Below are positions 1 to 64,000 of a stretch of DNA of 64,000 bases, in pieces. Each line of letters starts with the position of its first letter. Position 1 is the stretch's first letter. Under the pieces are notes generated by a model. The model did no database searches, had not been told where the DNA came from, and worked only from the letters and a program-made list of their open reading frames with translations. The position numbers and the translations under genes are program-made. The DNA comes from Lachnoclostridium sp. An76 (lineage in GTDB: Bacteria; Bacillota; Clostridia; Lachnospirales; Lachnospiraceae), in the NCBI RefSeq assembly GCF_002161355.1, contig NZ_NFHL01000002.1, positions 372,001-436,000 of the forward strand, read 5' to 3'.

Positions 1-2068
1 CCCGGGTATTACCTTCTTCAGAATAATATGTAACAGAATCTCCCGAATCCGCATAAAAACACGGCTCCTCGAATGCCGGAATCTCAAGCCAGTCTGTTCC
101 GTCTCCATTCCATGCAATTCCGGCATTAGCAGTATCATAGGGATAAGCAGCAAACGTAATCTCTGTATATCCTGCCGGGACAGTGCATTTATAAAGGTTA
201 TCGTTTACTTTCGTCATGGTGCCTTTCTGTCCGCTGTCATTCTGGTCTTTTCTCATCCAGTAATATACATTTCCATCTTCTGAAGCCGGTATTGCATTGC
301 CTGAAGCTTTACCGGGAGTTTCCCCAGGCGTATTATCCGCACCACCACTTGAATTTGTCTTAGATATTCCATAATACAGTTTCGAAAGCGTTGCATCAAA
401 ATAGACCGTTTTCTCTGATGACTGTATGCCGGATACTTCCGCCACATTGTCCGATACCGCGACCTTATTCTTTGTAAGATCCTTCCACATAAAATGATAG
501 GTCGTACTTTCATGAACAACAGTAATAATTGTCTCCTGATCTGCCGAAATATCATCTGGTATTTTATAATAGAGTGTATTTACACTTCCTATATACCTTT
601 CAGATATTTTTTCTTCCTTTCCTGCAATGATAATCGTATCATTCAGGCTAAAATTTCCCGAATAGAAATATAAAGTCCGTCCGCTGATGGATTCATTCCC
701 TGTTGTTTCAGCCGCCCATCTGCTGATGAGTTCGCCTGACGGAAGTTCTGTCACTCCATAGTAATAACATGTATTTTCTTCCTGAACCAGTTCTTTAAGA
801 GAGTACCATTGTGTTGACTGGTTGTTTATGTTCAATTGAACTTCTGTATACTCTTCTGTTCCGTTATAATCCTCCGGTACCCGAAAAGTTCCATTAATTG
901 TATATGTATTACTCTGATCATTATTATCTGTACGGAATACCGCTGTCACAGAGCCCTCTGAAAGTTCTTGTGTCATGTCGACAAACTTCAGTTCTGTGCC
1001 TGCCAGACTCACAACATCAGGGATAAAGTCAACCCAATTGCTTCCATCCCAAAGTTTTCCGTTAAACACACCTAAAGCTGTCCAGTAATTCTGAATAGGA
1101 ACAACCTGGCCCTTATGGGTCTCTCCGCTATACGCCTGAATTTGAAGGGTATAAATGCCGCCATAAGGGATATCGCCTGTATCCTGTGTTGTAGTAAATT
1201 CAGCCACATATACAGATTTTCCATTCAGTGTCCTACCACTGTCTGTCATTGTTATAATGCTCCACCTCGAGGTTTGATCTGTATAGCCCTCACCCTGAAG
1301 TCGCATATTAGCACGTATGGTATATCCATTATTTATCCAGTCGTCACTTGGCACATAATAAAAACAGCCTGTATTCTCATCAGCCTGTGCTGACGTTCCG
1401 TCTGTATTCAGCAGCGCTGCTGCCTCAGTCTCTGCTGCCGCTGTCTCCGTCACACCCTCACTTTCTTCCGCGGCCTCACTCACATCATCGCTCTGCACCA
1501 TCTCCCACATGACCTCGGTCTCATTGTCCTCGTCTTCCTGATCCGAAGCCTGGGTGACATCCTGCTCGTTCACAAAAGCCTTCGCCTGCACGATTGTCCT
1601 CTTGGTGTAGTTTGCCTCATCGGTGCGATACATCAACTGCATATCAAAGGCTGCTGACGCTCCTGCCGGGAGTGTGGCTTCCAGATAGCGCGCCGTCACA
1701 TTGCCGCTGTCGTCCGTCTTCTCCACCCACTGTGCGTCAAGCGCGGTGTTGGTCCCATCCGCGAGCGTGAGCGCGTCTTTCATTGCATCGTTCAGATCCA
1801 GCGCTTCTGTCTCTGTGTCAGCCGAGGCATCTTCTGCATTTTCGAGGTAAGTCCGAAGGACCGCGTCTTCCCCACAGGAATTAGCCGCTGACACATGGAT
1901 CGTCTGCAGCCCGTCTTTTTGTTCTGTATCTTCTTCTGATCCCCCTGTCACCGTCACTGCAACGCCGGGATCAGAGCTGTTATCTTCTGCATTTGCAGCT
2001 GCCGGAAAATTCACCGAAGTCAATACCACGGCAACTGCCAACAGCGTCCCACATATTCTCCTTTTCAT
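1..2068 (-). CDS. Large secreted surface protein, 3' end outside the window
   Basis: An open frame runs from ATG at 2068 to the window edge without a stop (about 689 codons). The start is preceded by GGGAAGG six bases upstream; an in-frame ATG at 2074 abuts that site and is less likely. The N-terminus is a clear signal peptide (MKRRICGTLLAVAVVLTS, cleavage near ANA). An acidic, Glu/Ala/Thr-rich stretch follows, then beta-rich segments with recurring patterns such as FYYVP, YYYGV, LYYGI and VYYWM, ending in a Gly/Pro linker and another beta module. This layout is typical of modular adhesins or carbohydrate-binding surface proteins of gut Clostridia. Codons from about 560 to 1400 are more AT-rich than the neighbouring starch genes. 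No catalytic domain is visible in the part present; the function is unknown. Confidence 0.75.
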   Translation of the reverse strand, partial: MKRRICGTLLAVAVVLTSVNFPAAANAEDNSSDPGVAVTVTGGSEEDTEQKDGLQTIHVSAANSCGEDAVLRTYLENAEDASADTETEALDLNDAMKDALTLADGTNTALDAQWVEKTDDSGNVTARYLEATLPAGASAAFDMQLMYRTDEANYTKRTIVQAKAFVNEQDVTQASDQEDEDNETEVMWEMVQSDDVSEAAEESEGVTETAAAETEAAALLNTDGTSAQADENTGCFYYVPSDDWINNGYTIRANMRLQGEGYTDQTSRWSIITMTDSGRTLNGKSVYVAEFTTTQDTGDIPYGGIYTLQIQAYSGETHKGQVVPIQNYWTALGVFNGKLWDGSNWVDFIPDVVSLAGTELKFVDMTQELSEGSVTAVFRTDNNDQSNTYTINGTFRVPEDYNGTEEYTEVQLNINNQSTQWYSLKELVQEENTCYYYGVTELPSGELISRWAAETTGNESISGRTLYFYSGNFSLNDTIIIAGKEEKISERYIGSVNTLYYKIPDDISADQETIITVVHESTTYHFMWKDLTKNKVAVSDNVAEVSGIQSSEKTVYFDATLSKLYYGISKTNSSGGADNTPGETPGKASGNAIPASEDGNVYYWMRKDQNDSGQKGTMTKVNDNLYKCTVPAGYTEITFAAYPYDTANAGIAWNGDGTDWLEIPAFEEPCFYADSGDSVTYYSEEGNTR

Positions 2069-2304
2069 ACTCATCCTTCCCTGTTTTTCCATGTCCTGCC
2101 ATTTATTCCAGTTATTTCTGTGTAAAATTATACCCTCCCCCAAGGTATCCGGGTATGATAATATCCTCATATTCATGTAACTATTCACAGAAATTTCATA
2201 AAAAAAGGGCGGAACTTTCATTCCACTCTCGATTTCTATCCCACGATATCCTTTGTTCGAGATTGGCGAAGTCCGCTGCAATTTTTTATGTTCGCTTATA
2301 TGCT

Positions 2305-2475
2305 CTATTCTCTGTTTGCTCGTTTCTCCCCTCGTCTCTCCGCACTCTTCATCTGCGAATTATGATCCCGGATCGCCTTCTGCCTCACTTCGTACTCCAG
2401 CCGTTTCTGCTCGTCCAGACTCAGTTTTTTCAGGTCTTCGTATGCTTCTTTGATATATTCATCTTTCTCTGCCAT
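2305..2475 (-). pseudogene. C-terminal remnant of an Rpn/PD-(D/E)XK nuclease-transposase
   Basis: A 56-codon frame starts at ATG 2475 and ends at TAG 2305. It reads MAEKDEYIKEAYEDLKKLS, then DEQKRLEYEVRQKAIRDHN, then a charged tail. This is the characteristic helical C-terminal tail of the Rpn-family 'recombination-promoting nuclease/putative transposase' proteins common in Lachnospiraceae. The same frame is readable for about 11 codons further upstream and then stops, and the nuclease domain is absent. It is a fossil rather than a working gene. Confidence 0.7.
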
Positions 2476-2680
2476 ATCCTCGAACTCCTTCCGGTTCTTC
2501 CCTCCTTCATCTTACCATGTTCCGCCGGAATATAAAAGCGGAACCCGTCTCATTTTCTGATCCTTTTTCCGATCCCACTTTCTGACCTTTCGGATTTCTC
2601 TGGATTTCCGGGCGATACTGCCCTGTGGATCATGGAAATGTTTTCGGCTGTTCCCGGGAAAAGGCAGCCTGATACAGCAA

Positions 2681-2717
2681 AAGGCATCCGCAGCTCAGAC
2701 CTTGCTTTGGATGCCTT
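2681..2717 (-). terminator. Hairpin after the response regulator gene
   Basis: Inverted repeat AAGGCATCC / GGATGCCTT with a 19-base loop, about 110 bases past the response regulator stop. On the minus strand the second arm runs into a short TTTT. It is a weak but plausible end of the malEFG-regulator transcript. Confidence 0.45.
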
Positions 2718-2824
2718 AAAAGATAACATTATGATTTTGAGTTTGCAATATGTTTTCCGCAGAAAACAGGGTTATCAACAAACTTACAGAAGTTGTAAAA
2801 CTTTATCCGGCGGATGGGGAAAAC

Positions 2825-4342
2825 TCACGCTGTTCCCGCCTGGTTCTCTCTCCGGTAACTCTCCGGGCTGCTGCCGAACTGCTGCCGGAAACATCTGGAG
2901 AAGTAGGACATATTTCTGTAGCCGACATGCCCGCCGATCTCGCGCACAGACATCTGCGTGCCGGACAGGAGTTCTTTTGCCTTCTCCATACGCACATTCC
3001 TGATATACTGTTTGATATTCTCTCCCGCCTCTTTTTTAAACACCATGCTCAGATATCCAGGCGATATACACAGTTTCGCCGCCATATGGTCGATCGGGAT
3101 ATCATCGCCGTAATGTCTCTGTATATAGTCTTTGGTCATTTCGACTTTATACTTCAGGCTGCTCTTATCCTCTGTGATAAGCTGGCAGAATCTGTCAAGC
3201 TCCTTCTTCGCCATGGCGATCAGTTCGTCCACTGATGAACTTCTGTACATTTCCTCGATGATGTTTTCCATGTCGCGGCTGTCCGCCATCGGGGAGGAAT
3301 CCGCGATCACCTTTATGATCCTGGTGAAGACGAATTTCACATACATGCTCGGGAAGCTGCTGTCCCCGCTGTACTTTTCCGCCACGCGCCGGAAATGTTC
3401 TTCTATATGATAAGCGTCCCGGTTGCGGATATCTTTCTCAAGCATGCCTGTGAGGCAGCTCTCCTCAAGGATCTTCCCACTGATCCCGTCCGGCGACTCG
3501 CAGAAAAGGAAACGCTCTGTATGATAGAACTTTTCTTCCATCAGCTCATCCAGACGGCGGTACGCTCCGGGAAGTTCTTCTTCGGAACTGATCTTTCTGC
3601 TGACAGCCATATAGAATTCTCCTCCATATGTCCTGCGCAGCCAGCTGCTCAGGTATTCGGCATCTTTCACCGGATCCCGCTCCTCCCCGCTTACAAGCAG
3701 CAGAAGCTGGTCCGGGTCAAGTCCCAGGCAGAGTGCCTGGTCTCCGAATACGCCTGTGAGCTCCCTCTGGAATTCGCCGTCGTATTTTTCAAAGAAGCCG
3801 CCGCTCCGCTCGAGCAGGATCATATACCGGACGCTGTCCCAGTCCACGGTATCTATATGCGCGGACGCCTCTGTACGGACCGACGGATTTCCGCTCAGGA
3901 TGTAGTTCAGGAGAAAATACTGGTTCAGGAAGCTCTCCCGCTCTTTCTGCCCGTTAAGCCGCTCCTTTTTCTCCGCCAGCGTCTGGCGTACATTGAGGAA
4001 CGCCCTTCCGAACTCTTCCGGGTCGACCGGCTTGAGGATGTAATCCTGGACACCGTACTGGATCGCCGATTTTGCGTAGGTGAAATCATGATAGCCGCTG
4101 AAGATAATGATCTCCGTGCCGCTGGAGCGCTCGGCCGTCCACTTTGCAAGCTCCAGCCCGCTCACATAGGGCATGCGGATATCTGTCAGCAGGATATCCA
4201 CCTTATTCTCCTGTATGATCTTTTCAGCCTCTCTGCCGTTGGCAGCTTCCAGGATGCGGTAGCTGCCGATCTCATTTTTCAAAAGCTGACGTATCCCGTT
4301 GCGTTCGATCTTCTCATCGTCAGCGATCAATACTGTATACAT
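2825..4342 (-). CDS. YesN-type response regulator, AraC-family DNA-binding
   Basis: 505 residues. Residues 1-120 form a receiver domain: acidic pair D8-D9, phospho-acceptor D54 in LLTDIRMP, and the conserved lysine in YILKPVD near 105. A middle region of about 270 residues has no recognised motif. Residues about 400-500 are a double helix-turn-helix AraC domain (IDHMAAKLCISPGYLSMVFKK and the C-terminal GYRNMSYFSRCFRQQFG). This is the usual architecture of YesN-type regulators that respond to a YesM-type membrane sensor kinase and activate sugar-uptake genes. No kinase gene is in the window. It is the last gene of malE-malF-malG-regulator, six bases after malG. Inference: it activates malE and the starch-enzyme genes through the box shared at 8083-8106 and 17882-17905. 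Confidence 0.9.
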   Translation of the reverse strand: MYTVLIADDEKIERNGIRQLLKNEIGSYRILEAANGREAEKIIQENKVDILLTDIRMPYVSGLELAKWTAERSSGTEIIIFSGYHDFTYAKSAIQYGVQDYILKPVDPEEFGRAFLNVRQTLAEKKERLNGQKERESFLNQYFLLNYILSGNPSVRTEASAHIDTVDWDSVRYMILLERSGGFFEKYDGEFQRELTGVFGDQALCLGLDPDQLLLLVSGEERDPVKDAEYLSSWLRRTYGGEFYMAVSRKISSEEELPGAYRRLDELMEEKFYHTERFLFCESPDGISGKILEESCLTGMLEKDIRNRDAYHIEEHFRRVAEKYSGDSSFPSMYVKFVFTRIIKVIADSSPMADSRDMENIIEEMYRSSSVDELIAMAKKELDRFCQLITEDKSSLKYKVEMTKDYIQRHYGDDIPIDHMAAKLCISPGYLSMVFKKEAGENIKQYIRNVRMEKAKELLSGTQMSVREIGGHVGYRNMSYFSRCFRQQFGSSPESYRRENQAGTA

Positions 4343-4348
4343 TTCACA

Positions 4349-5209
4349 TCATCCTTTTACTGCTCCGGACAGTCCGTCCGCATAGAATCTCTGTACATAG
4401 ATAAAGAGGATCGCGATCGGTATGGAGACACATACAGCGCCGGCCGCGAAACAGGTATACCACTGATAGATATTTTCCTTGGCGAGCATCTGGAAGAGCC
4501 CTACCGATACGGTATAATATTTTGCATCAGACCCGACAATTACTTTGGCGAATATGAAGTCTGTCCATGGCGCGATAAAGCTGGTCAGCAGGGTGTATAC
4601 GAGGATCGGTTTCGACAGCGGAAGCGTGATCCTGGTAAATACATCCCACTTCGTCGCCCCGTCGATATAGGCCGCTTCATCGATCCCTTTGGGGATCGTG
4701 TCGAAAAATCCCTTTGCCACATAGAAGCTCAGAAGGTTCGCCCCGCCCGAATACACGAGGATCAGCGCGATCAGCTTCAGCCCGCCGTCAGTGAGCCCCA
4801 TGCCTTTCAGGATATAGTACACAGCGATCATGGACATAAATCCGGGGAACATCCCCAGGATCAGCGCGATGTTCAGATACGGTTTCCTCATCTTAAAGCG
4901 CATCCTGGACATCGTGTACGCGATCGAGATCAGAAAAAACGTCGCCAGGATACAGGTCGCCGCAGCGATAATAAATGTATTCATAAACATCCGCGGGAAA
5001 TCAAACACCCCTGTATCCGTAAAAAGCTTCACATAGTTCCCAAGCGTCAGTTCATCCGGGATAAACTCTGTAGAGTAAGAGCCTTTCCCCGCGCGGAATG
5101 AGGTCATGATCACCCAGAAGATCGGAAACACCCATATCACTGCCAGGACCGCCAGAAAGAGATGCGCGATCGTGATCAGTATTCTTTTCTTTGTCTTCAT
5201 TGATTTCAT
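4349..5209 (-). CDS. malG: Maltodextrin-type ABC transporter permease (MalG-like)
   Basis: 286 residues with about six membrane segments. The cytoplasmic EAA loop that docks on the ATPase is present (DEAAYIDGATKWDVFTRITL), and the C-terminus ends ADGLSGAVKG as in MalG/MdxG proteins. It pairs with the MalF-like protein encoded immediately upstream (the genes overlap by one base). Its substrate as a maltodextrin is inferred from the neighbouring secreted amylases and the MalE-like binding protein; other alpha-glucosides are possible. No ATPase gene is in the operon, so a shared MsmK/MalK-type ATPase elsewhere in the genome is probably used. Confidence 0.88.
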   Translation of the reverse strand: MKSMKTKKRILITIAHLFLAVLAVIWVFPIFWVIMTSFRAGKGSYSTEFIPDELTLGNYVKLFTDTGVFDFPRMFMNTFIIAAATCILATFFLISIAYTMSRMRFKMRKPYLNIALILGMFPGFMSMIAVYYILKGMGLTDGGLKLIALILVYSGGANLLSFYVAKGFFDTIPKGIDEAAYIDGATKWDVFTRITLPLSKPILVYTLLTSFIAPWTDFIFAKVIVGSDAKYYTVSVGLFQMLAKENIYQWYTCFAAGAVCVSIPIAILFIYVQRFYADGLSGAVKG

Positions 5210-6612
5210 TACTGGAATCCCTCCTCATTCTTATATGATCCTGTCCTTCTGTATGTAGCCAGCGCCAGAACCGCGCAGATCACAAATGTCAGGATGCCGA
5301 TCACTGCTCCATAGTTGTAGTCTTTGAAGTCGATCGTCAGCTTATAAAGCCAGGTCACGAGCAGATCGGTCTTGCCACCTGTGCCGTTGTAATAATCCAT
5401 GGCAGCCGGCCCGCCCTCCGTCAGCAGGTAGATCACATTGAAGTTGTTGATATTTCCGATAAACTGTGTGATCAGATACGGGGCTGTAACAAAAAGCATG
5501 TAGGGCAGTGTTATCTTGAAGAAGATCGTAACCGGCCCGGCCCCGTCGATCTTCGCTGATTCATAAAGCTCTGCGGGAATATTCTGCAGGATTCCCGTTA
5601 CCTGCAGGATCGTGAACGGGATACCGATCCACAGGTTCACGATGATGATCGTCACCCGCGCCCACGTGGCATCCGTCCAGAACGGCAGCGCGTCGCTGAT
5701 CAGTCCCAGATTCTGCAGCAGGACATTGATCGCCCCCTGCTCCTGGAGCATGGTCCTCATGATCAGAAGAGAGACGAACTGCGGGACAGCGATGGACAGT
5801 ACGAAGATAAAACGCCAGAAGCTCTTGAGCCGCGTCTCTTTCCAGTTGATGACCATGGCAAGGATCATACCGAGGATATAGTTGAGGAACGTCGCCGCGA
5901 CAGCCCAGATGAATGTCCATCCCAGGATGTGCCAGAACGCGTATCCCAGCCCGCTCCCTGTGTCCAGTATCTTCTCAAAGTTCACCAGCCCCACCCAGTC
6001 GAAGAGCTGTCCGGGCGGCTGATGGTTCCTGTCGTAGTTGGTAAACGCCATACAGATCATGAACACCAGCGGCAGGATCGTAAACATGACCACGCACAGG
6101 GTCGGGAAGAAGAGCAGAGTCACATTGAGCCGGTTGTCCAGAAGGCTTTTCAGGTCTTCTCTCAGCGTCAGGACCGGTTTGCCCTGTTCTTTTCTCTTCT
6201 GCTGCGCGTACGCGGACTTGACATTTGTCCGCCAGATGATGAAGAAGCCTATGGTAATAAAGATCACTGCCACTCCATAGAGCAGGAACAGCATGGAATT
6301 GTCTCCCTGCACATACTCATAGATCTGCTTTGTCTCATTAAATACTTCCTGCGTCGTCTGTATCCCAAGCGTCGTCAGCCCGGCAAGCGCGCCGGCTCCG
6401 AAGAGCGACATGAACAGGATATAGACCACTTCGGCCGCCAGGAACAGGATCCCCTTGACATACTGCCCGTACCGGAGATTCCCCGCGCCCATGACCAGGC
6501 ACGACAGGCGGACCGTGGCGTTTCCTTTCCGTATGGCCTCTCTGACTGAAACCGAATCCGGGAATTCTTTTATCCTGGCCTGGTTTCCTTTCTTTTTTGC
6601 TCTTGCTCTCAT
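5209..6612 (-). CDS. malF: Maltodextrin-type ABC transporter permease (MalF-like)
   Basis: 467 residues. The first 140 residues hold extra membrane segments before the core permease domain, as in Gram-positive MdxF/MalF proteins. The EAA loop is visible (YESAKIDGAGPVTIFFKITL). The start at 6612 has a good AGGAG-type site just upstream. It follows malE after a gap of 123 bases that carries a hairpin terminator (6693-6727), so malF and malG are probably made in lower amounts than the binding protein. Confidence 0.88.
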   Translation of the reverse strand: MRARAKKKGNQARIKEFPDSVSVREAIRKGNATVRLSCLVMGAGNLRYGQYVKGILFLAAEVVYILFMSLFGAGALAGLTTLGIQTTQEVFNETKQIYEYVQGDNSMLFLLYGVAVIFITIGFFIIWRTNVKSAYAQQKRKEQGKPVLTLREDLKSLLDNRLNVTLLFFPTLCVVMFTILPLVFMICMAFTNYDRNHQPPGQLFDWVGLVNFEKILDTGSGLGYAFWHILGWTFIWAVAATFLNYILGMILAMVINWKETRLKSFWRFIFVLSIAVPQFVSLLIMRTMLQEQGAINVLLQNLGLISDALPFWTDATWARVTIIIVNLWIGIPFTILQVTGILQNIPAELYESAKIDGAGPVTIFFKITLPYMLFVTAPYLITQFIGNINNFNVIYLLTEGGPAAMDYYNGTGGKTDLLVTWLYKLTIDFKDYNYGAVIGILTFVICAVLALATYRRTGSYKNEEGFQ

Positions 6613-6663
6613 AGTTTCCTCCTTTTTCCGCGATCTGCTGATTTATTTTTCCCAGGAGACTGG

Positions 6664-6681
6664 CGCAGAGAAGACTCTGCG
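6664..6681 (-). repeat. Small hairpin in the malE-malF gap
   Basis: CGCAGAG / CTCTGCG with a four-base loop, between the attenuating terminator and the malF ribosome site. It could protect the 5' end of the malF message; this is inference only. Confidence 0.35.
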
Positions 6682-6692
6682 GCACTCTCCTG

Positions 6693-6727
6693 AAAAAAAT
6701 GCCCCGCCATTGACTGACGGGGCATTC
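6693..6727 (-). terminator. Terminator/attenuator between malE and malF
   Basis: On the minus strand, just after the malE stop, AATGCCCCGtc pairs with ggCGGGGCATT and is followed by a run of T. It is a strong intrinsic terminator inside an operon. This is the classical arrangement that gives the binding protein more transcript than the permeases. Confidence 0.75.
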
Positions 6728-6735
6728 CATGTCTC

Positions 6736-8010
6736 TTATAATCCGCCTGAAAGAATTCCTTCTACCATCGCGTCTGTCTTCTCTGCTGCATTGTCAGCCG
6801 TCACATCCCCCTGGATGATCTCTTTGCCCATTGTCTCTGCTGGTGTCCAGTATGCATTCATCTCCGCAAGCACCGGCTGCAGGAATGATGCTTCCTTGAT
6901 CTCGCTCATTTCCGCTGTTGCTACCTCATCGTCGCCTACTTCGATGGACGCAAGCGTCGGTGTGATGCCTCTCGCCTCATATCTGATCTGCTGGCATTCC
7001 TCGCCGCCCAGATACTGTGCGAGCGCTACCGCTACTTCCGGATACTCACAGTTCGGGTTCACGCCGATCGCTTTGCTTCCCGCGAATGATCTCATCTGGC
7101 CTTCCTGTCCGTTAATGTTGACCGTCGGAAGTTTTACCGCTCCGAAATTCTCACCCAGCGCCTCGCGGATTGCCGCTGCATCCCAGGAACCGCTGCAGTA
7201 CGCGCCCAGCTTGCCCTCTGCGAAAAGCGCCAGGCTGCTGCCGTCTTTCTCATTGGAGTACTTCGGGTTCGCCGCCAGCTCTACCATGTACTGTGTCGCC
7301 GCTTTCCCTGCATCACTGTTGAAATCGCAGCCTGCGGATGCGTCCGTACCGTCTCCGAATATGCTGCATCCCGCTCCGAAGTAGAACGCTTCGATATACC
7401 AGCTGTTATCCATCGGGAACGCGAAATTATATACGCCTTCTCCCAGATCTTTTGCCATCATCGTATCCAGGGATTTCACTTCATCCTCTGTATATTTGCT
7501 CTTGTCATAGTACATAAACCATGTGTTGGATGTGAACGGTACGCCGTAAATGCCGTCATTGTATGTAACGGACTGCACCATGGTCTGCTCGTTATTGTCC
7601 TTCACCCACTGCTCGGTATCGCCGCCCAGTTTTGCAAGCGCTCCCGAGTCTGCAAGTGTCGGGATCTGGTCATTCGCGAAGAAATACACGTCCCCGGCTT
7701 CCTCCACATCTTTGGTCACCTGGTCTCTGGCGTCTCCCTCGCCGCATACGCCGTACTCAAAGTTGATCTCCCATTCCGGGTGCGCCTCGTCGAATGCCTC
7801 GCACATCGCTTTGAGGATCCCTTCGTCATATCCTTCCAGCGCCGCCTGGTCTTCCTGCGGACCCCAGACGAGCAGGTCCACTTCCTGTACTTCTGCATCT
7901 CCGCCGTCATCCGCTGCCGGCTCATCGCCGCCGGAGCTTCCGCATCCTGTCATAAGGCCGCCTGTCATAAGGCCTGCCATTATAAGAGCAAGTACTCTTT
8001 TTTTCTTCAT
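6736..8010 (-). CDS. malE: Maltodextrin-type extracellular solute-binding lipoprotein
   Basis: 424 residues from ATG 8010. A longer frame to 8028 would start on a GTG inside the GAGGAGG ribosome site, so 8010 is preferred. Signal peptide with lipobox LMTGCGSS, an acidic spacer, then a solute-binding protein type 1 fold (LLVWGPQEDQ, GIYGVPFTSNTWFMYYDKSK, FAGSKAIGVNPN). It should capture linear maltodextrins outside the membrane and hand them to the MalF/MalG pair. It is the first gene of the operon, with a promoter and the 24-bp shared box upstream. Confidence 0.9.
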   Translation of the reverse strand: MKKKRVLALIMAGLMTGGLMTGCGSSGGDEPAADDGGDAEVQEVDLLVWGPQEDQAALEGYDEGILKAMCEAFDEAHPEWEINFEYGVCGEGDARDQVTKDVEEAGDVYFFANDQIPTLADSGALAKLGGDTEQWVKDNNEQTMVQSVTYNDGIYGVPFTSNTWFMYYDKSKYTEDEVKSLDTMMAKDLGEGVYNFAFPMDNSWYIEAFYFGAGCSIFGDGTDASAGCDFNSDAGKAATQYMVELAANPKYSNEKDGSSLALFAEGKLGAYCSGSWDAAAIREALGENFGAVKLPTVNINGQEGQMRSFAGSKAIGVNPNCEYPEVAVALAQYLGGEECQQIRYEARGITPTLASIEVGDDEVATAEMSEIKEASFLQPVLAEMNAYWTPAETMGKEIIQGDVTADNAAEKTDAMVEGILSGGL

Positions 8011-8056
8011 CTTACATTTCCTCCTCACGTGAATGTTATTTCTTTATCTGTAAATA

Positions 8057-8106
8057 ATTATATGGAAAAGCATTTCAGGCGCCTATGCTAAAAATCCCGA
8101 AAACAT
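8057..8106 (-). promoter_or_regulatory. malE promoter with upstream activator-type box
   Basis: On the minus strand a perfect -10 TATAAT (8062-8057) has no recognisable -35 (TAGGCG at 17-base spacing). The place of the -35 is overlapped by the edge of a 24-bp box (8083-8106, plus-strand core AAATCCCGAAAACAT). The same box, 22 of 24 bases identical, lies before the neopullulanase gene. A good -10, a poor -35 and an adjoining box suggest an activator-dependent promoter. The binding protein is not known; the AraC-type regulator of the same operon is the natural candidate. Confidence 0.6.
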
Positions 8107-8155
8107 TGCACTTTTCACAGATTCACCGTCCATTCAGATCCTTTTTCCATAATCC

Positions 8156-8839
8156 TTACGCAACATATACCTGACCGATCCATTCCTGGACAGATGGCTC
8201 ATATTCTCCCATATCGCCCTCCATCATCGTGAAATCTGCCGTATAATATACTCCGTTCTCCACAATGACGACCCCTCTGTGGAGCATGCTGTATCCCTCA
8301 TCATCCTCATAGGCCGTATACTCGCACACATCGAGCCCAAGTTTTTCTGTCAGCTCTTCATTTACTGCCACCGACGCTGCTGTCCATCCATTTTCCTCTA
8401 TATAAGATCCAGCCGCACTTTCCGCGTCTCCCGCGTCTTCTGATACGCAGTTCCATGTATACTCCAGTCTGTCACTGCAGCTATATGTCTCTGTAAACCC
8501 TCCGTTTCCGTCACTCTCAGATTTCTGTCGGATCCAGTCTCCGGATGCATCGAGCGCCAGTTTCTTACCGCTCCATTCCCCCTGCGCCACAGCTGTATCT
8601 GACTTTTCCTCTTCCTTTTCCGCATGTTCTCTGTCTATGGCATCTGCCGCAGCCTGCATCTCTCCTGCCTCCTGTTCGTCCGCCTCCTCCCCGGTCTTAC
8701 CGTCTGTCTTCTTCCCGTTCTCAGTCTCTATGGTGATATTTTCCGCTGTCTTGCCTGATCCCTTCCCCGTATCAGAACTGCATCCCGGTATGGCGAGCAC
8801 GACCACTGCCAGCAGGATCGTCAATATTTTTCTCTTCAT
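8156..8839 (-). CDS. Putative lipoprotein of unknown function
   Basis: 227 residues from ATG 8839 (an adjacent ATG at 8842 is equally readable; AGGAG lies six and three bases upstream respectively). A signal peptide with lipobox VVLAIPGCSSD is followed by a long Glu/Lys/Asp-rich linker (residues 25-85) and a small globular domain of about 130 residues containing GEWSGKKLALDASGDW and a C-terminal EPSVQEWIGQVYVA. No known family was recognised. It sits between the amylase gene and the malE promoter; a terminator-like hairpin separates it from the amylase. Its place suggests a cell-surface role, but nothing in the sequence ties it to starch. Confidence 0.7.
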   Translation of the reverse strand: MKRKILTILLAVVVLAIPGCSSDTGKGSGKTAENITIETENGKKTDGKTGEEADEQEAGEMQAAADAIDREHAEKEEEKSDTAVAQGEWSGKKLALDASGDWIRQKSESDGNGGFTETYSCSDRLEYTWNCVSEDAGDAESAAGSYIEENGWTAASVAVNEELTEKLGLDVCEYTAYEDDEGYSMLHRGVVIVENGVYYTADFTMMEGDMGEYEPSVQEWIGQVYVA

Positions 8840-8874
8840 CATTCTCTCCTTTGTCTCTGTCCTTTTTATAAATT

Positions 8875-8898
8875 CCCCGGGCGGTTTTCCGCCCGGGG
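8875..8898 (-). terminator. GC-rich hairpin after the amylase gene
   Basis: Perfect 10-bp stem CCCCGGGCGG / CCGCCCGGGG with a four-base loop, 57 bases past the amylase stop. On the minus strand it is followed by AATTTATAAA, on the plus strand by ATTTTTCTTTC. It probably ends or attenuates the amylase transcript before the lipoprotein gene. Confidence 0.6.
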
Positions 8899-8954
8899 AT
8901 TTTTCTTTCCTGAAAACGTATAACAACACTTTTTCTGGCATTATCCGCAGCTTT

Positions 8955-11900
8955 CTACTCCCACTGATAGAGAAGTCTGTAAGTCTCTACCACTCCGCTT
9001 TCATCTTTGACATCTACATACAGGATATAGGTGCCTTCCACCGGCGGATTGCAGTATGCCGTACTGCTTGCCGCATAATCGCGGAACACTGTCGTAATCC
9101 CATTGCCCTGACGGTAGAAACGGTACTGAAGAGTCCCCTCTCCGCCGTCAGCGTCCACTGTAAGCTTTACGCTTGTCCCCTGCTTCTGCGGAGACTCAAC
9201 AGACGCTGTAAAGGAATGGATCGTCAGCGGATTGTCGGCCTTGATCCACTTGTATTCGATGGAATCTGTAACCACCTTTCCTGTCTCATCCTTTACATCC
9301 ACATAGATCGTATAGCTTCCCGGCGCCGGGTCGCAGTATGCTGATCTTGATATGCTGTAGTCGCGGAATACTGTCACATTGTCATCTTTCTCGCGGTAGA
9401 AGCGGTACTGGAGTTCTCCTTCGCCGCCTTCTGCTTTGACAGTGAATTTCACGCTTGTCCCCTGTGTCTGCGGAGAATCAAGAGCTGCTTCAAAGGAGCT
9501 GACTTTGATCTCTCCCGCCGGCTCCGGATCGGGATCCGGGATCTCACCGCTGATGGAGTAGTCTTTCTCTACTGTCACCTGATGTCCTTCTTCGTCCGTT
9601 ACAACAACACTGATCGTATGGTCGCCGCCCACGGTATCCCACGCTGCCGTAGTCTTGTCAGAATCCTGGATCTCTTTGCCGTCTACAAGGAACTGATAGC
9701 TCAGGTCTCCTTCGCCGCCTTCTGCTTCCGCCTCAAGAGTCAGGTCTGTCTCGTCTGACTGCGGGGAGGAACGATCCGCTCCGAAGTTTACGCTGAGGGT
9801 TCCCTCTGCCGGCTCCGGATCAGGCCCCGGACCGGGATCCGGAGCCGGTTCTGCGCTGCCAAGCTGTGCCAGCGGCACTGTAATGATATCTGTATCTTCT
9901 TTTTCCGCTGATGTAGAAGCGTCTTTACTGTACGGTTCCGTAGCTGCATCAAGCATTGTCATATCCATCGGAGTGCAGCCGATGCCGCCTGCCCCGAATG
10001 TAGATACGTGCATCACGCCAATGCCATTCTCCTCGAGCTGGTCTTTCGTAATGCCGAGCGCATCCATCGGGATCGTCATCGTATAGAACGTATCCTGCGA
10101 TGTGCTGTGACCCATATCAAGGAAGTCCACCCAGTTGGAGGAATCATCCAGCAGCATGGACGGCACATAACCCTCGTATCCGTTCATCTTGATGCCGGTC
10201 AGAGTGTCGCCGCAGAAGAATCCGTCTTCGTACTTGTAGGAGATCCCTGCATCCTCCAGGCCTACGCATGTTTCATAACTGAACGTTCCGTCTTCATCCG
10301 CCATAAAGAGCGCCGGCGTTCCTACTCCCGGTTTGCTTGAGAAGCAGATGGCCGTGTCGATCACAGTCTCATAATTGATCGGATGCCCCCACAGATATTC
10401 GCCGGTGCCTACAAGTCCGGTCGCCTTGTTGCCTGTTCCCAGGTTCAGGAGAAGCATCTGCGGGATATCGCCGTTGTACGGCTTTCCGTTGTCGCTGATC
10501 GGGTAACCCTGCGCCGGATCGATCACATCCGTTACATTTGTATACTGCCATCCGATATAGACATTCTCATCATCCCATGCGCCGTAAAGTGCATATTCAT
10601 CATATACCGGACCCTCGTGGGTCCCACGGAAGCTTCTGGGATCGTCGTTGGCAACGCCCTGTGCGATCAGCATATCTGCTGTGAAATCAGAAGCTCCTGT
10701 GATCGTAGCCTCACGGCCTGCCTGTCCGTTCGGGTTTGTAGCATACTTACCGCCAAGAGCTGCGGATGTGGCGTTCGCTGCTGCCGGAACTGCCTGTGTG
10801 GACGCTTTGGCTGCTTTTGCTGCCGTCCCAGTCCCGTACTCAAGGTAACCGCCATTCTTCTCTGCGTTAAATTCCTTGTGGAATGTAAATGTTTTCTCTG
10901 TCGTAGTCTCGCCGTCTGTCGCTGTGGTCTCCAGTGTAATGTCTCTGTCCGCGATCTTTCCGGTTCCGACTGTCACTGTAGTTTCCCCGGTAAATTTCTG
11001 CTCCGGCCCGCCGTCCAGACTGTATGTGCCTGACTCTGCGTTCTCGAGGCTTAATGTCACTTTCATTGACTCATCGTCAAATGTTGTTCCGTCCTTCACA
11101 GAAGATGTAACTTCCGGTCCGTCTTCCGGTTCCGGCTTTGTCCACGGCATATCCTTCCACTGTCCGTCGTCGTATACCATACGTCCGGTCAGCGGCAGGC
11201 CGTCTTCCATGTCGGCCGGATAGCGTCTTGTATTGTCTCCTCCGAAGAAGATCACCAACGGATCTTCAATATCATCCGGCACTTCATAAGAATACAGGTT
11301 TGTAAATCCTTCCGCGGCTTCGCCCGTCACTTTCTCCATCTTCACACCAGGCCATGCCGCATTCTCTCCGCCTGCTTCACTGTAGACATATGCATAAGGC
11401 TCATCCCAGCCGGAGGGCAGGTCGATATAAGCCACGTTCCTGTCAACTTTGGTAAATACGGTTTCCCTGCTGATCTCTCCTTCACTGCCCTGAGCAGATA
11501 CTGTCACTGTCACAGACTCGCCCACATCCAGTGTAGATCCGACTGTGATCACGTCTCCGTCTTCATAGGAACCCTCCGCGCCCTCGCTTGTCTCATAGCT
11601 GGCGCCCGTTACATTCTTTGCACGAAGCTCTACGTCGAGGGAATCTCCTGAGAAGGAATCGCTGCCGGTTGTGGAGTTTGCGCTGACGCTTTCCGCATTG
11701 TCTGTATAGAGCACAACTACAGACTCACCGCCTATATTTCCTTTAAGCATTCCACCGGATACGGTAAATGTACTGCCGGATACGTGGTCTGTATATGTTC
11801 CGTCATCCAGGTTTGTCTTTGTATCGATTGATGTTGCGCCGCCTACATTGACGATACAGGTTCCCACCGTGCCGCGGTCGATCTGAAGGATCTGGCTGTT

Positions 11901-13229
11901 ATTATTGGCATTTCTCAGATATTCATCCTCTCCGACCATTGCATTTCGGAATTTATTCACTGCGACAACCTCATCGCTCATGAATGTATCGTTGCCTCTT
12001 GCTCCGAGCACGTTATTTCCCCAACGGTTGCCCGGGCCTGATCCGTCCGGTCTGCTGTAAAAAAGAGGGGTCCCGTTTTCTCTCGCGCCGATCACGGCCC
12101 ATCCCAATGTGATCTGTTTGTCTGTCAGTCCCGCGGACTCTCCGGCATTACAGTATGTATCATGGGATTCCACCCAGGTCACCAGACGGTCCGGAGTCGC
12201 ATGCTGCCAGTTCATCAGATTATTCACGCTGAAGTTCCTGCTGCTCAAAGCATTTCGGAGTGTGTAGCCATAGCTGCTGGCTGTCATCCTCATATACTGT
12301 GCGTACTCTGTCTCGGGCACGTTGTCTCCCTGGAGCACTTCACCGTACGTAAAGATCCGGTCTGCATCGCTCAATGTCTTTCCGTTGATCGATTCCTTTC
12401 CGGTCGCTATCGGCCAGAAATTATTCCTGCTGCTTTTCGCATCTGTCGGATCGGAAGGCACGCCAATGTGCTTCGCTGTATCGTACCGGAATCCATCCGC
12501 GCCGCAGGCGATCAGGTCGTTCAGGTAATTAAGAAAGTACTCCTGGAATCCCGGATTTTCCGTATTCACGTCCGGAAGACCGCCCATCTCTCCCGTTGTA
12601 CATTCCCAACGGTTTCCCCAGTTTACTATAGGATTGAATCCATTTGCATGGAACAGGTTATCTCTGCCTCCCGCTGCGTTATAGAGATCCTGCGATACTT
12701 CGTCCAGATCAGGGGTTACATGGTTCGGGATCACGTCTACGATCACTTTGATCCCGTACTTGTCCGCCTCATCGCACATCGCTTTAAAATCGTCTCTCGT
12801 TCCTAACTGATAGTTTCCTATCTTCCAGTCCGTAGGCTGATAATGCCACCACCAGCAACCGTCAGTTCCATTGACCGTATCGTTCCCCATGATCTTCATG
12901 TTGGGGTGCGTATCATTGCAGGTGTTGGCCGGCGACGTCTGGATCGTGGAGAACCCTGCCTCAGCGATGTCTCCCATATTATTTTTGATCGTATTGAACG
13001 ACCAGCACCAGCAGTGCAGGATCGCGCCGTCTTTGATCTCCTCTGTCAGCCCGTACTGGGAGGCTGCGGATGAGTTCGATGATGCCGCCATCGTCTGGAC
13101 CGCTGTCTCCGGGGCCGCCTGTGCCTGCCCGGCCGGCAGACCTGTCAGGACCAGGCCTGTTGCCAGCAAAAGGGCGACCAGTCTGGCTTTCAGACCGTTT
13201 TTCTTTTTCGGATTTTTCGAATAATCCAT
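8955..13229 (-). CDS. Secreted multidomain alpha-amylase (GH13_28-like) with CBM26 and probable CBM74
   Basis: 1424 residues from ATG 13229; the frame is open to 13277, but AAAGGAG/AAAGGG sites favour 13229. Signal peptide 1-38. Residues about 56-510 closely follow Bacillus subtilis AmyE (GH13_28): region I VDVIPNH, nucleophile D250 in GFRYDTAKH, acid/base E297 in TYGEVLQ, and D357 in VESHDTY. Next come an Ig-like module, a CBM26-type starch module (about 625-720, NAAWPGVKMEKV), a second Ig-like module, and a block of about 310 residues (about 820-1135) with ALYGAWDDENVYIGWQYTNV, CFSSKPGVGTPALF and MHVSTFGAGGIG, which resembles CBM74. A Pro/Asp/Glu linker and three beta repeats end the protein, the last two with QYRFYR and TVFRDY. 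It cuts starch outside the cell. There is no sortase signal or membrane anchor. Confidence 0.9.
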   Translation of the reverse strand: MDYSKNPKKKNGLKARLVALLLATGLVLTGLPAGQAQAAPETAVQTMAASSNSSAASQYGLTEEIKDGAILHCWCWSFNTIKNNMGDIAEAGFSTIQTSPANTCNDTHPNMKIMGNDTVNGTDGCWWWHYQPTDWKIGNYQLGTRDDFKAMCDEADKYGIKVIVDVIPNHVTPDLDEVSQDLYNAAGGRDNLFHANGFNPIVNWGNRWECTTGEMGGLPDVNTENPGFQEYFLNYLNDLIACGADGFRYDTAKHIGVPSDPTDAKSSRNNFWPIATGKESINGKTLSDADRIFTYGEVLQGDNVPETEYAQYMRMTASSYGYTLRNALSSRNFSVNNLMNWQHATPDRLVTWVESHDTYCNAGESAGLTDKQITLGWAVIGARENGTPLFYSRPDGSGPGNRWGNNVLGARGNDTFMSDEVVAVNKFRNAMVGEDEYLRNANNNSQILQIDRGTVGTCIVNVGGATSIDTKTNLDDGTYTDHVSGSTFTVSGGMLKGNIGGESVVVLYTDNAESVSANSTTGSDSFSGDSLDVELRAKNVTGASYETSEGAEGSYEDGDVITVGSTLDVGESVTVTVSAQGSEGEISRETVFTKVDRNVAYIDLPSGWDEPYAYVYSEAGGENAAWPGVKMEKVTGEAAEGFTNLYSYEVPDDIEDPLVIFFGGDNTRRYPADMEDGLPLTGRMVYDDGQWKDMPWTKPEPEDGPEVTSSVKDGTTFDDESMKVTLSLENAESGTYSLDGGPEQKFTGETTVTVGTGKIADRDITLETTATDGETTTEKTFTFHKEFNAEKNGGYLEYGTGTAAKAAKASTQAVPAAANATSAALGGKYATNPNGQAGREATITGASDFTADMLIAQGVANDDPRSFRGTHEGPVYDEYALYGAWDDENVYIGWQYTNVTDVIDPAQGYPISDNGKPYNGDIPQMLLLNLGTGNKATGLVGTGEYLWGHPINYETVIDTAICFSSKPGVGTPALFMADEDGTFSYETCVGLEDAGISYKYEDGFFCGDTLTGIKMNGYEGYVPSMLLDDSSNWVDFLDMGHSTSQDTFYTMTIPMDALGITKDQLEENGIGVMHVSTFGAGGIGCTPMDMTMLDAATEPYSKDASTSAEKEDTDIITVPLAQLGSAEPAPDPGPGPDPEPAEGTLSVNFGADRSSPQSDETDLTLEAEAEGGEGDLSYQFLVDGKEIQDSDKTTAAWDTVGGDHTISVVVTDEEGHQVTVEKDYSISGEIPDPDPEPAGEIKVSSFEAALDSPQTQGTSVKFTVKAEGGEGELQYRFYREKDDNVTVFRDYSISRSAYCDPAPGSYTIYVDVKDETGKVVTDSIEYKWIKADNPLTIHSFTASVESPQKQGTSVKLTVDADGGEGTLQYRFYRQGNGITTVFRDYAASSTAYCNPPVEGTYILYVDVKDESGVVETYRLLYQWE

Positions 13230-13336
13230 CCTCTTTTCCCTTTCTCCTTTATAGATTGTCCACATTTTGAGTACCACAAGGACTCCCGTCCTGTTACACC
13301 ACGCTCCTTTCTATCTGATTTTTAGCTGGAGTCCTG

Positions 13337-13376
13337 ATTTTAAAATAGTTCTATCCCCGGTTTATCTCAATGCAAC
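13337..13376 (-). promoter_or_regulatory. Possible amylase promoter region
   Basis: On the minus strand a TAAAAT -10-like hexamer (13342-13337) lies about 110 bases before the amylase start with no clear -35. Upstream are two short words, GTTGCAT and CGGGGAT, that also occur in the shared mal box (there as CGGGAT then GTTGCAT), but in swapped order. Control by the same regulator is possible but weakly supported. Confidence 0.3.
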
Positions 13377-13400
13377 TTTTTTACAATTCATATAACTTTT

Positions 13401-16400
13401 TCAAGACTTCTTTCTCATCACGGCTGCGCCGGCTGCCACAGCTCCTGAAAGGATGAGCAGCGCTGCCGGGAAGAGGATTCCTGCCCCGTCTCCGCTCGCC
13501 GCAGCCTGCGCGCCGTCCTTATCTTTACTTCCTGAACCATTGTCTCCAACATTTCCATCATCACCAGGCTTCCCGTCATCACCGGATCCCGGAGTTTCCT
13601 CACCCGGTTCATCCGTTCCCGGCTCATCTGTGCCTGGTTCATCTGTTCCCGGTCCTGAACTGCTGCCGTCATAGATATAGGAGCCATCATACGCCGGCGC
13701 CAGCGCCTCGCTGTTGATCTGCATATCTCTCACATCGTCCGTCAGGATCACGCCTGAAAGCGCCGGTACGTCCACTGTCAGGACGCCATTCTCGTCAGCC
13801 GTATAAGTCTCGCCGCTGATCAGGTCTGTGTACTGTGTTCCCGCTTCCGCCTGGAATGTCACAGGCTGGGCGCTGTCTGTGCTGTTATTTGCCGCGACAT
13901 AGAGCGCCGCATCTGCATCGCTCCTTACGTATGCCATGATATTTGCGGATGCTTCTGTCTCCACCGGAGCGATCGCTCCGGTGCGGAGCGCCGGATAGGC
14001 ATGCCTTACCGCCGCCAGGGACGCATACCACTCTACCAGTTCCTGACTGCCTTTGCCCCATTCCATGGCGCGTCTGTCATCCGGATCGTCGGCACCCACC
14101 ATTCCGATCTCATCTCCATAGTAGATCGTCGGAGCACCCGGATATGTCATCTGGATGAACGCCACGAGATACTGTCTCTCTTTTGCCAGATCTGACGTTG
14201 TCTCATAGGTCGGGAACGCATTCTCCGGCTCTTTCTGGTTTCTGTCATCCTGGATACCGTCCAGAGCAGAAAGAAGTCTTGTCGTATCATGAGAACCCAC
14301 CAGGTTCATCATCGCGTAGAATGCTTCCTGCGGATACCTCTCCCTTAATTTCTCCAGTTCGTTCACTGCGTTCTGTGCGTCGCCTCCCTTTGCATATGCG
14401 AGCACCGCGTCGCGGAATACATAGTTCATAACAGAATCATACATATCTCCCAGCAGATATTCGGACGCATCGTCCCAGATCTCCCCGATGATCACATTGT
14501 CGCTTGACAGGGATTTCACTGACTCGCGGAACTTCTGCCATGTCTCGTCGGACACTTCGTTGGCGACATCCAGCCTCCATCCATCGGAGCCCTGGCTGAG
14601 CCAGTATTTTGCTACGCTGCCCTCTCCGTCGATGATCTCTTCCGCCCAGCCCGGCGTCTGATACTCTGATCCGCCTGTCGCGATGATGACCGGCATGGAG
14701 TCATAGCCCCACCAGCAGTCATATGCATATACATCTTTTCCCGCACGGTCGCCGATCGTATCCTGTACGATCTCTCCTGCATCGTCCGTCAGGTATTCCC
14801 CTGTGAAATCAAACCACTCTGTGTAAGTAAAGTCTGTAACCCCCTTATCTTCAAAGTATTTCTTTGCCTCTGTCTCAGCCTCATCCTGAGACGCGTCTTC
14901 ATTTTCCGCCATGTAGTCAAATACAAACGCCCAGTACGGATAAGCTCCTACCTTGCCGTCCTGTCCCACGAACTTGTAGTAACGGTCAAAGTATACGGAA
15001 TCGTCCGCCACATGGTTGAACACGCCGTCCAGGACGATATGCATATCATTTGCTTCCGCTGCTTCCACCAATTCCGTAAAGTCGCCGAGATCGCCGAGGA
15101 TCGGATCGATCTTCGTATAGTCCGTAGCGTCATATCTGTGGCTTGAGATAGAATGGAATACCGGATTTAAGTAGATCACATTTACGCCCAGCGCTTTCAG
15201 GTAATCGATCCGCTCTGTAATGCCTTCCAGGTCACCGCCATAGATCTCATTACTCCACTCTCCGTCGCCGCGGTATGCATTTTCCGGATAAGCATCAGGA
15301 TTCAGCTCTTCCTGCTCCGGGTTTTCCGGCCAGATATACCAGTCATCGATCTCTTCGTACTCTGTCGCGCCTCTGGAATCTGTCTGCGCCGTGTCGTTGG
15401 ATGTATCTCCGTTAAAGAATCGGTCCGGGAATATCTGATAGATCACCGCGTCTTTCATCCAGTCCGGCGTCTCGAAATCTTCCTTATATACATTCATCTC
15501 ATACGGCTTTACTTCCGTCAGGTCCGCCGTCATGCCGGTTCCGTAATACCCGTCGTCGTCACAGTAGATCTTCACGCTGGATTCCCCGCCGATCACGAAG
15601 TAATACTCGTATTCACCGTAAATCTCAAACCGGTCCGTAACTGTCCACCGCTGGCTTCCCTCGCCCGCGCCGTCCGCTTTCTCCAGGTCAAGGATCTTCT
15701 GCTCTTTCCCTTTAAACACCAGTTTCACCTGCTTCGCATCAGCTCCCGTATCAACAGAAAATGTAACGTCCGTTCCGGTCGGCACTGCGCCGTAGATGCT
15801 CTTGTATGTCTCGTCCTTGCTGTCATAAAAAATCTTCGACTCATCCAACACTTCATCCGAAGAATCGTTATAGTAGATCCTGGTCACCGGATCGAAATAA
15901 AATGTCACTGTCTTCTCTTCTTCCAGTGTGAACGCTCCCACCGGGTATTCCCCGCCGTCATACATCTGTACAAGGTCTTCATAGTCTCCTGCCGGCAGAG
16001 TCAGCCGCGCACTGTAGATCCCTGTAAGACCGGGATCCGTAAGCTTCGTGCCCTCCGGGATACCGGTTCCCTGAAGTGTAATATCCACAAATATGTAGTC
16101 CAGATCAGTCACTGACAGATGGCTGATGTCACTGTAATACACTGTCACATTACCCTCCTCAGTCACAGAGATCCCGTAGTTCGGGCCGCCTGGTACTCCG
16201 CCAGCGCCGTAGTTCTCATCCCATGACCCCATGGCGATCTTGTACTCATAGTTCGCTGCCGGCACATCTTCAAATGTGCAGGAATAAAGGCCTCCGCCCT
16301 GATAAGTCATCGCATTGGACGCCGGATCCCAGCTTGGTCCCGGGAAGGTACCGGGCACATATACCTCACGGCCGGTGAACGGTTCCCTGGTATAGTGCGA

Positions 16401-17777
16401 ATAAACTTCTCCGCCTACTGTAACTTCCGCTCCCGAAGGATCGAGCGTCCGCACACCGTTTACTGTATAATAATATAGATAATCCAGCTCTCCATCACCC
16501 AGATAGAGCGGACCAGCCACAAAAGAACCATTAAAATTAGCATTGCTGTCCATTCCCTTTTCCATCTTTACTTCTGTAAATGAAGCTGGCTGGCTGCTCG
16601 GCGCATAGAACAGTTTTACTTCATCATTCTCTGTTCCTGTCATAATGAATGTTGTCGATCCATCGGCATTGTCCCTGACTTCCGCCTCTGCCGGTTCTGC
16701 CGCGAAGCCGAACATCTGCGCCACGATATTTTCATCATTGACGGTGTCATAGAGCCTGTCCGCCGCAGCGTCATAGACAAATATGACATTCGTTCCGTCC
16801 GCCGTTATATCCAGAGACTTGTTTTCCCCGCCGAATGATTCGTACCAGTATTGATGATCAAATACCGCTTTGTACTGATAAGATCCGGTGTCAAAGGTCT
16901 GCTGATAACGGTACAGGCTGTCCGAGATCTGTGTGAATTCGTAGCCTTCCGCCGCTGCATTCCAGTCATCATCCCCGCTCTGCCGTACCGTGCCGATCAG
17001 CGATACCGTCGTCTCGAATGCAGGAGACGTAACGCTGCCGGCGTTCTGATAGATATTCATCGGTGCAGTCCGTACGGAGTCATACGCGATGCCTCTCTGT
17101 TCATCCACAAATACAGTAAGATGGTCTGTTCCCGCCGGGATCGTGAGCGGGATATTGCTGCTGTCGCCGGCTCCGTTTTTGCCCAGGGAATATTCCCATC
17201 CATCGTCAAACGCCACTTTATATCCGCTGTCCGCGATCGTAATATCTTCCGCCAGTTCATGAAATTCAAATGTCCTGCTGTAGATCCCGCCTCCTCTGTA
17301 TTCAAGTTCCGCATTCGCGTCAGCCGGATCCCAGTTTCCGATGGCATAACTGTTCCCGTCACTGTCCGTAAATTCCAGCCCTGTAAAATTCCCTGTCAGC
17401 GCCGCCGTGTGGAATCTGCCGCCGGCTCCCGCGTCATCCGCAGAGTTATACAGCGCTCCGTCCTCATACCGGACATACACCGATCCTGCCTCTGATACGT
17501 TTACTTCATCTGTGATCCCGCTTTCCGCGCCATTCCGGTACAGGCTCAGCGTATGGCTGCCGGCCTGAAGTTCCAGCTCTCCTTCGAAAATACCGCCGGA
17601 ATAGATCTGCAGGACGGTGCTGCCGCCGTCTTCTGTCCGGACTTCCATAATGTCATCCACACATTCCTCACCGGCAGCCTGCACCTCGGACACCGCGCCG
17701 GATGGAAGCCGCACTGCTCCCGCTGTCAGCGCCAGAGCCAGAGCGCAGGCTCCGAATCTTACTCTTTTCTTTTTCAT
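13401..17777 (-). CDS. Wall-anchored multidomain neopullulanase/amylopullulanase (GH13_20-like)
   Basis: 1458 residues; GGAGG lies seven bases before ATG 17777. A signal peptide is followed by about 650 residues of repeated starch-binding-like beta modules (recurring GNWDPA / PSWDPA and GGGIYS / GGGLYS patterns) and an N-terminal domain of the maltogenic-amylase type. The catalytic domain starts near residue 774 (DAVIYQIFPDRFFNGD). It has region I LDGVFNHV (about 919), nucleophile in GWRLDVANEV (about 1068), acid/base in GEIWDDAS (about 1100) and region IV GSHDTTR (about 1162). These motifs are of the neopullulanase/cyclomaltodextrinase kind. The tail has repeats of GTDEP, a Lys/Asp/Gly linker, and SGDGAG followed by a hydrophobic segment and RKKS, a sortase-type anchor without a classical LPXTG. 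It should debranch or cut alpha-glucans at the cell surface. Confidence 0.9.
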   Translation of the reverse strand: MKKKRVRFGACALALALTAGAVRLPSGAVSEVQAAGEECVDDIMEVRTEDGGSTVLQIYSGGIFEGELELQAGSHTLSLYRNGAESGITDEVNVSEAGSVYVRYEDGALYNSADDAGAGGRFHTAALTGNFTGLEFTDSDGNSYAIGNWDPADANAELEYRGGGIYSRTFEFHELAEDITIADSGYKVAFDDGWEYSLGKNGAGDSSNIPLTIPAGTDHLTVFVDEQRGIAYDSVRTAPMNIYQNAGSVTSPAFETTVSLIGTVRQSGDDDWNAAAEGYEFTQISDSLYRYQQTFDTGSYQYKAVFDHQYWYESFGGENKSLDITADGTNVIFVYDAAADRLYDTVNDENIVAQMFGFAAEPAEAEVRDNADGSTTFIMTGTENDEVKLFYAPSSQPASFTEVKMEKGMDSNANFNGSFVAGPLYLGDGELDYLYYYTVNGVRTLDPSGAEVTVGGEVYSHYTREPFTGREVYVPGTFPGPSWDPASNAMTYQGGGLYSCTFEDVPAANYEYKIAMGSWDENYGAGGVPGGPNYGISVTEEGNVTVYYSDISHLSVTDLDYIFVDITLQGTGIPEGTKLTDPGLTGIYSARLTLPAGDYEDLVQMYDGGEYPVGAFTLEEEKTVTFYFDPVTRIYYNDSSDEVLDESKIFYDSKDETYKSIYGAVPTGTDVTFSVDTGADAKQVKLVFKGKEQKILDLEKADGAGEGSQRWTVTDRFEIYGEYEYYFVIGGESSVKIYCDDDGYYGTGMTADLTEVKPYEMNVYKEDFETPDWMKDAVIYQIFPDRFFNGDTSNDTAQTDSRGATEYEEIDDWYIWPENPEQEELNPDAYPENAYRGDGEWSNEIYGGDLEGITERIDYLKALGVNVIYLNPVFHSISSHRYDATDYTKIDPILGDLGDFTELVEAAEANDMHIVLDGVFNHVADDSVYFDRYYKFVGQDGKVGAYPYWAFVFDYMAENEDASQDEAETEAKKYFEDKGVTDFTYTEWFDFTGEYLTDDAGEIVQDTIGDRAGKDVYAYDCWWGYDSMPVIIATGGSEYQTPGWAEEIIDGEGSVAKYWLSQGSDGWRLDVANEVSDETWQKFRESVKSLSSDNVIIGEIWDDASEYLLGDMYDSVMNYVFRDAVLAYAKGGDAQNAVNELEKLRERYPQEAFYAMMNLVGSHDTTRLLSALDGIQDDRNQKEPENAFPTYETTSDLAKERQYLVAFIQMTYPGAPTIYYGDEIGMVGADDPDDRRAMEWGKGSQELVEWYASLAAVRHAYPALRTGAIAPVETEASANIMAYVRSDADAALYVAANNSTDSAQPVTFQAEAGTQYTDLISGETYTADENGVLTVDVPALSGVILTDDVRDMQINSEALAPAYDGSYIYDGSSSGPGTDEPGTDEPGTDEPGEETPGSGDDGKPGDDGNVGDNGSGSKDKDGAQAAASGDGAGILFPAALLILSGAVAAGAAVMRKKS

Positions 17778-17854
17778 TCCTTCGCCTCCGTTTCTCTCTC
17801 AGCTGCCCGGTAGACCGCGCGCCAAAAGATATTTAAAAAATATGTTTTAGTAAA

Positions 17855-17905
17855 AGCATAGCTGACAACCAGAAACGAAGTCTATGCAACAAATCCCGAA
17901 AACAT
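17855..17905 (-). promoter_or_regulatory. Neopullulanase promoter region with the shared mal box
   Basis: The 24-bp box at 17882-17905 (plus-strand core AAATCCCGAAAACAT) matches the malE box at 22 of 24 bases. A -10-like TATGCT (17860-17855) lies 21 bases downstream, nearly the spacing seen at malE (20). An alternative pair, TTGTCA / CATATT, lies slightly further downstream. Common activation with malE is inferred. Confidence 0.55.
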
Positions 17906-17919
17906 AGTACAAAACCAGG

Positions 17920-17957
17920 AAAGGCGGAGAAACCGCCCATGCAGCTTCTCCGCCTTT
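17920..17957 (-). terminator. ATP synthase operon terminator
   Basis: Inverted repeat AAGGCGGAGAA / TTCTCCGCCTT with a 14-base loop, about 65 bases past the atpC stop. It has a short T tract on the minus strand and a longer pyrimidine tract on the plus strand. Confidence 0.6.
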
Positions 17958-18020
17958 CTCTTTTTCTTATTCTTATTAACAGATCTTCATTAACAAAATT
18001 TTATCAGCAGATTTGGATCC

Positions 18021-18437
18021 TTACAGATTCCACTTCTTATCCTGCGCAAGCCTGAGCCTGTTCATCGCCCTGGCGAGGGACGCCTGGGTGTGGTAATACT
18101 CCTGTGTGCTCTGCTTCTGGCGGAGCTGCTCCTCCGCCCGTTCTCTCTGCTCTCTTGCGCGGCGCACATCGATATCCTCCGGGCGTTCAGCCGTGTCCAC
18201 GATCAGGGTGACACGGTTGTTGACGATCTCTGCGAAGCCGCCGCCCAGGGCGACTTCCTGCCACTTGCCTTCCTCAGCCTCCATGCGGCCGATCCCCACG
18301 GTGACGGCGATGACCATGTTCTCATGGTTCGGGAGGATCCCCTTCTCCCCGTCGGGAGCGGGAATGACCAGCTTCCGGCATCGCCCCTCATAGAATACCT
18401 TATCGCTCGCTATGATCTTCAGTCCGAATGTATCCAT
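18021..18437 (-). CDS. atpC: ATP synthase F1 epsilon subunit
   Basis: 138 residues, normal length. The N-terminal beta domain is clear (FGLKIIASDKVFYEGRC, APDGEKGILPNHENMV), followed by a helical hairpin (AREQRERAEEQLRQKQS). It forms part of the central stalk of the rotary F1Fo ATP synthase and can inhibit ATP hydrolysis through its C-terminal helices. It is the last gene of atpBEFHAGDC, six bases after atpD. Confidence 0.95.
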   Translation of the reverse strand: MDTFGLKIIASDKVFYEGRCRKLVIPAPDGEKGILPNHENMVIAVTVGIGRMEAEEGKWQEVALGGGFAEIVNNRVTLIVDTAERPEDIDVRRAREQRERAEEQLRQKQSTQEYYHTQASLARAMNRLRLAQDKKWNL

Positions 18438-18443
18438 ACGCTC

Positions 18444-19908
<1,465 letters not shown>

Positions 19909-19943
19909 CAGGAACAATTTCGAAACATTCATGAATATTCCAA

Positions 19944-20828
19944 CTATTTCTGCTGTGCCCTTGCACCGCTGCACACTTCTGTGATCTCCTGTGTGATTGC
20001 CGCCTGCCTTGCCCTGTTGTAGATGATGGACAAGTCATGGATCAGGCTCTGGGCGCTGTCCGTGGCGGATTTCATCGCCATCATGCGGGCGTTGTGCTCG
20101 CTGGCGTATGCTTCTACCAGACATCCGTATATCATGCCGGTCACATAATTTGGGATGATGCTGTCCATCACGACTTCTGCCGACGGATAGAGATCGATCG
20201 CCTCGCGGTACATGTTCAACGGCATCTTCATCTCATTAAATGAACTTCTCTCCAGGGGCAGGAGCTTTAATACTTCTGCCTCTGACTGGACGGAGTTTTC
20301 CATCCGCGTGTACACGATATAGATCTCATCCAGCTCTCCGGCACGGAACTGTTCCAGCAGAACGCCCGAGATATCCCTTGCCCTGTGCATGGTCGGCTTC
20401 TGGACTGTATACTGGAAATTCGTGTCGATCTCCACGCCCCGCTTCGCGAAATAGTGCCGCCCCAGCTCTCCTACGACAAACAGTTTGTGGATCCCGGGTT
20501 TTTCAAGGATCTCTTCCTCCAATTTTACCACATTGTGGTTGTATGCCCCTGCGAGCCCTTTGTCCGCGGTTACTACGATGGAGCCGATCTTCCGCTCCTC
20601 GGCAGGGATCTTCTCCCTGATGTCAAAGAAATGGTGCTCCAGTTCCGGCAGATGCCTTAGTATCCTGGAGATTTCTCCCTGGAGAGCGTAGAAATACGGT
20701 TCTGTGTCCATCAGCTTTTTCTTTGCGTGAGTCATCTTTGAGGAGGAGATCATGTACATGGCATTCGTGATCTTCATCGTGTCTTTGACACTGTTGATGC
20801 GGCTCTGTATCTCTCTGATATTTGCCAT
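19944..20828 (-). CDS. atpG: ATP synthase F1 gamma subunit
   Basis: 294 residues, normal length. Conserved N-terminal helix (REIQSRINSVKDTMKITNAM) and C-terminal helix (ARMMAMKSATDSAQSLI, NRARQAAITQEITEV) form the rotor shaft that turns inside the alpha3beta3 ring. It begins four bases after atpA. Confidence 0.95.
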   Translation of the reverse strand: MANIREIQSRINSVKDTMKITNAMYMISSSKMTHAKKKLMDTEPYFYALQGEISRILRHLPELEHHFFDIREKIPAEERKIGSIVVTADKGLAGAYNHNVVKLEEEILEKPGIHKLFVVGELGRHYFAKRGVEIDTNFQYTVQKPTMHRARDISGVLLEQFRAGELDEIYIVYTRMENSVQSEAEVLKLLPLERSSFNEMKMPLNMYREAIDLYPSAEVVMDSIIPNYVTGMIYGCLVEAYASEHNARMMAMKSATDSAQSLIHDLSIIYNRARQAAITQEITEVCSGARAQQK

Positions 20829-20832
20829 ATTA

Positions 20833-22347
20833 TCACCTGCTCTTCTTGAATTCCTTCGCGGTCTCCACGATCTTTTCGATCAGTTCCTCTGAGAGCGCCT
20901 TCGTCTCCTCGATCTCCTGTCCGATCTCCGGGTGCGCGGTCTCAAAATATGTCAGCATATCCGCCTGGAACTTTTTGATCTCTTTCTTCTCGATCCCCAG
21001 CAGCACTTTATGGGTCGCCGCGCACAGGGTGATCACCTTCTCATGGAGAGACAGCGGATGGTACAGCGGCTGCTTTAACAGCTCCATCAGCCCGCTGCCA
21101 TACTCGAGCTGCTCCTTTGTCGCAGCGTCCAGATCAGAGCTGAACTGTGTGAACACTTCCATTTCCCTGTACTGCGCCAGATCGATACGGATGCTTCCGG
21201 ACGCCTTTTTCATTGCCTTTGTCTGCGCCGCGCCGCCCACACGGGACACAGAAAGTCCCACGTTCACCGCGGGTCTCATCCCGGATGCGAAAAGACCGCT
21301 CTCCAGGAAGATCTGTCCGTCTGTGATAGAGATCACGTTTGTCGGGATATAGGCGGATACATCCCCCGCCTGCGTCTCGATGATCGGCAGCGCGGTGATC
21401 GAGCCGCCGCCCTGCGCATCGCTTAAGCGGCTGGATCTCTCCAGCAGTCTTGAATGCAGATAGAAGACATCTCCCGGATAAGCCTCACGTCCCGGAGAAC
21501 GTCCCAGAAGAAGGGAAAGCGCGCGGTAAGCCACGGCATGCTTGGACAGATCGTCGTACACGATCAGCACATCCTTCCCCTGATACATAAAGTGTTCTGC
21601 CATTGCTGTCCCCGAATAAGGCGCAATATACTGGAGCGGCGCGCAGTCGCTTGCCGTGGATGACACTACGATCGTGTAATCCATCGCCCCATGGGTTTTC
21701 AGTGTATTTACCACCTTTGCCACTGTGGATGCTTTCTGCCCGATGGCAACATAGATGCAGACCACATCCTTGCCCTTCTGGTTCAGGATCGTATCCATGG
21801 CAATGGAAGTCTTCCCGGTCTGCCTGTCCCCGATGATCAGCTCACGCTGTCCGCGGCCGATGGGGAACATGGCGTCAATGGAAAGGATCCCGGTTTCCAT
21901 GGGCACGCTGACAGACTTGCGGTCAATGATCCCCGGCGCCTCCCGCTCAATGGGGCGGTAATCATCCGCCTGGATCTCACCTTTCCCGTCGATCGCCTCG
22001 CCCAGCGCGTTGACCACGCGTCCGATATACGCATCCCCTACCGGCACGCCGGCTCTCTTTCCTGTCCGGGACACCTTTGTGCCCTCGCGGATCCCGGTAT
22101 CGCTGCCGAAAAGGATGCAGCCGATCTCGTCCCTGCGGATATCCTGCACCATACCCTTGAGCCCGTTCTCAAATGTAACGATCTCGCCGTACATGGCATG
22201 GTCGATCCCGTAGATCCTGGCGATCCCGTCGCCGACGGCAATGACAGTGCCCACTTCACTGTCTCTGCTCATTTTATCAAAATTCTCTATCTCTTCTCTC
22301 AGGACAGAGATTATCTCATCTGAATTGATTGAACCCAACTTGTTCAC
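20833..22347 (-). CDS. atpA: ATP synthase F1 alpha subunit
   Basis: 504 residues, normal length. Walker [10 protein letters not shown], the regulatory nucleotide site and the family signature [17 protein letters not shown] are present. It alternates with beta in the F1 head and binds non-catalytic nucleotides. The gene lies seven bases after atpH and four before atpG. Confidence 0.96.
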
Positions 22348-22354
22348 CTCCAGG

Positions 22355-22888
22355 TTAATGTATTGCGCAGCCCAGTTCCTGCGCCAGCCTGTCCATGCGG
22401 CCCTTTATGCTCCAGTCATACTCATCGCTCCCCACACGCAGGAGAAATCCTCCGATCAGGGAATCATCGCGGAGGACGGAAAGCTTCGCCTCTTCTGCTC
22501 CGTATTTGCGGCAGATGAATGCCTCGATCCCTTTTTTCTGCGCCTCGCCGGGAGGTGTGACACAGTACAGTCTGGCATTAATGATCCCCGCCTGCTTTTC
22601 CCTGCACCTGTCATATGCGGCAAAGATTTCACGGATCAGCCCCATCTTCTGGTAGCGGCATACCGTCTTCATAAAACTCCGCATTTCCGCAGGAAAAACC
22701 TTATCCGCCACACTGTACTTTGTTTTCAGAGGGATCGTCGGATTCATAAACAGATCCGTAAGCTGAGGGACTTCCCGCAGGATCTCCCTTGTCTTATCGA
22801 CTGCCCCCTCCGGGATGTTCATCCCAAAGAGCACCTTTCCGTACGAAACTGCCGGCGATGAGCAGCGCACTTCACGATCAGTCTTCAT
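22355..22888 (-). CDS. atpH: ATP synthase F1 delta subunit
   Basis: 177 residues from ATG 22888, chosen because GAGGG lies eight bases upstream; GTG 22903 is an alternative. OSCP/delta fold: helical N-terminal domain ([21 protein letters not shown]) and a C-terminal beta-alpha part ending [13 protein letters not shown]. It links the F1 head to the peripheral stalk. It overlaps the end of atpF by 11 bases, which suggests translational coupling. Confidence 0.92.
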
Positions 22889-23387
22889 TTTCACTGCCCT
22901 CACCTGTCTCTCCTGCCGTCTCTTTCAGGAACTGGTCATACAGACTGCTGTCCGTCTGCCCGTCTCCCTTCCCACTCATGATCTTAGCGGCAGACGCCAC
23001 TGCAAGCCCTGCGATCTGTGACTGGAGCTCCTTCATCGTTTTTTCCCGCTCCACGCGCACGGTTTCTTTTGCAGACTCAATAATGCTTCCTGCCTTGTCC
23101 CCTGCCTCGCCGACGATCCTGTCATACTCTGCCTTCGCGGATCTGCGGGCACTGTCCACGATCCGCAGGGATTCCTGTTTTGCCCCGTTTAAGGCTTCCT
23201 CATATTCCTGCTTCATCCGGGCAGCCTGATCCTGCATGTCCTGCGCGTTCTTGAAGCCCTCTTCGACCATCTGCTTCCTTTTCTCCATGATCTGCGTCAC
23301 GGGACGGATGAGGAAATGCCTCAGCAAAAGATAGAGGACGACAAGGTTTATAATCGTATAGACAAGGTTCATGTTTATCTGAATCAC
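22878..23387 (-). CDS. atpF: ATP synthase Fo b subunit
   Basis: 169 residues: one N-terminal membrane helix (NLVYTIINLVVLYLLLRHFL) followed by a long charged coiled-coil with regular Glu/Lys/Arg/Ala spacing. It forms the peripheral stalk. A single b gene is present, as is usual outside photosynthetic bacteria. Confidence 0.93.
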   Translation of the reverse strand: MIQINMNLVYTIINLVVLYLLLRHFLIRPVTQIMEKRKQMVEEGFKNAQDMQDQAARMKQEYEEALNGAKQESLRIVDSARRSAKAEYDRIVGEAGDKAGSIIESAKETVRVEREKTMKELQSQIAGLAVASAAKIMSGKGDGQTDSSLYDQFLKETAGETGEGSENED

Positions 23388-23463
23388 CTTTTTGACCTGC
23401 CTTTCTTATCAACTTCTCCGGCTGCGCCTCATCGGCAGCATTCCGGGATACAGCCCTCCGTCC

Positions 23464-23688
23464 TTATTTCAGGAAGAAAATGATCATGATACCGATGATG
23501 AAACCATAGATCGCGGTTGCCTCTGCCAGCGCGCATCCGAGGATCAGGTTCTTGCTGATCTTGCCTTCTGCCTCAGGCTGTCTTGCGATCGCCTCTGTCG
23601 CCTTGCCTGTCGCAATACCGATCCCGACTCCTGCTCCGATACCTGTCAAAACTGCAATACCTGCTCCGATAGCTATAATTGTTCCCAT
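23464..23688 (-). CDS. atpE: ATP synthase Fo c subunit
   Basis: 74 residues forming a two-helix hairpin with the RQPEAEG polar loop. The ion-carrying carboxylate is E56 in [10 protein letters not shown]. Helix 1 reads [11 protein letters not shown], with Ile23 where Na+-type c subunits such as Ilyobacter tartaricus have Gln, and Ala57 follows E56 where they have Ser. These residues argue for proton rather than sodium coupling (inference from the established Na+ signature). Confidence 0.94.
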
Positions 23689-23765
23689 TGTCTTAATCTC
23701 CTTTTTTCTTATTATTTATAATAACTGTTTGTCTTCTGTCCCTTATATGTATAAAAAGAAGGGCT

Positions 23766-24422
23766 CTACTCCATTTCCTCCGTCATGAAGAGCGCTGTCA
23801 GGAATACGAATACATATGCCTGGAGCAGCCCGTCAAAGAGGTCAAAATAAAAACTCACCGGGATCGGGACGATCAGCGGCACAAAATATTTCAGAAGCTC
23901 TAATACAACAAATCCTGCCAGCATATTGCCGAAGAGTCGCATACAGAGCGACAGAGGCCTTATCACGACCTCCAGCGCCATGATCGGCGCCACCACGGGT
24001 ACCGGCTGCCCGAAATGCTTTAGCCAGTGTTTTACTCCGTTTTTGCGGATACCTGAAAACTCGATCACAAACATGCTCATGATCGCAAGCGCCGCGGTCA
24101 CATTCAGATCTTTTGTGGGCGGCTTAAACCCGAACAGAGCGATCGTGTTCGCCACACCCAGATACAGCAGGACCGTGATCAGATATGGTACATATCCACG
24201 GTTCTCTTTGCCGATGACGCCCTCGAAGAAATCCTGCGCCCAGCTTATCGCTGCTTCCAGTGCGAGCTGTACTTTCCCGGGGTTCTCTACCCTCAGGTTT
24301 CTTGTCAGGATAATGGACAGCACGACAAGCACTGCCATGATGATCCAGGTGACAACGACTGACTCTGAGATCCCGCCCAGGACCGGAAGGGTGAAGACTG
24401 TCTCGCAGTTCAGCTCTTCCAT
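23766..24422 (-). CDS. atpB: ATP synthase Fo a subunit
   Basis: About 218 residues from ATG 24422 (MEELNCETVF), the usual start of clostridial homologues. The frame is open to ATG 24512. An AAAGGAGGGAG site lies 31 bases before 24422, too far for normal use, so the start remains uncertain. The conserved helix with the essential arginine is seen in IRPLSLCMRLFGNMLAGFVV, and the C-terminal helix in YFDLFDGLLQAYVFVFL. It forms the ion half-channels next to the c ring. It is the first gene of the operon; no atpI is visible upstream. Confidence 0.92.
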   Translation of the reverse strand: MEELNCETVFTLPVLGGISESVVVTWIIMAVLVVLSIILTRNLRVENPGKVQLALEAAISWAQDFFEGVIGKENRGYVPYLITVLLYLGVANTIALFGFKPPTKDLNVTAALAIMSMFVIEFSGIRKNGVKHWLKHFGQPVPVVAPIMALEVVIRPLSLCMRLFGNMLAGFVVLELLKYFVPLIVPIPVSFYFDLFDGLLQAYVFVFLTALFMTEEME

Positions 24423-24666
24423 CAGTGTTTCTGTCAGATTTCCCGTATTACTCCCTCCTTTTCTTCTCTTTTTTATTCTGGGATCGATCCTTCCCGGCAC
24501 GATATTTTCCATCCCCGCGGGATTTTTTGGTACAAAAAAAGGAGTTGTTCCTCTTTGAACCCCTTGAATCTATTCCCGGCTTTTTCCGGCGGTTTTTATC
24601 CTGTTTTCCTGTCGTCACAGAAGCTGTCTGTCCGGATAAATCCCTGCGCCTTCAAAAGCTGTAACA

Positions 24667-24695
24667 ATATTACGCCCGGTCAAAATTTTTGTCAA
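24667..24695 (-). promoter_or_regulatory. ATP synthase operon promoter
   Basis: On the minus strand a perfect -35 TTGACA (24695-24690) and a -10 TAATAT (24672-24667) with 17-base spacing. It lies about 155 bases before ATG 24512 and about 245 before ATG 24422, leaving a long leader. Within that leader, AAAGAGGA / TCCTTTTT around ACAAC could form a small hairpin followed by T's. Confidence 0.8.
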
Positions 24696-24920
24696 TATTC
24701 ATCATCTTAAGCCGGGAGATCCTTCCGCAGGCTGATTTTTATTTCATTTTGCCCTTTTTCAGCCGTCACGGAGGTCGGTTTTTTATTCATTATTTATCGA
24801 CTTTTTTCAAAAAAAAAGAGCCGCCTGATTTTTTTATGGTTTTTTCACAGTAAAACCAGGCTGAAAATAATTTATTTTTGTTGATTTAGTACAGTGCTAT
24901 GTCTATTTTTTAACAATCCT

Positions 24921-24948
24921 TAGTCAAAAGGAAGGAAACCCGTATAAT
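24921..24948 (+). promoter_or_regulatory. Possible plus-strand promoter for the structured leader
   Basis: TAGTCA (24921-24926) and TATAAT (24943-24948) with a 16-base spacer. Two more TATAAT words follow at 24966 and 25098, so the real start point is uncertain. Confidence 0.4.
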
Positions 24949-24963
24949 CCCGGGAGGATTTGA

Positions 24964-25103
24964 GGTATAATGATTACACATCCGTGTAATCCGAAGCGAT
25001 TCCATCGCTTCGCCCCGCTCCCGCGGGGATTATACCGGGACCCACGGCTTGAAAAGTAAATGCCGCTTGCGCGGCGCTTCCTTTTCTGCGCCCGTGGTAT
25101 AAT
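24964..25103 (+). ncRNA. Highly structured leader or palindromic element (four-way junction plus hairpin)
   Basis: GGTATAAT (24964-24971) pairs with ATTATACC (25029-25036) and encloses three abutting perfect hairpins: GATTACAC/GTGTAATC (24972-24991, loop ATCC), CGAAGCGA/TCGCTTCG (24992-25012) and CCCCGC/GCGGGG (25013-25028). No unpaired base lies between the stems. A second long imperfect hairpin follows: CCACGG (25042-25047) with CCGTGG (25092-25097), GAAAAG with CTTTTC, and GCCGC with GCGGC. It ends in another TATAATG 18 bases before the YwaF-like start codon. It could be a cis-acting leader RNA or a mobile palindrome. It is not a tRNA: there is no anticodon-loop or T-loop signature and no CCA. 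Confidence 0.45.
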
Positions 25104-25121
25104 GTAAAAGAGGTGTGAAAG

Positions 25122-25841
25122 ATGGGTAAGAAGTCTTTGTTGATGAGATTGTATTTTCCCTGTTGGTCTGACAGGGTGTTTTTCCTGTGCGGTGTGCTTA
25201 TGCTGTGCAGTGAGGTCTGGAAGCAGCTTGTCCTGACTTTTTCCCTGGGGCACGGGGCATATAACTGGTGGTATTTTCCATTCCAGCTTTGCAGCATCCC
25301 CATGTATGTGCTGCTCGCCTACCCGTGGCTGCGCAGGGAGAGCGTCCGCCGGATGCTCCTCGCCTTCCTGATGAGCTTCGGCCTCCTTGGCGGTATCGCT
25401 GTGTTTGCGGATACAAGCGGCCTTATGTATCCTCTGTCTGCCCTGACCGTGCATTCCTGGACGTGGCATTTCCTCCTGATCCTTATCGGCATCAGCGCGG
25501 GCGTGGTCTACTTCCAGAGGCTCCGGAGCGATGCCAAGAATGTCCTCTTCTCCCGCGCACTGTCCGAGGCGCTGCCGCTGCGCCCCTTCATCCACGCTGC
25601 CATTTTCTATCTCTGCTGCTGCGCGCTGGCGGAAATCTTCAACCTGACACTGGACAGATATGGCCTGATCAATATGTTTTACATCAATCCCGACCTTCAG
25701 ATGCAGCAGGTCGTCTTCCGGGACCTAGTCCCCCTCATCGGCAATCTGCCCTCTATCCTTGTCTACATCACATCTACCGCTGCGGGCGCCTTTTTATTCT
25801 TCCTCGTCTGGAACCTGCTCTTCCGGGTCATCCGCAGATAG
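25122..25841 (+). CDS. YwaF/TMEM164-type integral membrane protein
   Basis: 239 residues with about six to seven membrane helices and few soluble loops. Recognisable pieces are the N-terminal WWYFPFQLCSIPMYVLLAY, the central HSWTWHFLLILIGI and the C-terminal FNLTLDRYGLINMFYINPD, which match the YwaF-like family of uncharacterised bacterial membrane proteins. The gene stands alone on the plus strand behind the structured leader. Its last 48 bases overlap the end of the converging minus-strand DUF2238-type gene. The biochemical role is unknown. Confidence 0.75.
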   Translation: MGKKSLLMRLYFPCWSDRVFFLCGVLMLCSEVWKQLVLTFSLGHGAYNWWYFPFQLCSIPMYVLLAYPWLRRESVRRMLLAFLMSFGLLGGIAVFADTSGLMYPLSALTVHSWTWHFLLILIGISAGVVYFQRLRSDAKNVLFSRALSEALPLRPFIHAAIFYLCCCALAEIFNLTLDRYGLINMFYINPDLQMQQVVFRDLVPLIGNLPSILVYITSTAAGAFLFFLVWNLLFRVIRR

Positions 25842-26774
25842 ATGCCCCTGCGCAGAGGCATTCTCTTCTCTTGCGATCTTAAGGAAGTCTCTGTCCGCCG
25901 CCTTCCTGCGGGGGATAAACCGTCCCGCCACGCTCCCTTTCCCACGATTTTTCACGTAAAAGAAACCAATCACCGAGAAGATCACTGCCCCGATGAAATT
26001 AACGATCAGGTCCTGCATCGTATCGATCAGTCCGATATCCAGGTAGCCGCCAAGCCCCAGTTCCTGTCCGTTCACCGCAGTCTCTGAGATCCCGCTGATC
26101 ACATAAGGCACATTGTGCCCGGCCGGGTCGAGTGTGACCGAGCGTATCGTATGGATGACCGTGTCTTTCTGCATATCATATCCGATCAGCGTATCCATCC
26201 CAAACTCAAAGAATTCCCAGACCACGCCGATCGTCATCGAGAAGCAGAAGGCAACGATCGCCGTAAACAGCGGGGACAGGTTGAATACCGTCCTCTCGCT
26301 GCGGTTTAAAAGATCAACAAGGGAAAATCCGATCGCCGCCGCCAGAAACCCGTTGATCGTATGCAGTACAGTGTCCCAGAACGGGAAGACCAGATAAAAC
26401 TCACTGATCTCCCCTAATATTTCCGCCGCAAAGATAAACACAAGGATAATGATCTCCAGCGTGGTCGGGAGCTCCACTTTAAAGGTGACCTGCACCAGGC
26501 TGGGCATCACCAGGAGCAGGAGCGTCAGCGCGCACAGGAACACATTCTCGTAATTCCTGTTCAAAAGCTGAAGGACCAGCATGGCGATCACCAGGATGCG
26601 CAGTGTAAAAAACACGATAAACGAACTTCTGTGCTCGCGCAGTTCCATGGAAAGGGCGGCCCCCAGCTCCTTCATCCGCCCTTTCTTCCGGCCGGTTTCC
26701 CGACCGGTTTTCTGTTCATTCCCCGGTCCATTTCCCTGTTCATTTCTGTGTCTGTTTTTCCCGTCTCTGTCCAT
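25794..26774 (-). CDS. DUF2238/YjdF-like membrane protein
   Basis: 326 residues. A polar N-terminus rich in Gly/Arg/Asn/Glu (1-33) precedes several membrane helices. The motifs FWDTVLHTINGFLAAAIGF, VVWEFFEFGMDTLIGYDMQ and GLIDTMQDLIVNFIGAV, with acidic residues inside membrane segments, match the DUF2238 (YjdF) type. The start at 26774 has GGTGG five bases upstream; an internal ATG at residue 34 (MKELGAALSM) is an alternative. It lies 32 bases after the potCD gene and is probably the last gene of the polyamine operon. The function is unknown. Confidence 0.65.
   Translation of the reverse strand: MDRDGKNRHRNEQGNGPGNEQKTGRETGRKKGRMKELGAALSMELREHRSSFIVFFTLRILVIAMLVLQLLNRNYENVFLCALTLLLLVMPSLVQVTFKVELPTTLEIIILVFIFAAEILGEISEFYLVFPFWDTVLHTINGFLAAAIGFSLVDLLNRSERTVFNLSPLFTAIVAFCFSMTIGVVWEFFEFGMDTLIGYDMQKDTVIHTIRSVTLDPAGHNVPYVISGISETAVNGQELGLGGYLDIGLIDTMQDLIVNFIGAVIFSVIGFFYVKNRGKGSVAGRFIPRRKAADRDFLKIAREENASAQGHLSADDPEEQVPDEEE
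25842..25861 (+). terminator. Possible terminator of the YwaF-like gene
   Basis: ATGCC / GGCAT hairpin directly after the stop codon, followed by TCTCTTCTCTT. It lies inside the coding end of the converging gene, so it can only act on the plus-strand transcript. Confidence 0.4.
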
Positions 26775-26805
26775 AGCCCACCACTTTCTTTTTCATCCTT
26801 CCAGG

Positions 26806-28701
26806 TCAGTCCGCATTGCTCGCCGCGATCTTCACCCGGCTCCACAGGTCGCTGATGATCTTCTTCGTATCTTCATTGTATACGAACACTTCGTCATTCT
26901 CATTGTCCGTCCGCGGGATATAGGCATTGATCCCTTCGTAATCGCCGCCCTCGCCGGAAAGCACCTCCATAACTTCCTCGTTCGCGGAAGTATAGCCCAC
27001 ATAGCTGGAATTGTCATACGCCCCGTCGTAGTCGCTGGCGAAGTTGATGAATGCGTGTGCCAGTTCCGGATTCTGTGCGTTCTTCGGGATCACCATGGCG
27101 TCTGACCAGAGGTTGGTCCCCGACTCCGGCATGTAGTAGCCCATGTTTTCATTTTCCGCCATCACATACGTAGCATCCCCGGAGTAGATCAGCCCCAGAG
27201 CTTTGCGCCCCTGCGCCATGTTGTCAATGATCTCGTCTGTCACGATCTCCGTATCCATTGTCTCCACGCAGCGGACCAGCCATTCATAAGCCTCCTGAAG
27301 TTCTTCCTCATCCTCTGTGTTCATAGAGTATCCCAGCGCTTTGAGCGCCATCATAAAGGAGTCTCTCTCTGAATCATACAGGTAAACGTCTCCCTTATAC
27401 TTCTCATCCAGGAAGATATTAAAGCCTTCTCTCTCCAGATCTTCAATGTCTACCTTTGTCTTATCATAGACAATTCCCACGGTTCCCCAGAAATACGGCA
27501 CTGAATAATCATTATCCGGATCATATGGAAGTCCTTTTACCGCGTCTGACAGTTTATCCATGCAGTCCAGCTTTGATTTGTCGAGCTTCTGGAGATAATC
27601 CTCTTCGATCAGCCTCTGGATCATATAGTCGCTGGGCACGAGGATATCATAGGGCTCACCGTTCGCCACTTTGATATACATCTGTTCGTTGGAGTCAAAG
27701 TTCTCCATCACCACTTTTGCCCCGGTCTCTTCCTCAAAATCCGGGATGATGTTCTCCCCGGTATATTCCCCCCAGTTATAGATATGGAGAGTCTGACCCT
27801 CAAAGGGGCGGTCCGCGCCGCCTGCCCCGCCCTGGTATACCGCGAGTACAGCGATAATAAGCACAAGGCATCCCGCTGCCGCAGGGATAAATTTCTTCCG
27901 TCTCCCCAGCTCAGACCTGGCGCTCTTCTTCGCCGCGATCATCGGGGCGATATTCACGATCAGCAGCACGATCGTAATGATCACGACCACAAGAGTGGAC
28001 ACCGCGTTAATGCTCGGATTGACCCTCTTGCTCATCGTATAAACAACAATACTCAGATTCTTTACCCCCTGCCCGGTCACGAAATAGGAAATGATAAAAT
28101 CGTCCACGGACATGGTAAACGCGATCAGCGCTCCCGAGACGATGCCCGGCGTGATCTGCGGGACAATGACTTTGGTCAGCGCCTTCCACGGAGTCGCGCC
28201 CAGATCCATCGCCGCGTCCGCCAGGTTCGGATCCAGTGCCCGGATCTTCGGCATGACGGACAGGATCACATATGGGATACAAAATGCGATATGCGCCAGC
28301 AGCATGGTCACATACCCCTTCTCCACCTGGAAGGTGATAAACAGCAGCATAAACCCGATCGCCGTCACGATCTCCGGATCCATCATAGGAAGATTGTCCA
28401 CCTGCTCCATGATATTGCGCAGGACCTTCCTGGAACTGCTCAGCCCGATCGCGGCGATCGTCCCCACAACCGTGGAGATCAGCGTCGCCAGCACCGCCAC
28501 GCTGAATGTTGTATAGAGTGCTGTCATCATATCGCTCGATTCCAGCATATGCTGATACCAGCGCAGGGAGAACCCGGTAAAGCTGGTCAGCGATTTGCTC
28601 TCATTAAAAGAGAACACTACCATATAGATGATCGGCAGATAGAAAAACGCGACCATAAGCGTCATCAGTATCTTCCCGAAAATACGTCTCTCCTTCTTCA
28701 T
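26806..28701 (-). CDS. Polyamine ABC transporter permease PotC fused to binding protein PotD
   Basis: 631 residues. Residues 1-262 are a PotC-type permease with the EAA loop DAAMDLGATPWKALTKVIVP. After a charged stretch (KKSARSELGRRKKF), an extra membrane helix (about 272-290) leads straight into a PotD-type binding domain starting LHIYNWGEYTGENIIPDFEE and continuing with DILVPSDYMIQRL. Separate PotC and PotD proteins are about 260 and 350 residues, so this is a complete in-frame fusion. The binding domain is thus tethered to the outer face of the membrane. It would import spermidine or putrescine together with PotA and PotB. It overlaps potB by four bases (ATGA). Confidence 0.9.
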   Translation of the reverse strand: MKKERRIFGKILMTLMVAFFYLPIIYMVVFSFNESKSLTSFTGFSLRWYQHMLESSDMMTALYTTFSVAVLATLISTVVGTIAAIGLSSSRKVLRNIMEQVDNLPMMDPEIVTAIGFMLLFITFQVEKGYVTMLLAHIAFCIPYVILSVMPKIRALDPNLADAAMDLGATPWKALTKVIVPQITPGIVSGALIAFTMSVDDFIISYFVTGQGVKNLSIVVYTMSKRVNPSINAVSTLVVVIITIVLLIVNIAPMIAAKKSARSELGRRKKFIPAAAGCLVLIIAVLAVYQGGAGGADRPFEGQTLHIYNWGEYTGENIIPDFEEETGAKVVMENFDSNEQMYIKVANGEPYDILVPSDYMIQRLIEEDYLQKLDKSKLDCMDKLSDAVKGLPYDPDNDYSVPYFWGTVGIVYDKTKVDIEDLEREGFNIFLDEKYKGDVYLYDSERDSFMMALKALGYSMNTEDEEELQEAYEWLVRCVETMDTEIVTDEIIDNMAQGRKALGLIYSGDATYVMAENENMGYYMPESGTNLWSDAMVIPKNAQNPELAHAFINFASDYDGAYDNSSYVGYTSANEEVMEVLSGEGGDYEGINAYIPRTDNENDEVFVYNEDTKKIISDLWSRVKIAASNAD

Positions 28702-29570
28702 GACTGCGCCTCCTTCCCGCCGCGGGCGCGCAGCCCCGTTTTTCGGATGCCCTGGTTATGCTGTTCGATCCTGCGCACCGCCATCATCAGCAGCATCATG
28801 ATGACCGCGATGATCATGGAGATCGCGCTTCCGAAGTTCCACTCTCCCACTGTGATAAACTGGTTCTCGATCATATTTCCGATCAGGAAATATTGTCCGC
28901 CGCCCAGCAGCTTCGGGATAAAGAAGGAGCTGACCGCAGGCAGGAACACTAAAGTGATCCCGTTGATCACCCCCGGCAGGGAAAGCGGGAGCGTGACCCT
29001 GCGGAAGGTCTGGACCGGGTCTGCCCCCAGATCCGCGCTCGCCTCCAGCAGGGAATGGTCCATCTTGGTCAGCGATGTATGCACCTGCAGGATCATAAAT
29101 GGCAGGAAATTATAGACCATGCCCAGCAGCACCGAGCCCTCCGTATACAAAAGCTCCATATCCCCCAGCCCGAACAGGCCCAGGATCCGCTGGAGGATGC
29201 CGCCCTCGCTCAGGATGCCGATCCATGCGTATGTACGCACAAGCATGTTGATCCACATGGGGAGCGTGATGCACAGGATCAGGACATTCTGCGCCTTCTC
29301 ACTGCACTTTGAGATAAAATACGCCGCCGGATATCCCAGGAGCAGGCAGATCAGCGTCGTCTTCACCGCAATGGCAATGGATCTCCACAAAATAAGCAGG
29401 AAATCCGGGTCAGTAAAAAATTTCACATAGTGGTCCAGTGTAAAAGAAAATGAAATAATGCTGTTTCCCTGTTCCATGACCGAATACAGCGCGATCAGCA
29501 GCATGGGAAGGACCAGCATCAGCGCAGCCCACACAACATACGGCAGCGCAAGCTTTGAAAACCTCTTCAT
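28698..29570 (-). CDS. potB: Spermidine/putrescine ABC transporter permease
   Basis: 290 residues, six membrane helices, EAA loop EASADLGADPVQTFRRVTLP. Standard PotB length. The gene follows potA after 16 bases and overlaps potCD by four, indicating one polyamine-uptake operon. Confidence 0.9.
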   Translation of the reverse strand: MKRFSKLALPYVVWAALMLVLPMLLIALYSVMEQGNSIISFSFTLDHYVKFFTDPDFLLILWRSIAIAVKTTLICLLLGYPAAYFISKCSEKAQNVLILCITLPMWINMLVRTYAWIGILSEGGILQRILGLFGLGDMELLYTEGSVLLGMVYNFLPFMILQVHTSLTKMDHSLLEASADLGADPVQTFRRVTLPLSLPGVINGITLVFLPAVSSFFIPKLLGGGQYFLIGNMIENQFITVGEWNFGSAISMIIAVIMMLLMMAVRRIEQHNQGIRKTGLRARGGKEAQS

Positions 29571-29586
29571 TCAGACTGCACCTCCC

Positions 29587-31164
<1,578 letters not shown>

Positions 31165-31223
31165 CCCGTACTCTCCTCCTTTTTCTCTCACTGAGATTTC
31201 TCCATATGTACGCAGGGAAGCAT

Positions 31224-31594
31224 CTATCCCTGCACCATCCCTTTCATTAAACCGCTGCTCTCTCCCCGGCACATGTGATATTCTTTTTCACGGGTATCCG
31301 CATCAACGCCTTCTTCCGCGATCCGGAATCCCTCCCGCTGATAGAACCGCACTGCGCCCGTGTTCTTTGCATACACATTCAGAGTCAGTTTTCTTTTTCC
31401 TCTCTTCGCGTGATCCAGGAGCTCTTTCCCGATCCCCCGGCCCTGCGCCTCTCCCCGGACAAAGATCCCTGCAATATAATCCTCAGCCAGCCCGATAAAT
31501 CCCAGGATCTGAGCTTTATCTTCATCTGTATACACATACACCTCCGCCTGAGAGATCATTGCCTTTACTGTATCATAATTATATTCCGCCTTTC
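31224..31594 (-). pseudogene. GNAT acetyltransferase, C-terminal part cut off by the IS110 element
   Basis: The frame carries acetyl-CoA binding motif A (AGIFVRGEAQGRGIGKELL) and the C-terminal AVRFYQREGFRI. The first 36 codons lie on the other side of the insertion at 33254-33361. The joined product would be 157 residues, the normal size for this family (small-molecule N-acetyltransferase of unknown substrate). A shortened product could start at ATG 31559. It lies just upstream of potA. Confidence 0.85.
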
Positions 31595-31680
31595 TGCGAA
31601 AGACACCAATGAGTCATGAAACGTATTGGCTAACTTTCGCTTTCTTAATCTATCTTCCTTCTGATATTATTCTTTTATAA

Positions 31681-31860
31681 GACTGACACACTACAGAACA
31701 CGTGGAGGTGAGTGGTGGGGCTGTATAGCGGCGACCCCGCATAATTATTTGTTGTCGGTCATCCGTTAAGGCATCAATGATTGGCGCATTCCCGTAGCCC
31801 GTACACTTATCTCTTCCAAAGTCGACTCGATTTTGCCGGATGACCAGTCACTGTCGGTCT
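31681..31860 (+). ncRNA. Candidate bridge RNA of the IS110 element
   Basis: The non-coding left end holds two nested structures. GGGG/CCCC encloses an 11-14 base loop (about 31716-31738). A perfect 9-bp stem GGTCATCCG/CGGATGACC (about 31757-31846) encloses a loop of about 70 bases. Two internal-loop structures upstream of the transposase match the general plan of IS110 bridge RNAs, with target- and donor-binding loops. A TTTTATAA -10-like word lies just upstream at about 31672. Guide pairing to the target could not be assigned by eye. Confidence 0.5.
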
Positions 31861-31890
31861 TATGACTATAAATATCAGGAGGTTATGTGA

Positions 31891-33150
31891 TTGTCTTTTA
31901 AAATTCTCAAAAACAATTGTTGTGGCCTTGATATCCACAAAACCTGGATCTATGCCTGCATCGGTATTACAGATTCCCATGGGCGTACAGAGTATAAGCA
32001 GGCTCGCTTCTCTTCCTTTACAAAAGGTCTGCAGGAGCTGTGTAACTGGCTTGCAAAGTATCATTGTACTGACGTCTGCATGGAATCTACCGGCAAGTTT
32101 TGGATCCCTGTATTTAATATCCTCGAAAAGAATAATATCCACGTTACTCTTTCCCACCCCAAATATACCAAACCGCAGAAGGGAAATAAGACGGACCGCA
32201 AAGATGCCAAATGGATCTGTGATCTGTATATGTGCGGTATGGTCAAGCCCTCCTTTATCCCTCCCGCTGATATCCGTCAGCTAAGGGATCTGGTAAGATA
32301 CCGTTTCAAGCTCACCTGTATGATCACCGGTGAAAAGAATCGTGCCCATAACTGTCTTACCGTCTCCAATTTTAAGTTGGACGAGGTCTTCTCTGATATA
32401 TTTGGAAAATCTTCCCGTTCCATTACGGAACAAATTTTACAACACCCCGGGGGAACTTTTGATGTGGCACCTTTTGTTGACCGCAGATGTAAAACTCCTA
32501 TTGAAGAGATACAGGCTGCTGTCGATGGTGCTATCTCAGCAGAACAGGCGGTGAAGCTCAGACAGTGTCTGGATCACATCGATGAATTAGAAAAGCACAA
32601 AGCAGAAATAGAACGGGAAATCTTTCGTCTCAGTGACAAATACGAAGAAGCCCTTAATCTTCTGCGAACCGTACCAGGATTCGATAAGAACCCAATGACT
32701 GCTATCCAGGTCATTTCTGAAATCGGTGCTGATATGTCTGTCTTCCCCACAGCCAAACACCTCGTTTCATGGGCAGGATGCTGTCCTCGTAATGATCAAA
32801 GTAATCAAAAAGTCAAATCAACTCGGATTTCCCGTGCTGGTTCTTATTTTAAACCAGTATTGGTGCAGATTGCAAATGCTTTGATCAAATCGAAGAAACA
32901 TCCTGAGTTTACTACCCGTTATCGACGCATAAAATCTCGCCGTGGGCACAAGAAAGCCATCATCGCTGTCTGTCATATGCTCCTGACCGCTATCTGGCAC
33001 ATACTGACAGATTTAAAGCCGTATACTCCGGAAGGCTTTCTGGAACATCGTCCTGTAAAGCAATCAAAAGTACTGACTACTTCGCAGGCGCTTAATCTGC
33101 TGAAACAGAGGGGATATATCATCAAAGATGATACTGTTCCGGCCACCTGA
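31891..33150 (+). CDS. IS110-family transposase
   Basis: 419 residues from TTG 31891; AGGAGG lies eight bases upstream, and the only nearby ATG is followed at once by TGA. The N-terminal RuvC-like DEDD domain shows GLDIHKTWIYA, CMESTGKFW and KTDRKDAKWICDL. The C-terminal Tnp20 domain shows LRTVPGFDKNPMTAIQVISE, LVSWAGCCP and STRISRAGSYFKPVLVQIA, which includes the region of the catalytic serine. Length and motifs look complete, so the element may be active. Insertion is expected to be guided by the element's own RNA. Confidence 0.93.
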   Translation: MSFKILKNNCCGLDIHKTWIYACIGITDSHGRTEYKQARFSSFTKGLQELCNWLAKYHCTDVCMESTGKFWIPVFNILEKNNIHVTLSHPKYTKPQKGNKTDRKDAKWICDLYMCGMVKPSFIPPADIRQLRDLVRYRFKLTCMITGEKNRAHNCLTVSNFKLDEVFSDIFGKSSRSITEQILQHPGGTFDVAPFVDRRCKTPIEEIQAAVDGAISAEQAVKLRQCLDHIDELEKHKAEIEREIFRLSDKYEEALNLLRTVPGFDKNPMTAIQVISEIGADMSVFPTAKHLVSWAGCCPRNDQSNQKVKSTRISRAGSYFKPVLVQIANALIKSKKHPEFTTRYRRIKSRRGHKKAIIAVCHMLLTAIWHILTDLKPYTPEGFLEHRPVKQSKVLTTSQALNLLKQRGYIIKDDTVPAT

Positions 33151-33183
33151 TTAGGTGTTGTTGTATCAATATTAACTTTTTGG

Positions 33184-33206
33184 AAGCCACCGAAAGATGG
33201 CTTTTT
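33184..33206 (+). terminator. Terminator after the transposase gene
   Basis: AAGCCA / TGGCTT hairpin with an eight-base loop followed by TTT, 34 bases past the transposase stop, inside the right end of the element. Confidence 0.55.
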
Positions 33207-33253
33207 CGTGCTGACCTTTGGTTTTTCTCTATCCGCTACGTAATTGTTTCACA

Positions 33254-33361
33254 CTTTCCCTTCCAGTACTCCGGCGGGATAAAATCATGGGCTTTCAGAT
33301 TCGTATCCAGCCAGATCTGCGCGACCATGTCCAGATCTGCCGCCTTTATTTTTCTTATCAT
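33254..33361 (-). pseudogene. GNAT acetyltransferase, N-terminal part beyond the IS110 element
   Basis: ATG 33361 has AGGAAG seven bases upstream. The 36 codons read MIRKIKAADLDMVAQIWL, then DTNLKAHDFIPPEYWKGK, the typical start of the acetyltransferase whose C-terminal part lies at 31224-31594. After the junction the frame continues a few codons into IS sequence and stops. Confidence 0.85.
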
Positions 33362-33496
33362 ATTCAGACTTCCTTTTCAAGTACTGCTGCATCCCTCATA
33401 TTCCAACACTTTTCCTACCGCCGCAATGGCAAATGCAGACATTCCAGTCTCCTTGCACGTATTGAACATTTTCTCACGATCCCCTCTCCTCGACTT

Positions 33497-33949
33497 TTAC
33501 TTTTTCTCCCTGGCCTCAGGTCCATGATCTTCTCTGAAATATGCGATCAACGCATATATGATAAAAATGCTTACGATCGCTGTTGTTCCGATTATCGGCA
33601 CCATCGCAAAAGAATAAAAATCATATACAACCAGTGTGATATCAATAAGTGAAAACATGGATACCAGCCCTGCCGACATAGCGCATGCCATTTCTCTTCC
33701 TATTGGCGTCTGAAACCCAGGTCTGCGTTTCAAAAAACTGCTGTACGTAAACAGAGACAGGACAGTAAGAAGCAGCATGACCCACAGCACCCATTTCCCC
33801 GCCGAATCATTCGGCTCGCCGCTGCCGCTCCAGTGTACGGCAATGCTTCCGTCAGCGAAAAAGGTTCCCGCCAAAGCTGCAATACCTGCTGCCACTGCCA
33901 TTACGATGGAAATATTTCTCCACAGTCTGACCGGCGCCAAATGGAACAT
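33497..33949 (-). CDS. Small membrane protein, DUF1648/SdpI-like
   Basis: 150 residues with four membrane helices. The stretch FADGSIAVHWSGSGEPNDSAGKW between helices 1 and 2 resembles the DUF1648 motif (HW-x-G-x-P-D) of SdpI-type immunity or membrane proteins. The charged C-terminus ends EDHGPEAREKK. It stands alone upstream of the disrupted acetyltransferase. The exact role is unknown. Confidence 0.6.
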   Translation of the reverse strand: MFHLAPVRLWRNISIVMAVAAGIAALAGTFFADGSIAVHWSGSGEPNDSAGKWVLWVMLLLTVLSLFTYSSFLKRRPGFQTPIGREMACAMSAGLVSMFSLIDITLVVYDFYSFAMVPIIGTTAIVSIFIIYALIAYFREDHGPEAREKK

Positions 33950-34435
33950 GTCTGCACTTCCTTTCTCTACTATTGCATTTTCCTGGTGTCAAACCATTAC
34001 CGAATACAGGCATTTACGAATTTCATAGCTGTATATCTCATCCCGACAGTTGACTGCTCTGTATTCGTATCAACAAAACCTATTATTCTTCTAATTATAT
34101 CAGCCACTTTCAGCATCTTCAACAGCCCTTTCCATTCAAAACACGCCTCTTGCATCAACCTCATCTCAAGTGTTCTCAGCACAAGCGTTCTCTTGCTATT
34201 CTTTCTCCTTCATGGTATCATATTCCCCACAGACAGCAGTCCTGACACAGCGTTGCCGCCATATCTGATTTTAACCAGATCCAATTATTTCATATCCCGG
34301 AGGGATACCATCCGGAACTCATCTGAATATCATTGCCCGTATCGGACAGATATCCAATGAAAACCTTGAAAATTTACAAAAAGAAAAAGCAGACTGCTGT
34401 ATGATGTGATATTATAATGATATGGAGACAGTCCT
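33950..34435. other. Intergenic region without a recognisable gene
   Basis: About 490 AT-richer bases. A 61-codon minus-strand frame (33997-34182) has no ribosome site or family resemblance. No strong promoter, repeat or RNA motif was seen. Confidence 0.5.
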
Positions 34436-35211
34436 GTGCCGCTGGAAACGGAGGTTCTATTGCAGGACAAAAACAAAAGAAAAGACGGACCCGCACATTC
34501 CGAAGACCTGGCGCTCAAATCCGCGGCAGCTTACTTCGGAGACGAACTGATCCACTGGCTTGGCATCAGAGAGCGGGCGCTCCGGGCAGTTCCAACAGAG
34601 ATGGTGGAACTGGAAACCCGCCACATGTATGAGGATTTTCTCTATGAAATGGAAAACGGCATGTATTACCACTTTGAATTTGAGAGCGATTCCATTTCCA
34701 TTGAAGATTTACGGAGGTTTCGGGAATACGAACATACCGGGTAAGCCTCATCCGACTGAAAGACGAAAACGGTGACCGGCTGCTGAAACAGCTTGCAGAG
34801 AAAACCGCAGGGGACCTGACCCGTGAAGACATCATCCCCCTGCTCTTCTCCCCGCTCATGGGAGGACGATTCGGACAAAAAGAGCGCATCCTCCGATGCA
34901 TAGAGGTATTAAAAAACGCAGAAACTATTTTCCCGCAAAACGATATCCGAAAAATGGAAGCAATTTTATACACTTTTGCAGTTAAATTTCTCGATGACGA
35001 TGAACTGAAATCAATCAAGGAGGCGGTTGCAATGACAAAACTCGGACAGATGATATGGAATGACGCATTAGAAAAAGGACGCGAGGAAGGGGAAGAACGT
35101 TACAGCAGACTGATCCTTCTCCTCTCCAAAGAAAATAAAAACGACCTGATTGTAAAGATCGCATCCGATCCCCAATACCGTGAAGAGCTGTATAAGCAGT
35201 ATGGGATCTGA
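34436..35211 (+). pseudogene. Rpn/PD-(D/E)XK nuclease-transposase with internal deletion and frameshift
   Basis: The first part (34436-34744, GTG start) reads HSEDLALKSAAAYFGDELI, ETRHMYEDFLYEMENG and ISIEDLRRFREYE, the N-terminus of the Rpn-like family. The second part is in another frame from about 34732 (TYRVSLIRLKDENGDRLLK) to 35211 and ends with the helical tail EEGEERYSRLILLLSKENKN. About 30 residues expected between FREYE and TYRV, including the core nuclease strand, are missing and the frame shifts there. The gene is broken. An ATG at 34858 could still express a tail fragment. Confidence 0.8.
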
Positions 35212-35256
35212 TGCAGGACAGATAAGGAAGACCGGCCAGGCTGAACAATAAAATCT

Positions 35257-35307
35257 AAAATCGGACAGAGACAGGATTTTCCCACCGCCTCTGTCCGATT
35301 TTTTTCT
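35257..35307 (+). terminator. Strong terminator after the Rpn pseudogene
   Basis: AAAATCGGACAGAG / CTCTGTCCGATTTT with an 18-base loop followed by T's. It may also serve the converging ABC permease gene on the minus strand. Confidence 0.75.
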
Positions 35308-35379
35308 TCAGTTCCCCTTCTATGCCCCAGCTGCTGTCCGCGTAACTACGGCGCAGACTTAAACCGCAGCACTTCCCTC

Positions 35380-36951
35380 TCACGCCCTCAGCCTGAATGT
35401 CTTCGGCGCGAACCGATACACAAGAACACAGGCCACAACCGAATAGACCACGCAAAATGTGATGCATGCGATCCCGAACACCAGGATCGGCAGCCTGACC
35501 TGCATCAGGAAGAAGCAGACCAGATAAGTAACGAAGAGGATGACCTGGTACATGCCGCTTTTCATCTCTGTCCCCGCATTGTACGGCTGCAGCAGATAAT
35601 AGATCGTCAGGTAGTGGATCGAGAAAAACAGGCTCATACAGAGGATCGACACGAACAGCACCACATAGTTGAACGGATTCTCTGTCCCGCCGGATGCATA
35701 CAGGACCGCGCACAGCCCGGCGCCGACCACGACAGCGGGAAGCGCATTGATCTTCATGATCTCCCGCAGGCGGATCCGGAACAGTTTTAAGATAAAGCGC
35801 GGCTGTTTATAGAAAGAATATGTCAGCAGACTGTGGTCACAGTTCATAAACAATGCCTTTGTAAACCCCGTCCCCCGGTTGACGGCATACATGATAAAGG
35901 TAAAATACGGGAGCCAGGTCATGACCATTTCATTGATCTCCTTTCTCGCCCCCGGCGCCAGTGTCAGCGCAACGGCCGCCGCACAGCTTAAAACAAGACA
36001 GATCCCGGCAAGCCGGACCGCGGATTTCCACAGGATCTTCCTGTGCCGCTTGATGAAGAGTTCATTCAAGTATTCAAAACCGCTGCGCTTACTTGTAATG
36101 GACGCATCCGCAGAGATGGATCTGTCGCTCACTGTCCTTGCCGCCTGCTTCATTGTATCCATCTGGCTGACGACCTGGGCGAGCAGCTCCTGGTTCACTT
36201 CACGGTAATGCCCGAAGGATATGATCTTGCGGGCGCTGAGGATCCCTGCCAGGATAAACAGCCCCATCACAGCCATGGATGCAGCGGCAGGAAGCACGAT
36301 CCCCGCGGCAGGCAGGCCATAGGCAAGCGCCAGAAGGACCGCTGCGAAGATCCAGAGGTGCTTCCTGATCTTGTTCTCATTGTAGACATATCCGCTCCTC
36401 TCATAATCCCACAGGGAATACGCCGCCACAGCAGCCTTGATCCCTGCCACGGCAAACGGGATCAGGATACAGAACCAGACCGGCACTCCCCTCTGCATTC
36501 CGAACAGAAGCGAAAACGGCAGAAAGCCCACGATCACCTTCAGTATCATATATCCGTAATTGACCAGCGTATATTCCCGTGCACTCATGCGGAGCTGGAT
36601 CATGGCATAGTACTTGTCCCTCGTCGGATTAAACAGACTGGTATTCATGTACGCTCCGATCACGGTCAGGAAGAGCAGGATATGAAGGAATGTCTGATCT
36701 TCCGGGACATTTTTGTACAGGATACCAATGCCGCAGACCATGGTGATAAAATATAAAAATTTCCCAAGAAACACTGAAATAACTTCCCATATAACGGATA
36801 TGATATTTGCAAAGATTTTCAGCCCTCTCACTCCGTATAGCGCATCCGGCAGGATCTTCTTGATCAGCGGGATCTGCTTGATGGCAAAGAGGATGCTGTT
36901 TACCCGGTATGTATTTTTCAGTGAAAAAGAAATCCGTAATGTCTTATACAT
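35380..36951 (-). CDS. ABC transporter permease, 12-helix type
   Basis: 523 residues from ATG 36951 with GGGAGG just upstream. It overlaps the ATPase gene by eight bases, which supports coupling. Ten or more membrane helices in two halves are separated by a cytoplasmic stretch (about 255-300, REVNQELLAQVVSQMDTMKQ). This is the layout of large bacterial exporter permeases that work with a single soluble ATPase. The substrate cannot be told. Together with the ATPase and the upstream XRE regulator it forms a likely three-gene unit. Confidence 0.75.
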   Translation of the reverse strand: MYKTLRISFSLKNTYRVNSILFAIKQIPLIKKILPDALYGVRGLKIFANIISVIWEVISVFLGKFLYFITMVCGIGILYKNVPEDQTFLHILLFLTVIGAYMNTSLFNPTRDKYYAMIQLRMSAREYTLVNYGYMILKVIVGFLPFSLLFGMQRGVPVWFCILIPFAVAGIKAAVAAYSLWDYERSGYVYNENKIRKHLWIFAAVLLALAYGLPAAGIVLPAAASMAVMGLFILAGILSARKIISFGHYREVNQELLAQVVSQMDTMKQAARTVSDRSISADASITSKRSGFEYLNELFIKRHRKILWKSAVRLAGICLVLSCAAAVALTLAPGARKEINEMVMTWLPYFTFIMYAVNRGTGFTKALFMNCDHSLLTYSFYKQPRFILKLFRIRLREIMKINALPAVVVGAGLCAVLYASGGTENPFNYVVLFVSILCMSLFFSIHYLTIYYLLQPYNAGTEMKSGMYQVILFVTYLVCFFLMQVRLPILVFGIACITFCVVYSVVACVLVYRFAPKTFRLRA

Positions 36952-37651
36952 GATCTTCCTCCCGCAGCGCAGCAATGATCTTCTCCTTAAATTCCCTGCT
37001 GTCCAGGTTGGACTTCTCCACTACTTCCAGCTCCCCGTGGCTGAGCAGCACGATCACATCGCACAGGTCCAGCGCCAGATCCATAATATGGGTGGAGAAA
37101 ATCGTGATCCTGCCATCCTTCAGCGAACGAAGGAGCTGCTTCATCTCTTCCGCCACGACCACGTCAAGGGATGTCAGCGGCTCGTCGAGCAGGAGGATCT
37201 TCGGCTCTGCAATGATATTGACAAGCATCTGCATCTTATTTTTCATTCCATGGGAGTAGTCTTTCATCAGCTTGTCCCTGTCTTCCGGTTCGATGCTCAT
37301 AAAATCGAAATATTCGTCAATACTCTTCGGCTCTCTGATGGAATCAGAGTTAATATCCAGAAAGAACTTCAGGAACTCACGCCCGGTCAAAAATTCCGGC
37401 ACAGCGGGCATTGACAGCACATAGCCGATGTCTTCAGGCTTCACTTCCCCGCGGTTCCCGTTCTCTTCCAGATAAAAGCTCCCGCCGTCCGCCCGGATAT
37501 CCCGGTTGATACAGTTAAAGAGCGTAGTCTTTCCGGCGCCATTGCGCCCGAGGAGGCCGTAGATTTTCCCCTCTTCAAACGTAAAGTCAATATCTCTCAG
37601 CACTTCCTTCTTATCAAAATGTTTCTCCAGATGTTCAATGATAAACTTCAT
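36944..37651 (-). CDS. ABC transporter ATP-binding protein
   Basis: 235 residues from ATG 37651 with AAAGGAG seven bases upstream; the frame is open to 37687. Walker A GRNGAGKTTL, a divergent signature region (KDYSHGMKNKMQMLVNIIAEP) and Walker B ILLLDEPLTSLD are present. It energises the permease encoded directly downstream. The resemblance is to CcmA/ABC-2 type exporters. Confidence 0.88.
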   Translation of the reverse strand: MKFIIEHLEKHFDKKEVLRDIDFTFEEGKIYGLLGRNGAGKTTLFNCINRDIRADGGSFYLEENGNRGEVKPEDIGYVLSMPAVPEFLTGREFLKFFLDINSDSIREPKSIDEYFDFMSIEPEDRDKLMKDYSHGMKNKMQMLVNIIAEPKILLLDEPLTSLDVVVAEEMKQLLRSLKDGRITIFSTHIMDLALDLCDVIVLLSHGELEVVEKSNLDSREFKEKIIAALREEDHV

Positions 37652-37752
37652 GTCTTCTCCTTTATCCTTATACCAATCATTTTTCATGTAAACATTTCAA
37701 TTTATAAAGTTATTTTTCACTTTCAAATCGCCATATTGATAGCATTCCCATG

Positions 37753-38343
37753 TCATATCCATCCCAGCAGCCACATGAAAAATATTGTCACAGCCGCTCC
37801 TGCCGCGCCGGACGCGACCGCCAGAAGCACTTTCTGATACGGCCGTTTCCCCTCTTCCCTTGCTTTTTCAATCTCACTCAGGGCTTTCCCTTCTGTAAAC
37901 GCGATAATTTCCTGATACGTCTGGATATCAAGCCTTTTCTTCTCCCGCTCCACGAGCATCGCCGCATAGCTTCCAGCCCCCAGTATCACGATCCAGATGG
38001 CAAGCCCTGCATAAGACAGGAAGTGCACAAGCGGGACCGGCGTGATAAGGACTGCCAGGAACAATATGGTAAAGATATTGCTCAGGCGCCCAAACCGCTT
38101 CTGATCTGTCTGATCGATCTGTTCGATCTGTTCTTTCATGATCTCCACATCTCCTTTGATTAATTGATCTAAAGAGACTTCGAAAACTTCACTGAGCAGC
38201 ATAAGGCTTTTCACGTCAGGATAACTCTTGTCATTCTCCCAGTTGGAAACCGTCTGCCGCGATACAAAGACCTGCTCTGCCAGTGCCTCCTGAGATAATG
38301 TCCTTTCATTCCGATATTTTCTGATCTGTGTTCCCAGTTCCAT
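37753..38343 (-). CDS. XRE-family regulator with membrane segments
   Basis: 196 residues; GGAG lies seven bases before ATG 38343. Residues 1-62 form a Cro/CI-type helix-turn-helix (LSQEALAEQVFVSRQTVSNWENDKSYPD). Two to three hydrophobic helices follow (FTILFLAVLITPVPLVHF, LAIWIVILGAGSYAAML, and a C-terminal FFMWLLGWI). Membrane-linked XRE regulators of this form commonly control neighbouring exporter genes. It lies 101 bases upstream of the ATPase gene in the same direction. Confidence 0.82.
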   Translation of the reverse strand: MELGTQIRKYRNERTLSQEALAEQVFVSRQTVSNWENDKSYPDVKSLMLLSEVFEVSLDQLIKGDVEIMKEQIEQIDQTDQKRFGRLSNIFTILFLAVLITPVPLVHFLSYAGLAIWIVILGAGSYAAMLVEREKKRLDIQTYQEIIAFTEGKALSEIEKAREEGKRPYQKVLLAVASGAAGAAVTIFFMWLLGWI

Positions 38344-38495
38344 TTTCTGTCTCCCTGTGATCTAAATTTTAATCCACTTCGAAAGATGTTGTCTATCAAA
38401 TATCCTTGACATCCTGTATTCCCGCTGGTTTTCAGGCTGTCAAAGGTCTTTGACAACGGGTTTTCCGCATATTTTCTATGCCTGGTCCTGCCATC

Positions 38496-39131
38496 TTACT
38501 CCACAAATGACTGACTCATAATATAAAACTCTTCCTGGCCCGGCATCCATCTCTTCTCCATTTTCTCCAGGCTGTCGTCAAACTCCTGCGCTTTCCCCTC
38601 GTCAATACTCATGACAGGGCTGTCCGAATAAAACCAGATCCTCCCGTCCAGGACGCCCGGCTTAAGCTCCTTTACCAGCATTGCCGCGGGATATTTCCCC
38701 TTTTCCACGCAGACATTGTACTTTTTGCAGCATTTGAACCCGCTGCTCACATAGTTGGACGGGCTTCCGAAGATGACCACAGCTTCATACCCCAGCTCAG
38801 CCGCGCGGTTAAGAGAATGTTCGATCAACATTTTTCCGTACCCATTCCGCTGATACTCCGGGAGTACGCTGACCGGACCGAATGTGACGATTTCCTTTTT
38901 GCTCCCCTCTTCATCCGTAAGCTCTGCCTTCGTGTACATGATATTCCCGATTACCTTCCCGTCGAGCTCGAGCACAAAATCCAACTCCGGTATAAAGTCC
39001 TCATGCCCCCGCATGATATGCACAAGATAGTGTTCGACGCAGCCCGGAATATACATATTATAAAAGGCTTTTCTCGTGATATCCTCTACGAGCTTATAAT
39101 CTGTCTCCTTCTCATTTCTGATATACAGCAT
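38496..39131 (-). CDS. GNAT-family N-acetyltransferase
   Basis: 211 residues from ATG 39131 (an adjacent ATG at 39134; GGAAGG upstream). Motif A is clear: FGPVSVLPEYQRNGYGKMLIEHSL. The N-terminal half has VEDITRKAFYNMY, and the tail carries WFYSDSPVMSIDEG. It resembles predicted N-acetyltransferases of the YhbS type. The substrate is unknown. It is monocistronic. Confidence 0.82.
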   Translation of the reverse strand: MLYIRNEKETDYKLVEDITRKAFYNMYIPGCVEHYLVHIMRGHEDFIPELDFVLELDGKVIGNIMYTKAELTDEEGSKKEIVTFGPVSVLPEYQRNGYGKMLIEHSLNRAAELGYEAVVIFGSPSNYVSSGFKCCKKYNVCVEKGKYPAAMLVKELKPGVLDGRIWFYSDSPVMSIDEGKAQEFDDSLEKMEKRWMPGQEEFYIMSQSFVE

Positions 39132-39134
39132 CAT

Positions 39135-39552
39135 AGTTCCTTCCGTTTCCTCTCTGTCTATGAAAACAAGGGACAGCCCCTTGTTATTGTTCTTTATCCT
39201 TCCCATCTTAGCATGTCCTCTGCCGTCCGTAAAGGAAATGCTTCGCTAAAACATTTTCCATTTGCCACAGTCCAAAATGCACTTGTGTTTCCTCTCCCCG
39301 TGTGATATTCTTTCTTTACACTTTCCAGACAGATACACCTTCTGGAAGTGTCCCGGACGGCAGGGCTCTCGCCCTGATCAGCCGCCCAAGATAAACTTCC
39401 TGCTCTGTAATCGAGCGATTTCAACATTTATACCCACAAAATCAACACATTTTCAAGAGTTCAGGAAAAAGGAGGGGATTCCATTGATATCTTAAAAACT
39501 TTCGGATATTGTTGCAGCCTGAAAACGAATTGGATATACTAAAAGGAGAGAA
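39135..39552. other. Intergenic region
   Basis: About 420 bases. A 77-codon minus-strand frame (39194-39427) is not convincing. A promoter-like pair (TTGCAG 39512, TATACT 39535, 17-base spacer) lies before the plus-strand gene, but its predicted start point would fall inside the ribosome site, so its use is doubtful. Confidence 0.4.
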
Positions 39553-40380
39553 ATGGAGAAAAGAAAGTTACAATGGCACCCTGCTTTTGGCGCAGCGCTC
39601 CGCATTACCCTGAAAGATGAAATGGAATTTCTGGAAATGCAGGAAGAATATCTGCTGAGCAAAAAGCCGCCTCAGATTGATATACTTATTGTCAAAAAGC
39701 TGCGGGATCGTCCCATTAAGAAAGCCATAGGCAAAATATTCCGCCAGCATAACATTATTGAATATAAAGCTCCCGGCGATTATCTCAGTATCAATGATTT
39801 CTACAAAGTGTACGGCTATACCTGCTTTTACCAATCCAACACTGACAGGATAAAGGAAATCGATCCGGAGGAGCTGACGATCACATTTGCCTGCAGCCGC
39901 TATCCGCGTGAAATGCTGAAGCATCTCGCAGAAGTCCGCGGAATACATGCAGAAAACCGGGATAAAGGAATCTATTATCTGATCGGAGATGCGATTCCCA
40001 TGCAGCTTCTGATCACTCAAGAATTGACACAGGAAGAAAACTTCTGGCTGAAGAATCTCCGAATGGATCTGAAAGCCGGCAGGGAAATCCAAAATATCGT
40101 GGCAAAATATGAACAGAACAGACACTCAAAGGACTATGCCGCTGTGATGGACCTGATCACGCGGGCAAATTGGAAAGAAATGGAGGCTGATCGAAAAATG
40201 TGTGATGCTTTAAAAGAACTCTTTGCGGAAGAGCTGAAGGAAGAAAATGAGAAGGGGATGGAGCGCGGTATCCATCTCGCGAAACTTATCTTCAAGCTGT
40301 CTGCCCAGGGCAGCTCAGATGAAGAGATTGCCGAAAAATGTGATCTTCCTTTAGAACAGGTACGGGAGATCCTGGAATAA
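39553..40380 (+). CDS. PD-(D/E)XK-type protein of a Lachnospiraceae-rich family
   Basis: 275 residues; AGGAG lies four bases before ATG 39553. The nuclease-like core is IDILIVKKLRDRP, then HNIIEYKAPGDYLSINDFYK, that is D ... E-x-K spacing as in PD-(D/E)XK enzymes. The C-terminal third is helical (YEQNRHSKDYAAVMDLITRA) and ends in a small helix-turn-helix-like motif (GSSDEEIAEKCDLPLEQVREIL). Members are often multi-copy and mislabelled as metabolic enzymes. The gene looks intact, unlike the two Rpn-type relics in this window. A DNA-cutting or recombination role is inferred from the fold only. Confidence 0.65.
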   Translation: MEKRKLQWHPAFGAALRITLKDEMEFLEMQEEYLLSKKPPQIDILIVKKLRDRPIKKAIGKIFRQHNIIEYKAPGDYLSINDFYKVYGYTCFYQSNTDRIKEIDPEELTITFACSRYPREMLKHLAEVRGIHAENRDKGIYYLIGDAIPMQLLITQELTQEENFWLKNLRMDLKAGREIQNIVAKYEQNRHSKDYAAVMDLITRANWKEMEADRKMCDALKELFAEELKEENEKGMERGIHLAKLIFKLSAQGSSDEEIAEKCDLPLEQVREILE

Positions 40381-40385
40381 ACTCC

Positions 40386-40419
40386 AGGGGGCTGCTGTTA
40401 CACGATACAGCAGCCCCCT
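40386..40419. terminator. Bidirectional terminator
   Basis: Perfect 13-bp stem AGGGGGCTGCTGT / ACAGCAGCCCCCT with an eight-base loop, between the convergent PD-(D/E)XK gene and the acetyltransferase-ACT gene. CTTCTCATTTT follows on the plus strand. Confidence 0.75.
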
Positions 40420-40432
40420 CTTCTCATTTTCA

Positions 40433-41251
40433 TCAGAAAATCTCATATCCCGCAAGTCTAAGTACTTCTATCGCCTTCTCAAAATTCTCCTTCTTCGTCA
40501 AAATATAATCCGTATTGTAAGTGGATACCGCAAAAATCCCGATTCCATTCTCCGCCATCAGCGCCGAGAGCTTCGCAAGTATCCCGATCAGGGAAAAATC
40601 CAGCGTTCCCTGAATCCGAAATGCCTTCCATCCGTCATCGTGGTCGATCACATTCCCTGGTATATCGTCTGTAATACATACCAATGAACACTCTTCATCT
40701 GTTTTACCGAGGAAGCAGTATTCGCTCCCCAGATCAGTCTGAGAATAATCCTTCACTCTGCATACCGAAAATTCGTAATCTATTTTTTCTATCTTCATTT
40801 CCGCCTCCTGCAGTTTCATTTTTAAATAAACCATATCAACAAGCTGTATGCCTCCCTCATAGATAGGATGATCGTAATGATCCGTGAAAAAGTTCCGGAC
40901 CACATGAGACCTGCGGAACCCGCATTTCTCATAAAACGGCACTGTGGCAGGACTGTCCCCTGTGCCCACGTACAGAACCTTAAAGAGGTCTCTGTATGAA
41001 TCTGCCACAAACCGGATCATGTGCCTGCCGTATCCCTTCCCCTGAGATTCCGGGATGACCGCCAGATTTTTGATCTCCAGGGCGCCGTTTCCCTCATCCG
41101 TCACAACGCACACTGCCTTCACACCGCCATCCTCCAGGACGTACATATCCCCTCTCTCAAGATATTGGTCTATCATATCCTCCTGCTCGTCCGCCAGAAG
41201 AAGCAGGGGCAGGTATTCTTTTTTGTCTGTTTCTACTTTCCTGATCTCCAT
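40433..41251 (-). CDS. GNAT acetyltransferase fused to an ACT domain
   Basis: 272 residues from ATG 41251 with AGGAAG six bases upstream. The N-terminal half is a GNAT domain (LEIKNLAVIPESQGKGYGRHMI, ATVPFYEKCGFRRS). After residue about 147 an ACT-type regulatory domain follows (MKIEKIDYEFSVCRVKDYSQ, AFRIQGTLDFSLIGILAKLS, GIFAVSTYNTDYILTKK). ACT proteins with this sequence usually occur alone at about 130 residues. The two domains are joined in frame by KMKLQEAE. ACT domains bind amino acids, so the transferase may be allosterically controlled (inference). Confidence 0.82.
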   Translation of the reverse strand: MEIRKVETDKKEYLPLLLLADEQEDMIDQYLERGDMYVLEDGGVKAVCVVTDEGNGALEIKNLAVIPESQGKGYGRHMIRFVADSYRDLFKVLYVGTGDSPATVPFYEKCGFRRSHVVRNFFTDHYDHPIYEGGIQLVDMVYLKMKLQEAEMKIEKIDYEFSVCRVKDYSQTDLGSEYCFLGKTDEECSLVCITDDIPGNVIDHDDGWKAFRIQGTLDFSLIGILAKLSALMAENGIGIFAVSTYNTDYILTKKENFEKAIEVLRLAGYEIF

Positions 41252-41268
41252 AGATCTTCCTATACACA

Positions 41269-41883
41269 TTATTCCGGCAGTATACTCACCTTATCTCCCT
41301 CGATCAGTATCGCCTGGTGATCATCGATGGCCTTTAAGCCCAGCTCTGACGAATACCTCTCAATGATCGCATTTGCTGCGGGTCCCATCTCCGGGTGCTC
41401 CAGATGCGGGACCACATAGAAATCCACCAGCCCCATTCCCGTATAATCTGTCAGCTCCGGCGCCTTCCCGGGGACATCCATCTCTGCAGAATATCCAATA
41501 TCCGGGCAGGCCGCGATCGCCCCGGCGGACTCACCGATATAGAGCTTCCCTTTTGCCGCTTCCCGGGCAATGATCCGATCCGCGCCTGAGCGCTTCAGCT
41601 CCTGGAGCAGGAAAAATGTGTTCCCGCCTCCCACAAAGATCATATCATTCTTCGTCAGCTTTTCCCTGACAGTTTCTTCGGAAGCGGCTGAAACCTCCAG
41701 CTCATCGACAGTCAGCCCCAGTTCCTCCAGCATCCTTGTCTCCGCTTCCGCCATCCCCTCGATCTCTTCCGCGATCGCCGCAGTCGGGATGTAGGTCACT
41801 GTTTTTCCATTCAGATCCGGCTCTGCCCTTTTCAGCAGATCAGTCACATTACATAACATGGATACCAGTAATATTTTTTTCAT
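41269..41883 (-). CDS. pepE: Peptidase E-like protein (S51 family)
   Basis: 204 residues. The nucleophile serine lies in IGESAGAIAACPD, and the earlier FVGGGNTFFLLQEL is typical of the alpha-aspartyl dipeptidase/cyanophycinase family. It should be a cytoplasmic serine peptidase acting on Asp-containing dipeptides, though this subgroup is poorly studied. The gene lies 17 bases before the acetyltransferase-ACT gene in the same direction. Confidence 0.8.
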   Translation of the reverse strand: MKKILLVSMLCNVTDLLKRAEPDLNGKTVTYIPTAAIAEEIEGMAEAETRMLEELGLTVDELEVSAASEETVREKLTKNDMIFVGGGNTFFLLQELKRSGADRIIAREAAKGKLYIGESAGAIAACPDIGYSAEMDVPGKAPELTDYTGMGLVDFYVVPHLEHPEMGPAANAIIERYSSELGLKAIDDHQAILIEGDKVSILPE

Positions 41884-41940
41884 AAGCCCCAGAGCCCCCT
41901 GTTCAAAATTTCCTGTACTTATTCTTTGCCACTGTGATTG

Positions 41941-42615
41941 TTATTTATCATAATAGAACTCTGTCCACTTCCCCTTATAAGACCGGCACGGCAGGTACGG
42001 GTGCTTCTCTCCCCGCAGCTCCCCGCGTTTCAGCGCGGCAGCATCTTCCAGGTTCCGCCCGATATACTCCGGTCTGATAGGATACTCATGGTGACAGGGA
42101 ATGATCGTCTCAACCTGACCGGCGAGAGCGCACAGCTTCCGCTGGCTCTCTATATACAGATCCAGATCCCGGTGCGCCCCGAACATGTAGATTGGTCCCG
42201 CCTTCTGTACAGAATCGCCCGGGAGCAGCAGCTTTTTCTCCCGGTCAAAAAACGCAGTGCTTCCATATGTATGCCCCGGGATCTCGATCGTTTCCAGCCG
42301 ATAGCCGCCGCACTCGAAGACATCCCCCTCCCGCAGAGGCTCAAGACGCACATCTTCTTTTACCATATTCCAGTCCGCTTCATGGAGGCGGCAGCTCCCA
42401 AAATCCTTCAGTCCGCCTGCGTGATCGATATCCGCGTGTGTCATGATCACCTGGACCGGCAGGTCCGTGATACTCTGAACCGCCTCATATACATGGCTGT
42501 CCGGGAATCCTGTGTCGACCAGAAGCGCTTTCTTCTCTCCCACGATCAGGAACTGCCTCACTCGCCCGTCGTCCAGAATATAAAAGTTGTCCGTAAATAA
42601 TCGCACCTGTATCAT
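41941..42615 (-). CDS. Metallo-beta-lactamase-fold hydrolase
   Basis: 224 residues. The zinc-binding motif is MTHADIDHAGG (H-x-D-x-D-H form, the first His replaced in part), with further ligands in IEIPGHTYGS and IIPCHHEYPI. It resembles small thioesterase/glyoxalase-II-like hydrolases; the substrate is unknown. No close operon partner except the Cys-rich gene 21 bases upstream. Confidence 0.82.
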   Translation of the reverse strand: MIQVRLFTDNFYILDDGRVRQFLIVGEKKALLVDTGFPDSHVYEAVQSITDLPVQVIMTHADIDHAGGLKDFGSCRLHEADWNMVKEDVRLEPLREGDVFECGGYRLETIEIPGHTYGSTAFFDREKKLLLPGDSVQKAGPIYMFGAHRDLDLYIESQRKLCALAGQVETIIPCHHEYPIRPEYIGRNLEDAAALKRGELRGEKHPYLPCRSYKGKWTEFYYDK

Positions 42616-42636
42616 AATCTTGTCTCTCCATCCTTC

Positions 42637-42981
42637 TTATTGAAATTCTTTTTGAAATTCTTTCCGAAGAACCTCTTTCGGAGGCTCGATCTCATTAGCA
42701 ATAGAATGCTCTGTCAGCTCGGACAGGAGCCTGATCTTTTTATTAAGAATAGGTCTCATACAGTTGGGGACATGCTCCTGATGCGCGCGGTGGATCGCCA
42801 CGCACTCCTTGCAGTTGCCGTGATAACGGCAGGCTTTCTGACAGGGACAGTGATCTTTGTCCTTGTATTCCTCTCGGAACTGAGCTGCAAATTCTTCCTG
42901 AAGCCTCAGTCCCTCCTGCCGGTTTCCTTTGTGGAATTCTTTCATTGCGTCAAGCTCTTTCTGGTTACCTTCGATGATCAT
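42637..42981 (-). CDS. Small cysteine-rich protein of unknown function
   Basis: 114 residues. The centre holds a cluster CPCQKACRYHGNCKECVAIH followed by HVPNCM, six cysteines with two histidines that could bind zinc or an Fe-S centre. The N-terminus MIIEGNQKELDAMKEFHKGN is helical, and the tail repeats KEFQKEFQ. Similar short proteins are widespread and uncharacterised in gut Clostridia. It is followed closely by the MBL hydrolase gene. Confidence 0.6.
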   Translation of the reverse strand: MIIEGNQKELDAMKEFHKGNRQEGLRLQEEFAAQFREEYKDKDHCPCQKACRYHGNCKECVAIHRAHQEHVPNCMRPILNKKIRLLSELTEHSIANEIEPPKEVLRKEFQKEFQ

Positions 42982-43006
42982 TTATTTATCTCCTTTGTAT
43001 AATTTA

Positions 43007-43609
43007 CTAATGGAAAAATACCCTATACCATTTATACCCGATATAATAAAAGGTCTCCCTTGCCAGAAATGGGATTTTCGTCCTCAGACTGACATACCTC
43101 GTTGTCGGAGTCGGCGAGCTGTATGCCGTGATCCCCGCATCTTCCGCCAGCATCATCGCCCGTTTCATATGCAGGGGATCGCTGACGATGATCGCGGTCT
43201 TGTATCCGTTTTCTTCCATGATAACTTTGGAATTCTCCAGATTTTCCTGGGTAATCGAAGATTGATCTTCCATCAGGACAGCTTCCTCGGGAATTCCCTG
43301 AGAAAGAAGATATTTTTTTGCTGCCGATGCATCGGATTCCTCCGCCTCATCCGCTGTCCCGCCAGTCACGATCAGCCTGTCCACATACCCTTCCTCATAC
43401 AGGGTAATGCCGTGATTGATCCGTTCGCGATAAACCGGTGAGACCTCACCATTGTAAGTCTCAGCTCCCAGAATGATTGCCACATCTGCCCGGCATTTCT
43501 GATCTTCTGTGCTGAAGGAACAGATATCAAACACATTTTTCCCGATGTATATAGCAGAAAAGAGAAACAGCAGTATGAGAACTTTATATCTCGTTTTTAT
43601 CTTCTTCAT
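43007..43609 (-). CDS. DUF218/YdcF-SanA-like membrane-anchored protein
   Basis: 200 residues with one N-terminal membrane helix (YKVLILLFLFSAIYIGKNV). The DUF218 core follows: VAIILGAETYNGEVSPVYRE, RLIVTGGTADEAEESDASAA and VVSDPLHMKRAMMLAEDAGI. Proteins of this group act at the cell envelope, and SanA is linked to barrier function in enterics. It overlaps the upstream DUF1349 gene by four bases (ATGA), so the two are co-translated. Confidence 0.8.
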   Translation of the reverse strand: MKKIKTRYKVLILLFLFSAIYIGKNVFDICSFSTEDQKCRADVAIILGAETYNGEVSPVYRERINHGITLYEEGYVDRLIVTGGTADEAEESDASAAKKYLLSQGIPEEAVLMEDQSSITQENLENSKVIMEENGYKTAIIVSDPLHMKRAMMLAEDAGITAYSSPTPTTRYVSLRTKIPFLARETFYYIGYKWYRVFFH

Positions 43610-44217
43610 ACTTCATCCGGCTGCTGCCCGTCATGCGCCTTCCACTGGCACTCTGTCAGTTTCATATCAGAAAACACTGCCTTAAACGAAGAATCTTCCG
43701 GCGAGCAGGCGTAGATGCCGAACCGGATCTTCCCGTCCCCCTTCTGCATGTGGCAGATCCGCATCTGCTGAAAACGGATCCCGTCCGAAGAACACTCAAT
43801 ACAGTAGTCATCCTCTCTGCGGCTGAAACGGTACCACATTGATTTTACCGAGGCATCTATCACCGTGGTCGCCCAGTCCGAATACCCCTGATTCGTGACA
43901 ACGCTTCCCAGGTGCTGATACTCTTCATTCTCATATTCCACCGACCCTTTCAGCCAGTTCTCACTGTCCAGGTACATCACGATTCCACACTGGTCAAACC
44001 TGTGATGGCTTTCCCGGAAATCTGTCTTTACGATAAAGCTGAAATACTTTTCCTCTGTCTCCATCTGAAATACCGGAGCATTGTCATTGCGGAAGTGATA
44101 GTAAGTCCTCTGCCACAGGTCCGTGTGTGGCTTTGTTGTGATCTCTATCACTCCGTCTTGGATGACGCAGCTTTCCGGTTCCCTTGTCCATTTGAATTTG
44201 CTCAGATCTATTTCCAT
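43606..44217 (-). CDS. DUF1349 concanavalin-like protein
   Basis: 203 residues; GGAGG lies six bases before ATG 44217. A beta-sandwich of the DUF1349 type: FKWTREPESCVIQDGVIEIT, TDLWQRTYYHFRNDNAPVF, CGIVMYLDSENWLKGSVEYE and GDGKIRFGIYACSPEDSSFKAVFSD. It has no signal peptide. Family members are thought to bind or modify carbohydrates, but no activity can be assigned. It is first of a two-gene unit with the DUF218 gene. Confidence 0.78.
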   Translation of the reverse strand: MEIDLSKFKWTREPESCVIQDGVIEITTKPHTDLWQRTYYHFRNDNAPVFQMETEEKYFSFIVKTDFRESHHRFDQCGIVMYLDSENWLKGSVEYENEEYQHLGSVVTNQGYSDWATTVIDASVKSMWYRFSRREDDYCIECSSDGIRFQQMRICHMQKGDGKIRFGIYACSPEDSSFKAVFSDMKLTECQWKAHDGQQPDEV

Positions 44218-44275
44218 TCCTATCCTCCACTGTTTTTCAGCCTGCTCCCTGCAATGCCTTTATTTCATTCATATT

Positions 44276-44689
44276 TTAGCGCCTTTCGTATCTGAGTTCC
44301 ACAATCCCATTGTAATTTCTCGTCTCCATAAGTCTTAATCCCAGTTCCTCCGGGAGCTCACCGAACAGTCTGACGCCTGCTCCCAGAAGAACGGGAATAA
44401 CCGAAATATAGAACCTGTCGATCATGCCCTCCTGCATCAGCTGCTCAGCAATACTTGCGCCGCCGCAGATCCAGATATCTTTTCCCTTCGTCTCTTTCAG
44501 ATTCCGAATCAAATCTGAAGGCACTTTATGAACAAATCTGATTTTCTCAGTAGACGTTTCTTCGCGGTGCGTGATCACATAAGTCATCAGATCTCCATAA
44601 ACCCATTCGTCCGGAGAAAGTTCTGTCATCACCTGGTGATAGGTCTTCCGGCCCATGACATCCTGCACAGACCGCCCTCCTCTTCTTCG
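44276..44689 (-). pseudogene. Dihydrofolate-reductase-like (RibD C-terminal) protein lacking its N-terminus
   Basis: The frame contains DVMGRKTYHQVMTEL, DIWICGGASIAEQLMQEGMID and RFYISVIPVLLGAGVRLFG, the last two thirds of a RibD/DHFR-fold reductase. The usual first 50 or so residues with the nucleotide-binding start are absent; they are replaced by sequence running out of the kinase fragment in another frame. A start at 44701 (MLLSRRRGG) would give only a truncated product. Confidence 0.7.
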
Positions 44690-45050
44690 ACTAAGCAACA
44701 TTCCTCAGCATCTTTAAGGAATTCCGGTGTTTTGGACCAGTATTTCACTCCCCAGTTTTCAAAATTCCATTCCTCCATATACTCATTGCACTCATAATCC
44801 ACATAATACAGCGTGCCGTCCTGCAGGATAAAATTTGTGGGGAAATAGTCGATATTTGTATTCGCGGCATAAAGCGGACCGCACATTGCTTTTACCTGCT
44901 CCAGGCAGGTTTCCGGAAGTCTGTCCTCCAGGACCATTTGGTAAACCGTATCTCCGTCTATATACTCTTTAATGATCCGTTCATTGTCTTTGTCAACGTC
45001 CAGCATCTTGGGAAGCGGAATGCCAATCCTTTTCAGGCGGTCATAGCCCT
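44690..45050 (-). pseudogene. C-terminal fragment of a small kinase-like protein
   Basis: In frame from about 45050: GYDRLKRIGIPLPKMLDVD, IIKEYIDGDT, AANTNIDYFPTNFILQDGT and YVDYECNEYMEEWNFENWG. This matches the C-terminal half of the Mn2+-dependent serine/threonine-kinase-like family. The N-terminal half is missing and the frame runs on at 3' into unrelated codons, ending at 44629. It is joined at both ends to other truncated genes. Confidence 0.65.
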
Positions 45051-45251
45051 GTCATAATCCTTCCCCGCCACATAGACATGATACTCATATGCCGCTGATG
45101 CATTTATAGACGGAACGCCGTGATACCGCCCCGGATTTGTAACCGGGTTGGATCTGGTGGTATATTCGATCTGGGGATCCGACAGCAGACTCTTTGTCCG
45201 TTGATACTCATTCAGATCCCAGGTGAGCAGAACCTCTCTTTTAAAAAACAT
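45033..45251 (-). pseudogene. Short DUF2007-like protein, probably truncated at its end
   Basis: 72 codons with AGGGGG upstream of ATG 45251. MFFKREVLLTWDLNEYQRTK and a final YEYHVYVAGKDYDRAM match small 'signal-transducing' proteins of about 75-85 residues. The last residues (TA) derive from the kinase fragment, whose frame begins here. The local word GYDR/DYDR is common to both proteins and marks the joint. Confidence 0.55.
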
Positions 45252-45326
45252 ACGAATCCCCCTTCCCGCTTCTGGAAACCTCTCCCGATTCCTGAGATTA
45301 TTGATCCGATCCTCATTGATCCGCTT

Positions 45327-45857
45327 TCATCCCAGCCGTCTTGCCAGATCATCCAGCCGTCCCATATCCATAAAATCCACTTTCTTCCCATAAGTCTCGA
45401 TTATAGCTCTTGTTTCTGCGCCCTGATCTTCCAGCGGCTTCTTTTTCACCTGATCGTAGAGCAGTTTCATCAAGGTCCGGTGCATGAAATTCAGCCGCGC
45501 GTAGTCGATGCCGCCTCTCAGATGATAGAATTCCGACTTTTCCCTCAGCGTTTCCGGTATCTGCCTCCCCGCGGACGTCCTGATATTCCTCACATATTTT
45601 TCATCCTCCGGATCAGCCAGCCCCACTGTGATCACTGTAAAACGCCGGCAGGCCGTGGGATCAATCTTCCTCACTGTCTTTGCCAGCCCCTTAACGCTGC
45701 CCGCATAGAGTCCCCCCAGATAGATGATCTTCTGATATCCGCCCAGATTTCCCGCCCTGTCATAAGGCACTGCATGCAGTCCCATCCGCTCTGCCAGCGC
45801 TTCTGCGTAAATTTTCGTTGTCCCGTAACAGCTTCCGTAAATAATGATCGTATCCAT
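45327..45857 (-). CDS. Flavodoxin-domain protein
   Basis: 176 residues from ATG 45857, with GGAGG upstream; the frame is open much further, but the flavodoxin fold starts here. MDTIIIYGSCYGTTKIYAEA is the FMN phosphate-binding loop, followed by KIIYLGGLYAGSVKGLAKTV and RFTVITVGLADPED. It resembles the protoporphyrinogen-oxidase-like (HemG-type) flavodoxin proteins. A redox role in the cytoplasm is likely; the partner is unknown. The MarR promoter lies about 100 bases upstream on the other strand. Confidence 0.78.
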   Translation of the reverse strand: MDTIIIYGSCYGTTKIYAEALAERMGLHAVPYDRAGNLGGYQKIIYLGGLYAGSVKGLAKTVRKIDPTACRRFTVITVGLADPEDEKYVRNIRTSAGRQIPETLREKSEFYHLRGGIDYARLNFMHRTLMKLLYDQVKKKPLEDQGAETRAIIETYGKKVDFMDMGRLDDLARRLG

Positions 45858-45958
45858 ACGCATTTCTCCTCCTGCTCCCATTATGCCAGACCCGGCATCC
45901 GATGTCACTGCTTTTCCTGCACTAATTTTCCCGGCACTAATTTTCATCAGGATCCTTC

Positions 45959-46021
45959 TTGACAACTTCCCGCACCACTTCTATAATCTTATTGTTTGAA
46001 TTCAAATTATTTGTATTCAAA
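45959..46021 (+). promoter_or_regulatory. Consensus promoter and twin MarR-type operators
   Basis: TTGACA (45959-45964), 17-base spacer, TATAAT (45982-45987): a full-consensus promoter for the marR gene. Two palindromic 12-mers follow, TTTGAATTCAAA (45995-46006) and TTTGTATTCAAA (46010-46021), covering the expected start point. Their placement suggests autorepression by the MarR protein encoded downstream. Confidence 0.75.
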
Positions 46022-46076
46022 TTATTATCAAGATTTAATCCGCAGCCATGGACGCTGCCGCAAAGGAGATGACACG

Positions 46077-46502
46077 ATGTCCCACTCATTTCACTATCTG
46101 ATCATGGCGGAACATTCTATATTTCAGAAGGAACTTCTCAACCGACTGAAAGACACCGGTCTGACGATCGGGCAGCCAAAAGTGCTTGACTACCTGAAAG
46201 ATCACGACGGCGCCGGGCAGAAAGACATTGCCCGGGGATGCCATATCGAGCCGGGCACGCTCACCACGATCCTGAACCGCATGGAAGACGCCGGACTTGT
46301 GGAGCGGCGCATGCTGAACGGGAACCGCCGCAGTCTCTATGTTTTTCTGACTGGAAAAGGAAAAGAACAGCTTAAGCCGGTGACAGAAGCATTCTCCGAG
46401 ATGGAAGAAGAAGCATTCCGCGGCATTTCCGAAACGGAACGGAAAACATTCATGGATCTGATGCTGCGGGTCTATGAGAATATCTCTTCAAGAAAGGATT
46501 GA
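46077..46502 (+). CDS. MarR-family transcriptional regulator
   Basis: 141 residues from ATG 46077 (AAGGAG nine bases upstream; the frame is open to 45996). Winged helix: ITIGQPKVLDYLKDHDGAGQ-like core, KDIARGCHIEPGTLTTILNRME recognition helix and wing ERRMLNGNRRSLYVFLTGKG. Dimerising small-molecule-responsive repressors of this family usually control themselves and the next gene. Here that is the membrane protein-kinase fusion, eight bases downstream. Confidence 0.88.
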   Translation: MSHSFHYLIMAEHSIFQKELLNRLKDTGLTIGQPKVLDYLKDHDGAGQKDIARGCHIEPGTLTTILNRMEDAGLVERRMLNGNRRSLYVFLTGKGKEQLKPVTEAFSEMEEEAFRGISETERKTFMDLMLRVYENISSRKD

Positions 46503-46509
46503 TCCAAAT

Positions 46510-47844
46510 ATGGAAAAACTAAAACGATATATTGTATTTCTGATCGGGCTTTTCATCAATTCACTGGGCGTCAGCCTGATCACAAAGGCGGATCTGGGCA
46601 CATCCCCGATCTCATCGATCCCATATGTGCTCAGCCTGAACTTTCCGTTTACACTGGGACAGTTCACGATCGCGTTCAGCCTTCTGCTGATACTGATCCA
46701 GCTCGTCATCCTGCGCAGGAATTTTAAGGCGGAGCATCTGCTGCAGATCCCGATCTCCATCCTGTTCGGATATTTCATCGACCTGACCATGGTCATGCTC
46801 TTTTTTGTGGATCCGCAGACCTATCTTTCTTCTGTGGTCTATCTGCTGATCGGGTGCGTGATCCTGGGATTCGGCGTATACACAGAAGTCCTCGCCGATG
46901 TGGCGATGCTCCCCGGCGAATCGTTCGTCCGTGCGGTGTCTTCCACATGGAAGACGGAATTCGGATCCACAAAAGTTGCTTTTGACGTGTCGCTGGCCGT
47001 CATCGCGGCAGTCCTTTCTCTCCTCTTCGCCCATCGCCTGGACGGGGTCAGAGAAGGGACGATCATCGCCGCTCTGCTCGTCGGTTTCATCGCCCGCCTG
47101 TTCGGACGCAGACTCGCCTTTCTCGGACCGCGTCTCTTCCGCACAAATGAGAAAAGTAGTGATGAACAAACTGCCGCAGCTTCGGCTTCGGAGGGTACTT
47201 CAGTTTCAGATAACTCTTCGTTTTCGGCAGATGATAAAGCTCCAGTGCCGTACAAGGTCATCGTGATCGGGCGCCAGTACGGAAGCGGCGGGCACGACAT
47301 CGGGAAAGAGCTCGCGGAAAAACTGGGATTTGCCTTCTACGACAATGAGATCATACAGATGACTGCAGGCTCCACTGGATATACACCGAAATTCGTGCAG
47401 GAGCACGAAGAAAATATAACGAACAGCTTCCTCTACGACCTTGTAAGCCAGATGTACATTTACTCCGATACCCGGGAAGCTCCCAGGGACGCCATCTTCG
47501 AATCCGAGGGAGAAGTCATCCACAGTCTCGCCGATCAGGGAAACTGTGTCATCCTCGGCAGATGCGCAGATTATTTTCTCCGTGACCGGCAAGACTGCCT
47601 GAAGATCTATCTCCACGCGCCGGAAGATTACCGTGTAAAACGGATCATGGATACGGAAGATCTGTCGGAAGAGGACGCCCGCCGGAAAGTACGCAGGATG
47701 GACCGCAGGCGTTCGGATAATTACCATTACTATACAAGACGGATCTGGGGACATTCCGGGAACTACGATCTTACAATTGACACAGGCATCGGCGCTGAGG
47801 CTGTGGAAGAGATCATCCGCCGTACTCTGGAATTAAAGCAATAA
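46510..47844 (+). CDS. YczE-like membrane protein fused to a cytidylate-kinase-like domain
   Basis: 444 residues from ATG 46510. Residues 1-205 are five membrane helices of the YczE/YitT type (FLIGLFINSLGVSLITKADL, GTSPISSIPYVLSLNFPFTL, VLADVAMLPGESFVRAVSS). A Ser/Ala/Asp-rich linker (about 210-247) leads to a cytidylate-kinase-like domain (VIVIGRQYGSGGHDIGKELA at about 253, ILGRCADYFLRDRQDCLKIY, RRMDRRRSDNYHYYT). The kinase domain of this family is often found alone. The product should have its kinase domain in the cytoplasm at the membrane. The substrate is unknown. It is cotranscribed with marR. Confidence 0.85.
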   Translation: MEKLKRYIVFLIGLFINSLGVSLITKADLGTSPISSIPYVLSLNFPFTLGQFTIAFSLLLILIQLVILRRNFKAEHLLQIPISILFGYFIDLTMVMLFFVDPQTYLSSVVYLLIGCVILGFGVYTEVLADVAMLPGESFVRAVSSTWKTEFGSTKVAFDVSLAVIAAVLSLLFAHRLDGVREGTIIAALLVGFIARLFGRRLAFLGPRLFRTNEKSSDEQTAAASASEGTSVSDNSSFSADDKAPVPYKVIVIGRQYGSGGHDIGKELAEKLGFAFYDNEIIQMTAGSTGYTPKFVQEHEENITNSFLYDLVSQMYIYSDTREAPRDAIFESEGEVIHSLADQGNCVILGRCADYFLRDRQDCLKIYLHAPEDYRVKRIMDTEDLSEEDARRKVRRMDRRRSDNYHYYTRRIWGHSGNYDLTIDTGIGAEAVEEIIRRTLELKQ

Positions 47845-47880
47845 TAGGAAAGTAACGTACTTTCGTGCTACGGAGATGTA

Positions 47881-47889
47881 TGATATACT
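47881..47889 (+). promoter_or_regulatory. Extended -10 promoter of the small toxin-like gene
   Basis: TGATATACT: an extended -10 (TG-N-TATACT) with only a weak -35. It predicts a start near 47896 and a leader of about 40 bases that carries a CCCCT / AGGGG pair masking the ribosome site. Confidence 0.5.
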
Positions 47890-47936
47890 GAAGAAGTTAC
47901 CGCCCCTATACTGGTATCAGGAAGGGGGTGTTTCTG

Positions 47937-48023
47937 TTGGAAATTCTTATATCTTTTCTTATCGCTGTCATGGCTGGTGTAGCCTGCCACTACATCATCA
48001 AATGGTTAGACAGCGATGAATAG
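47937..48023 (+). CDS. Fst/par-like type I toxin, small membrane peptide
   Basis: 28 residues from TTG 47937 (GGGGGTG about six bases upstream) to TAG 48023. It reads MEILISFLIAVMAG, then VACHYIIKWLDSDE: one membrane helix followed by a WLD-acidic tail, the pattern of Fst/PepA-type toxins (P/G-rich helix, then W-L-D/E and charged residues). The leader can fold back on the ribosome site (CCCCT with AGGGG). AGTTACCG in the leader (47895-47902) is complementary to CGGTAACT right after the stop (48025-48032). A convergent antisense RNA gene lies downstream. Such peptides damage membranes when over-expressed; toxicity here is inferred, not shown. Confidence 0.7.
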   Translation: MEILISFLIAVMAGVACHYIIKWLDSDE

Positions 48024-48059
48024 TCGGTAACTAACCTCGGGCTTAATCCACCCGCAAAA

Positions 48060-48137
48060 ATGGAATAGAGAACCCCCGGAGATCGCACCTCCGGGGGTTC
48101 TCGCCGTTCCTGTTAGAACTCTTATATCTTTTTGCCT
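48060..48137 (-). ncRNA. Candidate antisense antitoxin RNA
   Basis: Expected to start near 48137 from the promoter at 48144-48172 and to end at or just after the shared terminator, about 70-80 bases. Its 5' end carries the complement of TCTTATATCTTTT (48120-48132), which is repeated exactly at 47945-47957 inside codons 3-7 of the toxin. The RNA could therefore pair with the toxin start region in trans, and through the common terminator stem, as RNA II does in the pAD1 par locus. Confidence 0.65.
48068..48102. terminator. Shared bidirectional terminator of the toxin and antisense genes
   Basis: Perfect 14-bp stem GAGAACCCCCGGAG / CTCCGGGGGTTCTC with a seven-base loop. It lies between the two convergent promoters, so both RNAs contain the stem. 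Confidence 0.75.
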
Positions 48138-48143
48138 GTACTG

Positions 48144-48172
48144 AATATAGCATATGCTCCAGGCAAAGTCAA
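48144..48172 (-). promoter_or_regulatory. Promoter of the antisense RNA
   Basis: On the minus strand TTGACT (48172-48167), a 17-base spacer and TATATT (48149-48144). No minus-strand coding gene follows, only the toxin locus, which supports its role as an antisense promoter. Confidence 0.7.
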
Positions 48173-48232
48173 GTTTATGCATTTCCCAAAAATTCTATAC
48201 CGACCCGCCAGCTGCTGTCCACCTGTAACTGT

Positions 48233-48931
48233 TCATTTCCCTTCCTTTACCATGAGCACGATACCGACGGCCATCATGATAACAGCGAAAATGTGGACAG
48301 GATAACTTATCATCGGCGGCGCAAAATCCTCCGCCGCCGTCATACAGCAGTTGGTCAGAAGTCCTATGTCTATGATGATCAGCGGCAAAGTACCCCCTCC
48401 CTTCTTCTCCGGCTCGATCCCGCTTTTTTGTTCCTCCAGTCTCGCGATGACCTTATTGGTCCGGAGCGCTGCATCCGCACAGGTGAAAACAAACAGGCTG
48501 ATCAGGAGCGCAAACACCCAGCCAACACCATTCCCTGTCATTCCCGCATAGATCTCCGAAAAAAGCGCGAGCAGCTCTATGACCGTTACGACCTTGAACA
48601 TCCGCCGTATCTTCCGGTAATGTTCGATCTTCGAATCTACATCCGTATACAGCTCAAACGGACCGTCTTCCGCCCGCTTGCGCAGTATGATCCAAAAGCC
48701 CCACAGCACTACGATCTCCACACCGAGCTCTCCCATCAGCTCCCGGTATTCGTCGCTGACTGAATACAGCTCATCCCCAAGATCGATCTGATAGATATAT
48801 TCCCCTTTCTCACATGGCTCAAATTTATAAAATCCTGCGAAAAAACTTTTCAGCGCCCAGCCGTCAGCCGCCATCTCATTGAGCCACTCTGTCTCCTTGT
48901 CCTTATCATAATACAGTCTGAATCGGATCAT
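48233..48931 (-). CDS. DUF2812 membrane protein
   Basis: 232 residues. The N-terminal DUF2812 part contains KETEWLNEMAADGWALKSFF and CEKGEYIYQIDLGDELYS. Three to four membrane helices follow from residue about 120 (VVTVIELLALFSEIYAGMTG, VGWVFALLISLFVFTCADAA, YPVHIFAVIMMAVGIVLMV). DUF2812 genes are typically paired with a PadR regulator, as here (four-base overlap). The function is unknown, possibly membrane stress or drug response. Confidence 0.82.
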   Translation of the reverse strand: MIRFRLYYDKDKETEWLNEMAADGWALKSFFAGFYKFEPCEKGEYIYQIDLGDELYSVSDEYRELMGELGVEIVVLWGFWIILRKRAEDGPFELYTDVDSKIEHYRKIRRMFKVVTVIELLALFSEIYAGMTGNGVGWVFALLISLFVFTCADAALRTNKVIARLEEQKSGIEPEKKGGGTLPLIIIDIGLLTNCCMTAAEDFAPPMISYPVHIFAVIMMAVGIVLMVKEGK

Positions 48932-49251
48932 ACTTCTCCCTCCTCCATGAGCTTTGCATTGTCCAGCAGTTCTTTCAGGCGGCTCCTCTCCGCTTCGAAC
49001 GCTTCTTTCCCCAGCTCTGTGATCATATACTCCTTTTTCTTCCGCGACTCTGTATCCTGACTGTAGATCCTGATCCAGTCCCGCTTCTGCATGGTCTGCA
49101 GTGCTCCGTAAAGGGTACCCGGGCCAAGGACTACGCGCCCATTCGTCAGATGCTCCACCTCCTGGATGATGCCGTATCCGTGATTCGGCTTCCGCAGGGA
49201 CAGCAGGATATAAAAAAACGCTTCAGTCAGCGGTGTTTCCTTCTCTGACAT
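48928..49251 (-). CDS. PadR-family transcriptional regulator
   Basis: 107 residues. PadR winged helix: EAFFYILLSLRKPNHGYGII, VLGPGTLYGALQTMQKRDWI and KKKEYMITELGKEAFEAERS. It overlaps the DUF2812 gene (ATGA) and has twin operator-like palindromes in its promoter, the usual autorepressed PadR arrangement. Confidence 0.9.
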   Translation of the reverse strand: MSEKETPLTEAFFYILLSLRKPNHGYGIIQEVEHLTNGRVVLGPGTLYGALQTMQKRDWIRIYSQDTESRKKKEYMITELGKEAFEAERSRLKELLDNAKLMEEGEV

Positions 49252-49298
49252 CCTATCACTCCTCTCTGTGTTTTCATAGAAAGTATTTTCGGATTCCG

Positions 49299-49357
49299 AT
49301 ATATCGTCAAGTGATATATTTTGATTATAATATATCGTCTTGTGATATATTTGTCAA
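49299..49357 (-). promoter_or_regulatory. padR promoter with twin 21-bp operators
   Basis: Promoter on the minus strand: TTGACA (49357-49352), 17-base spacer, TATATT (49334-49329). Two near-identical 21-bp palindromic elements (49299-49319 and 49330-49350), each ATATATC-G-TC..-GTGATATAT, are spaced 31 bp apart, about three helical turns. One fills the space between -35 and -10, so PadR binding should block transcription. Confidence 0.78.
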
Positions 49358-49401
49358 GTATGAAAATGCAAACCGTGCCCCAAAACTTAAACCTCCAACT
49401 C

Positions 49402-49454
49402 AAAGGGCAGAAATACCGCCAGCACGCAGATCACCGGCGGCATTTCTGCCCTTT
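49402..49454 (-). terminator. trp operon terminator
   Basis: Long stem AAAGGGCAGAAAT-CCGCC / GGCGG-ATTTCTGCCCTTT around a 15-base loop, 40 bases past the trpA stop. Confidence 0.75.
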
Positions 49455-49493
49455 CGCTCTTTTATTCCTTCCAATCCTCTATAAATCTTTCGC

Positions 49494-50264
49494 TTACCCC
49501 AGCGCCTCTTTCATCCTCTTCACATACTCTCCCACATACTCCGGCGCGTCTTTCCCATGCTCTCCGATCAGCCTGACGATGGCAGACCCGACGATTGCCC
49601 CGTCCGAGATCCCTGCCATTTTCGCCGCCTGCTCCGGTGTGGAGATGCCGAACCCGATAGCGCACGGGATGTCCGTATTCTGCCGCACGGTCTCCACGAT
49701 CGCTCCCAGGTCGGTCTTGATCTCGCTCCGCACCCCGGTAACCCCCAGGCTGGAGACGATATACAGGAACCCTTCCGCTTCCCGGGCGATCATAGCGATC
49801 CGGTCCTCCGACGTCGGCGCGATCAGCGAGATCAGATCCACGCCGTACCTGCGGCAGATGGGGAGAAACTCCTCTTTCTCTTCATACGGGACGTCCGGCA
49901 GGATCAGCCCGTCGATCCCAATCTCCCGGCAGGTAGAGATAAACCGCTCAGAACCGTAGGAGAACACCACATTCGCATAGGTCATAAATACCATCGGCAC
50001 TTCCACATCCCTGCGCAGGTCTCTTACAAGGTCAAAGATTTTATCCGTGGTGACTCCGCCGTTCAGCGCCCGCAGGTTCGCCCCCTGGATCACCGGCCCC
50101 TCTGCGGTGGGGTCTGAGAAGGGGATTCCAAGCTCGATCAGGTCAGCACCGTTTGCCGCAGCCGCGCGGACGACTGCTGCCGTTGTCTCCAGATCCGGAT
50201 CCCCGCAGGTAATGAACGGGATGAATGCTTTTCCGTTTTCAAATGCTTTTCCTATATTACTCAT
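49494..50264 (-). CDS. trpA: Tryptophan synthase alpha chain
   Basis: 256 residues from ATG 50264 (GGGGAGG seven bases upstream), overlapping trpB by eight bases. The TIM-barrel motifs [21 protein letters not shown] and [15 protein letters not shown] carry the catalytic Glu and Asp. It cleaves indole-3-glycerol phosphate and passes indole to TrpB. Last gene of trpEGDCFBA. Confidence 0.95.
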
Positions 50265-51447
50265 AGATATCCTCCCCTCTGTAACGGGCAATGGCTGCGC
50301 AGTCTTTGTCGCCCCTGCCCGAGACCGTGATGACGATGATCTGATCCCTGCCCATCTCCGGCGCGATCTTCATGGCATGCGCCACGGCGTGTGCGGATTC
50401 GATCGCCGGAATGATCCCTTCTGTCCTCGCCAGGTATTCAAACGCATTCACTGCCTCCTCGTCCGTGACCGGGACGTACTCCGCTCTGCCGATGTCATGG
50501 AGATAAGCGTGCTCCGGCCCCACGCCCGGATAATCCAGCCCCGCGGAAATAGAGTAGACCGGGGCGATCTGTCCGTATTCATCCTGGCAGAAATAGGACT
50601 TCATTCCGTGGAAGATGCCGACTCTTCCCGTGTTGACCGTTGCCGCCGTCTCAAAGGAGTCGATGCCCTTTCCTGCCGCCTCGCATCCGATCAGCCGCAC
50701 ACCCTCATCCTCTATAAAGTGGTAAAAGCTCCCGATGGCATTGGAGCCGCCTCCCACACAGGCGACCACCGCGTCCGGCAGACGCCCTTCCTTTTGCATG
50801 ATCTGTTCTTTGATCTCTTTGGAGATGACCGCCTGGAAATCCCTTACGATCGTGGGGAACGGATGAGGGCCCATGACAGAACCAAGGCAGTAATGGGTAT
50901 CGCTGATCCTGGATGTCCACTCTCTCATCGCCTCTGAGACCGCATCTTTTAATGTTGCTGTTCCTGTCTTCACCGGGATGACCTCAGCCCCGAGCAGACG
51001 CATGCGGTATACATTCAGCGCCTGACGGTTCGTGTCTTCCTCTCCCATGAAGACCACGCATTCCATTCCCATGAGAGCCGCCGCGGTGGCGGTGGCGACT
51101 CCGTGCTGCCCGGCGCCTGTCTCCGCGATCAGCCTTGTCTTGCCCATCTTCTTCGCAAGGAGCGCCTGGCCCAACACATTGTTGATCTTATGTGCCCCTG
51201 TATGGTTCAGGTCTTCTCTTTTCAGGTAGATCTTCGCCCCGCCCAGGTCCTCTGTCATCTTCTCCGCATAGTACAGCCGGGAAGGCCTCCCCGCGTATTC
51301 ATTGAAAAGCTCCTCCAGCTCCCGGTTAAACTCCGGGGCGTTTTTATAATGGTTATACGCTTCTTCCAGCTCGATCACAGCGTTCATCAGTGTCTCCGGT
51401 ATATACTGACCGCCGTGGATGCCGAAGCGTCCGTTCGGGTTTGTCAT
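50257..51447 (-). CDS. trpB: Tryptophan synthase beta chain
   Basis: 396 residues, normal length. The PLP lysine lies in [11 protein letters not shown], the phosphate-binding loop is [15 protein letters not shown], and [14 protein letters not shown] is typical of TrpB1. It condenses indole with serine to tryptophan. The gene lies 22 bases after trpF. Confidence 0.97.
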
Positions 51448-51469
51448 TGTATCTCATCCTTTCTTTTTC

Positions 51470-52096
51470 CTATTCTTCTGTCCGCCGCGCATCCGCCCTT
51501 CTGACCGCCAGGACAAATTTCTCCATTTTCTCCCGGTCTTTGTATCCGTCCGTCTCTATTCCGGAGCTGACGTCCACTCCGTATGGAGACAGCGCATTTA
51601 CCGCGTCCCCGGCATTATCCGGGGTCAGCCCACCCGCCAGGAAATACGGACGGCGGATCTTCCTGAGCAGCGTCCAGTCAAACACCTCTCCCGTCCCGCC
51701 GCCGGGGGAATCCGCCAGGATCAGGTCCGCGCTGCTCTCCTCAGCTCTTTTGGCATCCCGCTCCGAGCAGATAGAAAATGCCTGGATGATCAAGGTGTTT
51801 CCCAGCCGTTTCCTGAGGTCTTGGATATAATCCTCATTCTCCCTGCCGTGAAGCTGAACTGCATCGATCACGCCCCGGCTGACAAGCAATTCTATGACCT
51901 GAGGTTTTTCATCCACAAACACCCCTGCCGCCCGGATCCCCGGATCCAGCATCCGCTTCAGCTCCGCCGCCTTCTCCGGGGACACATATCTCCGGCTCTT
52001 CGGGGCAAAGACAAATCCGATGTAATCCGGCAGAAGCTCATTCGCCGCCCGGATGTCGCAGGGGCGGGACAGCCCGCACAGTTTGATCTTCGTCAT
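51470..52096 (-). CDS. trpF: Phosphoribosylanthranilate isomerase
   Basis: 208 residues. TIM barrel with the catalytic Cys in KLCGLSRPCDI and conserved YIGFVFAPKSRRYVSPE, VQLHGRENEDYI and FLAGGLTPDNA. It converts PRA to CdRP, the step between TrpD and TrpC. A 43-bp tandem duplication sits between it and trpC. Confidence 0.94.
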   Translation of the reverse strand: MTKIKLCGLSRPCDIRAANELLPDYIGFVFAPKSRRYVSPEKAAELKRMLDPGIRAAGVFVDEKPQVIELLVSRGVIDAVQLHGRENEDYIQDLRKRLGNTLIIQAFSICSERDAKRAEESSADLILADSPGGGTGEVFDWTLLRKIRRPYFLAGGLTPDNAGDAVNALSPYGVDVSSGIETDGYKDREKMEKFVLAVRRADARRTEE

Positions 52097-52106
52097 TTAC
52101 GCCTCT

Positions 52107-52167
52107 CCTTTCAGCTCCCGGGAGCCTGATCTTCATCATCTATCCTTCACCTTTCAGCTCCCGGAGC
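52107..52167 (-). repeat. 43-bp tandem duplication of the trpC 3' end
   Basis: CCTTTCAGCTCCCGG-AGC occurs at 52107-52125 (with one extra G) and 52150-52167. On the minus strand both copies encode the TrpC tail ELKGE; the second, next to trpF, ends RELKGEA and TAA abutting the trpF ATG. The first copy now supplies an earlier stop. Confidence 0.6.
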
Positions 52168-52976
52168 TTTGCTTTTTTATCCGCCGCGCGCATCAGCGTC
52201 TCTCCGATCAGCACCGCGTCAGCACCAATCCCGCGCAGCCTGCTTACATCCTCCGCGCTGCCCACGCCGCTCTCAGAGACGAACAGGACTTCCGGCGGGA
52301 TCATCTGCCGCAGTCTCCGGCTGTTCTCTGTATCTACGGAGAAGTCTTTCAAATTCCGGTTGTTCACTCCGATCATCCGGGCACCTGCGCGCAGCGCTAT
52401 TTCCACTTCTTCTCCGTCATGGGCTTCCACCAGGGCGGACAGCCCCAGCCCGTCACAGATCCCGATGTACTCTTTTATCTGCTCCTCAGACAGGATCGAG
52501 CAGATGAGGAGCACAGCAGACGCTCCAAGCAGCTTTGCCTCATAGATCATGTATTCGTCCACTGTGAAATCTTTTCTCAGGCAGGGGATGGACACTGCCT
52601 CTGCAATATCTTTCAAGTATTTATCGCTTCCCAGGAACCATTTGGGCTCTGTCAGCACGGAGACGGCATCCGCTCCCGCCGCCTCATATTCCCGGGCGAT
52701 CGAAAGATAGGGGAACTCCGGCGCGATCAGCCCTTTGGACGGGGACGCCTTTTTGCACTCGCAGATAAAGGCGATGTCTGGTTTTTTTAACGCATTTTCA
52801 AAGGCGAAATTTCCTTTCGGCATATCCGATGCCCTCTGCCGGATCTCTGTCAGGGACTGTCTGCGCTTCGCCTCTTCCACCCGTTCCCTGGCGTGGTCCG
52901 CCAATCGGTCCAGGATCATCCCGCCGCCGGGTCTCTTTCCTTTTTCTGCCTGTGCTCCCATGCCGGCCGCCGTCAT
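52140..52976 (-). CDS. trpC: Indole-3-glycerol phosphate synthase
   Basis: 278 residues from ATG 52976; GGAGG lies seven bases upstream and ATGA overlaps the trpD stop. A later ATG 52919 ([11 protein letters not shown]) is where most homologues begin, so an extra 19 residues may be present. Motifs [38 protein letters not shown] and [13 protein letters not shown] carry the catalytic Lys and Glu. It closes CdRP to indole-glycerol phosphate. Confidence 0.94.
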
Positions 52977-54037
52977 CCCTGCACCTCCGCTTCTGCCGCC
53001 CCGGGCTCATCCTCCAGCTCCGGTCGGTTGCTGATCTTGATCAGCTTTTCCAGTGTCTCCAGCGCTTTCCCGGAATCGATCAGCTCCGCCGCCAGCTTCA
53101 CGCCGTCAGCCATAGACTCCGCCTTCCCGCCGATATAGAGCGACGCCCCGGCATTCATGAGCACTGCATTCCTCCGGTGCCCCTTCTCCCCTTTCAGGAT
53201 GGACACTGTGATCGCCGCATTCTCTTCCGGCGTCCCGCCCAGAAGGTCTGCCTTTGTACAGCGGTCAAATCCAAAGTCCTCCGGGGTGATCACATAATTC
53301 CGGATCCATCCGTCCCGGATCTCGCACACAGTCGTCGGCGCGCTCAGTGAGATCTCGTCTAATTTATCCTGTCCGTAGACCACCATTCCCCGTTTCACGC
53401 CCAGGTCTGCCAGTACCTGCGCCAGAGGGCCCACCAGATAGTCGTCATACACGCCCAAAAGCTGCATCGTCGGTTTCCCGGGATTCGTGAGAGGCCCCAG
53501 GATATTGAATACGGTCCGGAATCCCAGTTCCTTCCGGATCGCCCCTACATATTTCATCGAGGTGTGGTACTCCTGCGCGAAGAAAAAGCACATCCCCGCT
53601 TCATTTAACAGCTCCACGCAGCGCTCCGGGCTCTGCCGGATATTCACCCCCAGCGCTTCCAGACAGTCCGCTGTCCCGCACTGGGAAGACGCCGCCCGGT
53701 TGCCGTGCTTTGCCACCTTCATGCCGCCTGCCGCCGCGACCAATGCGGAAGTGGTCGAGATATTGAAGCTGTGGGCATTGTCCCCTCCGGTCCCTACGAT
53801 CTCGAACACATCCATCCCGGTCTCCACTTTTACCGCATGGTCGCGCATCGCAGCCGCGCAGCCGGAGATCTCATCTTTGGTCTCCGCCCTGGCGCTCTTT
53901 GTGGAAAGGGCGGAAAGGAATGCCGCATTCTGTGTGGGCGTTGTTTCCCCGCTCATGATCTCATTCATCACAGTATACGCTTCATGATAGGTCAGGTCTT
54001 CTTTGTTTACGATTTTTACGATTGCTTCTTTGATCAT
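52973..54037 (-). CDS. trpD: Anthranilate phosphoribosyltransferase
   Basis: 354 residues. The PRPP/anthranilate site motifs [20 protein letters not shown] and [22 protein letters not shown] are intact. It adds phosphoribose to anthranilate. Encoded separately from trpG, 15 bases downstream of it. Confidence 0.95.
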
Positions 54038-54052
54038 GGCTTCTGTCTCCTT

Positions 54053-54607
54053 TTACTCGATAAAATTTTTCAGCATCTGTCTGCCGTCCGGCGTCATGAT
54101 GGACTCCGGGTGGAACTGTACCCCGTAGATCGGGTAATCTCTGTGCTGCACTGCCATCACCTCGCCGTCGTCTGCGACGGCTGTGACCAGCAGTTCCTCC
54201 GGGAGCGTGGATGCGTCCGCCGCAAGGGAATGATACCTCGCCGCCGGGGCAGCCGGCGGGATATCCCGGAACAGCGGGCATTCCCTGTCGAACCGTACCT
54301 CGGACTGTCTCCCGTGCATCAGCTCTTTCGCATATGTGATCTTTGCCCCAAACGCCGCGCACACCGCCTGATGCCCCAGGCAGACACCCAGAACGGGGAT
54401 CTCCCGCCCCAGCTCTTTTGCCGCCTCAATGATGATCCCCGCATCCTCCGGCCTCCCCGGCCCCGGCGAAAGGATGATCCGGTCAGGCCCCAACTCCCTG
54501 ATCTCATCCACTGTCATCTCATCGTTCCGAATGACTCTGATCTCAGGATCGATCTCCCCGACCATCTGATACAGGTTATAGGAAAAGCTGTCATAATTGT
54601 CGATCAA
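54053..54607 (-). CDS. trpG: Anthranilate synthase glutamine amidotransferase subunit
   Basis: About 184 residues. Class I amidotransferase triad: Cys in VLGVCLGHQAV, His and Glu in YGVQFHPESIMTPDG. The normal start MILLIDNYDSF is incomplete: the codons for ILLIDNYDS are present, but no ATG precedes them and an in-frame stop lies just upstream. The only usual start codon is TTG 54607, overlapping the trpE stop, with no strong ribosome site. The gene seems to have lost its original start in the deletion that shortened trpE. Confidence 0.85.
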   Translation of the reverse strand: MIDNYDSFSYNLYQMVGEIDPEIRVIRNDEMTVDEIRELGPDRIILSPGPGRPEDAGIIIEAAKELGREIPVLGVCLGHQAVCAAFGAKITYAKELMHGRQSEVRFDRECPLFRDIPPAAPAARYHSLAADASTLPEELLVTAVADDGEVMAVQHRDYPIYGVQFHPESIMTPDGRQMLKNFIE

Positions 54608-55848
54608 CAGTATCTTTTCTTATACGCGATGCGGATGGCGATACAGGTATCCATATTTCCTGTAAAGTCAATATATCCGATGGCGCCGCCGTAGATGCCT
54701 CTCTTATTATTTTCCAGTTCGCCGATGAGCTGGCACGCCCGGATCTTCGGCGCTCCAGAGAGCGTCCCCGCCGGGAGGACCGCCTCGACAGCATCCAGCG
54801 CGTCGCAGCCGTCCCGGATCTCGCCGCGCACGGTAGAACCGATGTGCATCACATGGGAAAACCGCTCGATGGAATGGAATTTCTCCACCTGCACAGTGCC
54901 GAACCGGCTGATCTTGCCCAAGTCATTCCGCCCCAGGTCCACCAGCATGTTGTGCTCAGCGAGCTCTTTTTCGTCCTTCAGGAGCTCCCTCTCCAGCTCC
55001 ATGTCTTCCTCATCCGTCTTTCCTCTCGGCCTTGTCCCCGCCAGCGGGAATGTATGGAGCACGCTGTCCTCCAGCCTGACCAGTGTCTCCGGGGAAGCGC
55101 CTGCCACCTCCACATCCGTCCCTGAGAAATAGAACATGTACGGCGACGGATTGATCGTGCGCAGCACCCGGTAAGTGTTCAGAAGACTTCCCTCAAACGG
55201 GGCGGCGAGACGGTTGGAAAGCACGATCTGGAAGATGTCTCCCTCCCGGATGTGGTGCTTCGCCTTTTCCACCATGGAGCAGAACGCTTCTCTGTCAAAC
55301 AGCGGCGTGATCTCTCCTGTGAGATGCCCGCCCGGTTCTTCCTTTTTCTCTCCGGTACGCAGGAGATCGCGCATCTGTTTTAACTCCATGACCGCCCTGT
55401 TGTACTCAGTCTCCAGTGCCCCTTCCGTTTCTTCCCCGAGACGCATATTTGCGATCAGGATGATCTTCTGCCGGAAATGGTCAAAAGCGATCACCTTATC
55501 AAAGAGCATCAGATCCACGTCTTTGAACGCCTCTGTATCCTCCGCCTCTGTCCGCACCGCAGGCTCGCTGTATCCGAGATAATCATAGGAGAAATATCCT
55601 ACCAGCCCTCCGGTAAAGGAGGGAAGATACTCAAATCGCGGGCTCTTATGATCCGCGAGGATCTGGCGGAGATACCCGGACGGGTCGTCTGTCCTGAACC
55701 GGACGCCGCCTGCATTCATCTCCCCGTCCATGCAGGTGATCTCCATCTTCGGGTCATATCCAAGAAAGGTATATCTGCCCCATTTTTCATCCGCCTGCGC
55801 TGACTCCAGCATATAGCAGTGGGTGGATACATTCTTTAAGATCTTCAT
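54604..55848 (-). CDS. trpE: Anthranilate synthase component I, apparently truncated at both ends
   Basis: 414 residues from ATG 55848, which has AGGAGG eight bases upstream (the frame is open to 55947 without a good site). TrpE is usually about 490-515 residues. The tryptophan-binding LES motif lies at residues 14-16 (HCYMLESAQ) instead of about 40-50, so some 30 N-terminal residues are absent. The core is intact (VLSNRLAAPFEG, PSPYMFYFSG, AGTRPRGKT, DLGRNDLGK, PAGTLSGAPKIRA, YIDFTGNMDTCIAIR). The protein then ends IAYKKRYC, without the conserved GAGIV-DS-P-E segment of about 45-50 residues that completes the active site. It is first in the operon behind the T-box. The enzyme is probably inactive unless another copy exists. 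Confidence 0.85.
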   Translation of the reverse strand: MKILKNVSTHCYMLESAQADEKWGRYTFLGYDPKMEITCMDGEMNAGGVRFRTDDPSGYLRQILADHKSPRFEYLPSFTGGLVGYFSYDYLGYSEPAVRTEAEDTEAFKDVDLMLFDKVIAFDHFRQKIILIANMRLGEETEGALETEYNRAVMELKQMRDLLRTGEKKEEPGGHLTGEITPLFDREAFCSMVEKAKHHIREGDIFQIVLSNRLAAPFEGSLLNTYRVLRTINPSPYMFYFSGTDVEVAGASPETLVRLEDSVLHTFPLAGTRPRGKTDEEDMELERELLKDEKELAEHNMLVDLGRNDLGKISRFGTVQVEKFHSIERFSHVMHIGSTVRGEIRDGCDALDAVEAVLPAGTLSGAPKIRACQLIGELENNKRGIYGGAIGYIDFTGNMDTCIAIRIAYKKRYC

Positions 55849-55991
55849 CGCTTCTGCCTCCTTTTCTTCGCCTGCCAGAGGATATTGGTGTTTCCAGCCA
55901 TGCCATCCATAATCCGGCTGATCTTTCTTTATCAGATGATGTTCCATCTCATCTCGTCACAAATCTCAATTTTGTGCCTTACTTATGCAAT

Positions 55992-56285
55992 AAAAAAGTC
56001 CCTGACAGATTTTTATTTCTGTCAAGGACGAATCATACAAAATAATTATAATCCGCGGTGCCACCTCGAATTCACGGGAAATCCCCCGTGCGCTTAGCAG
56101 GATACCATCATATCCCCGGCAACTAACGTATGCCTCCACGTCGCAGAATACTCTGCGGGATACCATATCCCCCGCATTTGACTGCGCCCTCAGCGGTCCA
56201 TTTGACGACTTGTTTCTCACCCGGTTCTCAGCATCCCGGGCTCTCTGTAAAGGCATGATCGCCGTTATCTCCACTTCATCGGTTT
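55992..56285 (-). promoter_or_regulatory. Tryptophan T-box leader with terminator
   Basis: The T-box sequence AGGTGGCACCGCGG is at 56066-56053. The specifier codon TGG (56200-56198, in AAATGGACCGC) points to tRNA-Trp. The 5' stem I begins near 56280 (GATGAAGTGGAGATAACGG). The terminator stem GTCCTTGACAGA / TCTGTCAGGGAC (56029-55998) is followed by TTTTTT. Uncharged tRNA-Trp should favour the antiterminator and switch the trp operon on. Confidence 0.92.
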
Positions 56286-56305
56286 AGTGTATTAACTTGT
56301 GGTTT

Positions 56306-56334
56306 ACGATACCATGGCAAATCGGAATTGTCAA
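56306..56334 (-). promoter_or_regulatory. trp operon promoter
   Basis: On the minus strand TTGACA (56334-56329), 17-base spacer, TATCGT (56311-56306), placed just before the T-box stem I. Confidence 0.7.
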
Positions 56335-56382
56335 TATTTTTTCAGGTTATTTTTCTACCCTTCAATAAAACTACCGATTTTC

Positions 56383-56411
56383 TTGCTTTTCCTGTACTGC
56401 CGTGTTATACT
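56383..56411 (+). promoter_or_regulatory. queT promoter
   Basis: TTGCTT (56383-56388) and TATACT (56406-56411) with a 17-base spacer, 70 bases before the riboswitch aptamer. Confidence 0.6.
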
Positions 56412-56483
56412 ATCCCACGTTGCAGACCCGTCTAAAAACAAGGTCTTTCAAGGTCTGCCGGCGGTCACCGCCGTTAAATGTGC

Positions 56484-56525
56484 CGAGTGTTCGAGACCTT
56501 CCACTCGTAAAACAAAACTAAAGGA
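56484..56525 (+). promoter_or_regulatory. preQ1-I-type riboswitch before queT
   Basis: P1 stem CGAGTG / CACTCG (56484-56489, 56502-56507) with loop TTCGAGACCTTC, then the A-rich tail TAAAACAAAACTAAAGG. Loop CCTT can pair with AAGG of the ribosome site, forming the H-type pseudoknot of preQ1-I aptamers and masking translation of queT when preQ1 is bound. Upstream lie a GGCGGTCACCGCC hairpin and two copies of AAGGTCT (56440, 56450) that can pair with AGACCTT in the P1 loop instead. Confidence 0.75.
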
Positions 56526-56535
56526 GAATTGAAAA

Positions 56536-56539
56536 ATGA
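56536..56539 (+). other. queT start codon context
   Basis: ATG 56536 follows AAGGAG by eight bases. This ribosome site is part of the riboswitch pseudoknot, which fixes the start. Confidence 0.7.
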
Positions 56540-57039
56540 AAGTATTCAAACACCTCAATGTGCTTTTCATGGCACAGGCGGCGATGATCGCCGCGATCTA
56601 CGTAGTCGTGACACTGCTTGTCGCACCTTTTGCTTACGGAGAGGTCCAGGTCCGTTTATCCGAGGCTCTGACCATCCTTCCTGTATTTACCCCGGCCGCG
56701 ATCCCAGGACTATTTATCGGATGTCTCATCAGCAATATCCTCGGCGGATGCATTCTCCCGGATATTATTTTCGGAAGCCTTGCGACCCTGATCGGCGCGG
56801 TATTTACATGGATGCTGAGGAACCACAGCAAATATCTGGCCCCTCTTCCGCCCATCATCGCGAATGTGCTCATCGTGCCTTTTGTGCTGAAGTACGGATA
56901 CATGGTGCCGCTTCCGATCCCATTCATGATGCTGACCGTCGGTATCGGGGAAGTAATCTCCTGTGCGGTGCTCGGACTGATCCTGCACACTGCGCTCAGC
57001 AGGTATAAGGGACTGATCTTCCGCAGGGCAGCGCAGTAA
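56536..57039 (+). CDS. queT: QueT-family queuosine-precursor transporter
   Basis: 167 residues with five to six membrane helices. QueT motifs: MAQAAMIAAIYVVVTLLVAP, FAYGEVQVRLSEALTILPVF, FIGCLISNILGGCILPDIIF. It is the substrate-specific (S) component of an ECF-type importer for preQ1 or a related queuosine precursor and needs a shared ECF energy module encoded elsewhere. Control by the preceding preQ1-sensing leader fits this role. Confidence 0.93.
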   Translation: MKVFKHLNVLFMAQAAMIAAIYVVVTLLVAPFAYGEVQVRLSEALTILPVFTPAAIPGLFIGCLISNILGGCILPDIIFGSLATLIGAVFTWMLRNHSKYLAPLPPIIANVLIVPFVLKYGYMVPLPIPFMMLTVGIGEVISCAVLGLILHTALSRYKGLIFRRAAQ

Positions 57040-57094
57040 GGAGCGCAGTGAAAAGCTCATAAATAAAAACTGAATCATAAAAAACTCAATCACA

Positions 57095-57143
57095 AAAACA
57101 GCAGCCGGAAAAGGAGCTATCCCCTCTCCGGCTGCTGTTTTTT
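57095..57143. terminator. Bidirectional terminator between queT and the converging gene
   Basis: AAAACAGCAGCCGGA / TCCGGCTGCTGTTTT stem around a loop of about 17 bases, with a T run on either strand. Confidence 0.85.
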
Positions 57144-57201
57144 ACAGTGCTCTCTGCGCCCCGCTTTTTACCGTCTCTGCGTCCCGCTTTTTATCAGATT
57201 T

Positions 57202-59649
57202 TTATCGAATATACCCGATAAACACGTTTCCGCCGCTCTGCGCCATTGTTTCCATCTCATTGATCCCCACGGTATGCGCCGCGCCGCTGTCCGGGTCAAT
57301 GTAAGTGACATCTGTCGTGCTGTATCCGGTGATCAGCACTGCGTGGTCCGCTGAGGTAAGCGCGATCAGCGGGCATCCCCTGTTGACGACATACAGCACC
57401 TGGTCCAGGGTGCATCCGGTCAGATCCACACGCTGCGCGTCATAGGGCTCCATATACCTCTCGCACGCTTCCAGGGACGTCTCATCCCCTTCTTTTGCAA
57501 ATGCGGCCGCCTCTGTCGAGTATACCAGATCCCGGTTGCCCTTTTCCCAGACATATGCCTGCTCCGAGGATACGACGACACCTGACACCTGTTCCGCCTT
57601 CTGCACGGCGTCTCCTGCGCTTTCGCACACAGCGGCAAGATGCCCCATGCCATATACATAGAACTTCTCCGTATCCCCATCGCTTCCGATGCTAAGCTCC
57701 AGAGGCTCTCTCTCCGAGACCAGATCCGCCCCTGTCACCTCAGGTTCACGCTCTTCTATCCCGTCCGCAAACGTCAGACGGAGTTCTGTCCCTGCAATGT
57801 CTGTGGTATATGTTTCCAGTGTCAGCTTTGTGTCCTGACGTTCTTCATTATTCGTCACATACTCCGGCTGCGCCGTGACATACCGTTCTCCGTCCTTCTG
57901 CACCCGGTTCAGGGTAAGCAGGTTTCCTTCAATCGTAATATCTGTGATATACAGACCCTGATCTGCAAAGGCATATTTCGCCTGTTCCTTATTGCCCGAG
58001 CTGCGGATCTCCACCTCGTACATCGGAGTGATCTCTCCACCGGCAGGAGATGCCCCGGTATCTTCGGCACGGGATTTCCCATACACAAAGTCGCTGTTTA
58101 CAAATCCGAGAGGACGTACAGTTTCGCCGTCCGCGGCTTCCACCGTATATCCCTCGCCGCTCTGCAGATCCAGGACCTGTATCCCGGCATTTCCGCCCTC
58201 CTCAGCAGCCGGAGTCTGGTATGCGATCCTGCTGCCGTCCTCTGACAGGGCATACTGATCTTCCGTAAGCCCTTCCGCAAGCACGGTCTGCTCTTCTTCC
58301 CCGAGCTCTGTCTGGTACAGTTTCCCATCCGCCAGCATATAAAGCACATCCTGCTCCTGAGAATAATATACCATCTTCCCCAGCTCTTCCTCTGCCACTG
58401 CGGGCGATTTCACGCTGGAGATAAAGGCTTTTTCTTCCACAATGGACTGCTCTCTGTCAAAATAATAGATCGCGGTGCCCACCTGTCCCTCATGGATCCC
58501 ACGGTTCATATATCCGCAGACCGCAAAAGCGATATTCCCTTTGTCATCCATGCTGAGCATGCGCACAGTATGGTTCCGGTTCCTGCTCCTCGCGTCTGCT
58601 CCTTCCCTGCTGTCAAAGCTGAACACTTCCGTAAGCTCGGCTCTCTCCGGATCGAACAGCCAGAGATTGTCAGCCTGTACGAAGGCCGCGGCCGTCCCAT
58701 CTTTATTTTCTTCATACTGGATATCCTCCGGCGCGATCCCGAACAGGATGCCTGCGCTGTCAAAGGACTCCGCGTCTCCGTCAAAAACCTTTTCCAGTTC
58801 TCTGTTATAATCCAGCAGGTATACTGTTCCCTCCACATACCGGATGCGGAAAAATTCCGTCACATTGTACAGTTTATTCTCCCCGCTGTCATCCGTGCAC
58901 GCCGCCTGGTATTCGGCGAGCAGGGAAGTGTACACGGAATTGCACTCCTTAATATCCCATTCCACATCGCCCAGCACCTGGGGCTTTAAGTCTCCCCAGA
59001 GGATGTGCGTGATATCTGAATGGATATTTACCACCTGGTAAGTCGTGTTATCGCTCTCTTCGCCGGGTTCGAGGTAAAGCCCCAGCTCCGCCGACTCATC
59101 TCCGGCGATGGCCTTTGCATGGAAATCCTGGGCAAAAGCAAGGCACTCTGCCGCCGCCAGGTCATCGGGCAGGATGATCCTCGTATAATAGCTGACCGTC
59201 TGGTCCGCATTCGTATCGAGGATTACTTTCAGCACCGCCTCTTCCAGCGGTTCTGTCAGCACATCGCCGAGCCTGAGGGATACTGTCTCGCCCTCAGCCG
59301 GGAGCTCTGCTTTCCCTTCTGTATATTTCTCACTGCCGTCCATGGAGTACACTTCATATCGGATGCCGCTGACAGATCCGCTCCCCTCTTCCAGCCCCAT
59401 CGTCAGGGTCCCGTCCTCCCCGAGAGGGATGATCGTATCACGCATGGACGGGATCTCCATCTCCTCCGTATACCCGGAAAGTGTATTCACTGTTTTTCCA
59501 TCCAGGAGAAACGAGATCCTCGGAAGCGACGGCGCCCCCATATCCACGATCTCATCCCCGGTCCCCCTGTTTATCACCAGACTGCTGACCACAAGCGCCG
59601 CGGCAAATATGACCAGCAGCACACCTGCTTTGATAAGCTTTCTTTTCAT
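57202..59649 (-). CDS. Large membrane-anchored extracellular protein with a C39-peptidase-like tail
   Basis: 815 residues. An N-terminal signal-anchor (LIKAGVLLVIFAAALVVSSL) precedes about 600 residues of beta-rich sequence with propeller-like repeats (DNLWLFDPERAEL, GKLYQTELGEEEQ, IAYQTPAAEEGG, QVLDLQSGEGYTV). The last 160 residues resemble the C39-like fold: GCPLIALTSADHAVLITGY with His769 and TYIDPDSGAAHTVGI with Asp785. The catalytic cysteine motif expected near the start of that domain was not found, so it may be a non-enzymatic variant. It is probably cotranscribed with the methyltransferase two bases upstream. The function is unknown. Confidence 0.7.
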   Translation of the reverse strand: MKRKLIKAGVLLVIFAAALVVSSLVINRGTGDEIVDMGAPSLPRISFLLDGKTVNTLSGYTEEMEIPSMRDTIIPLGEDGTLTMGLEEGSGSVSGIRYEVYSMDGSEKYTEGKAELPAEGETVSLRLGDVLTEPLEEAVLKVILDTNADQTVSYYTRIILPDDLAAAECLAFAQDFHAKAIAGDESAELGLYLEPGEESDNTTYQVVNIHSDITHILWGDLKPQVLGDVEWDIKECNSVYTSLLAEYQAACTDDSGENKLYNVTEFFRIRYVEGTVYLLDYNRELEKVFDGDAESFDSAGILFGIAPEDIQYEENKDGTAAAFVQADNLWLFDPERAELTEVFSFDSREGADARSRNRNHTVRMLSMDDKGNIAFAVCGYMNRGIHEGQVGTAIYYFDREQSIVEEKAFISSVKSPAVAEEELGKMVYYSQEQDVLYMLADGKLYQTELGEEEQTVLAEGLTEDQYALSEDGSRIAYQTPAAEEGGNAGIQVLDLQSGEGYTVEAADGETVRPLGFVNSDFVYGKSRAEDTGASPAGGEITPMYEVEIRSSGNKEQAKYAFADQGLYITDITIEGNLLTLNRVQKDGERYVTAQPEYVTNNEERQDTKLTLETYTTDIAGTELRLTFADGIEEREPEVTGADLVSEREPLELSIGSDGDTEKFYVYGMGHLAAVCESAGDAVQKAEQVSGVVVSSEQAYVWEKGNRDLVYSTEAAAFAKEGDETSLEACERYMEPYDAQRVDLTGCTLDQVLYVVNRGCPLIALTSADHAVLITGYSTTDVTYIDPDSGAAHTVGINEMETMAQSGGNVFIGYIR

Positions 59650-59651
59650 CC

Positions 59652-60824
59652 TTATTCATTCTCCCCTTTATGATCCAGAAGTCTCCCCAGCGTGGGTGCG
59701 GCTCCCAGGAACTCGATACATTTTCTGATCTCTTCTGCTGCTCTTCCGTCTTTTCTCCCCGTCTTTACTGCCCTCAGCAGGATATTTTTCGGCGTGTGCT
59801 CCATGTCGATAAACTCCAGCACCTGGGTCTCATACCCTTCTCTCTCCAGATATTTCGCGCGGAGCCCGTCTGTGGCCAGCGCGGCAAACCGCTCCCGCAA
59901 AAGCCCGTAATCCATGACCGGCGCCATGACCTCGGCGCATCCGCCACTGGCCGCAAACTGCGCGTTCAACTCATGCTGGCAGCACGGCACAGAGAGGATC
60001 ACTTCCGCGCCCCAGCCCACCGCCTTTGCCAGCGCGTAGTCCGTGGCTGTGTCGCAGGCGTGGAGTGTGACCACCATATCTACCCGGTCCACGCCGTCAT
60101 AGTCTGCGATATCCCCCACGAGGAAGGTCAGCTTGTCATACCCGTACTTTTCCGCCAGCTTCCCGCAGTGATCGATCACATCTTTTTTCAGGTCCAGCCC
60201 GATGATACGGATGTCATATCCTCTCAGCTCGTGGAGATAGTGGTACATGGCGAATGTGAGATAGGATTTCCCGCATCCGAAATCCAGGATCGTAAGCTCC
60301 CGCCCCTTCTCCAGCCTGGGGAGGATATCCTCGATAAATTCCAGAAAGCGGTTGATCTGGCGGAATTTGTCCGTCTTCGTCCGCACGATCTTCCCGTCCT
60401 CTGTCATCACTCCCAGGTCTCTGAGGAACGGGACCGGCACGCCTTCCTCCAGGATGTAATGTTTCTTCCGGTTATGGGAGCGGTCCGCAGGCCGGGCTTC
60501 CGTCTTTCTCTTCTTCCGGCGTACCGTGACCTTCCCTTTTTTGCTCACAAGCACCGTGCACTCTTCCCTCACAGTCTCGATCTGCATCTGCCCGAACCGC
60601 TCCATATACCCCGCGATCTTCCGGCACGCATCTTTGGCTGTCAGATTTTCATGAAACGCCTGTGTCTTTGTGAAGGATTCGAGCTGAAAGTACAGCTCCC
60701 CCTTTTTTTCAAGAGGGCGAACCCTGATCTTTATTATGCCCTCCTTGTCCCGCGGATTACTTATAGTCCCGCGGATAAGATCTATATTCAGGATTTCCGG
60801 CAGAAGCCGTAATATTTCATCCAT
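59652..60824 (-). CDS. Class I SAM-dependent methyltransferase
   Basis: 390 residues from ATG 60824 (GGAG nine bases upstream; ATG 60839 is also possible). The SAM-binding motif I is LTILDFGCGKSYLTFAMYHY, followed by IIGLDLKKDVIDHCGKLAE and VTLHACDTATDYALAKAV; SVPCCQHELNAQF lies after motif IV. The N-terminal 150 residues (FQLESFTKTQAFHENLTAKD) are a family-specific extension. It resembles the predicted RNA/protein methyltransferases with a Methyltransf_32-type domain. The substrate is unknown. Confidence 0.82.
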   Translation of the reverse strand: MDEILRLLPEILNIDLIRGTISNPRDKEGIIKIRVRPLEKKGELYFQLESFTKTQAFHENLTAKDACRKIAGYMERFGQMQIETVREECTVLVSKKGKVTVRRKKRKTEARPADRSHNRKKHYILEEGVPVPFLRDLGVMTEDGKIVRTKTDKFRQINRFLEFIEDILPRLEKGRELTILDFGCGKSYLTFAMYHYLHELRGYDIRIIGLDLKKDVIDHCGKLAEKYGYDKLTFLVGDIADYDGVDRVDMVVTLHACDTATDYALAKAVGWGAEVILSVPCCQHELNAQFAASGGCAEVMAPVMDYGLLRERFAALATDGLRAKYLEREGYETQVLEFIDMEHTPKNILLRAVKTGRKDGRAAEEIRKCIEFLGAAPTLGRLLDHKGENE

Positions 60825-60900
60825 ACAGATAAACTCCATTCCGCAGCCGGCTGGCCGCCTTTTTTCTAATCATTGTAAAACAAAAGCAGACTCCGTGCAA

Positions 60901-60948
60901 GAAAAAGACACTGTCCGCGGCTTATACTATTCTACCGCTTACAGTGTC
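60901..60948 (-). terminator. nad operon terminator
   Basis: On the minus strand GACACTGT-aa-GCGG pairs with CCGC-gg-ACAGTGTC and is followed by TTTTTCTT, 11 bases past the niaR stop. Confidence 0.8.
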
Positions 60949-60958
60949 CCCCGTCCCA

Positions 60959-61483
60959 TCACGCTCTTTCTTTTTTCTCTTCTACGAGGAATCCCTTCTC
61001 CCTCAGCATTTCACCGATCAGATCCAGCGTCTCCTCGCTGTCCGCTTCCACAGTGTGATAATGATATCCTGAAGTGATATTTTTCAGCGGGCTTGACTTT
61101 CCGCTCCGCAGATCCCGGATAAAGTCCGCTGTCTTCCGCCTGGAAGTGATATTCAGCTCCGCCTCCATATGGCCGTACACCCTGTGGTTCACCATAACAT
61201 TGCGCACACATCCACCCAGGTCTACGATTGAGTTGAGCTCCTCTTCCACCTGCGCGTCCGTATGCTTTACCTTGAACACCCGGCTGACCGCAGCCGGTTC
61301 ATTGATGATATACCCCCGGTTTGTAGCCATGATATCATACCCTGCCGCCCGGATCAGCGCGATATCCTGCACGATCACCTGCCGGCTCACGTCATAGGCT
61401 GCTGCCAGGCTTTTCCCCGGTACAGGAGTCCTGCTCTCCCTGATCTGTTTTATGATCGCATCTCTTCTCTCGGAACCTGTCAT
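60959..61483 (-). CDS. niaR: NiaR-type niacin-responsive repressor (HTH plus 3H domain)
   Basis: 174 residues from ATG 61483 (AAGGAGG seven bases upstream; the frame is open to 61588). The N-terminal helix-turn-helix GKSLAAAYDVSRQVIVQDIA is followed by a 3H domain with conserved histidines in VFKVKHTDAQVEEEL, VNHRVYGHMEAEL and ITSGYHYHTVEAD, which bind metal and nicotinic acid in NiaR. It represses NAD synthesis and niacin uptake genes when niacin is present. Its place at the end of nadABC fits autoregulation. Confidence 0.9.
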   Translation of the reverse strand: MTGSERRDAIIKQIRESRTPVPGKSLAAAYDVSRQVIVQDIALIRAAGYDIMATNRGYIINEPAAVSRVFKVKHTDAQVEEELNSIVDLGGCVRNVMVNHRVYGHMEAELNITSRRKTADFIRDLRSGKSSPLKNITSGYHYHTVEADSEETLDLIGEMLREKGFLVEEKKERA

Positions 61484-61577
61484 CTGTCTGCCTCCTTCCG
61501 GAATCCGGGACCCGCATACAGCTCCCGGCACGGGATCCATATCATCCATATCACGCCGCGGTCCTTCTCCGTCTCTT

Positions 61578-62429
61578 CTATACAGCATGAAGGTTTTTCA
61601 TGGAAATGTCAAGTATGGGAGCAGAATGAGTCAGCGCCCCGCTCGAGATATAATCCACTCCGATCTCCGCAAGCCCGGCGATATTCTCTCTGGTCACATT
61701 GCCCGAGCACTCTGTCTCAGCACGCCCGTCAATAATGCGCACAGCCTCCTTCATATCTTCCGGGGACATATTGTCAAGCATGATGATATCCGCGCCCGCT
61801 TCCACTGCTTCCCGGACCATGTCCAGGTTTTCCACTTCGACCTCGATCTTCCGCACAAAAGGCGCGTACTCTTTCGCCATCCTGACCGCCTGCGCGACTC
61901 CGCCTGCCGCGCCGATGTGATTGTCCTTTAACAGTACGCCGTCAGACAGATTGTACCTGTGATTATAGCCGCCGCCCACACGGACCGCGTATTTCTCAAA
62001 GATCCTCATGTTCGGCGTCGTCTTCCTTGTGTCCAGAAGTCTGATCCCTGTGCCTTCAAGGAGCGATGCCACAGAATGGGTATACGACGCGATGCCACTC
62101 ATCCTCTGGAGGAAGTTGAGCGCCACCCGCTCTCCTGAGAGGAGCACCCGGATATCCCCGGACACTCTGCCCATGAGCTGCCCCTTCTTCACTTCGTCTC
62201 CGTCCTTGCAGTAAAACTCCGCCTGCGTCCCGCTGTCCAGGAGCTGGAATACTCTCCGGAACACATCCAGCCCGGCGACAATGCCGTCCTCCTTGCAGAT
62301 CAGGTCCACTTCCCCGCGGACCGCTTCCTTCATCACTGCATTCGTGCTTACATCCTCGCTTGAAATATCTTCCTTCAGCGCTTCCAGGATCAGGTGGTCC
62401 GCCTGGAGCGTCATTGTGATCTGATTCAT
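61578..62429 (-). CDS. nadC: Quinolinate phosphoribosyltransferase (decarboxylating)
   Basis: 283 residues, normal length. Active-site motifs: LNFLQRMSGIASYTHSVASL, RLLDTRKTTPNMRIFEKYAV, GGGYNHRYNLSDGVLLKDNH and EVEVENLDMVREAVEAGADI. It makes nicotinate mononucleotide from quinolinate and PRPP. It overlaps nadB by four bases. Confidence 0.96.
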   Translation of the reverse strand: MNQITMTLQADHLILEALKEDISSEDVSTNAVMKEAVRGEVDLICKEDGIVAGLDVFRRVFQLLDSGTQAEFYCKDGDEVKKGQLMGRVSGDIRVLLSGERVALNFLQRMSGIASYTHSVASLLEGTGIRLLDTRKTTPNMRIFEKYAVRVGGGYNHRYNLSDGVLLKDNHIGAAGGVAQAVRMAKEYAPFVRKIEVEVENLDMVREAVEAGADIIMLDNMSPEDMKEAVRIIDGRAETECSGNVTRENIAGLAEIGVDYISSGALTHSAPILDISMKNLHAV

Positions 62430-63877
62430 GCTATATCCTCTCTTTCATGTACTGTGTCTGGATCTGAATGTCCTGTATCTGAATATTCCACACCTGAATG
62501 TACTTTATCCGAAACCGTCCAGCCCCTGTCCCGGCAGATCTTATCCGCTGCCCTGCGGGCAAATACAAGACTCTCCAGGAGCGAATTGCTGGCGAGGCGG
62601 TTTGCGCCGTGGACGCCGTTGCAGCTCGTCTCCCCCGCGGCGTACAGATGTTCCATGGACGTCCGGCTGTCGCTGTCCACCCAGATGCCGCCCATAAAAT
62701 AATGCTGCGCCGGGACAACCGGGATCGGTTCCTTTGTAACGTCATACCCTTCTTCCAGACAGTGCCGGTAAATATTCGGAAAATGCTTCAGGATCTTTTC
62801 CTTATCGATCCCTGCCATGGACAGCCAGACATGGTCTGTACCGTCCTTTTTCATCTGCTCCCGGATCGCCGCGGTCACCACATCGCGGGGCAGGAGCTCG
62901 TTGACGAACCGCTCGCCGTCTTTATTGAGAAGGACTGCGCCTTCTCCGCGCACAGACTCAGAGATCAGGAATCTCCGCCCCGGCTTCTTCGAATACAGCG
63001 TAGTCGGATGGATCTGTACATAATCCAGATGTTCCAGCCGGATGCCGTGCTTCTTCGCGATCGTCAGGGCGTCCCCGGTCAGATGCGGGAAATTCGTGGA
63101 GTGCTCATACCTGCCTCCGATCCCGCCGGTGGCGAGGATGGTATCCTTGGCATAAATCCGGATCCGCTTCCGCGCAGAAGGCTGCCCGGCGTGATCCTGC
63201 CCTGTGGCTTCCCTCTCCGCGCCTCTCTCCGTCTCCTCCGCAATGATCCCCCTGCATCTGCCGTTGCTGACGATGATGTCCGTCATAGCAGTATACTCCC
63301 GGATCTCTACGTTATCAAGCTCACGCACCCGGGCGAGGAGCCTGCTTGTGATCTCTTTTCCTGTCACATCCTCATGGAAAAGGATGCGCGGCCTTGAGTG
63401 CGCTCCCTCTCTTGTGAATGCATAGCCCCTGAGCAGCCCTTCTTTTTCTGTATCCTGCTCCGCTTCCCGCCCGCTCCCGGCCGGCGGATCTCCGGCTTTG
63501 GGATCTCCATCTTTCAGATTCCCGTTATTTTCATCCTCACCTGCCGTATCTGACATCGCGCGCTGGAACTCTACACCGTATCCGATCAGGTCCCGGATCA
63601 CGGACTGGGAACTCCGGATCATGATATCCACGGACTCCTTTCGGTTCTCATAGTGCCCGGCTCTCATCGTGTCTTCAAAATAACTGCTGTAATCTTCCTC
63701 ATTTCTGAGCACACAGATCCCGCCCTGCGCGAGGAAGGAATCACTGCTCTCCACATCGGACTTTGTGATCATGATGATCTTTTTGTCCCGCGGCAGGTTC
63801 AGCGCGCTGTAAAGCCCCGCCACACCGGTCCCCGCGATCACGACATCCGCATATTCTTTTCTTTCTTCTGTGTCCAT
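62426..63877 (-). CDS. nadB: L-aspartate oxidase
   Basis: 483 residues from ATG 63877 (GAGG eight bases upstream). ATG 63934, three bases after the nadA stop, is also well placed, but the extra stretch contains a CCCCGC/GCGGGG hairpin and lacks homology. FAD-binding GTGVAGLYSALNLP, QGGICVLRNEEDY and the active-site region HSRPRILFHEDVTGKEI are present. A low-complexity Gly/Asp/Pro/Glu insert (about residues 115-145) separates the first two parts, and the C-terminal helical domain of longer homologues is short. It oxidises aspartate to iminoaspartate for NadA. Confidence 0.92.
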   Translation of the reverse strand: MDTEERKEYADVVIAGTGVAGLYSALNLPRDKKIIMITKSDVESSDSFLAQGGICVLRNEEDYSSYFEDTMRAGHYENRKESVDIMIRSSQSVIRDLIGYGVEFQRAMSDTAGEDENNGNLKDGDPKAGDPPAGSGREAEQDTEKEGLLRGYAFTREGAHSRPRILFHEDVTGKEITSRLLARVRELDNVEIREYTAMTDIIVSNGRCRGIIAEETERGAEREATGQDHAGQPSARKRIRIYAKDTILATGGIGGRYEHSTNFPHLTGDALTIAKKHGIRLEHLDYVQIHPTTLYSKKPGRRFLISESVRGEGAVLLNKDGERFVNELLPRDVVTAAIREQMKKDGTDHVWLSMAGIDKEKILKHFPNIYRHCLEEGYDVTKEPIPVVPAQHYFMGGIWVDSDSRTSMEHLYAAGETSCNGVHGANRLASNSLLESLVFARRAADKICRDRGWTVSDKVHSGVEYSDTGHSDPDTVHEREDIA

Positions 63878-63937
63878 CCTTACTGCCTCTTTTCTTATAA
63901 TCACTGTCCCCGCCGGCTTCCGCGGGGCGGTCATCTG

Positions 63938-64000
63938 TTATCCTCTGGCCGGTCCTGCTGTCTGCTTTGTTCCCGCCAGTTCAAGCATCCGCGCCAGAGG
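63938..64000 (-). CDS. nadA: Quinolinate synthase, C-terminal end only
   Basis: The last 20 codons before the window edge read LARMLELAGTKQTAGPARG and stop at 63938. ARMLELA is the typical C-terminal helix of NadA, and the order nadA-nadB-nadC is standard. The rest lies outside the window. Confidence 0.7.
   Translation of the reverse strand, partial: PLARMLELAGTKQTAGPARG

Follow-up and report, generated by a model that had tools for sequence, protein, structure and literature searches.

A folded repeat in the -10 box of promoters of a Lachnospiraceae genus, probably a promoter-preserving mobile element

The locus and its fold

The window, a stretch of 64,000 nucleotides from Lachnoclostridium sp. 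An76 (contig NZ_NFHL01000002.1, positions 372,001 to 436,000), contains a ywaF-like gene preceded by a strongly folded unit. This unit consists of a four-way junction and a long imperfect hairpin, and its parts are listed in Table 1. An earlier interpretation made from the letters alone (the sequence-only reading) had described the junction as an 8-bp outer stem enclosing three hairpins, with no unpaired base between the stems over 73 bases, followed by a second long hairpin and punctuated by three TATAAT words. All of these parts are present, with the correction that hairpin 2 has nine base pairs rather than eight. The first TATAAT word matches, by eye, a CCGTATAA-like block that several relatives have ahead of their ywaF promoter, and this block stands before both the filled site of the window and the empty site of the related genome G030.

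Table 1. Features of the folded unit and its surroundings in the window.
Feature	Position	Strand	Basis or remark
Four-way junction and long hairpin	24964-25036 and 25042-25097		window
Outer stem, 8 bp, GGTATAAT / ATTATACC	24964-24971 / 25029-25036		
First TATAAT	24943-24948	+	not an element end
GGTATAAT: predicted extended -10 box, outer stem 5' strand and unit left end	24964-24971	+	
Second TATAAT	24966-24971	+	inside GGTATAAT
Hairpin 1, 8 bp	24972-24991	+	fold; double-sided changes in 7/8 pairs
Hairpin 2, 9 bp	24992-25012	+	fold; double-sided changes in 6/9 pairs
Hairpin 3, 6 bp	25013-25028	+	fold; double-sided changes in 5/6 pairs
Outer stem 3' strand, ATTATACC	25029-25036	+	complements GGTATAAT at either unit end
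Hairpin 4, long, imperfect, conserved core AAATGCCGC..GCGGCGCTT	25042-25097	+	
Right-end TATAAT	25098-25103	+	joint to the next unit in tandem arrays
132 bp absent from the empty site	24972-25103 (equivalently 24964-25095)	+	comparison with G030; genomic copies
ywaF-like gene, Pfam TMEM164 family, 239 aa	25122-25841	+	downstream of the unit

The minimum-energy fold of positions 24937-25110 contains the junction both as RNA and as DNA. Its stability corresponds to z = -5.1 for RNA and z = -7.0 for DNA, and none of 200 dinucleotide shuffles was equally stable in either calculation. The RNA centroid structure lacks the outer stem and hairpin 3, and the DNA centroid structure retains the junction. 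At the gathering score of Rfam, neither the window nor seven further loci gave a match; at E values up to 5, eight low-scoring matches of other kinds appeared.

A dispersed and often tandem repeat

The unit is a dispersed repeat of about 130 bp that often occurs in tandem, and not a leader RNA peculiar to the ywaF-like gene. A nucleotide search of its own genome, which the sequence-only reading had proposed as a check, returned 19 matches at eight places. At several of them the units follow one another head to tail every 129-130 bp, each starting with TATAATGAT followed by T or C and ending in a GTGG-like sequence, after which the next TATAAT begins. At two of these places (G000:C21:217056-217513 and G000:C23:183184-183540) the first unit begins with TATAATGATT and the later units with TATAATGATC, a difference that breaks one pair of hairpin 1.

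Among 60 relatives searched, 20 of 36 genomes of the same genus matched, as did none of the 24 from other genera of the order. A covariance model derived from 54 distinct full units matches 42 of 58 genomes of the genus, its own included (E <= 0.001). When named genomes were scanned for the pattern of the unit, 24 stretches emerged, 17 of them labelled Mediterraneibacter and the others Scybalocola (2), Anaerobutyricum, Ruminococcus, Lachnoclostridium, a Lachnospiraceae bacterium and one Paenibacillus; many of the scanned genomes are metagenome bins, in which mis-binning is possible. The Paenibacillus pattern match (L030), which has no profile match, was taken as chance. Collections of phages and plasmids yielded no match to the element, and two viral contigs (L312, L313) match the pattern of the unit's left end. 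No split copy, the form in which an autonomous element would be a candidate, occurs among the element loci examined.

The genes downstream of 112 arrays, whose functions were judged from sequence by eye, fall into 50 clusters from 42 genome labels; named contigs may duplicate labelled genomes, so the true number of genomes may be slightly below 42. Some loci are common to several species, with up to 12 genome labels at a single locus. Units at different loci of one genome share a mean identity of 0.833 and units at the same locus across genomes 0.786, compared with 0.762 after shuffling of labels, where none of 500 shuffles reached either value. For the 56 units that have relatives of both kinds, the nearest one lies at the same locus elsewhere in 31 cases and in the same genome in 24, with one tie. 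Together, the identities and the nearest relatives indicate that units persist at loci and are also homogenised, or spread, inside a genome. Old insertion followed by concerted evolution, rather than recent movement, may account for part of the distribution.

Position and orientation at promoters

With respect to the next gene, 82 arrays lie in the sense direction and none in the antisense direction; 30 were undecided by the length of open reading frames and two have too little sequence for the comparison. For the 30 left undecided, inspection by eye finds a purine-rich site and a sense start codon. The left boundary is also uniform, as 110 of 114 distinct arrays start at model position 1-3, that is, at GGTATAAT. 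On the right, 80 arrays end complete and 34 end in an incomplete unit, and 38 of the 80 complete ends are directly followed by the apparent start of another, truncated unit.

The left flanks were compared for the 104 of 114 arrays that have an exact TATAAT and enough flanking sequence (10 were dropped), which gives 90 distinct flanks, orthologous loci included and hence not all independent. Their common motif is TRTGGTATAAT, with T at position -3 before TATAAT in 81 of the 90 and a purine at position -4 in 88, and both of these preferences fit the extended -10 motif. The best match to TTGACA at a spacing of 16-18 averages 3.42 of 6 positions, compared with 2.50 in shuffled flanks (0 of 1000 reach this value), and TTG at a spacing of 17 is found in 14 flanks, compared with 0-4 flanks for any other spacing between 10 and 26. 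The right ends of the units have no -35-like hexamer (mean 1.06 over 87 flanks). Judged from these motifs, the left end of the unit is a predicted sigma-A extended -10 box, with a -35-like hexamer of the host located 16-18 bp upstream. Locus after locus, this promoter box forms one strand of the outer stem, a feature absent from the sequence-only reading. A transcript initiated from the left -10 box would begin about 7 bases downstream, inside hairpin 1, and half of the junction would be missing from it, with the 5' arm of the outer stem and a large part of hairpin 1 left out.

Empty and filled sites

The ywaF-like gene of the window is present in 51 of the 58 genomes of the genus, and the best 30 of these 51 upstream regions were read by eye, in line with a further check proposed in the sequence-only reading. 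Five (the window's own included) carry a full unit, two a remnant, one is a clean empty site and 16 have a TATAAT-like box at the corresponding place; the remaining six were not classed. The clean empty site belongs to G030 (locus L283), whose YwaF protein is 95% identical. Its alignment with the window is gapless except for 132 bp, which can be placed at either of two positions (Table 1) because GGTATAATG stands at both ends of the insert; the empty site has one copy of GGTATAATG and the filled site two. As to a target-site duplication, the empty site has one -10 box and the filled site two, but the -10 box also belongs to the fold of the unit itself. G030 is empty among occupied close relatives (G000, the genome of the window, together with G077 and G078). 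Since G077 and G078 are occupied, the G030 site may represent a precise loss of the unit.

Two further loci give a comparable picture. At a locus neighbouring a LysM-like gene (the LysM-neighbour locus), 22 orthologues were found among 24 genomes searched, 16 of which had been picked for having no element. By eye, 14 of the 22 show a plain promoter of the form TGnTATA(A/C)T; four (the window's genome included) carry units of the type described so far, termed family 1, one carries a unit of a second type, termed family 3, one has a diverged element-like insert and two were not classed. At the third locus, the best 30 of 57 upstream regions include 22 with a plain TGnTATACT at the corresponding place (by eye), one family-1 unit, one family-3 unit and six that are different or not classed. 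At these two loci the sequence is TGGTATAAT or TGGTATACT where a unit is present, and the base before TATA differs at nearly all empty sites. The left -10 box at occupied sites could be either that of the host or the unit's own. In G012, a genome that the covariance model does not match at the applied threshold, two loci (L134 and L354) also contain inserts at -10 boxes, possibly representing a diverged or a further family.

Other families and exchange in the same slot

Family 3 was traced from the insert of G026 at the LysM-neighbour locus. Its core, CACTTGGCGAGGT..TCGAGCCTAGTG, is by inspection dissimilar to family 1, and DNA matches to it occur in 40 of 58 genomes of the genus, that of the window included, many of them to the core only. 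Four of 20 loci read (L314-L317) contain a full unit between two identical -10 boxes, TATACT in three of them and TATAAT in one; most of the other loci read are not at a -10 box. Loci noted for this family are L135:1358-1463, L314-L317, L321, L327 and L332. The core is also scattered elsewhere, apparently including places near ribosomal-protein-like genes (by eye).

One promoter is occupied by both families: G079 carries a family-1 unit (L081) where G071 carries a family-3 unit (L317). The flanks of the two are near-identical, reading ..GTATGG before the left TATAAT and GATTG(C/T)GTTCCGCTGCGCGG after the right TATAAT. No other single observation hints as strongly at cassette-like joining as this exchange at the -10 box.

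In the family beyond this genus, the covariance model matches 8 of 199 further genomes (E <= 1e-4), some of them mainly through hairpin 4. These copies represent family 2, found in other Lachnospiraceae (L257-L260, L266-L277), in which the hairpin-4 core is inverted relative to the promoter. By eye, 10 of 16 family-2 copies start at TATAAT, four at a one-base variant and two at neither. A sense start codon lies within the printed stretch in 14 of the 16, and two are undecided.

These observations bear on a simple alternative, in which the unit is a promoter-borne repeat that grows by slippage and spreads by gene conversion or recombination between -10 boxes, with no dedicated enzyme. Such a process would readily produce head-to-tail arrays with truncated last units, and it agrees with the higher identity of units within a genome than of units sharing a locus. 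Nevertheless, the eight or nine bases shared at the -10 box would hardly suffice to reach some 50 promoters, and the exchange between families 1 and 3 in one slot looks like the joining of cassettes. Spread by slippage and conversion is therefore considered unlikely.

Conservation of the pairing

Across the 54 distinct units, 97.0% of cells are paired. Double-sided changes occur in 27 of 47 pairs, compared with 16.5 in shuffles (0 of 500 reach the observed value), in counts that are inflated by the relatedness of the sequences. When partner columns are slid by 1-3 positions, pairing falls to 36-48%. The number of further pair types, 49 compared with 50.2 in shuffles (407 of 500 reach it), is not above chance. 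Although the alignment was built independently of the structure, one of its sequences served to draw that structure. On a tree, 60 double-sided changes from one Watson-Crick pair to another were inferred. The outer stem gives little evidence of covariation because it is nearly invariant, with a double-sided change in one of its eight pairs and three pairs that never vary. The structure is under selection. The sequence-only reading had considered chance formation very unlikely, and both the copies in the same genome and the double-sided changes agree with it; the covariation analysis that it called for has likewise found that the stems covary.

The mismatches give information on the level at which pairing is maintained. 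If a sense RNA were under selection, G.U would be expected to be tolerated more than A.C. On the sense strand, mismatched cells are G.T in 28 cases and A.C in 46, and the events placed on the tree number 40 to A.C and 25 to G.T, a modest excess (binomial p = 0.08). As wobble is not favoured on the sense strand, pairing appears to be kept at the DNA level or on the opposite strand, which is suggestive rather than conclusive. Given that A.C exceeds G.T, whatever moves the unit would be predicted to act better on the bottom strand.

The same data weigh on the proposal that the unit is a class of structured cis-regulatory leader RNA, such as an attenuator, a thermosensor or a stability element, recruited by many genes and kept for its function. 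The sequence-only reading had offered an unrecognised RNA class of this kind as one of its two interpretations. Units do lie in leaders in the sense direction, usually near a start codon, their stems covary, and some loci are occupied in several species. The 50 downstream clusters among 112 arrays, however, show no functional coherence by eye, no Rfam family corresponds to the unit at the gathering score, and the site is empty in a close relative (G030). Furthermore, a transcript starting at the unit's own -10 box would omit one strand of the outer stem and begin within hairpin 1, yet hairpin 1 covaries in seven of eight pairs, and A.C mismatches on the sense strand are no rarer than those of G.T. 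As the primary nature of the unit, a regulatory leader RNA is quite unlikely.

Candidate mover

Derivatives of IS200/IS605 elements insert 3' of a fixed short sequence, carry imperfect hairpins and lack inverted terminal repeats, all of which fits the present unit. A REP/RAYT or IS200/IS605-type mechanism would have a Y1 (HUH) transposase move single-stranded hairpins and insert them 3' of TATAAT. Proteins with a Y1_Tnp match are found in 49 of 58 genomes of the genus, and RAYT-like Y1 proteins of about 245-309 aa in many of them. In the genome of the window, RAYT-like Y1 genes lie at G000:C20:336956-337285 and G000:C25:73113-73439; about 1.8 kb downstream of the former lies a unit, and between the two a LysM-like gene (by eye).

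At the LysM-neighbour locus of G000 and G007, the unit has a RAYT-like Y1 gene at a distance of 1.7-1.8 kb. A Y1 gene stands beside the same locus in G073 and G061, where the promoter is nonetheless empty, and the closeness in G000 and G007 therefore reflects shared gene order. Within the genus, the association of Y1 genes with the element is weak (31/38 against 11/20, Fisher p = 0.06, hand-sorted by open-frame length; 30/37 against 12/21 in a recount with a limit of 240 aa). Outside the genus, Y1_Tnp matches are absent from 5 of 8 element-bearing and 4 of 14 element-free genomes. None of 40 Y1 stretches, most of which hold long RAYT-like genes together with about 1.2 kb of either flank, contains a unit, whereas the REP literature describes RAYT genes as flanked by their REPs (PMC2817692). 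A Y1 transposase as the mover is thus not supported by the flanks of these mostly RAYT-like genes, by presence in the genus or by presence outside it, and is very unlikely.

A probable promoter-preserving mobile element

The unit is probably a non-autonomous, promoter-preserving mobile element that lodges in sigma-A -10 boxes. The other interpretation of the sequence-only reading, a mobile palindromic element folding as a cruciform, gains support in its first part from the many copies, tandem arrays and empty sites, and the cruciform is plausible in light of covariation without a preference for sense-strand wobble. A putative recombinase or transposase would handle the folded unit as single-stranded or cruciform DNA and join it at TATAAT, in the manner of a circle that integrates through a single crossover at the -10 box. 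With a -10 box left on both sides, the host promoter would survive and the unit would become part of the 5' UTR. Insertion would be nearly harmless because the two boxes keep the promoter, and any effect on expression of the host gene would be secondary. Recombination between the -10 repeats could remove the unit and restore the promoter. Units chain head to tail at the -10 box, and a dissimilar unit can fill the same slot. Points that weigh against mobility are the absence of a mover among the candidates considered, the possibility that many insertions are old, and the fact that the window locus fits either gain or loss. Both the Y1 and the slippage explanations overlap with the preferred one, and the likelihoods assigned to them need not add up to a whole.

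A broader and more tentative possibility, somewhat doubtful at present, is a cassette system addressed to the -10 box. Dissimilar families of folded DNA would share the promoter -10 box as their integration joint and be exchanged or stacked in one orientation by a putative recombinase, perhaps one acting on the DNA strand opened by RNA polymerase at that box. Within the genus at least families 1 and 3 would belong to it, joined in other Lachnospiraceae by family 2, whose hairpin-4 core is also that of family 1.

The usual view of small bacterial repeats is that they persist by landing in places where they do little harm. The present repeat appears to differ in that it sits in the highly sensitive -10 box and leaves a box on either side. 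If the mobile-element explanation is right, it would account for the strongly folded 5' ends of many leaders in a common gut genus and would provide a recurrent natural experiment on leader structure. It would also point to a putative enzyme whose DNA target is the promoter or the open promoter complex.

Comparison with known systems

No published description of such a repeat was found in the open-access literature among the matches listed, and as far as tested the unit fits in full the definition of neither promoter-bearing MITEs, BOX elements nor mobile promoters. Correia elements and promoter-bearing MITEs are described as short non-coding repeats upstream of genes that contain sigma70-like promoter sequences (PMC10969869). 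The present unit is likewise short, non-coding, dispersed upstream of genes in many copies (about 130 bp, eight places, 42/58 genomes) and associated with promoter sequence. MITEs have terminal inverted repeats, whereas the ends of this unit are direct copies of the -10 box: both are copies of GGTATAAT, and the sequences just inside them are not mutually inverted (by inspection). The unit also differs from MITEs in being seen in one orientation only and in using a -35-like hexamer outside itself.

BOX elements of pneumococcus are presented as modular, tandem-capable interspersed repeats that form stem-loops, and BOX, RUP and SPRITE as over-represented between convergent genes (PMC3049150). The present units resemble BOX in being modular, tandem-capable and stem-loop-forming, and differ in lying at promoters, in the sense direction and joined at the -10 box. 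REP and REPIN sequences are characterised as imperfect palindromes with complementary changes, dispersed outside genes (PMC2817692). The unit is similarly an imperfect palindrome with compensatory changes, and it differs from REPs in being absent from all 40 Y1 stretches.

Work entitled 'Promoter propagation in prokaryotes' reportedly deals with putative mobile promoters. A promoter sequence repeated before non-homologous genes is found here as well; unlike a putative mobile promoter, the unit lies inside an existing promoter at the -10 box and brings no -35 element. Integron cassettes form head-to-tail arrays in one orientation, recombine at sites that fold as single strands, and allow different cassettes in each slot. 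The present units resemble them in their head-to-tail order, their single orientation and the occurrence of different units in one slot, and differ from them in containing no gene and in having the -10 box as their joint.
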